Shown here: piece by piece, positions 1 to 64,000 of the stretch
Numbering within the stretch: the first letter of the stretch is position 1
Layout: each line of letters starts with the position of its first letter
Assembly (NCBI GenBank): GCA_963989385.1
Contig: OZ022500.1
Location: forward strand, 118,213,842-118,277,841
Origin: Ctena decussata
Taxonomy: Eukaryota > Mollusca > Bivalvia > Lucinida > Lucinidae
DNA length: 64,000 nt
Direction of reading: 5' to 3'
Position numbers and translations under genes: made by a program
The notes under the pieces: generated by a model
Database searches by the model: none
The model's input: the letters and a program-made list of their open reading frames with translations, nothing else
Told to the model about the DNA's origin: nothing

Positions 1-1753
1 TTCTAATTTTCATATTTTGCTATTTTAAGTAACAAAGGCCAACTTGACAGGTCAATATTTGTTAATTTTTGAAACACATCAAAGCAAGAATCATTTTGCC
101 ACAAATTTCGTCTCAATCACTTCAGCGGTTAATAAGATGTTGTCATTTTCATGTTTTGTGCTATTTTTAGTAACGGCAAATGGCGGCCATCTTGGAATGC
201 CAAAATGCAGAAAATTGAAAAAGCTTAATGAAAGGACCATTCTGACAGAAAATTAGTCCAATTTCACTGAGATTTTCTTATTTTCACATTTTTCTATTTT
301 AGTAACAAAGGCCATTAAAACTTGTCTATATTTAGTTACTTTGAAACATCTCAATGCAAAAATCATTTAGACACAAATTTCGTCAAAATCTATTCAGCGG
401 TTGCTGAGATATTGTCATTTTCATGTTTTGTGCTATTTTTAGTAACGGCAGATGGTGGCCATCTTGGAATGCCAAATTGCAATTAATCGAAATGGCTTCA
501 TGTAAGGAACATTCAGACACAAAATTGGTCCAATTCCATTCAAGGGTTCTTGACTAATTGTCATTTTATGTTTGTGCTATTTTTAGTAACAGCAGATGTC
601 GGCCATCTTGGAAAGCCAAATTGCAATTAATCGAAACGGCTTCATGCAAGGAACATTCTGACACAAAATTGGTCGAATTCCATACAAGGGTTCTTGACTA
701 ATTGTCATTTTTATGTTTGTGCTATTTTTAGTAACGGCAGATGTCGGCCATCTTGGAAAGCCAAATTGCAATTTATCGAAATGGCTTCATGCAAGGAACA
801 TTCTGACACAAAATTGGTCGAATTCCATTCAAGGGTTCTTGACTAATTTTCATTTTTATGTTTGTGCTATTTTTAGTAACGGCCCCCATGGTGGCCATCT
901 TGGATAGTCAACTGGCACAAAATTGAAATAATTCCTTTCAAGGACCATTTCTGACCAAATCTGACCACAATTGATTGAGTTTTCTTATAATACTGACATT
1001 TGAGCAAAATCGGTCTTGTAAATGCTAAGTAGGTCACTGTGACCTAATTCCGGAATAGATTTTTTTCATTTTGACAATTTTTAATCCCAAGGTCCCATTA
1101 ATGTTCCACACAAACTTTCAACCAAATATACCAAATGGTTCTGGAGGAGAAGTTGATTTTGTTGTTTTTGCTATTTTTAGTAACCGTGGCCATCTTGGAT
1201 TCTTGACCTGACCCAATTTTACAATTTTGAAACCCTGCAGTCTGGTCATGCTCCATGTGAAATTTGAGACCCATGGGTGCAGTGGTTTTAGAGAAGAAGT
1301 TGTTTGAAGTTGTTTGAATAAGTCGTTTTTTGACATTGGCATTTGAGCAAAATTACACTTGTAAACAGAAAGTAGGTCACTGTGACAAAACTCCGCTACA
1401 GATTTTTTTCATTTTTACAATTTTGAATACCAACATTTCACTGATGTTCCATGCCAAATTCAGACAAATATACCCAGTGGTTCTGGAGAAGAAGTTTATT
1501 TTGTTGTTTTTGCTATTTTTAGTAACTGTGGCCATCTTGGATTTTCAACCTGACCCAATTTTACAATTCTGAGACCCTGGAGTCAGGTCATGCTCCATGT
1601 GAAATTTGAGAACCATGGGACCAGTAGTTTTACAGAAGAAGATGTTTGAATATTTGTTTTTAGGTGTTGACGGACAAATTCCGTGACGACGCACGACGCA
1701 CGCATTGGTATGACAATAGCTCACTATGGCCCTTCGGGCCAGGTGAGCTAAAA
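1..1753 (+). mobile_element. Helentron/DINE-like element, family A, left end outside window
   Basis: Tandem array of related 130-270-bp units, each containing the stretch TTTTTAGTAACGGC followed closely by GCCATCTTGG. It is followed by a short run of GACGCAC-type repeats, a hairpin with GGCCC/GGGCC stem at about 1731-1742, and the terminus AGGTGAGCTAAAAA. The same unit order and end recur at 50952-53406. The CTAA end shortly after a GC hairpin, with no coding capacity, fits non-autonomous Helitron/Helentron elements. Confidence 0.6.
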
Positions 1754-2171
1754 ATGCAGTAACTTTTTAATTAACAATGTTGTTTGTTTTGAAGAATTAG
1801 GCCCAGGACCACTGAACCTTTTCATTAGGTTAATGTGCTTAAAGATAAGATGATAATCTAGATGCCTTATCCTGCTGATGAGAAGGCTGCCAGTATATCT
1901 CAAACCATCCTTAATGAATAGGTATTGAAGTTCATCAAAACAGTCTTGAGCAAGCATTGTCAAGGGTTGTAGGTTCTGGAGCAGCTTGGTTTGCATTTCT
2001 CCTGTAGCCTAGGACTATTTCTCACTTCGTCAATTTCCACAATCATTATGGCCTGAAATACTCTTGGGAGAACTGTAGAACCTCATCAAGTTACGATTTC
2101 TTGAGGAGATGCATGTATTGTTACCTATACAGACAACTGTATACTATTACTAGTACAATGTGACAACTTAC
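1754..2171. other. TM9SF3: Downstream of TM9SF3 exon 13; nothing recognised
   Basis: Intron 13 sequence of TM9SF3. I searched the minus strand for the missing last exon (MYGLFQ-type start) and did not see it. Confidence 0.5.
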
Positions 2172-2255
2172 TTAGTTTTAAAGAAGAAATAGTAGAATGA
2201 ATAGAGATAAACATAACCAGCTGTGGAGGCTGCAGCTAGGAAACTCGTCCACTGC
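2172..2255 (-). CDS. TM9SF3: TM9SF3 coding exon 13 (last in window)
   Basis: Encodes [20 protein letters not shown] and YYFFFKTK before donor GTAAGT in phase 2. The following MYGLFQ exon is not present in bases 1-2171, so the gene continues past the left edge. Confidence 0.92.
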
Positions 2256-5200
2256 CTGAAATAGTAAATATTATGGAACAAAATTTAATATTCACTACAA
2301 CACATAATGAGTATTTCAGAGACACTCTTTGTCATGTAAGACTGCAAACCGGTGTGATACTGATTTCTCTGTCAGTGTTCTCCCCAGAAATTTCAGAAGG
2401 CATGTCGCTTTTAGAACAAAAATCAGATTTTGACTTGTTGATCAAATTTTTAAATCTTTAGTATAGCACTGTTTTTTCAAAGTAAGCCTAAATTTACATT
2501 ATATATAATATATTGATGATTTTTAATGCATTTAAAACAACTTTACTGGCTAAAAAATGAAAATAATAACACTTTAATAAATTTTCATTGGAAATTAAGG
2601 CATGTTGCATAGGCAATTTGATGAGGAAGGCATGTTGCAAGCGACATGCCTTAATGGTCTGGGGAGATCCCTGTCTGTGCCAAAATAAAGTTTTTATAAA
2701 GTTTGTTTTGTTTTCATTATATAAGCTGTCGTCTTGGAAATAACTCTGCCGCATTTCATGATTGTCTCTGGATTAACTTTATTTCTTATCTTCAAAGGTA
2801 TTCTACTATCTTAACAACTTGTCTGGTGTGTTTGGATAGTCCCTTAAGGGGTTTGACATCTACTCAGCTCAATTTTTAAATATCAACAGTTAATACTTTA
2901 TTTTCAGCACAAGATCACAATAAGGCAGATTTACGAGGGTAATTTCTGTTGATACTCCACTGCAACCTAAGTTGTGACCTCCTCATTAAAACTACAGTAG
3001 AACTTCAAAGGCTCGAACCCTAATGGCTCATAAACCCTGCCTGACTAAAACTCTTTCCTTGGTCCCTAGAGGCCACTTTATATAAAAAGCAACCCTGGGT
3101 GGCTAGAACTACCCTTGGTTCGAACTAATTTGCAGGGTCCCAAGCCTGTTTGAACCAATGAAGTTCTACTGTACCTCACAATTGTGAGGAGTGTTCTAAG
3201 GTGTAACAACATGCAAGCTGGATATCCAGCAATAAGAAAACTATCCAAGAATTAACTACAGTATCTGGACCCATGGTATGCTTGAAGAAATAGCGTGTAT
3301 GAATATGTGCCTATTAATATCTGAAATTCCCACACTAAATGTACATGACACAACAGAAGAAGGAATGGGAAATGTGAAGACACACTATATCATATTCTTT
3401 AATATTGTCTTAAACGTTAAGTTCCAATTAGGAATCAAATCTTTATCTTTTTTTTCAGGAGTGTCCATGAAAACATTTTTATATGCCTCCATAAAACAGC
3501 ATTCATCAGAACTGCCCCCTGGGTAATACACAATACTTATGAGACATTACTGTACAAAGGGGTAACTGCGAAAAATGGCAATTCCGTATCACCTTTTTTG
3601 TGGAAAAAAACTGACAAATATTTCGAAGGAATGTGAAGTGATCTTACCATCTGTAGTCTTCAGCATTTAAGAGGAAGTATGTACAGACAATGGTGACACA
3701 GACAGTTACGACAGCAAGTATCAGGAATACGAGCAACATGAAGCCGTACACGTAGTAGATCTTGTACGCCCAGAATGAGGTGAAGATGAAATACCTGTAT
3801 AAAGAAAATAGTACATATGTTTCAAAGTAAAGCATGCTAAGACAACGAAACTTGATATTTAACCGTTCAAGCATAAAAAAAAGCAAGAAAATTTATGTCT
3901 GCAAAAATTTAAACCAAGACCTGTCCGCGTACAGGATAGATCCTTGCCCATCACATGAAAATCTTTAATGTAAAATTTCAACATTTTGTTAACACCGACA
4001 CTGGGGCTATTACAATAGCTCTTCCTGTACATTTGAACAGGTGAGCTAAAAAAATTGTTTCGCTCACTCTATAATTATCATTTTGGGAATTCAATGACTA
4101 AAGGGTAAACAGTTTAGATCTAGATGAGGCAGCTCATTATGAGCTGCTTCAGCTGGATCTACTCTGAAAATTCAACCATTTTTGTTTTTGGAAGGTTAAG
4201 GATTAATTCTAGAATCCTTATGGGTGGAATGACAGTCACAACCTGTATTTTAATGGAGACTGAATCTCAATTTTCCACGAATTATCCTTGAACTCACTCT
4301 CCATCTATAGCTCTGAATACATAAACAGTAGATGTAACATACTAGAGACTTCTGATGACGAAATTTGAAGACTTGTTTGAACTCACAGAACAAAAATTTC
4401 TTACGGTCTCTAATTCCTTCTTAATACTATAACAGTTTCCTTTTTTTTTGTCCTCTGAAATTGTCTTTGTTTTCATGTCTATTGTCTTAAAATACATTAA
4501 TCAATATTTCAACAATAATACAAAATTTGCAGTCTACATCTGTATGAACATTCAGTGTAGCAGATATTCTGACAAAGCATATAATTATATAAGTTTTGCA
4601 TCACTTACATTTCGATGAAAATGGAACCAAATGGTAGGACCCCACCCAGTACTACTATTACACTGGGCTCCATAAACCTGCAAGAAAAATATAGAATATG
4701 CATCAACAACAAAATAATCAAAGATCAAAAAGCAACATCTCATGGCTACTAAAATTTATTGTTTTTTTTTTTTTTTTAACATACTGTGTAGTTTTGCTGA
4801 GCGGTGGTATTCAAGATGAAAATTTTCAAGGGGCTGTAAACGTAAGAATCTTTCATGTGTTTTGAGTCATGGATGGAAAAAATCTTACAAGTTAGATGGA
4901 AACCCACCCACTGGTTCAAGACAAAAATGGCCTTGAACAATAAAGACAGCAAAGTTGGATGGATAGATGGACAGAACGTCAGATGAACAGAAAAACAGAT
5001 ACCTAAAACAGATGAAACTAGAAATGTTTTTTGACAAAAACAGATGTCCCCCCACCTGCGCTTTCCCAGCAGTATCATTTTCCCTAAATGCTGTCAAGTT
5101 AAGACCTCCTGCGACCTTGAAATAGGGTCAAGGTCACCAAAATTTAATCACTTCTTTTCCATCTCCCAGTGATGTATCTGTGACAGTTTGGTTCAAATCC

Positions 5201-8200
5201 ATCCATCCATTCAGGAGATATGGTGCAGACAAGGCATTTTTCAACATTTTTTGACCTCATGATTTTATTTACAAGTTTATTAAACTGTTCGGGTCAGGAT
5301 TTTTCTGTCCCTCACCTTCTGTCCTCCTTTCGCTCTTCAGCACAAGATTCCTTGTCATTAGCTTGTATGCCTGCAAGGTTTCCTGTACCTGAGAGCTTTG
5401 TTGTTTTTTTTCATTATTTTCCAGAAGATTATCGACTTAAGGTGAGATACGGATTTTGCTGGATTTATGATCCTATGTTTGTCTCTGCTGCCCACCTAGC
5501 ATCCTTTCGTTTTCGTTACATAAGACCTTGCTGCTTGGTATGCCTACAAGGTTTTCTTGTATCTTTCGTATGTTTCCGCTTATGGTGTGCAGCAGAGGCT
5601 AACATTTCTAGGATTTATACAGAATGACATGCTTTCCCATTTCTTTATTTTCTTTTCTTATTTTTTTGTCTCATCATTTTTCAGTCTCTTATCAATTCTG
5701 CTTTGTTCAAATTCATGAAACTTCTATTTGTTTATATATGTGATGTGTTTCTATCATAAATGTTTTTTAGTCTTCCAGATTTTGTATACTTGTATAATAC
5801 TTGCATGCACTGTGATATATTTTTGTTTTGAATTCTCTTTAGTTTTATCTGTTTTGTTGATATACCTTTGTTTGTCAAAATAAAAGCCCTACAGGGCTTA
5901 TGTTGTATGTTAACTATATTCGACAATAAAGAAATCTTTCTGTTCTATTCTGTTCTGTTCATGTGACCTTGAAAATGAGGTCAAGGTCACCAAAATTTAA
6001 TCAGTTCTTTGCCATCTCCCAGTGATATATCTGTGATAGACTGGGCTTCCATTAACTTCCAAATCCAGGAAGTCCCAGACTTCCTACCCATCAAATTTGG
6101 AAGTCCCACAGGAAAAGCTAGAAAGTCCAACTTTTTTTCACGCAATGGCTGTCAAAAGTTATGGAAGAAATAAACTACTGTTATATTACTCAGATTGTTT
6201 TTTGTTTTTTTTTTTAATTTGTTTGTTTGTTGTTGTTTTTTTCACCTTAAGTTTCAGAGCTGTAGTTACTAATTAAGGGGATTATTCAGAGGATATTTTT
6301 CTTATTTATCACCAAAAATGTATGCTAGAGGTACTCATTTTGCCTCGACCAGGCAAATTTGTGAGTACCCATGACATATATTTTTGGTGAGAAAAAAGAT
6401 AAATTATTCAAAATCATCATCTAGAACCTTGTGTTTGTACACTTTCTTATGGCTGTAGTATAGCTGCATGGCTGCAGTTTGCAGTACACTGCAGCCAAAT
6501 TGTTTTGAAATGGTACTGAGACTGCAAATGAGATACCTTGATAAAAAGGCGAAATGTTACGGTATGGGTGTTTTGAACTATGCTTGGACTGGCATATGTC
6601 ACCATTAGCTTGTTTCACTAAACGTGTATGAGTTAGTGAATAATTCTGATTAAAAGATAAGATGCATTTTATAACTTGGTAATTTTATTTTAATTCCAGC
6701 TGACTAAAATGTAAACTCTCGCTAGTTTGGTAAAAATCCATCAATTCCTTCAGGAGTTATGGTGCAGACAAGGTATTTTTCAACACTCTTTTACTTCCTG
6801 TGACCTTGAAAATGAAGTCAAGGTCACCAAAATCTTATCACTTCTTTGCAATCTCCCAGTGATAAATCTGTGTTAGTTTGGTAAAAATCCATCAATTCCT
6901 TCAGGAGATATGATGCAGACAAGCTATTTTTCATCCTTTTTTGACCTTCTGTGACCTTGAAAATAAGGTCAAGGTCACCAAAATCTAATCATTTTCCCCC
7001 CACCCCCAGTAATGTATCTGTGCCAGTTTCGTCAAAATCCATGCATCCCTTCATGAGATAAAGTGCAGACAAGAAGCTATGCTGACGCCGACGGGATCCA
7101 CACCAAAAACAATATGTCCCCCCCATAGTGGGGGGACATAAATGAAAATTGGCCCAACAGATATTGTGTATCACCACTGAACTCTTCAACCACATCAGCA
7201 CTACCAATTACTGAAATCTACTTACCACTTTTTCTCTGGTATGGGTCTTGGCACAGCATTTATTCTGCAGGGGTAGTCTGGTTGTCCTGCTAGGTTTCTA
7301 CCTAGTACTGTGCCAACTAGGTTTAATGGCAATATCACAAATATACAAATGCAAGTCACTGCTACCTGCAATTATAGCAGACAAGCCTTTAATGTACAAC
7401 AAGGGCTTCGCAAGCGGCGCATAATACGCCCGTTTAAATGTCATAAAGGAGTTACAGAATGAACAAGACTGTTTACAAAAGGATAGACAGACAGACAAAC
7501 AGAGGCAACCACTCTATAATAAATGAATTCAACAGTATTTAAATATACTGTTAGTATATCAAGTCAAGGGAGATAAACTAAATATACTAGTTACACCATT
7601 CTTTGTTACATTACATTCCCTTGACATCATACAATATTTTAAACAGTTGAAATGTTACAGAGTAAACATGATATTTATGCAAGGGCAGGTAATTCAGTAA
7701 GTAAGCCAGAGTTGTGGTTCTTGCTCAGGATACATTACCACATTATACACATTCCTACAAAGTTTCATTCTAATATTTCAAAAGTTAAAGGAGATATGGA
7801 GTGAATGAGAAATGCCTAAAATATACTAATCAAAGGGAGGTTACTCCAAAATTAAGAAAGGGGGAGCAACCATTCTTATATGTGACACACTGTCTTGTGA
7901 TCAAACACATTGTTATAAAGTTTCATCATGATATTCCAAACGGTTACCAAGTTATGGTATGCACAATGTAAGTATACACAAAAATAGTCAACAAGAACTA
8001 ATGAAAGGGATGTAACTCTAAAACGAAGAAAGGGAGAGCAGCCAATGTTGTACGCGACACATCGTTGGGACTTCATACACCTTGCTAAAAGTTTCATTAC
8101 AATATCCCAAACAGTTATCTAGTTATGGCGCGCACAAGACTTGCAGGTAAAAAATTAATCAAAGGGACGTAACTTGGAAACTAAGAAAGGGGGAGCAACC

Positions 8201-11200
8201 ATTTTTGTACGCGACACGTTCCCCCAACCTAATACATATTCCTACCAAATATCATGAATATATCCCAAACGGTTATTGAGTTATGGCGCGCACAAGAATG
8301 TTTACGGACGGACGGGCGGACGGACGGACAGCGCCATGACATAATACGACCGTTTTTTCAAAACGGGCGTATAAAAATTGGAAAAGATTTCATCCCAACA
8401 CTCAAATGAAGGTTTAAAGTCATTGTACGAGTTTTCGGCTACCGGCTGTGGTCAGAAAAAGTGCAAAAATATTTAGCCAATCAGTGAATGTAGAAGAGGT
8501 ACATTCATCTTATAGGCTACTTTAATACTGCTAAGTCTATAAGAACTTTAATGTCCAAGAATGGGTTCGACTCCCAACAAGTGGCATATGTCTCACCAAT
8601 TTCTTCAATCCAATAGACCAGGGACTATGTAGGCAGTGTATCCTATGCTGGAAATAGTAGTATCAGGCTGGTGATCAGTGACTCTTAGTCTCTAGTGTCA
8701 CTAAATGTCAGGGTAGTATGCCCTATCCAACTGGCAAAACTATACATATGCATGTGAATTTCAGCAGGTTATATCAAGGTTATTGTGCCATTATGGTTTC
8801 GAATCCAGAGACTGTGGCCTCACTACACAAGCACAACTGGACAAGCCTTACCTAAAATAATTTACTGATTTCAAATGCCACCATTCAGTTTCACACGCCT
8901 GATGAATGTCTTGCAAATTCATGTTAATGCAAAAAAAATATACATGTAATTGTGTTCATTTTTCTTTCCTGGTTCTTGTTTAACTTGACCATTTCATGTA
9001 TAAATCTTATTTAACAGCAGCTCTGATAAAAACAGTGCAATCTGGGAAGACTGTGATATAAAGCCTATATGGAGGTCCAGGTTTTCCTGACACAGTTGTA
9101 TATATGCCAACTCACCATAGTTCCAAATGGAATGGCTCTGGAAGCATGGTAGTAGATAGCTATAAAGTTGATAAAGAAAGCTGTCCCGCACACACATGTG
9201 GGCAAGAAGAAGGCACTCAGTAACATCTGCTTAATCCAAACTTTACCTGAAATAGATATACACAAAATCATTCAGTGAAACTACAATCTGTTGTTTCTTG
9301 AATCTGCGGAAGGAGAAAAGAAAGTATGTGGCCGGGCTTGGTATCGAACCTGTGACCTCTGGCTTTTGAGTCAGATGCGCTACCGACTGCGCTACGCGGC
9401 CTTGCGAAAATACAACCTAAAGCGATGTTTAGGACCTATTTTGCCTTCTGAATCTGTGTTGAAATATTAATGCCTTTTAAATTTAGTTGCCTTAAGGTCA
9501 TATCAGTATGTAATTAGAATCTGAACAAATGCAGACAAGCCACAGAATTCCATACCTCACCTGTCTATGCATAGTTACAAAACAGAGCTAAACCATAAAA
9601 CTCAACAAATATTTCATGTTGCCATCAACGCGGACGGCAATGCAAGGGAAGTAACACCTATGTCGCCATTCTGATAGACCTTGGAAAGAAAACATAATTA
9701 CTTCACTAACCGTTGGCCACCAAAAAAAAAACGCTGTGTGTGTAGGGCTATGGGTGTTCAAAATAATTTAGTGATAAATTCTCTTAATCTGATAGAAACA
9801 ATGATTGTAGCCTCTCATTAGAACATCTCCCAAAGGCAGTTCATAAGTTATTGTGTATATGAGAAACAAACCCTATCTTTATCTGGAGTTACTGTTGAAT
9901 GGTAATTGTCAAAATATTTTTTATCAGATTTTACCTCCCATTCTTGCATACAGACTGCCACCAAAATATCCATTTACTGGTGATGTTGCTGCATACACAA
10001 ATATTGCTGTGCTTAATAAAGATCCTCTCCTGAAATTGAGAATATTTTTTGTTACAAAAGATCTATGAACAGTTTAACAATTTCTTGTTAGTCAAAGGGA
10101 CAAAACTCAATGTTTGCAAAGCTAACAAATTTAGCATACAAAAAAAGTTACAGCTGCAGTAACCCCAGCGGGCACATGGCGTCGTAATGACAACGTACTG
10201 ATGTGGATGCGACATCGACACCAATACGAGGTCCTTACGACGTCATATGCCTGCTAGGAACATTTATTTGGATATACCAATTTCAGCACTTAAGAAGTGG
10301 GTTACAGGTAAAATGAGCTGCACAAACTGTGTAGAAAGAGTTTGAACCTAACAAATTTGCAAAAAACATATTCCTGTGAATATGTAGTTTTTACACAGGA
10401 TTCAAAGGGAAACTAACATCTGTTTGAAAATGCCTGTCCAACACTGAACTGTTTGAAAACAGCTACTTCCAAGAAATAAATGTTACTACTAGTATATAGT
10501 ACTGGTTATAAATATTTACCATGTGGCTAGAACTTACTACATAAAATCATATGATCCCGTTGCACTTCACTTGGTTTGGTGCTAAAGATAATGCCATCAT
10601 TGACAGCCAGAGCCCTAGATAAGAGGGAGTATTTGGTGATAATAAGGGATAACTTTTGTTAATTCTCCATAAAAAATATGTTGGGAACCCTCATCTGAAC
10701 CGTCTCGACGAGACGGTTCAGATGAGGGGTCACAACATATGGTTTCAATGAGAAATAAAGAAAATTATCCCTCAATTATCATCAAATACCCCTCTTATCT
10801 AGAGCTCTGCTGACAGCTTAATGTTACTTGTTATAAACATTGTCAGTTTTCTGCTATAAAATGCATGGAAAAATTGTCAAATGATAAGTCAAATCTAACA
10901 CCCATGGCCAAAGACGTGTTTCATAAATTGCATATGAAATGGCCATAAGATGAATTTCCTTTATTTCAGATATAATGTACAACACAAGCAATACTTACTC
11001 TGTATATAATTCTCCAACCATAGAGAAGGTTATGACACAAAGGGCAACAACTGATATATGATATCCTGAACCAATGAGAGCAGAGAATAACATAGGGTTT
11101 GATGCTGGTCTAAAAACATCACCATGAACCTGTTTCCACCCATATTCGTCTCCCAGATCTTTTTCCTGAAATAAAATTGCGAATTCATAAAAATATGTAA

Positions 11201-14200
11201 CATCAAATATGTATTTTTAGGGAAATGCACTGCATTTTCAGTTGCACATCCTTTAAAGGGTTATATGAAACTCAAAATGCTTTGTATATTCCCAAAATAC
11301 TGTTTTGTGACATAAAAAACATTTTTTTTTGGATCAAGTTTTTCTTACTGTCTTTGAAAATATGCCCCTCACAAGGCATTAAGTAACTGGAATCCTACAA
11401 GCTTCTACCTCCCAATATCCATTGGTCAGTCTGCCCAATAGCCTTGTAAAGCAAATACTCTGTGGTTTAACGCATCAAAATTTTCAGCAGATTACCCCGA
11501 ACTACTGAATTCTGTGTTAAGGTGCATGAATACACTTTCAGAGGCAGAAATTCTGTTTTTGTCAATTTTGCATCCCTACTCAATGGGGGTCAACTCTTCG
11601 AGAAAAAGAATTTGCTCCTCTAGGAGCAAATTCTTTCCTTTAAGAGTAGATCCCGTATGGAAGGGTCTTGTTGCCCAGGGAAACGAATGTGAAGTAACAA
11701 AATTTGTCTCCCTTGAAAAACTGGTGGGAAAACATAGAGATGTACCCACACACCTTAAATTCAACAGGCTATGATTAAAGCCACCTACCATATCATCAAT
11801 ATCATCTTCTTTGCTATATCTGGCATAATCTTTCCTCAATGTTCTCATTAATATCATGCTGACAAGGCCGACCAAAAATATCACCATCATAAACGAGTTG
11901 AAAATACTGAACCAGTGAATCTGAAAATAAATCAAGTTCTATGTTAGTTTTCTTATTTCTACAAAAGGTAAGTGTACGAAGATGCAGGACTGACGAAATC
12001 CGTAAAACTGACAGAAATGGGCCTTGGCTGTTATCAGGCCCTTAACAGCCCTTTCCTTATGAGTTAACAGATTTAAGGAACTTCTTTCGTTGAAAATTAT
12101 GTTTGTTTCTTCTCATATGGGTAAAGAAGCTTTTAGGACTGAAAATGTCTTGGCAATCTTAAATCTGCAACATCTGTCCTTTTATCTGGTCTTCTTCTTG
12201 CTCTGAGAAAAAATGACACTACAAATCAAATCCTTGATATATTCAAACTGTACTCACGCTGGTTCACTGCACATCTCCATAAATCAATATAACGTTCATT
12301 ACCCAGCTGTTACAATACATATGTATGTCATGAAAGCTGATTTTTACAATATGTTCTTCGCAAATTTTATTGTCATACCTGTTCAATCTTTTATTTATCA
12401 TATCACAATGACAGCTTTACTTGACCTAAAGCTGCAACTATCATGTTATAAATTCTATAACTTTCGACTTTCAGAACTGGAGATAGAAGTGGACTTCGGT
12501 GATACTGTAATTCTATTTCTATGTAGAAGCCTAGGTTGCGTTCCCCCACCAAAGCAGCCATTATAAGGAGCACAAAATATGTTTCATGGAAAACATCTCA
12601 ACCTCCACTTATCTTGAGCTCTGAATGTGAATACCACAATTTTATTCATTAGTCAGAGGCATTAAGAACATACATACCCTGTGCTGGAAAAAGTTTGGAT
12701 CTAAGTATTTGTCAAATCTTTTCTCAAATGCAACCTTTGAAGTATGCCACTTCACCTGAAAACAGAGCAAAAAATATTACTTAACTGGTAGCATAAGGTA
12801 AAATGTTTTTAATGAATACATTCCCAAGGTTTGGCTGCCATTTTTACAAGGGAGACAACTTTTAACAGCATAGTATTTGATTTCCTGATATACAGAGCTC
12901 CAGATAAGAAGGGGTAAGAGGGATAATTCAGGGATATTTTTCTTATATCTCAATGAAAGCATATGTATGCTATGACCCCTCATTAGAACTGTCTCAGTGA
13001 GACGGCTCTAATGAGGGGTCACGATGTATGTTTTTACAGAAAAATAACGAAAAGTATCTCTAAATTATCCCTGTTACATCTTCTAATTGTGAGCACTGGA
13101 TTCTAAATCCCTTCTCTGAAGTAGTCTTTTATTAAAAGAAAGAATTTCCTCACTAAAAAAAGTAATTATACCCTCCTACTAGCCTCCCTATGAAAAAGGG
13201 AGCAAATACTTCATGTATGAATGATCTCCCTTGGAGATATAGCCATACACCTTAAATGAATGGGACTATAGGGTGGACACAACTCTGCTATTTCCATTTT
13301 TTCCGCCCTTCTCAAGGGCAATCAACTCTAACAGGAAAGAGTTTGCTTCTCTATCAGCAGCATCTTTCCATTTAAGACCCATTTTGGAAGGGTTCAGGAA
13401 TGCAGTATTTATGTGAAGTCACAAATGACAACCAACAATGGATTATAGGTCACTTGATGCTCTGATGAAATACCATTATTGAATTACTGATAAGGATGGG
13501 TATTAATAACAATTTAGCAACTCTTATTCTCACTTCTATTATTTACTCTAATATAAATCACCCTAAATAAGGGGACAACGGCCTCTGTTTTTATGGAGAA
13601 TTAACATTAAGACAATCATCCACAAAATCCCACTATAAATACAGTTCTGATAAGGCATTAAGAGTTAGGCCACATATTGCTCATCTGATGTCGTATTCAT
13701 AAAGCCACTTAAGTCGTTGCTATGCGGTTGCTAAGGCTAAATTTCCCTACAACTATGAAATTTGGTCTGGAGGAACAGTCTTTGTAAGACTGTTCCTCCA
13801 GAGCAAATTTCATAGTTGTAGGGAATCTCCTTCAAAGAAATTTAGCCTTAGCAACAGCATAGCAACCACTTAAGTCGTTTCATGAATACGGCCCCAGGTC
13901 TTTTTTAGTCAACCCCTCATTAGAATTGTCTCATTAAGACAGTTTAATGAGGGGTCACAGGATATGTTTTTATGAAGAAATATGATCCCTGTTGCCCTTA
14001 TCTGGACTGGAGCAATGAAATCACCAAGTGCTCATCCATGCCAATAAGTTCAATTACATCAGTTTCCAGATGCACATACCTCGTAAGAAAATGTAAGTTT
14101 TGCCCCTGGTTCCAGCTTAACTTTAGCATCACTGGTGAGATTCACATCTACTATCTGTTTACCATTGTGGCCAATATCAAACTTCTTGTGTGTCCAGATA

Positions 14201-17200
14201 TAATACCCAGAACCTTCCTCCCCTATCTCTCCTACTATACCTGAAAACAGATCTGACAGCATCAATAAATGAACTATAGCTCTATTGTGATATGTCCTGG
14301 TGATATGGTCTATCAGTGACCTGTGCATAAGCAAACCAGTACTACCTTAATTACAATTTAAATTAAAACTACATTATTCCACATGGCCCAGACACCAATG
14401 CTATCTACACCAATATCCTCTCCCCCATTTGGGGGGAGGGGCCATAATTCATTTACATGTGTTTTCTTTCTCATTTCTTAATGTTCTGTTTTGTTAACTT
14501 TTAGCTAGGACCACATTGCCAACGTGGTGTTCTAATCAGATACCACAATCAATGTGTTAAAGTTGTATATGTTCACAGTGTTATCCCCAGAAATTTCAGA
14601 AGGCATGTCACTTTTAGCACGAAAATCAGACTTTTGACTTGTTGATCATTTTTTATAATCCTTAATTTAGCAATATTTTGCCAAAATTAGCCTAAACAAA
14701 AAATGTTGGCATTTGAGATATTAATGTTTGCCATTTTAACAATATTAATGTTTGAAATTCTAACGAAAGGTTGTTAGATTTGAACAGCCAGGCACTGTAG
14801 TTTGTGTATGTCAGACTCACCCCATATTGGTAAATCATCTATATACATCTGATACCAGTAATGGTTCTTTACGGCATAAACAAATGCTTGGTATTTCTCC
14901 TCAGACAACTTCACCTCACAGTAGATTGTCTTCTGGTAATCACCTATAATCAGAATGAAACAAACCTCTTCACCATAATGACCCTGTTAAATTGACACAG
15001 AGGTGCCTAATCAAACAGTGCTGCCCCAGTTCAGACTGCACCAAAAGGAGCACCGTCCACCGTCTGCCCACAATAGATGCTCGCTAAGGTGGGATCCCAT
15101 GTAATAATCTGTATAATGCAAAATGATATTCATTTTTTCTTATTTCTCCTTAAGAGCAATTGTTGTTGTATAACAGCATCCGCTTGGGTTCTAACCAACG
15201 TGATTCCAATGTCAGGGCCGGCACAACACAGATATGCTTTCACAAGTCATGTTGTGGTCGATATAAGAATTGTCTCACCCAGGAAGGAGGAGCCACAGCA
15301 CATTTTATGGAAAGAGAATATAGTTATCGCAATCACCTTGTATCAGCAGCTCCCGACAATAATTTTAAGTAGAGCTCTAGATAAGAGGGAGTATTTGGTG
15401 ATATTATTAGGGATAATTTTTGTTGATTTTGATTTTTCCATAAAAAATATGTTGAGACCCTCATCTAAACAGTCTCGATGAGAGGGTTCAGATGAGGAGT
15501 CACAACATGAAATAAGAAAAATTATCTCTACTTATCATCAAACACTCCCTCTTATCTAGAGCTCTGTTTAAGTTTGTGCAATTAAAATGAAATGTCTCCT
15601 GATAAGGTGGGGTTTTAATGATATAAATGCAATATTTTTTCATTAAACAGTATGTTATGACCCCTCATAAGACATTAGAACTGTCTCTGCAAGATGATTC
15701 TAATGTGGGGTCTCAACAAGTGTTTTTGCAGAGAAATGTGGAAAAATATTTCTGAATTATCTCTGTTACCCTTTCTTATCTGGAGCTCTGGGGCCGTATT
15801 CATAAAGCCACTTAAGTCGTTGCTATGCGGTTGCTAAGGCTATATATCTCTAAAGGAGATTCCCTACAAATATGAAATTTGGTCTGGAGGAACAGTCTTT
15901 GTAAGACTGTTCCTCCAGAGCAAAATTCATAATTGTAGGAAATCTCCTTCAAAGAAATTTAGCCTTAGCAACCACATAGCAACCACTTAAGTCGTTTTAT
16001 GAATACGGCCCCTGAAGTCTTATGCTGAAACTTACTCTTGTAGTCAATATCCAGACCACTGAACTCCAGCTCTGTTCCCTGTAGTGCCTCGCCCAAAGTC
16101 TCATGGTAATGCCCAATGCTCTCTTTAGGTCCAGCACAGAAGGGCAGTGAGAAATAGGAGTAAGTCTCTTGTCTGTTATGGTATGGCCCAACAGTGTTCA
16201 TCCACAGAACCACTTCCTCTGCATCTTCATACTGTCAAAAGAAATCAAATCTCAGTTCACCATTTACAGGGCTGTGGAAATAACAAAATTTTCTACTTGT
16301 CCATGGACAAGTAAATAGACAAAATTAACTTGTCCAAACAAATATTTACTTGCCCACAAAACGGTACACATGAAATGAGGAAAAAATAGTAGATAATGAA
16401 TAGAGATAGCGTTTAACTTGTTGACAGTTTTTGGCTTACTGTCACAAAGTTCTGAAATTAAAACATAGGTTGTGGGCACCTGTTTAGTTAGAACTGCCTC
16501 AATGAGGCAATTCTAACAGGAACCCACAACATGTTTTCATGACAAAATATGAAAAATATCTCAAAATTATCCTGAAATACTTCCGCTGATGACACTTTGA
16601 ATACTTGTCCCAGGGCAAGTATACTGAAATTTCTCACTTGTCCAGAATGAAACGGGACAAGTTGGGCATAATATTTCTACAGCCCTGCCATTTAAACGAT
16701 TGTTAAGCTTCTATCAGTGTGATGTTTGAACAGTCAGACACACTTTCTTCTGACACGGTCATGTTTGAACAGTCAGAAACTGCAATGTCAAGTCAAAAAA
16801 TGAGTTTGAACATAGTCAAACCTGTCTTACAGGGTCAACCAATGGAAGCCCGAACTCTGGCTGCTTGAGACATGTGACCCTTAAGACAGGTTCATTTGCA
16901 CTGTATTTTAGTTCTACGGACCTGCAGAAGGTGGCTCAGGCTGCTAAAGGCAGCTGATCCCATAAAAGAGGTGACCACATAAGCAGACAAACACGAAAGT
17001 GTCCGCTTACTGGTAGTGTCCGTATACTGGTCGGATCTGTCTAATACAGTCAAACCTGTCTTAAGGGGTCACCCAAGGGAAGCCCAAAAATTGGCTGCTT
17101 GAGACAGGTGACCCTGTAATAAAATTTCTTTTGCACTGTTTTTTGGTTCTATGGACCCAGAAAAGGTGGCTGCTCAAGACAGCTGATCCCTTAAAAGAGG

Positions 17201-20200
17201 TGACCACATATGCCGGTTGTATACTCAAACTCCATATTCTTGTGGCAATCATATTCTCACCAGGGCTCGGGAAAACCGGATTTCTTTCGGTCCCAGACCA
17301 AAATTGAGAAATTGGGACCGATTGGAAACAGCCAAAAGCCCCAAATAATCGGTCCAATACTGGCCCAATACTTAGGAAATTTTCTCCGATTCGTCCGATA
17401 ATTGTTACACACGGCCGTTTGATCTTGTCCCGACGTATGAAATATCGCCACTGTCTTTAAAATTCTAGCACGTGTCATAACTAATCGGATTAACGCAGGT
17501 GTTAGCCAGACGAAAAGACCGCCTACGGGCCAATCCAGATTGTCCGTATGGAGCACTGAACCACATGTTGGACCGCCTACCTGTTAATAACAAATGTCAT
17601 AATCACGCGCACTCTTACGACAGTCTGCAAAACAACTTATCAAAATCACGATGAGTGAGCTTTGGGATGAAAAGTGTCCATCTTTTTTCACGATCGCGAG
17701 AATGTAACTGACCTGTATGTGTAGGGCGTATGCCGACTTCAAAAGTTTGTGAATGTATCCATAACAGATGAACACTGACGAATGTATTGACAAAGTCTGT
17801 CCGAAGTTCATTCATATTTGCATTGCCCTTACAACGGATAGTCTTTCATGTTCCGTACTGTCTGCAATGGAGTTTTTAGGAATACAAACCTATTCCGCGA
17901 AAAGTGTAGATTCAAAACGAAGATACATTGTTAATATTAATAGTCACTATTTCCGACGCGTTATGGTCTACGCTCTTGTAAAAATATACAATGTTTTGAA
18001 TAATGGAACTATAAAATATGAAAATGGAAACGTCCATTTCACCGATTTCCTAGTTGTATCGTCATACAGACCAGTGGTAAAATAATGCCGATCAGTGCAC
18101 AAAAATAGCGCATTTTGATCAGGATCTACGCGATTATTATATTGGGTATAATACTAACGGTAGCGTTGATATGCAATTACCCGCTCGTTTATGGGTCAAG
18201 CACGTTTGTCTTTGATGTAAAGATAAAAGACGCCGCTGTGAGTATAATGTACGCAGTGTCATTCTAACTGTATGGCGGCTAAAGGTACCTAAGTACACAC
18301 ACAGATGACTAACAATCGTATCAGCCAGCGCAACTAAGCAGTCAGACCGGTCTTTCTTGTTCGCATCTAACATGAATAATAATGAACGGCAACCTAGCGA
18401 CAACCGAATACTTCGGTGGAAGCTAGTCAGTATACGCTCTTCACGCGTTCCGTAAGTCACCATTTCCGACGCGGCCCATTCGGCGGCAGTGGAGGGGAAA
18501 TTATGCAATTTGGGTACGTTAAACAGTACAACGGTTGAACTACAACCATCATAACTTGGGCAGGTTAATGCTCAGGACTTACGTATTGTTCGCAAACAAA
18601 CAGGAATGACCGTCAATTTTAATGCAATGGGCTTGCACAGGTTGTCTCCCCTGTCCACCTGTCAATCAAGTGTGATGTCTTCTATCACGTCCGCTTTGTC
18701 TACGAACACGTTCTTACGGTTCTAGTCTTGTATTTGCTACTACATGCGTAGCTAAACGTCTTAAAATGTTTGAAACTAAGAACTCTATCAAACACAACAA
18801 TGTACGACCATTGTACGGAAATCGGGATTAATTCATAGGACTTCGCTTGTTGTCATTAGTTTTCGTGACAGGTATCATTTTTTTCCATTGGAAATTAGAT
18901 AGGTGATGACGTCATCGGCTGGACCGATTCATTTTTCAATATTTCCCGAGCCCTGATTCTCACGGTAGATCCAAATAAAATCAGTGAGACAAACATGCCT
19001 CCTTATTTTTATTGTGGCTTATAGGCATCAGGTACACAAAGTACTAGAACACATTAGATTTCAGTTCTGTCACTATTTGAGGATGTTGACATTTCTAAAA
19101 GCCAAAATAGTGAAAAATCACCCAAACTCGGAACAAGCAACACCCCAAGGTGATAAAAGTGGTTATAAAATACATAAAAACTGGTCCTGTCAGTCTGTTT
19201 CTTGCTTGAATCAATTTAGATATGGTTGTATTAAACATTTTAAATAAGGAAACATTTCTGCATGCATTTATATTGTTAACCACGAAGCAAATATCCATAT
19301 ACAGTAGAACTTCATTGGCTTTGAACAGGCTGGGGACTATGACAATTAGTTCAAGCCAAGGGTAGTTCTATCCATCCAGGGTTAAATTCTATATAAAATG
19401 ACCTCTAGGGACCAAGAAAAGAGTTCCAGCCAGGCAGGGGTAACGAGCCATCAGGGTTCGAGCCACAGCAGTTCTACTGTACTGTGAGTATATGAGGTCC
19501 GTATTTCTGCCTACCCATAATGGGATGGTTCTATATGAATAAAAGGCCATCGGCCAAGTGTCACCCGACGTTTGATATGTGTCACAAACTGCAGCCCTTT
19601 ATTCCGTTTCAGAGTAACTGTATGGCCAAAAACAGAAAATATGTGTATTACAGAACCTGGTAAACAAATAATAACTGAGCATAAGCAAAGACATATACCC
19701 AATTACTGGGCCTCTTTATAAAATACTTAAGTTTAGAACGGGCATATATGTGTATAATCAGGTTACTGAAACTTTAGGCCCTTACAAAATGCCCAAAACA
19801 TCATACCCAGTAATAAAATAACTAGGGCCATAATCCTGCTAATGTGAATCTGATGAAAAATGAACAATGCCTTTATGAAAATTCAGCCCATTAATATGAA
19901 CAGATCTGGAGTTATCCCATTATCTTTAAGTGAATGTCTACTATCTATGAAAGGGGAATAACTCTGTCACTTATAATTTAGCACATCCTAACAATGATCA
20001 GAATAATCAATTTACCAACTGCTAACAGCATACCAAATTTCAGCTCTCTTGGTCAAACGGTTCAAAAGTTTAAAAAAAAATGCCAAAAACGACATTAAGG
20101 GCCATAACTTTGTAAAAAACAGGACAATTGAAATTCCAAAATCACATGCACATCTTCAGATCACGATGAAACATTCTGCACAATTTCAAGTCAATCTGAT

Positions 20201-23200
20201 ACAAGATGTGGCTGGAGTTGCGGGGACAAGGTCTGAGTCAGCAAGGGCCGTAACTCCATCAAAAATGGCCGAAACAAAAATCAAACATCACATGCACATC
20301 TTCATATCATAAGAATATAATCAGTAAAATTTCAAATTGATCCGATGAAAGATGTAGGAGGAGTTGCGGGGACAAGATTTCGGAAGGTCTGAGTCAGCAA
20401 GGGCCGTAACTCCATCAAAAATGGCCGAAACAAACATCAAACATCACATGCACATCTTCATATCACAGGGATACAGACTAACTCATTTTTCATAGGAGCA
20501 AGCTGGGCCCCTAAAAACTGAAAACTACTCGCCCAGCCAGAAATTTAGGGGCCCACATTTAAAACGTGAGAATCTTTTATTCAGAATCTGCGCGAGAATG
20601 GCACCGTGTCTGTTGGCTTTGTAGTAAACCCTTCTTTCTTCAGGGTTTTGCTTCTTTTGAGCAATCAAGTGTGAAACACTAGCGATGTATCGCCACATTA
20701 CGCTCAAAAAATGCATAAACGGCTAAGATTTTTAGCTGCCAAATCTATCTGTCTGCCTATCGTACATTACGGGGAGGCGGCCATGTTGTTTTTCTCGATA
20801 GTGAGTAAAATCCAACACACAAGTATGACGGAACACCGAATATTCTTAGCAGATATCGGCGCGGAAGTTAGCAATACCCTTTGAAGTGACGGATTTTACT
20901 CCAAGGCGAAAACATGCCAGACACTCGCCGAAAGCTCACGATCGCAAACTGGGCGACTGTCATTTTAATTTTAGGCGCCCAGCCGTTTTTTTACTCGCAG
21001 TGGGCGAGTGGGCGACCGCTAGTCTGTATCCCTGTATCATAAGAATACAATCTGTAAAATTTCAAAAACCATCCGATGAAAGACGTAGGAGGAGTTGCGG
21101 GGACAAGATTTCGGAAGGTCTGAGTCAGCAAGGGTCGTAACTCCATCAAAAATGGCCGAAACAAAAATCAAAAACCACATGCACATCTTCATATCATAAG
21201 AATACAATCTGTAAAATTTCAAATCAATCCGATGAAAGACGTAGGAGGAGTTGCGGGGACAAGATTTCGGACGGACGGACGGACAGACGGACGCACACAC
21301 GGACGGACGAGGGTCATTTCTATAGTCCCCCTCCGCCTACGTCGGGTGACAAACACACCAGGAAACCAAAAATTCCAACATGCCTTAACTACATGCACTA
21401 TTCTGGATTCTAGGTTCTCTGTATATCTTCCTTTCTTTCTTCCATTTACGCCTTAACCCCCCGGAGGGGACACAGATGGTGTACTTTTGTACAGTACAGT
21501 GTTGCAGGATGAAAGTCTATGTATAGCCATGTGGCTATAGTAGGGATCTTTACCCTGCACAGGGAAGGACTCTCCCTGCACATGGGGCCTCCATTTAACG
21601 TCCCGATCCGAAGGACGGCACACTTGTCAGCATCATCCCTGCAAATGATGCTAGAAAAATGCGTTCGGACATAGGAAGATTTTGCCTCGGGTGAGAATCG
21701 AACCTATGACCTCTGGCTTCAGAGTCAAGTGCACTAACCCCTGAGCCACCGCGCTTCTTTTATACGGTCAGACTTAGTTGTATCTTTAAGTACCATGAGA
21801 ATAGGGAGCTCCTGTCTATTCTGAATTTCTTTAGATTGAGTGAGTGAACTCGGTTTAACGCCCCACCAACACTGAACAACAAGGTCATATGGATTGAAGC
21901 TGTGCAACGTCGAGCGGCAAGATTTGTAACAGGTTATTACAGACGAACAAGCAGTGTTACAAGCATGCTTGAACATCTTGGCTGGGAAGCCCTCCACACT
22001 CGCAGACAGCATGGTAAGATGATCTTAATGTACAGAATCATCAATCATCTTGTTGAAATACCAGCATCTCATATTCTTCAGCCTGTTGGTGCATCCCGAA
22101 CAAAAGGACATGACTACAGATATCTCGTGCCATACTGCAGTGTAGATGCCTACAAGTATCCTTTCTTCCCATCAGGGATAATATTATGGAACAGCCTGCC
22201 TATTGAGACAGTCAGTGCCCAGTCCCTGGAATCCTTCAAGAATTTGATCCTGCGTGGGCACCCGTAAACACGGATGTTTTTAACCAGTTTTAACTGTACA
22301 GGACTTCACACCCCTTGTCACATGCCTGTAAATAGTAACTGTGCGAAGATGCTCCAGAGGAGCCAAGCACGTAATTGATAGAACTAGAACTAGAACAGGA
22401 CCTCGGTTTAAAGTCTCATCCGAAAGACCGGAGAAGCGGGGATCGATCTTGCGACCCCTGAATTGGTAGTCCGGAGTGTTATCCACTACAATACAGCCGC
22501 TCCTATTTCTTTAGATGTTATTACCTTGGCAGACATTAAACAAGGGTCCATAAAAGTTTAAAACTGGGTTTGTCCCAATGGCAGAGACAATGGAATTCTT
22601 CAGAATCAGGGAGAACACTTTTCAAATTCAAACCCAATGTTACTGACAAATCTCTGATAGATACACCAAATTCAGATTCATACAAAAATGTTGCTAAACT
22701 AACAAATCAAAGGACTATCAGTATAAGTTAGGATTAACAGACAACAATCTATGTGAATGTGGCCAAGTTGAAACAGTAGATCATTACCTTCTTCATTGTG
22801 GAAAGTATTTTAATGAACGTGAAGCAATGAGAAAACACCTTTTCAACACAATTGGAGTCACCAAGCTTTCGAGTGAACTACTGTTGGGCTGTTCAAATTC
22901 AGACTTCAGGAAAAACCCATGGAATGGACATTTGCTACTCTCTGAGTGATTTTATTACTCGGACGTCTCGACTTTAAATGTGCACCTCCCAATCGCAAAA
23001 GTACCATGAGTAAATTACTAGGAAGATTAATACCAGTGTAGATTAGAAACCATTATTGTCCCTGAGAGGCCAATACTGTTGTTAAGACATCGATTCAACA
23101 AACAAATATCTTTCATATTCCTCAATGAAACATATACTGTGACCACTCATTTGAACCATCTCTGTAAGTCGTCAGTCTGTCATATATCAGAATAATTCTA

Positions 23201-23565
23201 TGCAACGCAGTTAATTATTTGTGACGCGGTGAATTATCTGTGTTGGAAATTCTTTGACACTTACGCACCCCACCCACTTTTTCACACTAAAAATAAAGAA
23301 CTATTTCATCAACTGAAGAAGTATGCGAAGTTAAGTAACCAGTACTTATCAAGCAATAGTTACAACTTATGCTGCTTGATTAGCGGTTTCATCATAAAAT
23401 TGTGCAGACAAGACATTGCAAAGCATCTAGATTTTGTTTTGACATTTTTGTTGACGTTGCTAGAGACCGGATGGGTTTACTTACAATATGATTATGTTCG
23501 TCGCTAATAACGAAGTTTGCGAAGCATGCTAAGGCCAAAATCCCTTTTAAGATATTTAAGTTCAT
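2172..23565 (-). CDS. TM9SF3: TM9SF3 orthologue, transmembrane 9 superfamily member 3 (13 coding exons, 3' end outside window)
   Basis: Nonaspanin family protein with nine predicted membrane spans; the family acts in the ER/Golgi in sorting and surface delivery of membrane proteins. Coding exons, in transcription order: 23565-23485, 16231-16036, 14943-14821, 14240-14080, 12755-12678, 11920-11789, 11165-10999, 10029-9935, 9246-9116, 7365-7226, 4677-4609, 3794-3648, 2255-2172. Every intron has GT/AG ends and phases join without a break, giving 534 codons plus two bases. The translation follows vertebrate TM9SF3 nearly residue for residue in the membrane part (for example [42 protein letters not shown]). 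The last exon, about 50 codons with the C-terminal cytosolic tail, was not found and should lie left of base 1. The start is the ATG at 23565, followed by a hydrophobic signal peptide. Intron 1 is about 7.3 kb and full of transposons. No frame damage is seen, so the gene looks functional. Confidence 0.96.
2373..2673. mobile_element. Short inverted-repeat transposon (CAGTGTTCTCCCCAG ends)
   Basis: Left end CAGTGTTCTCCCCAG mirrors right end CTGGGGAGATCCCTG; the adjacent GGCATGTCGC / GCGACATGCC also pair. A related left end is at 14577. No coding capacity. Superfamily uncertain; the CAG...CTG ends resemble hAT. Confidence 0.5.
2993..3173. mobile_element. MITE with TACAGTAGAAC termini, copy 1
   Basis: About 181 bp bounded by TACAGTAGAAC and its inverse GTTCTACTGTA. 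A second copy, in the same class, is at 19300-19481. Both lie in TM9SF3 introns. No reading frame of note. Confidence 0.6.
3648..3794 (-). CDS. TM9SF3: TM9SF3 coding exon 12
   Basis: Encodes [20 protein letters not shown], a strongly hydrophobic span, and [13 protein letters not shown]. Acceptor ATACAG, donor GTAAGA. Confidence 0.96.
3912..4053 (+). mobile_element. Short Helentron-like element, family B, copy 1
   Basis: Starts with a CCTGT/ACAGG hairpin and ends with a second hairpin of the same stem (CCTGTACATTTGAACAGG) followed by TGAGCTAAAAA. The terminal AGGTGAGCTAA is shared with family A although the stem differs. Copy 2 is at 56456-56613. Confidence 0.55.
4054..5035. other. TM9SF3: TM9SF3 introns 10 and 11 apart from exon 11
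   Basis: Apart from the 69-bp exon at 4609-4677 I see only simple poly-T tracts (4440-4449, 4761-4778). No further gene. Confidence 0.5.
4609..4677 (-). CDS. TM9SF3: TM9SF3 coding exon 11
   Basis: 23-residue exon, [20 protein letters not shown] then IEM, part of a membrane span. Acceptor TTGCAG, donor GTAAGT. The short length makes it invisible to a frame scan. Confidence 0.93.
5036..7145 (+). mobile_element. Helentron-like element, family C, in TM9SF3 intron
   Basis: Left end carries ATGTCCCCCC; right end is the hairpin with GTCCCCCC/GGGGGGAC stem at about 7115-7138, then ATAAA. Between them are degenerate tandem units containing GGTCAAGGTCACC (5127, 5979, 6807, 6967) and CTCCCAGTGAT. It is interrupted near 5258-5955 by another insertion and near 6270-6420 by a small palindromic element. 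No transposase. Confidence 0.5.
5258..5958 (+). mobile_element. Retroelement 3' fragment inserted in family C element
   Basis: About 700 bp splits a family C unit and ends with an AATAAAG box followed by a TTCTG-type short repeat tail, as in 3' ends of some LINEs or SINEs. A short TCATG repeat at both edges may be the target duplication. The 135-aa open frame across its left part crosses the junction and resembles no protein I know. Confidence 0.35.
7226..7365 (-). CDS. TM9SF3: TM9SF3 coding exon 10
   Basis: Encodes [20 protein letters not shown], a membrane span, then [20 protein letters not shown] and PIPEKKW. The loop [18 protein letters not shown] is diagnostic of the family. Acceptor TTGCAG, donor GTAAGT. 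Confidence 0.95.
7396..8377 (+). mobile_element. Helentron-like element, family D, in TM9SF3 intron
   Basis: Left end has ATAATACGCCCGTTT; right end has CGTTTTTTCAAAACGGGCG then TATAAAAA, so both ends carry the same stem sequence. Three or four internal units share AGAAAGGGAGAGCAACC and GTTATGGCGCGCACAAG. A GGAC-rich tetranucleotide run (8309-8329) precedes the right hairpin. No coding capacity. Confidence 0.5.
8378..9115. other. TM9SF3: TM9SF3 intron 9 remainder
   Basis: No exon, repeat edge or RNA gene recognised here. Confidence 0.4.
9116..9246 (-). CDS. TM9SF3: TM9SF3 coding exon 9
   Basis: Encodes [20 protein letters not shown] and [20 protein letters not shown]; nearly identical to vertebrate TM9SF3 over the second half. 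Acceptor ATTTCAG, donor GTGAGT. Confidence 0.95.
9294..9402 (-). repeat. tRNA-derived SINE, copy 1
   Basis: The minus strand from 9402 reads GGCCGCGTAGCGCAGTCGGT (A box) and later AGGTTCGATACC (B box), a tRNA-like head of about 75 nt, then a short body with CGGAAGGAG. A second copy with the same body is at 36494-36612. Acceptor stem pairing is imperfect and the two copies share a non-tRNA body, so this is a SINE and not a tRNA gene. Confidence 0.6.
9403..9934. other. TM9SF3: TM9SF3 intron 8 remainder
   Basis: Nothing recognised apart from a short poly-A run near 9722-9730. Confidence 0.4.
9935..10029 (-). CDS. TM9SF3: TM9SF3 coding exon 8
   Basis: Encodes [20 protein letters not shown] and [11 protein letters not shown], a membrane span and the conserved YFGGSLYAR loop. 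Acceptor TTTCAG, donor GTAAAA. Confidence 0.94.
10164..10258. mobile_element. Tiny CCCAGCGGGCA-ended element, copy 1
   Basis: 95 bp between CCCAGCGGGCA and TGCCTGCTAGG, with inner inverted pieces (GGCGTCGTAATGACA / TTACGACGTC). Related elements with different interiors lie at 34386-34452 and 43888-43936. Confidence 0.5.
10608..10809. mobile_element. Palindromic MITE (CAGAGCTCTAGATAAG termini), copy 1
   Basis: Ends CAGAGCCCTAGATAAGAGGG and its inverse CTTATCTAGAGCTCTG; centre is the hairpin GAACCGTCTCGACGAGACGG followed by TTC. Nearly the whole element is self-complementary. Other copies: 12893-13099, 15371-15566, 15595-15790 and the hairpin at 13911-13975. All lie in TM9SF3 introns. Confidence 0.65.
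10999..11165 (-). CDS. TM9SF3: TM9SF3 coding exon 7
   Basis: Starts [20 protein letters not shown], the most conserved cytosolic loop of the nonaspanins, then one hydrophobic span ([19 protein letters not shown]). Ends in phase 2 (GA) before GTAAGT. Confidence 0.95.
11166..11788. other. TM9SF3: TM9SF3 intron 6
   Basis: Contains short inverted pieces such as AAGAATTTGCTCC / GGAGCAAATTC around 11605-11640, related to sequence at 13310-13375 and 58480-58520, so a degraded dispersed repeat is likely. No exon. Confidence 0.35.
11789..11920 (-). CDS. TM9SF3: TM9SF3 coding exon 6 (first membrane span of the C-terminal bundle)
   Basis: 44 codons: [10 protein letters not shown], then a hydrophobic span ([14 protein letters not shown]), then the basic cytosolic segment [14 protein letters not shown] and an acidic end (DDIDDM). 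Phase 0 on both sides. Confidence 0.95.
11921..12677. other. TM9SF3: TM9SF3 intron 5
   Basis: No recognised repeat edge or gene. A 117-aa plus-strand open frame here has no family resemblance I can name and is probably chance. Confidence 0.35.
12678..12755 (-). CDS. TM9SF3: TM9SF3 coding exon 5
   Basis: 26 codons beginning [20 protein letters not shown] and ending at QHR, the end of the luminal domain just before the first membrane span. Phase 0 on both sides. Too short for an open reading frame scan; found by family matching plus splice sites (TTTTCAG, GTATGT). Confidence 0.93.
12893..13099. mobile_element. Palindromic MITE (CAGAGCTC termini), copy 2
   Basis: Left end CAGAGCTCCAGATAAG. The centre hairpin CCTCATTAGAACTGTCTC / GAGACGGCTCTAATGAGG is symmetrical; the right end is decayed. 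Same family as 10608-10809. Confidence 0.6.
13688..13895. mobile_element. Palindromic MITE (GGGGCCGTATTCAT termini), copy 1
   Basis: About 208 bp. The arms GTATTCATAAAGCCACTTAA and the inverse ending ATGAATACGGCCCC flank a perfect inner hairpin around TCTGGAGGAACAGTCTT. Second copy at 15790-16012. Both lie in TM9SF3 introns. No coding capacity. Confidence 0.7.
14080..14240 (-). CDS. TM9SF3: TM9SF3 coding exon 4 (luminal domain)
   Basis: Encodes [10 protein letters not shown] through KLTFSYE, including [14 protein letters not shown], which carries a likely N-glycosylation sequon (NLT). Acceptor TTTTCAG, donor GTATGT. Confidence 0.94.
14241..14820. other. TM9SF3: TM9SF3 intron 3
   Basis: Holds a left end related to the 2373-2673 element at about 14577-14650 (CCCCAGAAATTTCAGAAGGC) and a short CCCCCATTTGGGGGG hairpin at 14422-14438. 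No exon. Confidence 0.4.
14821..14943 (-). CDS. TM9SF3: TM9SF3 coding exon 3 (luminal domain)
   Basis: Encodes the luminal segment with [20 protein letters not shown], highly conserved in TM9SF3. Acceptor TTATAG, donor GTGAGT; phases 1 in and 1 out agree with its neighbours. Confidence 0.94.
15371..15790. mobile_element. Two palindromic MITEs side by side (CAGAGCTC family)
   Basis: Copy 3 spans 15371-15566 with termini AGAGCTCTAGATAAG and CTTATCTAGAGCTCTG. Copy 4, with a decayed left end, runs to CTTATCTGGAGCTCTG at 15790 and abuts the next transposon. Each has a central hairpin with the GTCTC/GAGAC type core. Confidence 0.55.
15790..16012. mobile_element. Palindromic MITE (GGGGCCGTATTCAT termini), copy 2
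   Basis: Starts GGGGCCGTATTCATAAAG and ends TATGAATACGGCCCC, with the same central TGGAGGAACAGTCTT hairpin as copy 1. Its right end is about 24 bp from the donor of TM9SF3 exon 2, so it lies very close to a splice site. Confidence 0.7.
16036..16231 (-). CDS. TM9SF3: TM9SF3 coding exon 2 (luminal domain)
   Basis: 65 codons plus one base. Carries the conserved luminal stretch [18 protein letters not shown] and [12 protein letters not shown]. Acceptor TTTTGACAG, donor GTAAGT. A small transposon ends only about 24 bp downstream of the donor. Confidence 0.95.
16267..16687. mobile_element. hAT-like MITE with nested hairpin element
   Basis: Termini CAGGGCTGTGGAAATA and TATTTCTACAGCCCTG. The flanks repeat CCATTTA (16260-16266 and 16688-16694), a 7-bp target duplication, perhaps 8 with one change. 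A second palindromic element (about 16465-16575, hairpin TTAGAACTGCCTCAATGAGG) splits it. Repeated CTTGTCC motifs near the ends may be subterminal binding repeats. No frame. Confidence 0.7.
16796..17215 (+). repeat. Two copies of a CAAACCTGTCTTA dispersed repeat
   Basis: Units at about 16815-16915 and 17047-17212 share CAAACCTGTCTTA, TTGGCTGCTTGAGACAGGTG and TTTGCACTGT. A third copy lies at 31617-31775. The paired CTGTCTTAAG / CTTAAGACAG words make each copy partly self-complementary. Origin unknown. Confidence 0.5.
17261..18955. mobile_element. Non-autonomous hAT-type transposon, 1695 bp, with 8-bp target duplication
   Basis: Left terminus CAGGGCTCGGGAAA and right terminus TTTCCCGAGCCCTG are inverted. 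The flanks carry the identical 8-mer ATTCTCAC at 17253-17260 and 18956-18963. Inverted CAGGG-type ends with an 8-bp duplication are the hallmark of hAT. The longest internal frames (about 120 aa) do not look like a hAT transposase, so it is non-autonomous. It sits in TM9SF3 intron 1. Confidence 0.85.
19300..19481. mobile_element. MITE with TACAGTAGAAC termini, copy 2
   Basis: Ends TACAGTAGAAC and GTTCTACTGTA; interior resembles copy 1 at 2993-3173 in opposite orientation (GGTTCGAGCC and its inverse). Confidence 0.6.
19545..21352 (+). mobile_element. Helentron-like element, family E, interrupted
   Basis: Near the left edge TCACCCGACG mirrors CGTCGGGTGA near the right edge. Internal units share GGAGTTGCGGGGACAAG, AACTCCATCAAAAATGGCCG and CACATGCACATCTTCATATC (20140-20345, 20345-20465, 21035-21290). 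A GGAC tetranucleotide run (21266-21308) precedes the right end. The element at 20466-21034 is inserted in it. Left boundary approximate. Confidence 0.45.
20466..21034. mobile_element. 569-bp inverted-repeat transposon nested in family E
   Basis: Termini CAGGGATACAGACTA and TAGTCTGTATCCCTG. The flanks repeat TATCA (20461-20465 and 21035-21039). The uninterrupted unit (CTTCATATCATAAGAATA) is seen at 21190-21207, which confirms the insertion site. Internal CTCGCCCA / TGGGCGAG words occur near both ends. No transposase. Confidence 0.75.
21450..21765 (-). repeat. tRNA-derived SINE
   Basis: On the minus strand from about 21760: GCGCGGTGGCTCAGGGGTTA (A box) and AGGTTCGATTCTCACC (B box), then a body with TGCAGGGAGAGTCCTTCCC. 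This is tRNA-like in layout but followed by about 230 nt of unique body, so I call it a SINE. Confidence 0.5.
21876..22397 (+). pseudogene. LINE ORF2 C-terminal fragment (CR1/jockey-like)
   Basis: The frame from about 21885 to 22267 reads [37 protein letters not shown] and [20 protein letters not shown], the usual C-terminal end of jockey/CR1-type reverse transcriptase polyproteins, and ends at a stop at 22265-22267. A 3' UTR follows, ending in an AGAACT repeat (22379-22397). It is 5'-truncated, as is normal for LINE insertions. It lies in TM9SF3 intron 1. Confidence 0.75.
22400..22505 (-). repeat. tRNA-like SINE head
   Basis: The minus strand from 22503 reads AGGAGCGGCTGTATTGTAGT and later TCGATCCCCGC, a tRNA-like order of A and B boxes with mismatched stems. 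Probably a SINE remnant. Confidence 0.35.
22540..23050 (+). pseudogene. Decayed LINE 3' end with CCHC-like motif
   Basis: A plus-strand frame reads [17 protein letters not shown], a Cys-x-Cys...His...Cys motif found at the C-terminus of many LINE ORF2 proteins, followed by [11 protein letters not shown]. Frameshifts and stops follow. Different from the fragment at 21876-22397. Confidence 0.55.
23485..23565 (-). CDS. TM9SF3: TM9SF3 coding exon 1 (signal peptide)
   Basis: 27 codons. ATG, then a hydrophobic run ([17 protein letters not shown]) typical of a cleaved signal peptide, then DEHNHI, which matches the acidic/His start of mature vertebrate TM9SF3. Ends in phase 0 before GTAAGT. The splice to exon 2 gives [16 protein letters not shown], as in the family. 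Confidence 0.9.
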
Positions 23566-23760
23566 TTTGAAACACTCGTTTTTCCTCAGTTCTTTTTCTC
23601 AAAGTCGATGACAATGGATAAATATCCTTCTATTTACAACTACTCGTAAAGATGGCGGCTTCCATTAGCCACGTCATTAGTGTTCAAGGGAAGTAACTCA
23701 TTTGTGCAGCTGGTGGGGTACGTAGGAGTATGGTTAGAGCCGGGGGTAGTCGCACAAGTC
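23566..23760 (-). promoter_or_regulatory. TM9SF3: TM9SF3 proximal promoter / 5' UTR region
   Basis: Immediately upstream of the ATG. On the minus strand TGACGTGG lies at 23676-23669, about 105 bp upstream of the ATG; it matches the CRE/UPR-type core bound by ATF6, XBP1 or CREB3-like factors. At 23648-23659 the plus strand reads AAAGATGGCGGC, a YY1-type core often found near start sites. No TATA box is evident. The transcription start is not determined. Confidence 0.4.
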
Positions 23761-24366
23761 ACAGTGAGATAAAATCTCAGCAAAGAGACGTCTTCAAATC
23801 TCTTCTTTTCAGTATGCAGTCTTACTTAATGTTATCAAATCTCACTTAAGCAGTCGTCAGATCTCAAAGATTGGTTGTTTGCATGGTGGGCAGACACTTA
23901 ATTGGGTCTGATAACATACAGACAGCTTGGCCAGATGCAATAATTTCATCTTACTAACTGATTATTCATTCTTACAGCTCTTTTACAGTTGTTGATCATA
24001 GGGCCTATACTCTTGTTTTAGCAGTCGGTTCAAATGCTAATCAAGAGCTTATGTTGTATTGTTCTGAAACTCGTCGACTCTTATCTTATCTTATTCTAAA
24101 GATTGCAGTCCAGAACTTTTGTAGGGTATAGGGGAGAGGGGAGGAGGGTTGTTGACAGCTTCACCAGCATGCTTGATTATCCTGCTGGGACCATTTTGCT
24201 GATCACTTAGACTGAGAAAAACATATTTCTAACAAGCATTATAATATCCGAAATGTTTTAACCATCACTTTTTTCTGTGTGTGTGTGTGGTGTGTGTGTG
24301 TGTGTGTGTGTGGGGGGGGGGGGGTGAGGCTAGACTTGCCCAAGTCCCTATAGGCCTACCTCTATA
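23761..24366. other. Upstream of TM9SF3; nothing recognised except simple repeats
   Basis: A GT run followed by a G run at 24281-24324. No exon. Confidence 0.4.
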
Positions 24367-24609
24367 TTAACCCATTTATGTCCAATGGAATCTTCTATCC
24401 TCATCAATCGGATGAGTACATTTATCAGTTAAGGGGTGTCTGGTTTAGTTTAGTTTTTTTTATTATATTTTCATTTTATTTCAAGGAGAAAAAAGCAAAA
24501 TATGAAAAGTGCAGACCCTGATCAGACGCTTTTTTTTTTAGCGGCGCCTGAAATGGGTCTGCACAGGTTGCCTATGTCGTATTAGAGACGCTAGGCATTA
24601 ATGGGCTAA
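24367..24609. mobile_element. MITE with TTAACCCATTTATG termini
   Basis: Left TTAACCCATTTATGTCC and right GGCATTAATGGGCTAA are inverted with few changes; about 243 bp, no frame. Confidence 0.5.
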
Positions 24610-24779
24610 GTTTCTTTAGTATTTGTCACTGAATAGGTCCGAAGAAACTCCGACTGGCATCCAGTTGTTTGTTCGTACATTTTCATGCAGGCTTCTCTTC
24701 TGTTTTAACTTTACTAATTTCTTACAAAGAAGAACCAGATCAGACTGGCTTGTCAAACAACCAGTAAAACCAGATGTCA

Positions 24780-24911
24780 TAGGTTAGGTATATCATACAC
24801 TTGTACTACCTTGCGATACAAGGCGGCTTGTACCGCAAGGCAGTACAAGTGTAAGATGTACCTAACCGCTTGTACCGCAAGGCAGTACAAGTGTATGATA
24901 TACCTAACCTA
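24780..24911. mobile_element. Short palindromic element (TAGGTTAGGTATATC termini)
   Basis: 132 bp. Left TAGGTTAGGTATATCATACA mirrors right TGTATGATATACCTAACCTA. The middle has two direct copies of CGCTTGTACCGCAAGGCAGTAC-like sequence, suggesting one internal unit was duplicated. Confidence 0.6.
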
Positions 24912-24928
24912 TACCCTTTAACATTAGT

Positions 24929-26076
24929 TAGGGACCGACCATTTGATATTCTTGGGGGGTGGGGGTATTCTTGATGGAGACAGGACAGAGGGAGCTAATT
25001 TCTTTTTATTACAAACTAACTCAAACAGGTTATTTTTTTTTAAATTTTATAGGCTGAACTATCTGATCCTTGTTTACTTGACCTTAACATCCTTTTATTT
25101 TACCCACATCAGTAATTTTTACACCTTTTTTCTCACAAAAAGAACATGGTGCTGACTTTAACCAGGCTAAGGGCATGGCTTAGCTTGCTTTTGCAAACCA
25201 GTGCCTATAGCACGTTACTCTCTTCATCTAAGGTACAGATATAAATATCACTGTATGAGTTTGGCAAAGATTTAGGCCTTAAATTAGGGATATTTTGGTC
25301 AAAAATTTAAGGGGTTTTTCTAGCCCAATCATGTCAAAACATGCTTTATCCACACTTTAGAAAGTCTGATAAATACTTACTGATAGAGTCACATTATACA
25401 TGAATGCCAGTTAATAAAATGGCTGAAAGTTCTGTGCTAAGAAGTTAACAAAGGGGGGTCCAAAGCAATTTCCCAACTTTAATGGCAATTTTAAGACTGG
25501 AAACAATAGAGAAAAATTAGGGATGATGATAAAAATAAGTTTTTTTTTAATTTTAGGACTTTTGGCTTTTAGAGTGTTTATTTTGCCATAATGGCTTTGT
25601 CTCCCATAAGCTAATGACTCTTTTGCGATTCAGTTTTAGAAGAAACTTTTACTTAGTAATGTGGCAGATCAAAAATACGTGTATGTGAATGCTGTATAAG
25701 ATGTTTTTGTAAATGTATGCACATGCGGGCACGCTGTTGTAAAACAATTGTAGATAATATTGAAATATTACTATAAATATAGGGGTTCTGGGGGGGGGGC
25801 TGTGCCCCCCAGAAGCCAGAGACATTATAAAAACTCAATTTAAATGGAATTATCTGCAGACTATATTTTTCTTTTAAATTTTGGGTGGAGCCAGGTTAGT
25901 TTTTTCACTTACTTTTGAGGCCAGATTATTTTTTTAAACCCCCTTATGAGCCACGTTATTTTTTTTCTTGCATTTCCAAAGACAGGCAATTTTTTGATAA
26001 ATATACCAGCCCCCCCCCCCCACACACACACACACAATACACAATACCAAATGGTCGGTCCCTTAGCCCCCCCCCC

Positions 26077-26107
<31 letters not shown>

Positions 26108-26141
26108 ACACCACCACAATACCAAATGGTCGGTCCCTTAG
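24929..26141. mobile_element. Element with GGGACCGACCATTTG termini
   Basis: Left TAGGGACCGACCATTTGATA; right ACCAAATGGTCGGTCCCTTA at 26121-26140, duplicated at 26046-26064 together with C-rich and CA-rich tracts. About 1.2 kb of AT-rich interior, no convincing frame. The duplicated right end with homopolymer C (about 26069-26092) may partly be an assembly artefact. Confidence 0.5.
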
Positions 26142-26682
26142 CCTGAGCAAACAATGTAGACCTATCTTATGCTGCTTAACTAAGAGAAGATCAAGGTTAG
26201 ACAGCCTGGGGAAACACTGTAGACCTGAAACCGTGGATACCCAAATTGCCTGAGCAAACAGCGTAGACTCAGATCAGACTGCTTATCACGAGAAACTGAC
26301 CCTACACAGACTGTCAAAACAAGCAGTGTAGATCAAGAACAGGCTGACAAGGAGTAATTTGCTAAGGGTCTGAACTGTGTGCCAGTGGTCCTGACAAGCT
26401 CAGCGGTACCTGATAAGTATGGATTAGTGCTGCATTCCAAAGCTTTCTTGTCATATGATCCCTTATCTTAACAAATCTCCAAATATCTGTCAATCATCTA
26501 CACTAAAGGTAAATGGGTTCTTTCAACGACTACAGGTCTCTAAATTTTACAGCCGCTTCAGAAAATACTCTCTTTTTTTCAAAATTAGAAAGACAACATA
26601 AATTGATCTATTAATTTACAGACCTGGGCAAGTCTAGGGTGTTAGGGTACTCAGTGTTTAATTGGTAAGTTTGTGTGTCCGA

Positions 26683-26738
<56 letters not shown>

Positions 26739-26800
26739 AGTAAAGTTTTTAAAAAATTATAGCAACTCAAATCACTCGGTTAGGATTTCCAAGCTGCGAA
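26142..26800. other. No gene seen; GT microsatellite
   Basis: Weak repeats of TGAGCAAACAGTGTAGAC (26149-26340) hint at a decayed tandem repeat. A pure GT run spans about 26691-26736. Confidence 0.4.
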
Positions 26801-26815
26801 ATTGTTAAAAAGCAA

Positions 26816-28305
26816 TTGGATTGAAAAACTAGATAATGATGGTTCCGTTGATGTTGCCTACTTTGATTTCATGAAGGCCTTTGATAAGGTCCCTCATGGT
26901 CGCTTGGTCCATAAACTTAAGTTATACTAGTATAACATAGGGGCCGTGTATACCAAATGGATAGAATCGTTTTTGACAAATCGAAAACGACGAGTATTAG
27001 TAAAGGAGTATCCTCAGACTGGAAAATTGGGCCCGAGGTTATAAAACTTTTTTCATGCTCAGCTGAGTTGAGCATGAAATTTTACCTGCTAATAAATAGC
27101 AAATTACTGATAAGTACGGTTGTTTTCTTGCTCAGTTTGGCTGAGTATGAAATTTTCTCTGCTTATGAATATGAAAATGCAAGTTGGCATTTTCATATTT
27201 ATCAGCAGAGAAAATTTCATGCTCAGCTGAGTTGAGCACGAAAAAAGTTTTATAACCTCGGGGCTTGGTTAGTGGAATATCTCAGGGACCTGTCCTTGGA
27301 CCCATCCTTTTCGTGCTGTATATCAACGGCCTGCCAGATGTTATCAACCATGGAAGTATCCCATAACTATTTGCCGACACCAAAATCTACCATAGTATAT
27401 AGTGTACAAAAGACTGAAAATTTACAGAAAGATATGATTATTACAGTAATGCAAGAATGGTCTGAAAAGTGTTTTTATGCTTTCACCCGGAAAAGTGTAA
27501 ATGTATGAGAATAGGGAGTACTAAAGTTGACATGGTTATTTATCGTCTCAAAGAAGTCAGAAGGGGATGAATATACAAATCACGAAAAAGACATTGGAGC
27601 AGTAACAGATAATAAAATTTCATTTGAAAAACATATCAGTGAAAAAGGTAAAAACGCAAATTAAATTATGGTAGTTGTACGCAGAACATTTGAATTTCTT
27701 GATCAGAAAACTTTTAAATTACTATATAGAATCTACTTCATTCGTGAGACCACATCTTGAATATGCCAATCAAGTCTGGAATCTGTATTTAAAGAAACAC
27801 AAAGATTTATTAGAGACTGTTCAGAGACGATTTACCAAGTAAATAGCATGACTTTCTAATCTTTCATATAAAGAGAGATTGAAAACATTGAATTTACCAA
27901 TACTAGCATACAGAAGGACAAGAGGAGATATGATCTAGATGTATAAGATATTTTCAGGAAAATATGATCCCGAAGTGTCAGATTTTATTCAACTGTGACA
28001 AGACGATGTCATAGATACAAAATGTTTAAGAAAAGGCCCAGGCTAAATGCAAGAAAATATTCATTCTGTGTAAGAGCAGTGGAATTGTGAAATGGATTAC
28101 TGGATACAGTGATGGAGGCAAACACTGTCGAAATGCTTGAAGCTAGACTCGACAAGTTATGGAAAGACCAACCATTAAGTTTTGAATACAGAGAAGATAT
28201 CAAAGCACCGACCGGACGTGACCTTAAACAATATAATGAATAATTAGAGCTGGTCCAACAGGCCCAAGAGGGCCTTCTACCAGAATAGAATTTGTAAGAA
28301 TCTGT
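26816..28305 (+). pseudogene. Degenerate CR1/jockey-like LINE reverse transcriptase
   Basis: Reverse transcriptase motifs are readable in order but in shifting frames: YFDFMKAFDKVPHGRL (about 26860), SGISQGPVLGPILFVLYING (about 27277), a damaged catalytic FADT where FADD is expected (about 27370), and near the end LLETVQRRFTK, LSYKERLKTLNLPILAYRRT and RGDMI. Several frameshifts and stops make it non-functional. A 232-bp inverted-repeat element (27032-27263) splits the gene between the DWKI and SGIS motifs. Confidence 0.8.
27032..27263. mobile_element. 232-bp palindromic MITE inside the LINE
   Basis: Termini CCCGAGGTTATAAAACTTTT and AAAAGTTTTATAACCTCGGG. Inner arms repeat ATGCTCAGCTGAGTTGAGCA. 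Removing it rejoins the reverse transcriptase domain, so it landed after the LINE. Confidence 0.75.
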
Positions 28306-28730
28306 AAGCATCTGTCAAAAAGAGTGTAGTTTTCGTGAAAATCTGTTCACTCAATAAGGGTATTAAAAACCGTTTGCTCCTTTAAAAGCAGCGAGTTTGG
28401 GTCTATACTGCCCAGACCTGGCGTCCCAAAAGTTAGGACGATTTTCAATACATCACATACTATATTTCAGCGTGCAGAAACGTCAACTTCATCTTTCTCA
28501 CCAAATTTCTTGTTTTATTTTGAAAGAGGACAACTTCTTTGGGGAGTTGGACTCATGCAAATAAAGTATGATTTTCATACAGTGGCCACTCATAAAGATT
28601 GTGTTTTCAGATGCGTCACGATTTGTCGCAGACCAATCACTCAAAAAGGGTACTTTGTCAAAGGTGGCAGACGCACATGCTTACCAAGTAAACCACTGAG
28701 TGCGCATCTCGACCCCATTCAAAAAGACCG

Positions 28731-28791
<61 letters not shown>

Positions 28792-28969
28792 TACATGCAC
28801 AATCATCACCACACACACACACACACACACACACACTTTTATGGCTTGATCTACTCCTAGGGTTGTTGCGATAAAAAACAATAAAAAAAGGTTTACTATA
28901 ACTACAATAAAATGAAAATGACAATGATTTTTACTGCGCTAATGGATGGTCAGGGCAAACAAATAAACA
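28306..28969. other. No gene seen; CT/AC microsatellite
   Basis: Compound CT then AC run at about 28736-28836. The open frames over it are products of the dinucleotide repeat. Confidence 0.5.
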
Positions 28970-29207
28970 TGAGCCGCGACACGACAAAACCAACAATATG
29001 GTTGTTGGCACTGCGCAGACTCAGATCAGCCTGGGCATCCGCTAAAATTGATTAGACCCTTCATTAAGTGCTCAAAGTGCAGCTAAGGGTCTAAGCTATC
29101 TCTATGCGGACAGCGAAAACTCTGATCAGACTGGGCGGATGGCCAGGCTGATCTGAGACTGCGCTGGGCGCACAATCACATTGTTGATTTTCTCGTGTCG
29201 CGGCTCA
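28970..29207. mobile_element. MITE with TGAGCCGCGACACGA termini, copy 1
   Basis: 238 bp between TGAGCCGCGACACGACAAAA and its near inverse TTTTCTCGTGTCGCGGCTCA. Interior arms share CAGATCAGCCTGGGCATCCG-like and GGCTGATCTGAGACTGCGC sequence. Related copies: 58929-59168 (complete) and 43441-43566 (partial); 35100-35280 may be an internal fragment. Confidence 0.65.
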
Positions 29208-29448
29208 CATATATATTATGATACAAAATTCAATATCCATTGAAAATTGGAGCATTGGTTATAATTCCATTTTGTCTCTCGCTTCATAAAAATATACAAA
29301 ATAGTGTGACCTAGAAGTACACCTGTGTTGTTGTTGTTTTATTGCTTTACGTCCATGGTAAACAGGTATGGTCATGTCGGGGCCGTTACCTCTTAACCAC
29401 ACTATTTCTGGGCAGGCTTAGACCTCCTAAGCGGTTAACCAGTACTAA
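29208..29448. repeat. Dispersed repeat with TTGTTTTATTGCTTTACGTC
   Basis: Resembles other stretches in this window that start with a TTGTTTT(G)-run and a TTTAACG(C) word (21850-21880, 34785-34830). Probably a SINE-like dispersed repeat; edges not defined. Confidence 0.3.
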
Positions 29449-29454
29449 GCGCAC

Positions 29455-30455
29455 TATGGCAAGCCATTTTACTATTTATTATGCATAGTAGATATCTTTT
29501 ATAGTATATTAGATATCTAATATGCCAATTAAGATATCTAATATAACATAAAAGATATCTAATATTAAATATAAGATATCTTATATCCTATTTGAGATAT
29601 CTGATATAGGATATAAGATATCTTATTTAATTTTTCATATAAGATATCTTATATGTTATTTTAGATATCTTATATGTAATATATGATATCTTAATTGGCA
29701 TATTAGATATCTAATATACTATATAAGATATCTAATATATTATATTAGATATCTAATATGTAAAATTAAATAAGATATCTCATATCCTATATAAGATATC
29801 TTATATCCGATATAAGATATCTGATTTACTAAATAAGATATCTTGCATGTCTTATAAGATATCTTATAGGCTATATAAGATATCTTATATATTGTGTTGT
29901 GTCTTATGGAAAAGTCAAATAAGATATCTTATATACCTATATTAGATATCTTATATAGTATATAAGATATCTTATAAGACAAATAAGATATCTTCTATAG
30001 GAAATAAGATATCTTATATGGGATATGAGATATCTTATTTAATTTTACATATTAGATATCTGATATAATATATTAGATATCTTATATAGTATATTAGATA
30101 TCTAATATGCCAATTAAGATATCTAATATAACATATAAGATATCTAATATAACATATAAGATATCTTATATGAAAAATTAAATAAGATATCTTATATCCT
30201 ATATCAGATATCTTATATAGGATATAAGATATCTTATATGCTATATTAGATATCTTGTATGTTATATTAGATATCTTAATTGACATATTAGATATCTAAT
30301 ATACTATATAAGATATCTTTATTATCATATAAGATATCTTATATATATAAGATATCTTATATAATAAATAAGATATCTTATAAAATATATTAGATATCTG
30401 ATATAATAAATGAGATATCTACGTTCCATAATAAATAGTAAAATGGCTTGCCATA
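29455..30455. mobile_element. Inverted-repeat element filled with a 21-bp-phased GATATC palindrome array
   Basis: A 29-bp terminal inverted repeat begins TATGGCAAGCCATTTTAC at 29455 and is mirrored to 30455. The flanks repeat GCGCAC (29449-29454, 30456-30461), a likely 6-bp target duplication. The interior is AT-rich with 43 copies of GATATC, most inside longer palindromes such as TTAGATATCTAA. Of 42 spacings, 35 are exactly 21 bp, four are 26, and the others are 44, 22 and 18. Open frames of 83-104 aa across it are 7-residue repeats forced by the 21-bp period and are not genes. Confidence 0.85.
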
Positions 30456-30461
30456 GCGCAC

Positions 30462-31481
30462 ATACATTCGCCAGTATAGTCCGTTTGCTCCCAAATGCAA
30501 ACGGCATCCCCAATATTTTCTCAAAATTGGTGAGAGGTAGAAGATTTTCGAATTGCTCATTCTTAATTTTCATCCTATACATAACAAAATCATAATTTTG
30601 TAGAAATATGAGGCTTTGCATAAAAAAGTTTCTATTCAAAAACGGACCTAAAATATGCCATTTTCACCTCTTAATTACAAGGGAGTAAACGTTGGCTGTT
30701 GGAATTCCCGTTTAGTTTTACGTATTTGAGCATGTGACCAATGTATGCTATCCCTAGAGCAAAATTTGCATAATGAATTGAAATTTTATTCTGAATCCAA
30801 TTTTTCTACCTTTTGTTTCACCCATATATTATCAAATTTTAAAACATACAAATTTTACTCGCAAAACTATATAATAGTCAAATGTTTATTTACAAAATAG
30901 TATCACCTGCACAGTGACACCATGCATTACGCGTGCGGACAGGTGAATACATTTTACTATTTCATTCATATACGCCCACACCTGTACACTGTCAAAAATA
31001 ATTTCTTTCCTGATAGGCTGTTTGCTGTCTATAAAACAAGACTTTTTTTTAGATTTTCTCATTTATTACTGGGGATAAAAATAATTTTCCTTCTCCACTG
31101 GTATCTTGTATCTCTTCTCTCAGATATAGCTTTAAGCGTAATACAGGTTTTATATGTATGATGCAGGTACTATGTGAACACTGCAAGAAGACATAAGATT
31201 TCTTATCATTGGTTTATGGAAGTTTTAATCAGCTGTAATGCAATAGTAACCTAGTAAATCTTGTTCAATGCAAGTAGCAACTAGAAATATGTCAAAGGTA
31301 TTTGGTGCAGTCATGAGATTTCAGATGAAAAAAAAAAAAACCTTATAAATCTACCTCTTATAAAAGTCTTGGCCTTTGCAAAAGTTCCAAACTCACTGAA
31401 CCATGACAGTCATTGACATATGGTTCATGGCAACCTGATTTTTCAAAACTTATGCTGGATCACAGAATGAATATAACATAC
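30462..31481. other. Between repeat array and gene exon; dispersed repeat fragment
   Basis: 30462-30640 carries a repeat also found inverted at about 36300-36485 (shared AATTTTGAGAA / CGTTTGC words, GCAAACGGACTATA). The rest shows no exon that I could join to the gene upstream. Confidence 0.35.
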
Positions 31482-34263
31482 CTCAGCGTCTGTTGAAGCT
31501 GTTGTTTGATCATCATTTTCATCAACACGGACCTCCTGCTCAACTTTTCCACCTTCAATGTGCTCCAATAGATTGTCTGAAAATGCCACGAAAATTATCC
31601 TTTATTATGATAAAGTACAGACAAACCTATCTTAAGGGGTCACCCCATGGGACCCACAAAAGTTGGCTGCTTAAGACAGGTGACCCCTTAATACAGGTTC
31701 ATTTGCACTGTATTTTGGTCTAAGGGACCCCCAAAAAGTGTCTGCTAAAGACAGGTGACCCCTTAGTACAGTTTCTAACTTGTATGCTGTATTTGTATTT
31801 GATACATATTGCCTTTATTTATATATTCAAGATATGGCTTTATTATGATCATCTGATTATCTGTGACAATATATGATTCAACAAAGCTCTAACTAAATAC
31901 CCTTTGATTTGATGGATGGCGGACTTGCGATTTTAAGTCTTTCTCAACTGTACTTCAGCCATATCAGGACGATGGGATAATGAAAGGCTGTGTGCAATGG
32001 AGCCCCGTTTTCCTTTGAACAGATCCTCGCCTCAAGGGGGAATCTAACCTGGGACCGCTAGATCAGCAGGCCAAGTGCTAAACCTACTGAGCTACCGGGG
32101 CTGATGAACGATCCTCTCTGCTTACGTGAAATATTCTTGAAAGGGCCATTAAACTGAAACTAAAAAGCTGTAATGATTCATGGCAACGCATGTAGTATGC
32201 TTTTTTGTAAATTATGTGGTCCCATGATTATAAAACATGTACACCCAATGCATGACAGAATGACTAACAAAACGGTTGAATTTGTATGTCGTCTCAAAAT
32301 GGTCAACGCTTAAGGGGCATTACACACAATAAGACTACCATAACAGAAATACACGTGAATAAAGTGATCAAAGTACCTGGTAATTTTTTCCAAAGCTCTG
32401 GTAAGCCAAAGGTCATAAGATTGAAGAACTGGCTGTATAACATCCCTTCTGTCTGGTCTGACTCTAGCATGGCATGTTGTATGTCATCTTTCTGCAGGTC
32501 GACAGGTTGCTTACAAAGACAGTTGAATTGTCCATCACAGTCTGCTAAATGCCATCCCTCTGTGACAGAACTGTCTAAGGGTAGACCTTGAAGTTTGATT
32601 GGCAAGGTACATAACTGCTTTGATCGGTGTTCACCAGGATTCGGATCAGCAATGTACTGAAGGCGCACCAAATTATCTAGCATTAAAATTAAATGACAAG
32701 ATCGTAAGTTTACCCATGTCTTTGTTTCACCAGTAGCTGCTCCATATGGTAGATTATGCTCTTTCAGATAGGTGTTGTAGTAACACAGATCCTTACAGGT
32801 GCTACCTTTTAACTCTGTTTCAGCTTGATTTAAACTTGACGTTGCTCCAGCTGCTGACGTAATGTTGAACACAGAGCCTATGCTCTTATATTCAATCAGT
32901 AGTTTACTACTGTTGCTTTTCTGAAAGACACCATTGAATTTTTTGTTGTGAATATTTAGTAATATTTCATACACTGAATACAGTTTTTCAAGTTTCTTCT
33001 TCAGAAAAATCTCTGGTGTTTTGTGTCTTCTGATGGTTTCTTTATTAATGAAATTTTCTAGCAAGATCTGTGTTTCAATTGGCAGTTCCAGAAACCATTC
33101 TTGGACAGTGTTGAAATTGTCAGTTGAAAGAGGTTTACTCAAGATACCATTGAAACACAGTTCACACTGATTTTGCTCTCCATATTCTATTGTACCATCA
33201 ATCTGAGTTCCGGCATTCCAAGTTTTGGAAACATTCTGAAACTGCTTTGTTTCCACAGCATCACGAAGGGTAAACCTGTAGACTTTGTCATCCTCAGATA
33301 CATATTCTTTCAGGGCCTCAGACTGTATCAATAAAACTGATTCTAAATATACTTTGTGCTTTGTCTTTAGCAAATAAAACACTCTCAAGCACAGATCATC
33401 GAAAGTCACCTCCAATTCTCTATTTTGAAAGAAGACAGCCCATAGACTATTTGTGTTTCTTGACTGTATTACATCGAAACACACAGTATGTGCAATATTA
33501 CCTGGACAGTAGGTATCTGTCAGTGACTTGATTTCACTGTCTAATATAGATGCAATATGTTCTTGTCCACATGCTATCCTAATTTGTTTTTCTTTATCTG
33601 TGGCTTCATACCTTAAGGTCTTTTGCCTTATTTGTTCATCAGATGAACGGATCCAGTACTTACTGCATTCAACCAAATTAAAAAGAGACTGGAATTTCGA
33701 ATATTTTAAGTCTAAAACTTGTTCATATGAAAGGTCACGCTGTTGGAAGTCAACCTCTCTAGAGAATGCATTTTCAAACCAACAAATTCGTTTCCATTCA
33801 GACTGTGTGAAATATGGTTTGTGGTCTACTATAAGTGTTGAAATATTATTTTCATTCACAGAAATTTGTTCAAAGACTGTTGAACATTGGCTGATGTATG
33901 TTTTTGAAACCAATTTGTACAGTTCTAGAGAAGAACTAACAGGTTTGGTACATTCTTCAGATAAAAGCTCGTGTTCAATATTTTTCACGACAGTGGCGCA
34001 TGCTCTGGATGAACTAGCATATGAGAAGAAATATTTTAACACTGCCAATACAGTAGCACATTCTCTTCCACAAACTGTCTTTGGCCCACCTTGCAAATTT
34101 TGTAAAGCTCTTTTTAGATTATATTTATTTGCCTTGTCATCACTCTTCTTCAAAAATGTGAAAACATCTTCAATACTAATATAATGCTCATTTAAAGTAT
34201 CGCCATCTTCTTTGTAAAGTTTAAATAACTTTGAAAACTTCATACTTGTCGAGGACTGCAATT
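31482..34263 (-). CDS. Uncharacterised protein gene, large exon plus one downstream exon
   Basis: The large exon 34263-32377 has one open frame of about 630 codons and splices (phase 1, donor GTACTT) to 31576-31482. There GAC is rebuilt across the junction and an acidic tail (EQEVRVDENDDQTTAST) continues to a GTATGT donor. The first in-frame ATG is at 34243 (MKFSKLFKLYKEDGDT); an acceptor CTGTTTCAG sits just before the exon, so a 5' exon probably exists. The protein is soluble-looking, with no signal peptide or membrane span. The N-terminal third has a Cys-containing helical segment (TVCGRECATVLAVLKYFF). The C-terminal part has MLDNLVRLQY, KQLCTLPIKLQGLP and a Cys cluster (DCDGQFNCLCK) that may bind metal. 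From memory this C-terminal pattern recurs in unnamed, multi-copy bivalve proteins, but I cannot name a domain or function. The 3' end was not found. Without the last splice the frame stops about 40 bases into the intron. Confidence 0.7.
31617..31775 (+). repeat. CAAACCTATCTTAAG dispersed repeat
   Basis: Third copy of the repeat at 16796-17215 (TTGGCTGCTTAAGACAGGTG, CACTGTATTTTGG). It lies in the intron of the uncharacterised gene. Confidence 0.5.
31975..32105 (-). repeat. tRNA-like SINE head
   Basis: The minus strand from 32103 reads CAGCCCCGGTAGCTCAGTAG (A box) and later CCAGGTTAGATTCC (B box variant). tRNA-like but with an A in place of the conserved TTC, so a SINE remnant. Confidence 0.45.
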
Positions 34264-34385
34264 CTGAAACAGAACATCACACAGTGTATAACCCTGAGAA
34301 TAATATTAACTTCTCACTACCCAGGAATTGAGACCTATGCTTTTTGTAAAAGAACGCATAATTATATATTAAGTTGGGTTATAAA

Positions 34386-34452
34386 CCCAGCGGGCATGCG
34401 ACATTGAATCAGCGTTGAATCAATGTTGATTCAGAGTTGTGTGCCTGCTGGG
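34386..34452. mobile_element. Tiny CCCAGCGGGCA-ended element, copy 2
   Basis: 67 bp between CCCAGCGGGCA and TGCCTGCTGGG. The interior is three TTGAATCA / TTGATTCA words with alternating orientation (GTTGAATCAATGTTGATTCA). Confidence 0.6.
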
Positions 34453-36493
34453 AAATGTCACTGCCGAACAGAAACATAAAATAAAAAATCGGTCATCTTC
34501 AGAGCCCACAGACGTCAAATACTTGTATATATTTAAATCTGCTAACAAATTTATTTTCAAGATTGAACCTTAAAGTAAGCTTTGATGGGCCAGTAAATTG
34601 CATGTCATTTGAGACACACAAAATATTTAGCGACGCTAAGGGAGTTGAATACAGAAACGCGAGTCTGTCGCACTAAATTTGGTATAGATACGTTTATACT
34701 ACAATCATTATGCATAGCTTTCACTAAAATTATTGAAGATAATTTGGACTTTAATCTCCAAACGTATTGTAAAAGGATTTGGTTGGTTTGTTGTTTTGGG
34801 TTTAACGGCCTTTTCAGACAGTATTCCATCTCCCAAAGAGAGGGGGAAAGAAGAGAGAAATGATAGACGAGATAAAAATTGTCCAAACAACCCCCACCCG
34901 CACCTACTGCAAAGCACAGTAGGCCCTTGTCCTATAATTAGCCAAATCAATAGGATGCCCAGGCACTGGAAGTTACACGCAGTACCATCGCACCAACCGA
35001 CCATTGTAAAAAGATGTGAATAAAATTTAAATAAATAAAGATTACAGTCAAATCAAAAAATTAATCAAAACCATAAAAATCATATGAGAAAGAAAACGTG
35101 CCTTTGGGGTTGATATAGATCAGCGTGGGCATCTATAAAGTCTGAAAGGAACATTCAATACTGACCGTCTCCATAGAAGAATCATGGTCAAAGGAATGGC
35201 ACTGATCAGACTCCAACAATGCACAGGCTGATCTGAACCTTTGCTGGCTGCCTTTGTGGAAACACTTTTTCTTGTGACATTGCTCATAGCTCTTTGAAAC
35301 TGCACTTTTCACAGTAAAAAACTGAGCCCAAATTATCAGTTTAAAACTCGCAGCGGGTACATTTTTTCAATTTCACTGTTTAAAGAATACTGATGTTCAT
35401 TTACGATGATATGTAGAACTGTGCAGGTAATTTTGTAAAATTAAGAAGCATGATCAGACTGCAAAAATGCTTATCAGGTTTTAGCATTTGCCAGGTCTAG
35501 ACAGCTATTCATGTGCTGTTGACATAGCCACGTTCTTGGTGTGCAGACTTCTCTAAATCTTTGCTGGACCTAAATACTTTCGTGTATAAATTGCCTTATG
35601 CTGGTCTGTTTCATTGCCATTTATTTATATATCAGAATAAACTGAATTAGTAACTATATATATAAAAATATAACTTACCCTTGCTTTCCACTCATCTTTA
35701 GAATTGAAAAATTGATGCACAGCAAATAATAAAGAAAATATGTACATGGGATATTAACTTTGCAGGCAGACCTGTGGGTAATTGATAATTGCTTTATGGC
35801 TTAAATCTAACAGTATCTCATTCCTCACCGCTGAGGAAATTTCTGGCATAAAGAAAGGGAGTGTGTAGTAAACGACGAGTTTACGCTATATTTTGGCTGT
35901 TCTAACGTCGTTCAGGCCATGCTTAAAAAATATTTGGTTTGCTGCTTCCTACTGGGAGGTTTTAAAGTTGGGTAGGTAGGTAGCATTTTTTTATTTTTTT
36001 TTTTTTTGCATATGCAAAATGCTAATAAAGAAGTTGTACTGGATACCCAGATTACAAGCTTTTCCTAATAGTTTTTAGTCAAACAGTGTCAGACAAAGAT
36101 GCAGAAATCATCATTTATACAAGAGTTTGAGATGAAACATAAAATATAGGCATTTTGCTCAGTAGGCAGAAATGAAAAGCAAAAAAAAAAAATCCTGATT
36201 CTGAGGCCATAAAATTTTTTGGGTAGGGGGGTAAATTGCTGGGTAGGTAGGAAACGGCAAACAAACATTTTTTTTTAATTTAGGCCTCAGTGAAACTGCT
36301 CAGTTTCTGCATTACTGTTAATGGAAAATATTTTACAAAAGCATCCAAAAATTTGCATTTCTCGTATTCTGTTATGTATAGTTATAGGAATCATAAGAAC
36401 ATTAGAACATTTGATGGAACTTTCATCGTTTTTGAGAAAATAAGCAAAATCCCGTTTGCACTTGGCAGCAAACGGACTATAACTGACAACTAA
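34453..36493. other. Upstream of the uncharacterised gene; dispersed repeats
   Basis: 34780-35025 resembles a SINE-like repeat with TTTGGTTGGTTTGTTGTTTT at its start. 35100-35280 resembles the interior of the TGAGCCGCG element. 36295-36485 is an inverted relative of 30462-30640. A possible short exon, ATGAGTGGAAAGCAAGG before GTAAGTT (35696-35680), does not join in frame to the large exon. Confidence 0.35.
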
Positions 36494-36612
36494 CCTTCTT
36501 GAATCAGCGGAAGGAGAAACCGTTCGGAAAGTATGTGGCCTGACCGGGTATCGGACTCGGGACCGCTGGCTATTGAGTCAAACGCACTACCGACTACGCT
36601 CCGCGACCCGGC
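36494..36612 (-). repeat. tRNA-derived SINE, copy 2
   Basis: Same body (CGGAAGGAGAAACCGTTCGG) and tRNA-like head as 9294-9402, more diverged (minus strand CGCGGAGCGTAGTCGGTAGT). Confidence 0.55.
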
Positions 36613-37947
36613 TGATACACCTGTATTTGCGTTTGTGAGAGAGTGGAAAAGTAATTGTATTTGGGATTACTAGCTAGGGGATGGGCTTCTTTTGTTTATT
36701 CTTGTAAACCACTCAGAATGCGCCCCCTTCCTCCTACTCCCCACTTAGGGAGGAGAAGGAACGGTCATCAATGACGGAGGCCAAGTCGCCTGAGCTGGCA
36801 ACAACCTCCGCCCGCTTCACGCTCAGAAGGGGGTACTACGGCTCTTCATCGTGGTTATAGGTCCCGTCAGTTTTACCTGACGTCCTGGCGATACATACTA
36901 TAGAAATGATCCCTAAAAGTATGATCTTACATAAACAGGTATTTCCTACATATATAAATTATATACAGTTTAATCGTAAAAGGGTTAAGTAATCACTACT
37001 TAAAAGTTCAATTTTAAAGTTCTTTTGATGATCAAACGCTATCTAGTTGGCTTAGTTTTGATGTTGCATATAAAAAATTTTGTTTTTCTTTCTTTTTACT
37101 TGTTTTAAGGTCCTCATAGGTAAGGAGGCGAGTGAAAAAATGCACCACTTTGAACTAAAATGTTTATAAGGGCGATTACATACCTCATGTGTACATCTCT
37201 TAGTTATGCCGCTTAGATCGGATAGAATAGAATAGAAAAGTCGATACACAGGCGGTAAACCTATTCGTTGATTTGCGTTTCCTACCGAGTCAGTCGCAAC
37301 TACATGAACACCCCTGGTTAACTATGCATACAGGTGCTGCTTCGTAACGAAAAACAAACGATCTGGTTAAGCCACAATGACCAAATAGTTTTGGAACTAT
37401 GACTCCTTATCGTTTCGTAACAGCTCTTTTTCGTTTTGTAACAGCCTTGAAAACATATTTAATCAGGTGTGAGGCTTTGGTTTACAAAAGATAAAACGAT
37501 ACAGCCAGTCTCAACCGGCAACCTCCGAAATCTCGATACCTGGTTTCACTGGGTGAGTCTGGTCTGGTCAAGTCTATCCCGAAACATTGCATTGCAAGGT
37601 CATTTCTGTTTTTTAATATCCTAGTTATAATTTTTGCATCGTATATATGTGGGAGTGTGCGTGGGACAGAAGAGGGGGGGGGGGGCGGGGGCGGGGAGAG
37701 AGAGCCGGAGGCGGGGTCGAGAAAGACTGGTTTTGAACTGAACCATCCTCAATAAATAAAATCTATTTATTCATTTACTTATCTTTTACATCACATACAC
37801 ACATACGACTTAAAGACGGTCTCTCTCCACGGGGTCCTGTTTTCAGCTGCCAAGTTCTTCCCTGTCCGCTCTTATATATCGTATATCTATTTCTTCTTCT
37901 ATCTACTTCCACTTCTTTTCCTTTTCACTGTAGAACCGTCTGTCACA
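36613..37947. other. No gene seen
   Basis: 36715-36900 is a GC-richer block (GCGCCCCCTTCCTCC, CCCGTCAGTTTTACCTGACG) that looks like a repeat end but has no partner here. 37670-37710 is a G-rich, GA-rich tract. Confidence 0.35.
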
Positions 37948-40900
37948 CCAAACTAGTTCTCAACACGTCCTACCCCATTCATAGAATATCGTGAAACGGG
38001 CTGTGGTCGGGGTAGAACGTGTAACTTTTGGCCTAAAACTTCTATAATACGATTCTAGTTCATTCATAAACAGCCCTCAATAAGTCCATCTCGTCCGTAT
38101 CCCGTCCGCAGTCCGTTCGTATCAAGTTCATATCGGGTCGGATTGCCCGTTCACCTCGTGCAGACACCGTTTCCAAGCAGTCCAAGCACGTCCGTGGTCA
38201 GTTCAGCCCCGTTCGTAGCTTTTCCTACTACGTACCCAATACGTCCAAACTAGTTCGTAACTCGACTATTTCGTTCAAAAGCAGTTCTTCTCGTTCTGAC
38301 CACGTCATCACCTCGTCCCTACCGTGCAGTAGTGCGTGCAAAACGTAATTGCAATCACGTCCTGGCCCGACGGCTACAAAAATCCGGCGCGTTCTACCCA
38401 GTTCTCAATCGCGTTCATCACTACAAGGTGTGCAGAGCATTGCATCCTTGTGAGTATCATGCCTCTTAAGAGCGGAGCTAGAAAGGACGGCCATACTAAA
38501 CCAGCTACTGTTAGATCCCAAAGCTGCATCTCCTCTGAAGCCCATTCACCTCATCCCCAAGGTGTAGAGTCTCCTGAGTCTGGGAGTCAAGAGAAGAAGA
38601 GTGCTGCATACCTTGGCTGAGTTTGGTCTGTCTGCAAATCGGAAGAACGAGCTACAACGGACTGGTCAGCTTGCACACGTACTGCCAATTGATTCCCGAC
38701 CGCAGCATGTTGTAATACGTCCTAGTAGGATCGAAGTACGGCAATGCCGTTCGTAATACGTCCATCTCGTTTTAAGAACGTTGCCACTCCGTTTAATTCC
38801 AGAACGGGGTGGTCGCCAGAAAATTTCAAACATGCTCGACGTTCTACCCCCATCACACCAAACTCGTTCTCACTACGTTCTGGAAAATTTTGTCAAACGG
38901 GCTCAAACTGCGTGGGAACGGAGTGGACGTAGCAGCAACGTTTAAAGGTCTGTTAACGAACCTCATGGACGGACTAGGACGGGTTCGAACGGGAAGGGTG
39001 CTCCAGAACGTCGAGCATGTTTAGAATTTTCTGGCGACTATCCTGTTCTGGAATTAGACGGAGTGGCAACGTTCTTAAAACAAGATGGACGTACTACGAG
39101 CGGAATTGCCGTAGTTCGATCCTACTAGGACGTATCACAACGTGGTGCGGTCGGTAATCAATTGGCAGTACGTGTGCAAACTGACCAGTCCGTTGTAGCT
39201 CGTTTTTCCGATTTGCAGACAGACCAATCTCGACCAGTGTATGCAGCACTCTTCTTCTCTTGACCCCAGACTCAGGAAAAGGCACAGGAGACTCTGTAAC
39301 TTGGGGATGAGATGAATGGGGTATGGCAAGCCAAGTGCACAATAAGTCTACACAATCCCAGGTTTTCTGAAACCTATGATATAGATTTTAAAACCCATGA
39401 TAGAAATCACAAACCTATGATAGTGATTTTCAAACATAGGTTTGAGTAAAAACCAGTGTTTGTAATTTACAAACCTATGTTTGCTGACTTATTGTGCACT
39501 TAGTATGGCAAGCCAAGTGCATAATAAGTCTACAAACATAGGTTTGACCTAAAGCTATATATTTTAGTTGGTTGGGACCGGAGCCTTTTTGTCTGTTGCT
39601 TGGTCCACCGGGGCTCAACTGGTGACCTTCTTTTGCTTCAGATTTCCAGTGGGGTTGTTTGGCAGGACAGGGATCTCCACCTGTCAGACGGCCCGTTGTA
39701 TCTGTTGAGTCCTCGTCTTTGCTTCTTCATGGTCTTGAAATTTGATTTATGTGTTTACCGTGATGATTCATTGACGAGTTAGAGGGTTATCATGTGAACC
39801 GAACAACCAACTAAATGTTTTGTACCACTTCAGAAACTGAGGGTGAGGTTGGGCCTGTAAAATCGATTTAAGCCCCCCAGTAGTTCATTACTGACCGTTC
39901 TAAGGCGGTAGTTCTGTTGTGGTTCTCTGTTGCCTGTTTTTGGTGTCAGAGTTTCTGTGATGTTTTACCTTATGTATGTTCTTATTATTTTTGGTTCGGT
40001 TTGGGTTGCTGAGTGGCCACCTTTTGGGAACAAGCTGCTCACTCGGTTGGCCATATGTTCTCTGTATCTTGATTATTTGTAATCTTAGTTGTTTCCAACT
40101 ATGGTTTGAGGGCTGGATTTGGATTTTGATTGTTTCAGTTCCTGGTCTTTGCATACTTTTTATTTAAAAATTCCAAACCTATGTTTGAACTTCTAACCCA
40201 GGTTTGAAATTCTCTAACATAGGTTTTCAAAGTTTTATCACAGGTTTTAAATAAGACATTAAAAAAACAGTGATATAACCTTCTAACCTATGTTCGCAAC
40301 AAACTATGCTTGCTAAGTGCACAATAAGTCTACAAACATAGGTTTTTAAATTACAAACACGAGTTTTTATTCAAACCTACGTTTGAAATTCACTATCATA
40401 GGTTTATGGTTTTCTATCATGGGTTTTAAAATCTCTATCATAGGGTTCAGAAAACCTGTGTTTGTTAATTTAAAACCTATGTTTGAACTCTAAACCCCTA
40501 ACTGAAATTTATAAACCTGTGTTTGTAGACTTATTATGCACTTGGCAACCATAATTTTGTCCAAACTTATGTTTGAAGGTTATATCACAAGTTTTGAAAT
40601 GTCAGATTCTGAAACCTATGATAGAGATTGTAAAACCCATGATAGAAAAACATAAACCTATGATAGTAATTTTCAAACATAGGTTTAAGTAAAAACCCGT
40701 GTTGTAATTAACAAACCTATGTTTGTAGACTTATTGTGCACTTGGCTTGCCATACTTATTGTGCACCAATCATAGGTTTATGGTTTTCTATCATTGGTTT
40801 TAAAATCTCTATCATAGGTTTGCCATATCAGAGGAGATGCAGCTTTGGAATCTAACAGTTCTTGTTTGGAGGCATGATACTCATAAGGATGCAATGCTCT

Positions 40901-41505
40901 GCACACCTTGAAGTGACGAACGCGATTGAGAACTGGTTAGAACGCGCCGGATTTTTGTAGCCATCGGACCAGGACGTGATTACAATTACGTTTTTCACGC
41001 ATTTGAGACGAGATGAGGACGAAGTTAGCACGAGAAGAACTGCTTTTGAACGAAATAGTCGAGTTACGAACTAGTTTGGACGTATTGGCAACGTAGTGGG
41101 AAAAGCTACGAACGGGGTTGAACTGATCACGGACGTGCTTGGACTGCTTGGAAACGGTCTCTGCTCGAGGTGAACGGGCAACCCGATATGAACTTGATAC
41201 GAACGCACTGCGAACGGGGTACAGACGAGATGGACATTTTGAGGACTGTTTGAACGAACTAGAATCGTATTATAGACGATATTCTATGAACGGGGTAGGA
41301 CATGTTGAGAACTAGTTTGTTGTGACAGGGGCCTTTTGGAGCACCCTTCCCGTTCGAACCCATCCGAATCCGTCCATGAGGTTCGTAAACAGACCTTTTA
41401 ACGTTGCTGCTACGTCCACTCCGTTCGCACACAGTTTGAGCCCGGTTTGCAATTTTTTCCAGAACGTATTGAGAACGAGTTTGGTGTGATGGGGGGTATA
41501 AGCCA
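37948..41505. mobile_element. Large CpG-rich fold-back element, split by a later insertion
   Basis: Arms of about 900 bp: 37948-38847 is mirrored by 39003-39320 continued at 40830-41333. Examples are ACCAAACTAGTTCTCAACAC versus its inverse near 41315, and GCAGAGCATTGCATCCTTGT versus its inverse near 40890. A 155-bp unpaired spacer (38848-39002) has an inverted partial copy at 41338-41505. Composition is rich in ACGT and CGTCC words, unlike the AT-rich surroundings. No frame over 94 aa looks like a transposase. The right arm is cut exactly by 39321-40829. Confidence 0.7.
39321..40829. mobile_element. TATGGCAAGCCA-ended element with ~21-bp AAACCTATG units
   Basis: Begins TATGGCAAGCCAAGTGCAC and carries the inverse GTGCACTTGGCTTGCCATA at 40735-40753, with extra partial copies of both at 39489-39540, 40310-40330, 40520-40550 and 40756-40770. 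Flanking blocks are runs of 18-21-bp units around AAACCTATGATAG or CAAACATAGGTTTG (39367-39490, 40165-40310, 40330-40520, 40560-40720). A non-repetitive core (about 39560-40160) has no known protein. Terminus shared with 29455-30455. Its insertion interrupts the fold-back arm. Confidence 0.65.
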
Positions 41506-41833
41506 GAAAACCTAGAGTTGTGGCTTCATAAACTGTACAACACAGTCTTTAAATGGTGTGGGGTATACTGGTTTGCCTGAGTTGTTAGGGTAAGTCCCGT
41601 AATGTACCCTTTGGACAACACTTTGAGCAAGTTTTGTATGATCCGTTCCTCAGCAACTATTGAAGCTATAGATGAAACTTGAAATACAAATACAAGAAAT
41701 TATAACTATATATGATAAAACAAAATAGCTGGCTCGGCTCACTGTTTTCAGCGATTTACAACTCTCTCTCTCTCTCTCTCTCTGAACGAGAAATACAATG
41801 CTTCAAAACCAAAATTACTTGATTGCAAATCAA

Positions 41834-42330
41834 GCCTCGTTCACACGACCAAAGGTTCTTTGTCACAGAAACTGTAACAAAGAAAGTTTGTCAAACATTT
41901 TGCGTTCATACGATGCAAATTACTTGTTAAAGAAAAATGTGGCATAGAATCTTTGTCAAATAAAATTTGGCAAGGAAATATTTGCTGCTGTGTTCACACG
42001 ATCAAACATTATTCGTCAAAGTTACCTGGACAAATAAACTTTGCCCGTGTGAACGGCCAACCATGCCACATTTACTTAAGTATACTTTGTTCAAAATCAA
42101 ACGGAATTTGATTATGAGCAAAGTTTCCCGTGTTCATCTCCATGGCTAGTTTCTTTGTTACATATTTTATGGCAAATTTTCTGTTCACACGGACACATTT
42201 TGTTTGTCATATAAACTTTACCATATAAATTTGGCAATGAAAATGTGGTTATTTTTTTCATTCACACGAGCAAAATTTTCTATATCAAACCTACTTTGTA
42301 ACAGGAACTTTACCCATGTGAACGAAACTT
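41834..42330. mobile_element. MITE-like block with repeated GTTCACACG words
   Basis: CTCGTTCACACGAC near the left and CATGTGAACGAAAC near the right are inverted. Internal GTTCACACGA, GTGTGAACGG and AACTTTGCC words recur in both orientations. No frame. Confidence 0.4.
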
Positions 42331-43440
42331 CCGTTTGAAATGTGTTAACACTGTCTTTTTCTGTAACATTTCTAGCGACCCTCGATATCAAATGACAAAC
42401 GCTTCGAATTTGTCGATAATAACGAACTCTGATCGCACCCCTCACCTCAAACCTGTGACTGAATTTTAGTTTCTAATTATTCCCCCCACCCATGACTGCA
42501 AGCTACTGTTTACAGATGCAGAGACATATTCGCATCACGAGTACTTTAACCCTCACTTTTTTCTTTATCATCAAGTTTCTCATTTTTGTCTTGCTTTGTA
42601 TAAGGACTTTGGACTCATTCATCGATATTGTGCCCTGACATATTGTGAGACTTTTAACTAGCTGTAATCTGTTCATTTATTTTTCTTGAACTCTTTTCTT
42701 TTTCCGTATACTATGTACTTTAATCTGTATTTTTATGCATCATATTTTCTGTATATTCTCAAAATAGAGTTCGTATTTGATACACATGCTGATCCAACAA
42801 CTGTGGGCTCTAGAAGCAGTCTTTTCCTCTTAAAGCCTCTTGGAGACCATCGTACGAGAATTCATACATCTCTCTCCCTTTCTCTCTCTCCTTGATTTAA
42901 AGATTGACATTGTGTAACAGGTTTCTCAACATATTTTCTATCAAGCAGGTTGACAATTTGCTGCATTGTCATATAGAAACCCAGTAGTTTATTGCTACCT
43001 CTTACCCTTCTAACCGATTTTTTTTTATTTTCACACTGTGTAGTATCATAATTTTCTTAGCAACTCCTCACATCAGTGATGACAATGACTCGTATTATGG
43101 AACTGAAATCTGCCTGTTTTTATTCTGTCTATAATTCATTAAATAATAAAAAATAAAGGCTACAAGTAAAAATTATGGGTTCCTTTAAGAGTTATGAAAG
43201 CACTTATGAGAAAGAAGTGGGTCAGACTACGTAGTTTCTATGTAGTTTCGCCTAATAAAGCCTCATCAGTGACCCTGTAATGGCCTAGCATCAAAAGCCA
43301 GAGGAAAACATAGTGTAATTTCAAAGACTGCTACATATACATACTAAAAAGGGAGCCCAAAATCAATAAAAATCTGTCTAGAATATGGATAATTCAATTT
43401 CTCAGAATATTCCCGCTGATCTGGAATGATCAAAAGTAAT
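42331..43440. other. No gene seen
   Basis: AT-rich stretch without repeat edges I can define. CT tracts near 42870-42892. Confidence 0.4.
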
Positions 43441-43566
43441 TGAGCCGCGACACGACAAAAGCAACAAAGTGAAATGTGCGCATAGCGAAGACACGAATCA
43501 CCCTGCCGATGCACGTCCCACTTTGATGATTTTGTCAAATCGTAGTTGAAGTCTTTTGTTGGGCGC
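43441..43566. mobile_element. TGAGCCGCGACACGA element, partial copy
   Basis: Left terminus TGAGCCGCGACACGACAAAA is intact; the right terminus is missing. Confidence 0.5.
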
Positions 43567-43887
43567 AACTAGTGGTTTCCTTTTACTCTGTAATCGGACT
43601 GCACACAATCCTCAGCTTTGTTTCATCATAATTTTCAGACGATTTTACTATGATGTGTCACTGATGAGTGAGGACACCTACCTATTTTTTAAGCTGCAGT
43701 GAGGTTGCCCGCATAAAACCAGTTTAAGCTCCTGAGGCGGAAATTTCTGATGCGGAATTTTGCGGTCACCTGTATAGTTGTCTACATGCTTTCCTAAAAT
43801 AGAAGATAGGTACACGCGAATGTTGTATTTTGTATGGCTTTTGCTTTTTGTGCTGTGTTTATGTAGAAGTCCTCTGTACTGGACTGG

Positions 43888-43936
43888 CCCAGCAGGCACA
43901 CAAGATTTATTGATTCAACCTTGTGTGCCCGGTGGG
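43888..43936. mobile_element. Tiny CCCAGCAGGCA-ended element, copy 3
   Basis: 49 bp, CCCAGCAGGCACACAAG mirrored by CTTGTGTGCCCGGTGGG around a TTGATTCAAC-type centre. Almost fully self-complementary. Confidence 0.55.
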
Positions 43937-44256
43937 GGTGTTCTGTTTTCAAAGATGTGCTGTTCCACTTTTTCCTTTACGTTACTTTCTTCTTTCAGAG
44001 TCTTGCGTTGGTTGTGTCTCCTGCTTGTGGACTTTCCCGGGTACCCTCAACTCTATACCATAATCGAATGCACTTGAGACCAACGAAAATGTCAGATCAG
44101 TTCTTGAGTTAATATTGATAACTTTCTTTCCTTCATCGTACTTCATACTGTCTACATCTTACATGCTTCACCCATATCATGCACAATAACGTATCAGAGC
44201 ATGCGCAAAAAGTGACCGTTGTCTACCATGCATTGTTCATTGCCTACTGTGTCTTG

Positions 44257-44498
44257 TGTTGTGGAGATTTTCCCGATTGTGGAAGACAACAAAATGAAGA
44301 ACTTCGATTATAAGTTCCTAAAATTCGATTTATTTTTAACACTGAGCCCAAACGATAATGGCGTCAACTTTTCATCTATATCTAATCCCTAGCAACAACG
44401 TTAAAATCACGTCAACTCTCGTTACGCCGTACGTTATAGATGACGTTACTCACCCATAATGCAAAGCTTAACTATAAGTCTAAAAGTTCTTTTCTCCA
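44257..44498 (-). repeat. 3' LTR of the BEL/Pao element
   Basis: 242 bp, apparently identical to the 5' LTR. Bordered inside by the polypurine tract and outside by TCTTG. Confidence 0.93.
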
Positions 44499-44512
44499 TA
44501 TTCCCCTCCTCA
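44499..44512 (-). other. Polypurine tract of the BEL/Pao element
   Basis: On the minus strand AGGAGGGGAATA immediately precedes the 3' LTR; priming site for plus-strand DNA synthesis. Confidence 0.8.
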
Positions 44513-44741
44513 AAATGTCTAATTTTGATAAACTTAAAACTGCTTATGTTTGTCTCTAGTATGTGTTACAAAAGGAGAGGTTTAAGATTCTCTTTAGTCT
44601 GAACTGATTTGTTATTAAAATAACGTTTTGAAAATTACCATTCGTAAACTATATGTCAATAAATAAAGTTCCATATGACTATCTTTTATAAATAAAGTTC
44701 CATATGAGTATCTTCTATGTGAGCTAATGTAAGATACAGTT

Positions 44742-47408
44742 CTATGGATCACATTCCAAGGGGCACAGCTTCGTTACTGGTCTGACTAGCGTGCCCTGTC
44801 CCACCTGCAGCTTCGCAACGCGCACCCGTCCGTCTGTCCCTGGATACACCTCAACTACTCGCCCGAGAGGCCAGTTTCCTCGTGATGTGTCCGTTGAAAC
44901 GATTAGTACCACCTCGCCAACTCGTATATCACGACGCTCCCGAGGCCATTTCGTTCGTGCACCGAGACTGGGTAGCCACTCCTGTAGCCACCGCTTCCAG
45001 AAATGGCGAACAAGCTCCTGGACCCGGCGCCATCTCTTCCGTAGATTAAACTGTGTGTCGTCCACTGTGGTTGGTGCGAACTGACCTCCGATCTGTCCAT
45101 GTAAGAAGTGGTTTGGAGTCAGTGGCACGTCATCGGCTGGGTCTGTGGATTGGTAGGTTAGCGGTCGGGAATTTATAAGTCCCTCAGCCCCTATTATTGC
45201 CGTCAACAGTTCCTCATCTGTAATGTCCGCATTTCCTAGAATGGCATTAATGGCCCTCTTCGCTGACTTTATCATTGACTCATGGACTCCACCAAAATGT
45301 GGAGCCAATGGTGGGTTGAAATGCCAAACTATCCCTTTGTTAGCGATTGATTCTTTGATTTTCTCCTGATCCAACTGCGATATTAGCGATTTTAGTTCCT
45401 TGTCAGCCGCTCTAAAATTCGTTCCATTGTCCGAATACATTTCCTCGATTAGACCCCTTCGGCTAGTCATTCTGTATAAAGCATTTAAGAATGAGTCCGT
45501 ATCAAGTCCAAATGCCATTTCTAGGTGAACTGCCCTCGTAGCTAGGCAAGTGAATAGGCACAGGTAACGCTTTTGTCGTCGTTTTCCTCGTCCTTGGATC
45601 GTTATGAATGGGCCTGCGTAATCCACAGCTGTTCTTGTAAAAGCTTTGAGTGATACTTTGAGCCTTGAAAGGGGCAATGGCGCCATGATTTGCTGACAAA
45701 CTTTGGCCTTCCTTCGTCGGCATTCAGCGCAGTCCTTCTCCCACTCTCGAATAACTTCACGGCCGGAAACCACCCAGTAGCGAGCTGATAAGGCGGCTAG
45801 CGTCTGATTTGTGCCTGCCGCGTGATTGCCCTTTTCGTGAAACTCTTTTACGATTAATTTAGTGATCCAGCTTTTTCTTGGTAAAATGACAGGATACCTT
45901 ACATCATACGAGAGGAATTTTGCATTCTTCAACCGTCCATCAGAACGCAGCAGTCCATCGTTGTCTAATTTTGGCTGTAATCTGAGAAGCTTGCTGTGTG
46001 CAGGCAGGGACCTTCCCCGAGACAAAGCTGTCCACTCCTCCCAGAATTCTGTGCTCTGTGCGTATCTAACAAGCTGAATTTCTGCCTGCCTCAGCTCGTC
46101 AGTCAGTAACTCTCCATATATTCTGTCTGTCTTTTTCCGTTGACAATTCTGTATGAAACGATTAGTCCAAGACTGTATTCTTCTTAACTTCAACCAGCTC
46201 GAGTAGCGTCTCGGATCTACTGGAAACACCGTGTCCTCTGCTATTGTGACGAAACCATATGTCTCATTTGAGCTTTTTGACTCTTGATAGGACCCTGCCG
46301 CTCGATTTAATTTCGAAAGTCTCTTCATTTCATTATCATCTCTGGGTTTCTCAAACGATTTGTTGACAGGCCACGTCTCGTCCGACTGTCTCAGAAATTC
46401 GGGTCCTCTCCACCATGTAGAACAGTTAACCAGCTCAGATGCTTTTATTCCTCTGCTCAACATGTCGGCTGGGTTCTGGCTTGTAGGTATGTATCTCCAC
46501 TGTTCAGGATTAGTGAGCGTTTGTATCTCGCCTACTCTGTTAGCCACGAAGGGTTTGAAGTCGCGACTTCGGCCTCGAATCCACCATAAAGTATTGACGC
46601 TGTCGGACCAGAATATGGCGTCACTTACTCGAGTCTCCATAACTTCTGCTATTCTTGAGGTAAGTCTCAACCCGATGACTGCTCCCATTAACTCCAGTCG
46701 AGGGATACTTGTTGCGATGCTTGGTGCAACGCGGGATTTCGCAGCTACTATTTCACTTGAGACGGAACCATCTTCGTAGTTACACCTCGCATATACAACG
46801 GCTCCGTATGCATTTTCTGATGCATCCACAAACGTATGTAGCGTAATGGTGCCCGGAGTTCTGTCCTTGTGCTGAAGACATCTGGGAACCTTCATCTTTG
46901 TGAGCGTCTCAAGTTCGCCGAACCATGCACGAGCGCAGCTGACCAAGGGTTCGGTAAGCTCATCATCCCATTCAAGGCCGGCAGTCCACATGTCTTGCAA
47001 TAACATTTTTGCACGTATCGTAAAGGGAGCTAGAAACCCGATAGGATCGAACAACGTAGCGATTCTCTTCAGAAAGTTGCGCTTTGTATACAGCATGTCG
47101 CTGTCCGGAACGTGCTCTCTGAATGTGAATATGTCTTCTTTGGCTAGCCACCATACCCCTAGCGTTTTAGTGCACGGCAACTGGTCCCGATCCAGGTCCA
47201 CTTCCGACTTCCGGACTTGTATTGGAACCTCTGATAGCACAGTTGGTGAGTTGGAAAGCCATTTGCGTGCGTGCATTCCGGCTTTGGTTAGTAGACACGA
47301 TAGTTGTCTATACAAGCAGATACCCTGCTTCTCATCCAGCACAGAGTCCATTGAGTCGTCCATGTACGTTGCTTTTAAGATCGTCTCAGCAGCCCTACCG
47401 TAGTCATT
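44742..47408 (-). pseudogene. BEL/Pao gag-pol, third segment (reverse transcriptase C-part, RNase H, integrase, DUF5641)
   Basis: Continues in the same frame after the TAA. In order: the YMDD catalytic box with SMDSVLDEKQGI, the Peptidase_A17/RNase H-like region (HTFVDASENAYGAVVY, FWSDSVNTLWWI), an integrase zinc-binding region, and the integrase core with its three acidic positions (DYAGPF, YSDNGTNF, GGVHESMIK). A C-terminal DUF5641-like domain follows (WPLGRVVEVYPG, LVRPVTKLCPLE). About 870 uninterrupted codons. These domains look intact apart from the upstream stop that separates them from the rest of the polyprotein. Confidence 0.88.
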
Positions 47409-49313
47409 TTAATGTTTTCTGGCATGGTGCTGTAAAACAAACTGTGCTAGGAACGGAGACGAGTTTATGCCAAACACGACACGGTCGAACTCGTATACGT
47501 CTGGTGATCGATCCTGGTTGATTCCCCTCCATAAGAAATGGTGATATGGCTTATCTTCTGGTGCTATCCCTATCCGAAGATACATTTCCGCTATATCGCA
47601 GACCACTGCAACCGGATATCGCCTGAAGCGCAACAATACATCAAACAAGTCTTGCTGTAACTTTGGTCCTTGGTGGATGACGTCATTTAGGGATACCCCG
47701 TCACACTTCGCCGACGCATCGAAGACGATTCTTGTCTTAGTTGTCTCTTTATCTGGTCTGATCACTGGAAAATGTGGTAGGAACCACTTTGACGTATGCT
47801 TTTTCTGATCACCAACTTTCTTGATGTACCCCTTTTCAATGTATTGGTCGATAATTGCGCTGTAGGCAATAGCGATCGCTGGTGATCTGACAAGCTTCTT
47901 CTCAGTATTTTCTAATCTCTTTAACGCCATTTTATAGTTGTTTGGCAGCTTCGGCTCAGTGCCTCGCCAAGGAACACCGACCCGGTACATACCATGTTCA
48001 AATCGAATCGATTGCTCTACTTTTCTCAATGCAGATTGCTCCTCGATGCGGACGATTGGTTTGTCCCCCATAGTGCCGGTCCTTACTACAGACATGTCGT
48101 CAATTTCCCAGAAGCGCTTTAAATTTGCATTCAGCTGATCTATTTCTGCTCGATCTTTAATAAAATATGTGCTGGCAAAGTGCGTTTGCATTGCTGTTTT
48201 ACATGTTTCATCTGATCCAGGATTTCCAATACAGGTCCATCCCAATGGCGTCAATCTTGCGATCGGCTCCCCAGGTCGTCCCCTGACTTCCTGTATTGCG
48301 CAATGGAGATCTGCGCAATCCAGGCCTATAAGAATATCAACGACTGGTCTCTTAGCAATACTTGGGAAGCTGATATGCCGTAGATGTGACCATCTTTGGG
48401 TGTACTCGGCCCAGTCGAAGGCTGACATAGTTCCTGTGACCCTAGTCGCCGTGTATGCTGTAACGCCCAGTTTTACATCACCAGTTACACTTTCCAATTC
48501 CACATTAACCGGCCGTGTTTCGAACGTTTCCACCTGTCCGTTTAAAACATTAACTGTAACTCTCTCTGTCTTACCTTGCAATCCAAGCTGTGCGGCGACA
48601 TCAGAGTTAATGTACGTCTTAGTACTCGCATCGTCCAGGAGGGCATTAACCTTCAGCGACCGATCTCCATTCTTCAGTATGACTGGAACAGTCCGTAGTG
48701 CGATGAAATCTGCTGTAGAAACGTTGCTTGCCGTCATAGTGGTCTGTTCCAAGCGTTTATTCCCCTCCGAGCCGGAAGTGATCTGCGTACCGGATGCTCG
48801 ATCCAATGCCATGTCCGTTCTGTTCTGTTCAGTCGATTTCAGTTTAGTTTCTGGTGACGTTCGGTGCAGCAATCTGTGATGCAGTTCTTTGCATCCATTC
48901 AGGCCACACTGACGACTTCTTGGGCATGTTTTGCCGGAATGTCCCCCTGCCAAACAGCGGAAACATAGTTGACAACGTTTAGCGATTTCCCACTTTTCAG
49001 AAATACCTTTTTGTTTGAACGCCTGGCATGTCCAAATCCGATGGTCTGCTCCACAAACTTGACAGCACTGTGTCTTCTTGGCTCGAGTATCTTCGTTATC
49101 GCCAAAGAAAGTTCGTGTATATCTTTGTCCCGGCCTCGGTGGTGTTGTCTGTGCATCTGATACCCTGCCTTTCACACCATGGACGGTCTCAGAAGCGACT
49201 GTTAAGAATTCCGATTCTTGAATTACCCACTTTCGTAATGTTACTACGGACTGAGTCATATTGTTGTCAAATACCCATCGATGGTAGCTCGCTAGCATAG
49301 ACTGTGGCAATTT
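47409..49313 (-). pseudogene. BEL/Pao gag-pol, second segment (zinc knuckles, protease, reverse transcriptase N-part)
   Basis: Same reading frame as the first segment, directly after the TGA. In order: SESVV-type linker, zinc knuckles (CQVCGADHRIWTC and CFRCLAGGHSGKTC), an aspartic protease-like region with LLDDASTKTYI where the active-site triad is expected, a pre-reverse-transcriptase region (GLDCADLHCAI, LGWTCIG), and reverse transcriptase motifs RIVFDASAK, CDIAEMYLRI and FGINSSPF. It ends at an in-frame TAA (47411-47409) shortly before the catalytic YMDD box. There is no ATG near its start, so it would need readthrough. Confidence 0.85.
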
Positions 49314-50546
49314 TCATTGTAACATTGAGTATAAGGAACCGCTACCGAGCTCGTGATGCTGATTTGTTTCTCTCAGATTTATAACTGCTATATCCAGCAG
49401 GTCAGCGAATTGGTCAAGGTCTTTGGCATTTCCGGTTCGAATTTGTCGGAAGTTCTCCAATTCCTCTATATAAATGGCTATTTGGCGACGCATACCTCCG
49501 AATTTTCTTTCCAGCCGCTCTTTGGCGGCCTCATATGCTGCTCCTGAATGTCCCAGGTTTTCGATCGTCTTGAGAGCTTCCCCCGCTAAGTACTGCCGTA
49601 GCTGAAGCAATTTGTATTCCCCAGTAGCTGGCGCGCTGTCGATGCACGCGAGAAATGCCGCTTTCCAGCTCTGGTATGTCCTTTTATCACCAGAGAATAC
49701 AGGGATCTGCACCCGTTTTAATTGGCGCCAAAGGTCCTGTCCAATAGAGGGACTCTCGCAGCTAACTGGCGGCACAGATGGGTCTCCGTGGAATTGATCA
49801 CGTGGCTCAAATGGTGCGGCGCGTGCATTCATGACAGAATCAGTGTGCGTCGTCTCTTGGGAATTTTCACGTTGACTTTTCCCCACATCTTCGTGCCATC
49901 CGGCACGTGCAATAGGCGTGCGCTCATTTGCCGGGACTTTGTTCATGCTCGAATTACCAGTTTCATTTGAGAGAGTTGAATACTGTCTATTTTCGATAGG
50001 CACTGCAACTGGGCCATTATTTTGTCTAAATTCTTGTGAAATGGTTACCTCGCGTGATTCCTGCAGCGGTTCTGTCGACACGTAATCCTTTTTATATGTC
50101 TCTGAGTTTTCATTTTCAAGGTTCAATCCACGCCGAATGTCAATTGTTAGCAGTTCCGCGGACGATGAATTTGTCGCGTTAAATTTTAGCGATTCCAAGA
50201 AATCTCGGGTTGATTTTGACACTGTGTCATAGTCCTCTTCTATCCGTAACATCTCGCCGACAATGCGTTCACACTTTTTATGTTCTTTTTGTCTGGTATA
50301 GAAGTTCGAGAAGTTTTCTAAAATATCTAATACGATCTCCAAACAGCTTTCCAATTTCTTGCGGGCCTCGATAACGGCAAGACGGCTGTCCGAATCCTGC
50401 TCTTCTAACAATAATAGCAGTCTATTCTGCGACCGAGTAAAGTTAGATTTCGCCCGAGCTTTATCCTTTTTGAATCCATTTTCTATCTCCGTAACGTCTA
50501 CGTTGCCGTTCTCTATTGTCTCCCTAGTTTCCGATGACGCCATCAT
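49314..50546 (-). pseudogene. BEL/Pao gag-pol, first segment (gag, DUF1759-like)
   Basis: First segment of the broken gag-pol frame. Starts at the ATG at 50546 (MMASSETRET), outside the LTR; the upstream part of the frame lies in the LTR and primer region and is unlikely to be translated. About 410 residues: a charged, probably coiled N-terminal half, then from about residue 275 a DUF1759-type gag domain (QIPVFSGDKRTYQSWKAAF, LAGEALKTIENLGHSGAAY). Ends at an in-frame TGA (49316-49314), inside what is normally one continuous polyprotein and before the zinc knuckles. Confidence 0.85.
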
Positions 50547-50589
50547 AAATGTATCTAATTTCTGTCGATTTCCGATATAAAAAAACCTC

Positions 50590-50602
50590 GCTCTGCTACC
50601 AG
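50590..50602 (-). other. Primer binding site of the BEL/Pao element
   Basis: On the minus strand TGGTAGCAGAGCG begins six bases inside the 5' LTR; TGG complements a tRNA CCA end. The tRNA cannot be assigned by eye. Confidence 0.65.
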
Positions 50603-50607
50603 AAATT

Positions 50608-50849
50608 TGTTGTGGAGATTTTCCCGATTGTGGAAGACAACAAAATGAAGAACTTCGATTATAAGTTCCTAAAATTCGATTTATTTTTAACACTGAGCCC
50701 AAACGATAATGGCGTCAACTTTTCATCTATATCTAATCCCTAGCAACAACGTTAAAATCACGTCAACTCTCGTTACGCCGTACGTTATAGATGACGTTAC
50801 TCACCCATAATGCAAAGCTTAACTATAAGTCTAAAAGTTCTTTTCTCCA
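50608..50849 (-). repeat. 5' LTR of the BEL/Pao element
   Basis: 242 bp. On the minus strand starts TGGAGAAAAGAAC and ends CCACAACA. Promoter and polyadenylation signals must lie here, but I see no clear TATA box. Preceded by the TCTTG target duplicate. Confidence 0.93.
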
Positions 50850-50951
50850 TCTTGTCTACCGCAACTGATTTTGTGCATGGGCAAGTACATGTCCAGTCAT
50901 TTTCACAGAAGTCGAACATGTACCCCAATCTGCTTAAATATTGGAACACCT

Positions 50952-53406
50952 AACAAGAGGCCCACATGGGCCTGATATCGCTCAACTGGCTATTGTGCAT
51001 CGGAACCATTCTGATACAAAATTGGTCCAATTCCACTGAGAATTTCTCATTTTCACATTTTGCTACTTTTAGTAACAGAGGCCAACTTGCCTGGTCTTTA
51101 TATTTACTTTTGAAACACCTCAATGCAAGAATCATTTTGCCACAAATTTCATCAAAATCCATTCAGGGGTTACTGACATATTGCCAGTTTCATGTTTTGT
51201 GCTATTTTTAGTAACGGCAGATGGCGGCCATCTTGGATTGCTAAAATGCAAAAAATCGAAAAGCCTTCATGCAAGGACCATTTTGACACAAATTTGGTCC
51301 AATTCCATTGAGATTTTCTGATTTTCACATTTTTCTATTTTTAGTAACAGAGGCCAATATGACTGGTCTTACAGTTAGATATTTTTGAAACATCTCAATG
51401 CAAGAATCATTTTGACACAAATTTCGTCAAAATCCATTCAGAGGTTACTGAGATATTGTCATTTTTATGTTTTGTGCTATTTTTAGTAACGGCAAATGGC
51501 GGCCATCTTGGAATGCCAAAATGCAAAAAATCGAAAAAGCTTAATGAAAGGACCATTCTGACACAAAATTAATCCAACTCCATTGAGATTTTCTAATTTT
51601 CACATTTTTCTTTTTTTAGTAACAGAGGCCAATACGAATGGTCTACAGTTAGATATTTTTGAAACATCTCAATGCAAGAATCATTTTGACACAAATTTCG
51701 TCAAAATCCATTCAGCGGTTACTGAGATATTGTCATTTTCATGTTTTGTGCTATTTTTAGTAACGGCAGATGGCAGCCATCTTGGATGCCAAATTGCAAT
51801 TAATCAAAACGACTTCATGCAAGGAACATTCTGACACAAAATTGGTCCAATTCCATTCAAGGGTTCTTGAGTAATTGTCATTTTTATGTTTGTGCTATTT
51901 TTAGTAACACCAGATGGTGGCCATCTTGGAATGCCAAATTGCAATTAATCGAAACGGCTTCATGCAAGGAACATTCTGACACAAAATTGGTCCAATTCCA
52001 TTCAAGGGTTCTTCACTAATTGTCATTTTATGTTTGTGCTATTTTTAGTAACGGCAGATGTCGGCAATCTTGGAAAGCCAAATTTCAATTAATCGAAACG
52101 GTTTCATGCAAGGAACATTCTGACACAAAATTGGTCGAATTCCATACAAGGGTTCTTGAGTAATTGTCATTTTTATGTTTGTGCTATTTTTAGTAACGGC
52201 CCCCATGGTGGCCATCTTGGATAGTCAACTGGCACAAAATTGAAATAATTCCATTCAAGAACCAATTCTGACCAAATCTGGTCAGAATTGGTTGCATTTT
52301 CTTTAGATATTGACATTTGAGCAAAATCGGCCTTGTAAACGCTAAGTAGGTCACTGTGACCTAATTCCGTTATAGATTTTTTTTATTTTTACAATATTTA
52401 ATACCAAGGACCCACTTATGTTCCATGCAAACTTTCAACCAAATATACCAAATGGTTCTGGAGAAGAAGTTGATTTTGTTGTTTTTGCTATTTTTAGTAA
52501 CAGCAGCCATCTTGGATTCTTTACCTGACCCAATTTTACAATTTTGAAACCCTGCAGTCTGGTCATGCTCCATGTGAAATTTGAGATCCATGGGCTCAGT
52601 GGTTTTAGAGAAGAAGTTGTTTGAAGTTGTTTAAATAGGTCATTTTTTGACATTGGCATTTGAGCAAAATTACACACGTAAACAGAAAGTAGGTCACTGT
52701 GACAAAACTCTGCTACAGATTTTTTTCATTTTTACAATTTTGAATACCAAGGTTTCACTGATGTTGCATGCCAAAATTCAGACAAATATACCCAGTGGTT
52801 CTAGAGAAGAAGTTTATTTTGTTGTTTTTGCTATTTTTAGTAACGGCGGCCATCTTGGATTTTCAACCTGACCCAATTTTACAATTCTGAGACCCTGGAG
52901 TCAGGTCATGCTCCATGTGAAATTTGAGAACCATGGGACCAGTAGTTTTACAGAAGAAGATGTTTGAATATTTGTTTTTAGGTGTTGACGGACGACGCAC
53001 GACGCACGACGCACGACACACGACGCACGCCGGACGCATTGGTATGACATGCTACAGATTTTTTTCATTTTTACAATTTTGAATACCAAGGTTTCACTGA
53101 TGTTCCATGCCAAAATTCAGACAAACATACCCAGTGGTTCTGGAGAAGAAGTTTATTTTGTTGTTTTTGCTATTTTTAGTAACGGCGGCCATCTTGGATT
53201 TTCAACCTGACCCAATTTTACAATTCTGAGACCCTGGAGTCAGGTCATGCTCCATGTGAAATTTGAGAACCATTGGACCAGTAGTTTTACAGAAGAAGAT
53301 GTTTGAATATTTGTTTTTAGGTGTTGACGCACGACGCACGAAGCACGCCGGACGCATTGGTATGACAATAGCTCACTATGGCCCTTCGGGCCAGGTGAGC
53401 TAAAAA
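50952..53406 (+). mobile_element. Helentron/DINE-like element, family A, complete copy
   Basis: Starts AACAAGAGGCCCACATGGGCC (hairpin) followed by CGCTCAACTGG and ends with the hairpin GGCCCTTCGGGCC followed by AGGTGAGCTAAAAA. Between are six or so 130-275-bp units with TTTTTAGTAACGGC and GCCATCTTGG, a second unit type beginning TAGGTCACTGTGAC, and two successive right-end blocks separated by GACGCAC-type microsatellites (52987-53036, 53328-53358). The right-end block is duplicated (52750-53040, 53045-53400). No transposase frame. Confidence 0.6.
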
Positions 53407-53719
53407 CCATTAATTTTCTATTCGGGACAACTACTTAAGCACTTTAGGGTATATATGGATATATGGAGCTCCGTCCACCTCTATGTTGAAGCTCGTGTGC
53501 TAACACTGGCATATCATCCTCATCTTGCTCTTGCCCTTTTATCTTGACAGCAACTCATAGGGGTCATTGTCATATTCAGTTCACAGTTTCAGACCTCTGG
53601 TGGAGACAGGAACTTCTTATGTCTTCCCTAGAACCCCTGTCCACAGACAAAGAAATCATACATGTAACATGATCGCTGAGAGCAACAGCAAACTTGCTCA
53701 CTTAGTGACAAAAGACCTC

Positions 53720-54070
53720 ACTTCTGGTCATCCTCAAGCGGATTACACTTCTGGTCATCCTCAAGCGGATTACACTTCTGGTCATCCTCAAGCGGATTAC
53801 ACTTCTGGTCATCCTCAAGCGGATTACACTTCTGGTGATCCTCAAGCGGATTACACTTCTGGTCATCCTCAAGCGGATTACACTTCTGGTCATCCTCAAG
53901 CGGATTACACTTCTGGTCATCCTCAAGCGGATTACACTTCTGGTCATCCTCAAGCGGATTACACTTCTGGTCATCCTCAAGCGGATTACACTTCTGGTCA
54001 TCCTCAAGCGGATTACACTTCTGGTCATCCTCAAGCGGATTACACTTCTGGTCATCCTCAAGCGGATTAC
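53720..54070 (+). repeat. Minisatellite, 13 x 27 bp
   Basis: Thirteen near-perfect copies of a 27-bp unit (begins ACTTCTGGTCATCCTCAAGC). Only the fifth copy has an obvious change (CAT to GAT). Because 27 is a multiple of three, long open frames appear on both strands (nonapeptide TSGHPQADY on plus), which is not evidence of coding. Confidence 0.9.
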
Positions 54071-54911
54071 CAGAATACTGTTCACATCTGCCATTCAGGC
54101 AGAGGGAAGATATGTCCATTCAAAGTCAACATCAGATGGGGCCCTTCCAATTTTCAAATTCACAGTAGATGAGATCGCAGTCAGAGCAAAAGAAAACCAG
54201 AGATTAAGTTATCCAGGAAAGACCACAAATGATAACACCCCACCAAAGACACCAAAAGTAGAAATGAGCTGTAAGAGGAAACCAATTCCCAATTTACAAT
54301 GACAGACATAAGCCAAGTCATGAAAAAGGGGGCGTATCTAGACACATATTGAAAATCATGAAAGACCTGGAAAGGTCCTGTAAATGGTGCAAACAAACCA
54401 GTTACGTACATATCTGCTCTGGCAGACATTAAAGGACTGGCAGGAGATAAGCAAGGCTTTGGTCAATAATCCAAACCACTTGACACTAAGATGATGTTGA
54501 GCAGACCATGCTCGTGACCAATAGACAAAATGACAGTCATGAACTGAAAGAGATCAGTGGACAAATAGTTAAAAACAGTGGCGAGACTAAGATCCATTTC
54601 ATCAAATGAAGATTCAAAACCAGTGGTTCTCTACCATACAACACATAAGAACCTCTTGAAAGATTGAAACTGAATCATTATACTGGATGCTTAACTGAAT
54701 ACTCTCATTTGTCATTTTCATATTTGTGCATGCTTGTGAGGTGTAAATACCTGTTTAAGGACAGACAAATTAAACGGTAAACACAAAGTGAATGAACTGT
54801 TATGAATACTGCATCACCCAGAGGACAATACAGAACAGAAGTGGTCATATGATCAGCAAAGCTACTTGAGAAGATAAGTGAAGGTATACTTTTTTACAGA
54901 CCTAAAACAAC
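54071..54911. other. No gene recognised
   Basis: A plus frame continues past the minisatellite to 54172 but has no family resemblance. No repeat edges found. Confidence 0.35.
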
Positions 54912-55755
54912 CACGGGGGGGTCACTACCATTATAAAGCAGGGTACATATGTGCCGCTGGAATAGCCCTCCTTTTTGATCTCCCAGATGATACATCAATA
55001 GGTATGGTTTAATTGGCCAATATACAGGAATAGGTCTTATTTCTCCAGGCTCTATACATAAATAGTTAGCATATCTGATTTTTATTACCAGAGAGAAACA
55101 AATATCAATTACCAAATCAACAGGTGCACCAGCTGAAATACTCTCAGCACACTGTCTTAGCATGCATGAGCTCTGAATTATCTTAATGACTCAATAACTC
55201 ACAGAATTCTAACCTAATGGTCTGTTATTATAAACAAATCGCCAAGAATGTTTACACATGATGTTTTGACAGCAGGACTGGTCCATTGCAAAATCAAGAG
55301 TTCAGAAAATAAAAACAATCATTATGATCATTTTGATTCCTGTTACTTGTTTTTATTCTGTGTCAGTCGTGCTTTATTTGCAATTCATTTTACAGCTAAA
55401 TACAGCGACTATGTTATGAAAACACTGGCCAACTCAGGCAGCCGAGGATGGCAAGAGAAAGAGCCAAGGGACTAGGACAAAGATAACATATTAACATATT
55501 TGTCCTAATACAACAAGCAAAAACAATATAATTATATGAAGACATAGTGAAGATTAAGACTTTTTTTCACAGAAATTTGATTTCCATGAAGCCACTGAAT
55601 AATTCATTCTTAAATGTATGAATAGGATTTAATTTTGATAGTGAATACATGAATAGGTATATATTTTTTCATTTGTGTTATACATGAATAGGGTGGGTTT
55701 TCAAAGTTTCAGCGGCACATCTATACCCTTTCAGCGACCAAGTGACCCCCCCGTG
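54912..55755. mobile_element. 844-bp inverted-repeat transposon with 8-bp target duplication
   Basis: Termini CACGGGGGGGTCACT and AGTGACCCCCCCGTG. The flanks repeat AAAACAAC (54904-54911, 55756-55763). Further in, GGGTACATATGTGCCGCTG is mirrored by CAGCGGCACATCTATACCC. The longest frame is 89 aa. The 8-bp duplication points to hAT or a relative. Confidence 0.8.
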
Positions 55756-55763
55756 AAAACAAC

Positions 55764-56455
55764 AATGTTGGAAATTATCAGTGGCAGCCATCCTCTGTTT
55801 ATGCCACTGTTTCATCAATATAAAAAGAATTCTGCAGAACACTATGTACCACCTGCCTTTCAGAACTTCATAGTAGTAAAGACCGTTGTGAGAACAATAT
55901 AATGCATGGTCTGATAATACACCTATAGCACATGGCTTCTACTGGTGTTTAATTTATGCTGTTGTATAAAAAGTGCAGATATTAAAATTGCAGCATATCC
56001 CAGCTAGCTATCATTTTGTGTGTAACTATATTTGCCCTCCTTATAGAAAAAATATCCATTTATCACCCAATACTACAGTTAAGCTGTTTTATAGATAGCT
56101 ATGTAAGACACTAAATTAATTACATTGATTTAATCATTTCATATATTTTTATCTTGCTTATTCTTCAGAGACTAGGTTGTACATGTATATGCATGTGCAA
56201 ATGCGAAGATGAACTGACCCAGGTGTTTCATATGAACAACTTGGGCACAAGCCTTTATACATAGCATTCTATGGAGAAAACATGTCATTGTGAGTGTTCA
56301 AATTGGTTACTAACCTGAGGGAAACAAAGGAAACCGAGTGTAAGTAAAGAGAGATTGAGAATTTAGGAAAAGATTCTGTATATTCACCAACACATAATAA
56401 TGGTTGTTTATGAAAAATTACTTAAGTTTGGTATAAATTAAGGCATGAATGGTTA
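55764..56455. other. No gene recognised
   Basis: AT-rich intergenic sequence without clear repeats. Confidence 0.35.
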
Positions 56456-56613
56456 TAACAAGACCCTGTACAGGATAGCTCACCTGACAGCCCGTTGCCC
56501 ATCACATAAAAAAACTTTAACACAAAACTTTTAACATTTTGCTAACCCAGGGGTCAATGCCAGGCATAGTGCCATAGCTCTTCCCTGTACATTTGAACAG
56601 GCAAGCTAATAAA
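56456..56613 (+). mobile_element. Short Helentron-like element, family B, copy 2
   Basis: Starts AACAAGACCCTGTACAGG then ATAGCTCACCTG; ends CCTGTACATTTGAACAGG then CAAGCTAATAAA. Same layout as 3912-4053. Confidence 0.55.
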
Positions 56614-56848
56614 CAGTGTTTTTGACATTTTACTCTACAATAGTCCGTATTATGCAGAATTTAATTATTGAATTTTTTTACAGAACCATTAAACCAGGAC
56701 TCTAAGGCTGTCATATTTTTCATCCCTCATGCTCCAAAGATGTGATAAATGTAATATGTTGCACGATCAATTGTCTACTATGGTCTGTATTTCTGCCAAG
56801 TTAGAGAACAAGCCAGACACATAAATTTATATTTTCATTTAGTACCTG

Positions 56849-56986
56849 TCACTTATATCTCGCCAACACACCATAACAAACTTTTATACATTCTTTGTTG
56901 CTTTTTAGCAGCATATTTACATGAAAAATTGCAAAAATGAAGAGTAAACCCATGGCCATGATTACATTGAGTTGTTGTAGCGACAT
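56849..56986 (-). CDS. Possible 45-aa single-span membrane microprotein
   Basis: ATG at 56986, preceded in frame by a nearby TAA, encodes MSLQQLNVIMAMGLLFIF, then AIFHVNMLLKSNKECIKVC, ending ARYK and a TGA. One hydrophobic span and a basic Cys-containing tail. I recognise no family; a frame this short can arise by chance, and an overlapping 61-aa frame exists. Kept only as a candidate. Confidence 0.15.
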   Translation of the reverse strand: MSLQQLNVIMAMGLLFIFAIFHVNMLLKSNKECIKVCYGVLARYK

Positions 56987-57120
56987 ATTTTCTTAATTCA
57001 GAGAAATAAAGGTCAAGTTCAGATGTTGCTGACTTCATTTTGTTGTTTCTTTGTGCAAATGTATGCAGGTATCAAGAGGTTAAATCATGAGGTTTCTGAG
57101 CAACTGATATAATACACACC

Positions 57121-58035
57121 CAGGGGCGTTGTCGGCTTTTTGAAAGTGGTCCAACCATTGGGATGCCAAAGGCATTCCCTGAGTGTGGAAGGCACAAGTG
57201 GGGAGAACACAAGAGGAGATAGCCAGCTTTCATTAGAGGGGGGTTCGAGGATTACCCCCAAGAAAATTTTTTGATTCAGAACCCATCTGGCTGCGATTGT
57301 ATCGCATCTTGAATGCGTTTTTGGTTTACATTTTTTGTAGTTTTGTAGGGAATATTTCTGGGAATTTGACAGTCCAATTATACAAAACCACAACTATTTC
57401 GACATCTCAGTGAGTCTACTCAGGCGGTGGCCTCAAGTTTAATAGCTGCTAAATGCAACGGTGATGTTTGGTACAGATACCCCTGCTTTAGTTGTATTTT
57501 GTGTGTGCATGTGTGTGTGTGTGTGTTCTTTTTCTCTTTTTCTTTATTTTTATTCTTCTTTTTTTTTTTTCATTTTCTTTATAGTCTGTTTTTGTTGTTG
57601 ATTTCCTTTCTTTTTATAGAAATAATCATTTATTAAAAACTTAGCATACAGCTGAGCATGCCCAGGCGGACACAAGGACGCCCGAACATTCTAATGCCGT
57701 GCCTTTGATGCGTCGTCCCTAAAGGTAATCTTTTCCATTATGCAGGTGGTGGTGCCCCAACGGCCTAGTAAGGTTATGGGATAGAATAGAATTGTTTTAC
57801 AAGAAGTGTGACCAAAATTGTTTTACACCCGACGGCAGGCAAATGGAAGACAGTGGTCATTCCTTTTTTTAGCCATTTTGAATAGATATAAATAGAGCTT
57901 TGATCGCCACATTCAGTAGAATTTTAAAGACATGCAAAAAAAAAAAAAAAAAAAAAAAAACACTGATATGGCCTTTATCATGGCCAAAAAAGTTCTAGCT
58001 GTAGACCTGCCGTACCGCCACCGACGCCCTTGACA
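57121..58035. mobile_element. Possible CAGGGGCGTTGTCGG-ended element
   Basis: Left CCAGGGGCGTTGTCGGC and right CACCGACGCCCTTG are imperfect inverses. The interior includes GAGGGGGGTTCGAGG and a 26-bp poly-A (57937-57960). No target duplication was found, so boundaries are doubtful. Confidence 0.35.
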
Positions 58036-58715
58036 TCAGGCGAAACTTATTTTCAAAGCTGTTTGATCCGTGAAAATACACTGTAACAGAACTCCAGATG
58101 AGTCTGAGGCATTATAGTGTGGAGCTAAATTGTTCTTTTTTCATAAGAAGTAGGTTGTAGCCTTTCAGTATAACCATCACATCTCAAGATCTGGCTTATA
58201 AACATAGATTGTCAGAGTAGCAAGCACTTTGCTTGATACTCTGCAAGTACATGTCCACAAGTCTTGAGAAAATCAGTCTAAAGGTACATGCAAACTGAAT
58301 CTGCCCAGCAATGGTCAGTGCAAACTGCTTGCTTTGATAAGACACTCAATTTTCACAGTTTGGTGCACTATGCATTACTTGCATATACTAAAAGATAGGT
58401 TTATGGTGATAGGGACACCTTGTTTTTATGCCAATTTTACATTTGCTGCCCTGAAGGATGAAACTCTTCCAAAAGGGAGTCTGCTCTTAGAGGAAAGAAT
58501 TTGCTCCTCTCTTTCTTTAAAGAGTTGCCCTCCTTTGAATAGGCAGGCAAAAATGGAATGGCAGAGTTGCTTCCTCTGCGTGTATATTCATTCACCTTAA
58601 GATAGGATAATAAGACTATGTCACAAGGCTGCCTATATGGCTTTGGTACCAGTTTAAAAGAATCACAACTAACAAATTAGTTAATTGTTTATTGACTAAA
58701 TATTCCAGATTCCTG

Positions 58716-58862
58716 CTATACTGATGTGGCTAGTGTTGCTTTTTGTTTTATTATCAGTGTTTCACTTGTCCATTGAACAAACAAAGCTGCTGCTGCCAGT
58801 CTACACCGCACTTCATACAAGTCTATATCATGGTACCACTCCACATTGCCCCAGCGCTGTGT
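58716..58862 (-). CDS. ATPAF2: ATPAF2 last exon with stop
   Basis: 147 bp including TAG. Acceptor CTATTATAG. Encodes TQRWGNVEWYHDIDLYEVRC, then a variable tail ending ATLATSV. The WGNVEW motif is diagnostic. Confidence 0.92.
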   Translation of the reverse strand, partial: TQRWGNVEWYHDIDLYEVRCRLAAAALFVQWTSETLIIKQKATLATSV

Positions 58863-61800
58863 CTATAATAGAAAATAATTTGAGAGCTAGAAAACAGAAT
58901 TATCAGCTTCAGAACTAGAAAATAGAAATGAGCCGCTACAAGACAAAACCATCAAAGTGGCATGTGTGCCAAGCAAAGACTCAGATCAATCTGGGCATGT
59001 GCCCAGTCTGATCAGACTCTTTGCTGAGCACCTAAAGCTAGCTGCATGCAGACAACAAAGACTGAACAGACTGGGCAGATTTCGAACAGACTGGGCAGAT
59101 TTCCAGGCTGATCTGAGTCTTTGCTGGGCTCATATGCCATTTTGTTGGTTTTGTCGAGTCATGGCTCATATATTGTTGCTGTAGATTTAAGAAATAATTT
59201 TTCCTTACCCGTGAATTATCGCAGATTAACACAGATCGTTGGAAGGCAGATCAAAACAAAAATATTACTTTATGAGGGCTGCAGGCTAGAGTGAATTAAT
59301 ATTTGTGTCTGCCCAACAACACAAGTCTTCATCTATAATTTACCACTAGGGAAAAATTATTTCTATTCTAACCTTATACACGATCAAATTACTTGGGTAT
59401 TGCAACGTTTTCTAATGGACTGTTTTTGAGGTGGAAGTCGCCAGATGTTAAATGTTTACGTCTGATGTCATCAAGGTGCGAAATGTGCACGCCGAGCGTT
59501 AACAACTTGAGTTATAACAAATTTTCACTCGGCGCCGCTTCCTATAAGCTCAATGGGGAAGACATTAACATCATGTGAGAATTCCAGTTGGTTGCCAGTC
59601 ATGTAAATGTATGCACAAGATGAAATCAACAGACAGAATGACAGAATCATCAATAGAAAAATAGCTGGAAGTATTTAGTGATGGCCTAAACAAAAGGAGT
59701 ATTCCATTTAATTAAATACAATGGGTGAGAAAAGTAATCACTGATGGCCGTGATACCTTGACAAGGAAATGTCAGGCTCGTTTTCAAATTATTTGTCCCA
59801 TGTTCAGAAGCCTCCCATGAAACTAATTAATCCACTAGCTAGCCTGAGATTTTAATTTTTTGTGTGTTAGAACAGCAGGAAAAAGGCAGATGAGACAGAA
59901 GAAGGTATACGATAGAGCACAATATGGCTATTTTCAACCCTTATGAAACATCTGCCCTTGACCATGGGATACCGACAACAGATTGACAGACAACTTATCA
60001 ACACGACATAAGAACGACATGCCAAAAGTTTGACATGTCAAGTGATCAATATGACAAAAGACAGACAAGATATTAGACAGACAGGCCAATAGATTGAAAC
60101 GACAATGAATCAAAATAAACATTGACAAAATATTGACAATTTATTTTGCACAAGAAATACAAGATTGAATTTGATACACATTTGTGTAGAACATGTTCTT
60201 CATTCATCATATCGTCATATTTCAGGCAGTTTTCACCAGTCTCTGTTTTGCACCATTTGACTTCCAGGTTAATTTCAAATGGCACAGATGGAGGAGGAAG
60301 AAAGTTTTTGCATCTTTCATGTTGAATACGCCTCTTAAGGGAGTGACTATGTTATGAAACAACGGTCTACGGTGGGACAAGAGACCAACTAGACAAGTTA
60401 GTCTGTTGTCGTTCTGACTATTGTCGTATCTTCTCTTTGTCTCGTGTCATTCTTATGTCGTACTGATCTTTTGTTGTGTCGATATTTTGTTATGTCAATC
60501 TTTTGTTGTGTCGTTCTTCTGTCGTGTTGATCTTTTGGTTGTCAATCTTATATCATAAACCCGTGCCCCTTATCAGATATTTGTCTTGAGCAAATATGGG
60601 ACATGATATGGAAATAACTATATAATATTCTTTACATATACACTTTCATGTGTCTAATGAATTACTGGGGAACAGACATTTTATGGGACATTTGAAATTT
60701 CATCTTGTTTTGTATGCCAATGCCAGTATTTTACCCTGCTGCTTCAGCCTCTCCCACACAATCTTACACCCCAACAAGGAGGTCAGTTGTCAACTTGGCA
60801 ATATCAGTTTTCCAATAACTGGAGCTGGATAATCAAACTAATATTCACACAACTGTTACATGAAAATAAAGATATTGATAGAGAGAATAATATCTACCTG
60901 AAAATCTTGTTCTAATCTTGATAGTTGTACAGCTCTCTCTACAGTTATAAGCTTATCCATCACAGCTAATGTTAGAACCAGAGATTTAAGGGCTTCCACA
61001 GCAAATGTATAACCTACAACAATTAACATATACTGAAAGGATTTAAAAACTTCCACCCATTAATTTTGCCTATCTAAAAAATGAATGAAGCTACGTCCAC
61101 CAAAATTTTACAACATATATATTCTCTTATACCTGATTATATCAATATACCGAATCTGAAATCGCTCAACCGAATCGGTCAGGAAAAAGCACGTGTTCCT
61201 CGTGTTCTTAGTACCGTTTACATAAGGATGAATAGCTTCATGTATACAGTTTTCTGAAGAAACATGTCTCTTACAATATCAAATTGAATTTTAAAAGTTT
61301 GAACTCGGTTTGTGGCTTTATTTAGCCTATGGCGCCTAAATATCGCAAACAGGCGCAGAGTTTTGTGCCAGAAAAATGCTTAAATTTCAACAAGTGACGT
61401 CGTGTAACAATTTTATGCGTTAATTACGGCAATTCAAAATCTCAGACGACGTGCACTGTTTACAGGAAGCTCAAATGACCGCCAGAAAAGCACCTAATCG
61501 AGATTAAAAACCAGAGGTAATGACGTTAACTAACGTCGACGCCGTCTCCGTAGTAGGCTTTGCGCGACAACATCATCCCCAATGATATTTGCAAATCAAA
61601 GTGGATAACGTTACAATATTAAGACAGTAGGAAACGGTCGAAAACAGTGTTGCATAAGATAACGCCGACATCGCCTTATGCATTTCAGTGACGTAACGCT
61701 CCTTTACTGACGTCATCTAAGTAAATGATATGAATAAACTGCGTTATCTTTAAATTTGATTAATTTTTAGGAATTTTTCATTAAATATTTAACACTGTCA

Positions 61801-63977
61801 TGAGTGAACAGATCAGCAGCCAGCAATAAAAAGTGGAAGTTTTTAAATCCTTTCAGTATATATTAAGACATCTTAAGAAACATAGGGAAAATACACTAAA
61901 ATGTACATACTGAGTTGCCAAAAGGCATTATAGGCCTGGTTGAATCAGGCTACAACTTATGTATGAAGAAAACAAACTGCAATGGAGGCCAGTTACTGTA
62001 AGCTGAGAAATCTTCATGAATACTTATTTTCACAATTTAATGTTAAGGTGAATATTCAGGAAGTTTTGACTTCACAATCCTCATAATTATTCTTTCGATT
62101 GATGAAATAATTGAAAGCCTTAGGCATTATGTCATGGACCCCAATGGTTTTATCCATGAAACTTTGCATTCAAAAAGTTTAATAGAAATAAAGTTGTTGC
62201 AAGTACTTCCTTATTTACAGTGTACCGAAAATATTCTAGGTATTGGGACATATGTCTGCCCAAACAGTGCATACCTTGATCTGACTGCTCTAAGACTTAC
62301 TGTTTTTCCATTTCTTCTGCATCTTGCACTGAAACAATATACTGTTCTATTTTTAGGACAGTTGCAGGGATTTAGGTGTCCCAATTTTTAGATTTTCTAG
62401 GGTATACCCAAACAAACAATAACCTTACCAAACAAAGCCCAGTCACTGTGATGTTGCAAATGTCTCTCCAATTTTTCTTTTGTGTCAGTTGGTAAATCTG
62501 GGCTGTTGGCAATACCTGTAGTTATTGGCACCTTAATTTTATACCTAGAAAGTGAGAAAAGATTTACTATTTGAGCTATTGCTGAACTGCAAATTGCACA
62601 TGCATGACGTCACATCAGATGTCCTGTGTCAACAGCTGTGTAACAGCTGTGTTTTGACTAAATGCACATACTTTCGTTTCATTAGATTAGCATAAACTCA
62701 GGTCTCCACAGGGAATGGAGATATCAAGTTTTATTTGAAATAAAGATAATGTAGGTTATGGAGTGGATGTTGTCAACAAATCTAACTTATTCTTGTAACA
62801 TTTAAGACATTCAGATATAATAGACATAGATAATGGTAAATAATGTTAAAGTAGGATAATTACAGTGGTTCAAAGTCAATGTTCTTACACTTGCTAAAAC
62901 TCAAATGTCTCAAAATCAGATGAATTACAGAAGCTCAAGGTCAAATAATACATAAACAGTCAGCAAAAGGTACCTTTAACAGCATGTTTGACAAATGATG
63001 ACTCAGATCAGCAAGGATGTGTTAATCAGAACTGTTCATCTGTGGAGGACCTATGAGAATCTCCAACATTTTGCACAGCTGCAGACTCTGATCAAACAGC
63101 ATGGTTATGCAGGCCCGCCTAAGTATTTGCTAGTTGCCTGTCCTATGGGACTACTTGTTGGTCATCAAATCCAATAGTTACCTGTTTTTTACCCATCTAA
63201 CATTGTCGGCTATCAACTCATATAGTTACCTGTTTTCTACCCATCTAACAACAGGGCCCCACTCTTCTTCTTGTAATCTCAGCAAATCTTCAGGTTCATC
63301 TAATCTGTAACTATACAAGGGAAGACCATATTCACATTGATAAATGTCAATCAGCTCCAAAGTCAGCTTCCTAGTCAGAGAACCTGTTTAAGTAAGTTTC
63401 TTTGAGTGCTTGATCAAGACAAGGTTGATGAAAATGTGAGGTATGAAAAATGGTGTCCTTACACGACTGTCCTGATTCATGAACTAGTATTATGGAAATA
63501 TATAGCACCTCCTATGCGCCCCTCCCCTGTCGCTTCAAATGCCCCACCTTCTTCATACTTAATCAACATTGTTATGATTTCAAAGACAAACTTAAAATTA
63601 GATCTTACTTCAATCAGTCTGCCTGTGCTGCTATCAATGTCAGCTGATGGCAACCAGTTTAAACCTACAGCCTAGTCATTTCAAGGTTCTAGCAACTCTT
63701 CTAAAACACAAATTCTAGTAGCATCATATAATAACTGCATGTTCTAAACAATTTGTAAGTCACTAGATGACAGAGAGGAAATATACAGCTATTTAGCCTT
63801 CACAACTACGGCTGATGTTTGGATGAAATCACCTAAGTTCACCTCTTTTCATCAGTATGTTTGTTGAACAGATACACACCTAACAGTGTCTGTTTCCAGA
63901 TAATGTATAATGGCCCTGATCAGATCTTGTCTTGATTTTCTCATTGGGTTGTCTATGGCTGTATTACATAATGAAGT
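58716..63977 (-). CDS. ATPAF2: ATPAF2 (ATP12-type F1-ATPase assembly chaperone), last five coding exons
   Basis: Mitochondrial matrix chaperone that binds the F1 alpha subunit during ATP synthase assembly. Exons in transcription order: 63977-63880, 63310-63230, 62544-62429, 61013-60898, 58862-58716, all with GT/AG ends and matching phases. The joined product follows the animal protein closely: TSLCNTAIDNPM, then LIRAIIHYLETDTV-SYRLDEPEDLL, EEEWGPVVRWVENR-YKIKVP, HSDWALFG-YTFAVEALKSLVLTL, LSRLEQDFQ-TQRWGNVEWYHDIDLYEVR. The stop is TAG at 58718-58716. An AATAAA on the minus strand at 58693-58688 may be the poly(A) signal. The mitochondrial presequence and first exons lie right of the window. 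No damage seen. Confidence 0.94.
58929..59168. mobile_element. MITE with TGAGCCGC termini, copy 2
   Basis: 240 bp between TGAGCCGCTACAAGACAAAA and TTTTGTCGAGTCATGGCTCA; interior CAGATCAATCTGGGCATG and CAGGCTGATCTGAGTC match copy 1 at 28970-29207. Lies in the last ATPAF2 intron. Confidence 0.65.
59169..60897. other. ATPAF2: ATPAF2 last intron remainder
   Basis: No exon seen. 59960-60100 and 60390-60545 are enriched in GACA / TGTC words (such as ATTGACAGACAA and TTGTCGTATC) and look like a degenerate inverted pair. 59440-59480 has GGAAGTCGCCAGATG-type sequence of unknown origin. Confidence 0.35.
60898..61013 (-). CDS. ATPAF2: ATPAF2 exon (helical core)
   Basis: 116 bp. Acceptor TTGTAG, donor GTAGAT. 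Encodes YTFAVEALKSLVLTLAVMDK and LITVERAVQLSRLEQDFQ, the best conserved part of the ATP12 domain. Confidence 0.95.
61014..62428. other. ATPAF2: ATPAF2 intron between WALFG and YTFAVE exons
   Basis: 61145-61730 is richer in CG (GACGTCG, TGACGTAACG) than its surroundings. A sequence like TTTAAATCCTTTCAGTATAT recurs at 61023-61043 and inverted at 61836-61864, so a transposon of about 820 bp may lie between them. Confidence 0.4.
62429..62544 (-). CDS. ATPAF2: ATPAF2 exon (YKIKVP...HSDWALFG)
   Basis: 116 bp. Acceptor TTCTAG, donor GTAAGG. Encodes YKIKVPITTGIANSPDLPTD and KLERHLQHHSDWALF. Confidence 0.92.
62545..63229. other. ATPAF2: ATPAF2 intron
   Basis: Nothing recognised except the duplicated exon end at 63173-63200. 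Confidence 0.4.
63230..63310 (-). CDS. ATPAF2: ATPAF2 exon (EEPE/EWGPVVRW region)
   Basis: 81 bp. Acceptor TTGTATAG, donor GTAACT. Encodes YRLDEPEDLLRLQEEEWGPV then VRWVEN. Its 3' end and donor are duplicated 48 bp downstream. Confidence 0.92.
63311..63879. other. ATPAF2: ATPAF2 intron
   Basis: No exon. Reading through the 63310 acceptor gives a short open stretch upstream (LTRKLTLELIDIYQCEYGLP), but the TTGTATAG acceptor gives the frame that matches the family. Confidence 0.4.
63880..63977 (-). CDS. ATPAF2: ATPAF2 exon (TSLCNTAIDNP region)
   Basis: 98 bp, phase 0 in, phase 2 out (AG before GTGTGT). Encodes TSLCNTAIDNPMRKSRQDLI and RAIIHYLETDTV. Confidence 0.92.
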
Positions 63978-64000
63978 CTGAAAAATAAGAAGAAGAATAA

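Follow-up and report, generated by a model that had tools for sequence, protein, structure and literature searches.

A non-autonomous, foldback-like transposon family built from GATATC palindromes at a 21-bp pitch in the genome of a lucinid bivalve

The locus and its surroundings

Positions 29455-30455 of the window (the whole stretch of 64,000 nucleotides of Ctena decussata DNA that was analysed) are occupied by a mobile element of 1,001 bp, whose body consists almost entirely of an array of GATATC palindromes (Table 1). Its ends form a perfect 29-bp terminal inverted repeat, TATGGCAAGCCATTTTACTATTTATTATG, for which none was expected (0 in 100 shuffles), and both these ends and the GCGCAC target duplicates reported in a preliminary description of the locus are present. 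The element is non-coding, the longest stop-to-stop frame within it being at most 86 aa. The terminal inverted repeat string has no match among the viral or genome contigs searched (0 in viral_contigs, 0 in genome_contigs), and searches of the openly accessible literature did not find the element in print. Of two papers on bivalve transposons, PMC10294476 mentions neither IS3EU nor foldback elements, and PMC8905726 contains none of the relevant terms.

Table 1. Coordinates of the element, its array and the second-family copy within the window
Feature	Position	Strand	Remarks
Left target-site duplication copy, GCGCAC	29449..29454	.	exact 6-bp match to right copy
Left terminal inverted repeat, TATGG start	29455..29483	+	29/29 identical to right end
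Array of 43 GATATC palindromes	29490..30420	.	35/42 spacings 21 bp
Left arm, array-wide inverted repeat	29490..29868	+	379 nt, 92% complementary to 29940-30318
26-bp-step linker, TTTAATTTTTCAT orientation	29623..29642	+	reverse complement of 30166-30185
26-bp-step linker, opposite orientation	29754..29773	-	reverse complement of 30035-30054
Central linker, 38 nt, non-array sequence	29885..29922	.	sits at mirror axis 29904
Right arm, array-wide inverted repeat	29940..30318	-	379 nt, 92% complementary to 29490-29868
26-bp-step linker, reverse complement of 29754-29773	30035..30054	+	linker pair 13/25 perfect
26-bp-step linker, reverse complement of 29623-29642	30166..30185	-	linker pair 7/31 perfect
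Right terminal inverted repeat, CCATA end	30427..30455	-	29/29 identical to left end
Right target-site duplication copy, GCGCAC	30456..30461	.	exact 6-bp match to left copy
Second-family copy, TATGGCAAGCCAAGTGCA ends, AAACCTATG[AT]T[AT] motifs	39322..40754	.	commonest spacing 21 bp
Unrelated abundant 620-bp repeat inside second-family copy	39546..40165	.	about 98-99% identical elsewhere

The window holds several other features. An intronless frame of 657 aa (32303-34276) has no Pfam match and eight relatives in a protein search, one of which, at 67% identity, is named as coming from a Candidatus Thiodiazotropha MAG and is perhaps host carry-over. On the minus strand lie a U3 snoRNA (36708-36928, 163 bits) and BEL/Pao-type retroelement frames (44742-50714), with Peptidase_A17 and DUF5641 in 44742-47408. 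The U3 snoRNA and the Pao peptidase mark the host as an animal. A 27-bp tandem repeat at 53719-54070 comprises 13 copies with 99% matches and is crossed by open frames on both strands. Two regions, at 17.6-19 kb and 7.2-8.4 kb, top a lag-21 scan of the window but contain no phased motif array and were rejected as candidates. Phased triples of GATATC also occur at 36 viral loci, with a longest run of eight (L030), and at six prokaryote loci; these are short runs that do not resemble the array of the element, are probably coding, and were likewise set aside.

Sites, spacings and motif

The 43 GATATC sites extend from 29491 to 30414, with nine more elsewhere in the window, and are separated by steps of 21 bp (35 times), 26 bp (four times), 44, 22 and 18 bp, which reproduces the counts first given for the locus; Tandem Repeats Finder likewise reports a period of 21 and 43.4 copies. 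The four longer gaps had been said to carry a sequence of alternating orientation and do so, their linkers containing TTTAATTTT[T/A]CAT.

The motif common to the sites is the 8-bp palindrome AGATATCT, exact at 42 of the 43, whilst the longer palindrome that had been attributed to each of them, TTAGATATCTAA, is exact at five only. The commonest 12-mer around the sites is TAAGATATCTTA (15 sites), and TWAGATATCTWA fits 28. GATATC itself is invariant in the site list by definition and information is carried by its neighbours, with A at -1 in 42/43 and T at +6 in 43/43. Further out, W is free at -2 and +7, an ATAT flank is kept more loosely, and the centre of the linker has three free bases. Deviations from the majority base number 38 in 344 cells at -6 to -3 and +8 to +11, and 1 in 86 at -1 and +6; no probability is attached to these counts, since the units of an array are related to each other.

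Mirror symmetry and helical phase

The higher order of the array is mirror symmetry, a palindrome of palindromes. A tandem unit of 131 bp had been proposed, but 131 bp is the distance between oppositely oriented long linkers, measured at 29617-29748 and 30029-30160, each of which joins mirror-image linkers, and the array is not a head-to-tail 131-bp satellite. Mirror axes lie at 29904 and, from an older event, near 29611. When the linkers are compared as tokens, a mirror is found at linker 19, with 18 same-length pairs of mean identity 0.86 (five of them perfect), and the older mirror at linker 6, with five linker pairs of identity 0.83; a third axis at linker 32 and a 26-unit direct repeat follow from these two. 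Such a layout is what successive snap-back duplications would be expected to leave. A single strand of the element can fold on itself from one end to the other (-359 kcal/mol), and a 7-bp sub-period is present in the array, the match being 0.56 at lag 7 and 0.70 at lag 21 against a null of about 0.35.

Within the window copy, the two 379-nt arms differ at 30 positions; GATATC accounts for 108 of the arm positions and for none of the differences (hypergeometric P 2.6e-5). For linker pairs 1-15, which align better, mismatches number 0/90 in GATATC versus 17/235 (P 0.0046), and across three reflections, which are not independent, 0/138 versus 28/355 (P 1.1e-4). The sole core mismatch among the four arm pairs tested is in the sub-palindrome I17 (1/18 mismatches).

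The palindromes were originally described as facing the same side of the helix. Within blocks this is correct, the phase coherence R being 0.98-1.0 (7/7 blocks); for the array as one piece, however, R falls to 0.31 at 10.5 bp, because 26 bp corresponds to about 2.5 turns and each 26-bp linker therefore shifts the register by half a turn. Of the original picture, the mobile element, its inverted ends, its target duplication and a block-wise helical pitch stand, whereas the single face overall does not.

Copies in the host genome

A search of the host genome (1,657,992,415 bp in 245 contigs) with the element as query gave 1630 candidate places, of which the best-scoring 40 all proved to be copies, that in the window included; an exact 6-bp duplication is present at 34 of them. 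Four copies (L079, L089, L091 and L092) were set aside before alignment as truncated or composite, leaving 36. Four others, L083, L086, L087 and L093, share homologous flanks and the same duplication and are one insertion multiplied together with its surroundings; L086, L087 and L093 were dropped and L083 kept, giving 33 independent insertions. Exact 6-bp target duplications flank 31 of these 33, in 30 different sequences, and at lengths of 2-5 and 7-11 bp the two sides agree at 0-3 of the 33.

The 21-bp pitch is retained in other copies, most of which also repeat the irregular spacings 26, 26, 44, 22, 26, 26 and 18 in that sequence. The preliminary description had considered that the array might be a collapsed assembly; its recurrence in 33 independent insertions, nearly all with exact duplications, is incompatible with a one-off collapse. 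Half of the aligned copies (18/36) have lengths of 959, 980, 1001, 1022 or 1043 bp, which are steps of whole 21-bp units. L091 is a longer variant (1,628 bp) in which the ends are intact and GATATC occurs 65 times. At 102-1120 of L089 a copy of the element is flanked on both sides by CATATC and adjoined by a degraded GATATC-rich stretch, and has perhaps inserted into the array of another copy.

Changes in the palindrome are rarely shared between insertions

Inserted copies of a non-autonomous element should drift, and only mobile copies leave descendants; variants private to one copy were therefore compared, across the 33 insertions, with variants common to at least three. The 258 GATATC sites have 47 singletons, three doubletons and one variant in at least three copies, and the 599 linker sites have 252 singletons, 51 doubletons and 75 such shared variants (Fisher P 1.8e-4 for singleton:shared); the 58 sites of the inverted ends have eight singletons and no doubleton or shared variant. 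For the whole AGATATCT the ratio of singleton to shared variants is 59:1 versus 252:75 in linkers (Fisher P 1.4e-5). Without L083, there is no core variant common to three copies. When all 36 aligned copies are used, the duplicated insertion included, the contrast is weaker (63:6 versus 263:82, P 0.0037).

On a tree built from linkers only, core changes are terminal in 52 cases and internal in three, compared with 347 and 122 for linkers (P 3.3e-4), and on a tree from all sites the terminal:internal counts are 49:5 and 330:139 (P 1.1e-3). Counted per unit, a shared variant is present in 1/43 cores and 27/42 linkers (P 3.3e-4). Of 67 shared variants in the 35 regular units, only 1 falls inside the eight AGATATCT offsets and the edges of this block are sharp, although offset 15, outside AGATATCT, is likewise free of shared variants. 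Singletons per site are also rarer in the core (47/258, 0.18) than in linkers (252/599, 0.42), linker variation being possibly inflated by unit-to-unit conversion and misalignment; the core rate is close to that of the inverted ends (8/58, 0.14). All these counts describe the best-scoring 40 copies, among which degraded copies are under-sampled. A 30-copy subset with at least 40 GATATC is biased by its selection and was left out of the results.

Changes in the core are thus private and almost never shared, a pattern from which we infer that purifying selection for mobility acts on the palindrome. Since shared changes in AGATATCT are almost absent, transposition probably requires the palindromes in cis.

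A second family with the same pitch

A second family of elements has the same terminal 12 nt as the GATATC element and an unrelated motif. The copy in the window (Table 1) contains 34 sites of the 12-mer AAACCTATG[AT]T[AT], with 15 of 33 spacings at 21 bp, rising to 16 when the foreign 620-bp repeat is subtracted (641 - 620 = 21); a related array runs on past this copy to 40827, and an inverted paralogue of the sequence adjoining it lies, uninterrupted, at 38507-38581. The end sequence TATGGCAAGCCA is found again at three positions of the window (39322, 39504 and 40743). The 620-bp repeat, at about 98-99% identity among the best 40 of 1023 candidates (window copy included), looks recently active.

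The genome was queried for this family with 40166-40827, as the 620-bp repeat took the matches when the whole element was used. With the best 40 of 417 candidates scored, 20 loci were returned; both ends are present in 18, among them the window copy. Of the spacings in these 18, 187/406 are exactly 21 bp (a total summed from per-locus lists), so that the 21-bp pitch is common to two families with different motifs. Among the 17 apart from the window copy, seven have exact 6-bp duplications and three have duplications agreeing at five of six positions. The second family has no 7-bp sub-period, its match being 0.25-0.27 at lag 7 and 0.41-0.43 at lag 21. The ratio of singleton to shared variants in 13 copies does not differ significantly between motif (47:8) and spacer (119:28; P 0.54). 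Single matches to TATGGCAAGCCAAGTGCA in four viral contigs, each lacking an inverted partner or phased motif array, were taken as chance and rejected as relatives.

The second-family copy is hosted by a large foldback-like inverted-repeat structure, rich in GTYC/GRAC, at about 37940-41495. In its two long arms the best period of GTYC/GRAC is 10.5 and 10.4 bp, about one per helical turn; coherence at 10.5 bp is matched by 3% and 2.7% of shuffles, in arms that are mutual copies, and is not significant in four shorter segments (9-23% of shuffles). This helical periodicity is suggestive only.

Relationship to known elements

The GATATC element is a member of a non-autonomous, foldback-like DNA transposon family. 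In common with MITEs it is non-coding, with inverted ends, target duplications and many copies, and in common with foldback elements it has long inverted arms of short tandem repeats. Its length of about 1 kb exceeds that of the usual MITE. Its termini, TATGG..CCATA, and its 6-bp target duplications (31/33 insertions) match the signature of IS3EU (/GingerRoot), given in two sources as TAYGG..CCRTA in fungal families, TA..TA ends and 6-bp duplications (PMC12730594, PMC10045372). It differs from IS3EU as described there in being non-coding, in its shorter ends (29 bp, against more than 30) and in a body made of a palindrome array. In the host genome, a search for an IS3-like DDE transposase gave 146 matches to PF13683 (best 150 of 1949 candidates scored); paired TATGGCAAGCC ends were absent at the 15 of these loci checked, and no transposase with the ends of the element was found. 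Many of the matches sit in frames over 1000 aa, which we read as resembling LTR retroelements.

Long inverted arms that are internally tandem-repeated are shared with Galileo, of the P superfamily, and with Foldback (PMC3688188). The tandem repeats of Galileo hold further transposase (THAP) sites, thought to add binding specificity, whilst for Foldback and Phantom such a role of the repeats is called untested in the same paper. The Galileo sites were footprinted (PMC3688188), whereas those of the present element are putative; here, moreover, the predicted site is the repeat unit itself, present 43 times at a fixed pitch, and the ends and duplication length fit IS3EU rather than the P superfamily. 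Tetris of Drosophila virilis is also a non-autonomous foldback element with tandem repeats in its inverted ends, but these are 220 bp long, its duplications are 8-10 bp and its authors assigned it to Mutator (PMC4079207). Short non-coding elements with an internal array or minisatellite include the BrickBuilt MITE, with a 23-nt unit (PMC4596501), and Xenopus Xmix/Xstir and bivalve pearl/CvA (PMC9659126); the parts of these two papers available do not describe a palindromic unit with constraint across insertions. The element had been thought to belong to no class known by name, yet internal tandem repeats in foldback elements and MITEs, some with transposase sites, are published (PMC3688188, PMC4079207).

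Tn7, Mu and CACTA elements possess several transposase sites near their ends. In contrast to the handful of sites in these systems, the array of the present element occupies the whole body.

Models for the origin and function of the array

The model favoured here, with moderate confidence, proposes a foldback-like family moved by an IS3EU-type transposase, with a palindrome array generated by snap-back and offering sites to a dimeric domain, most simply that of the transposase. The non-autonomous family would most likely be mobilized by such an enzyme, and the AGATATCT array forming its body would have grown through mirror-image (snap-back) duplications, one after another. A dimeric DNA-binding domain would most likely dock at every palindrome, and within a block, where 6-8 sites follow each other at 21 bp, the dimers would lie on one face of the helix. 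The mechanism is proposed by analogy, Galileo repeats having transposase sites. Dimeric protein binding was one option in the preliminary description and now appears the favoured one, given an 8-bp palindrome retained in the transposing lineage and a sister family that keeps the pitch with another motif; snap-back copying, offered alongside it, likewise finds support, as the source of the mirror-image layout and not as a rival explanation. Several points count against transposase sites: the whole array does not lie on one face, the 7-bp sub-period offers another origin of the 21, the sister-family test was not significant (P 0.54) and the 15 PF13683 loci checked are without the paired ends of the element.

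A further reading, put forward tentatively, is that the IS3EU-type elements in the host genome would be 'ladder transposons', whose body would consist of helically registered dimeric transposase sites at a two-turn pitch, with a motif that switches between families. If so, cooperative loading, and not end catalysis alone, would shape the element by selection, and the sequence of the site would switch between families together with the DNA-binding domain.

Rather unlikely, although several features fit it, is a by-product origin, in which the array would have grown from a 7-bp AT-rich repeat (3 x 7 = 21) by slippage and snap-back, its palindromes staying alike through repair or conversion at hairpins, with no protein site. 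The 7-bp sub-period, the nested mirror axes, the whole-unit length steps in 18/36 aligned copies and the end-to-end fold of the strand (-359 kcal/mol) are all in line with such an origin. However, homogenisation should affect tracts, and the protected block is exactly 8 bp and sharp-edged; core changes do occur, but are private, and the sister family has a 21-bp period without the 7-bp sub-period.

It is more doubtful still that AGATATCT is a putative site for a host chromatin, replication or transcription protein exploited by the element, or that hairpin RNA from the array feeds small RNAs. An 8-bp palindrome with sharp bounds would suit the first of these and 379-nt arms of 92% complementarity the second, but a single host factor would not account for a sister family that shares the terminal 12 nt and uses another motif. 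Finally, short-period palindromic repeats are hard to assemble, but an assembly or cloning artefact is exceedingly improbable and already refuted for practical purposes by ordered irregular spacings that recur on numerous contigs, in copies whose flanks differ and whose 6-bp duplications are exact.

Implications

Foldback-like elements commonly hold tandem repeats, and the role of these as binding sites receives an evolutionary test here, in that dozens of insertions in one genome display private decay and almost no shared change in an 8-bp palindrome. The favoured model would have this constraint serve transposition through a bound protein, most simply the transposase, and the sister family, in which a different motif is set at that pitch, gives a clear prediction on binding. 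The element also illustrates how a transposon can seed a regular palindromic satellite.
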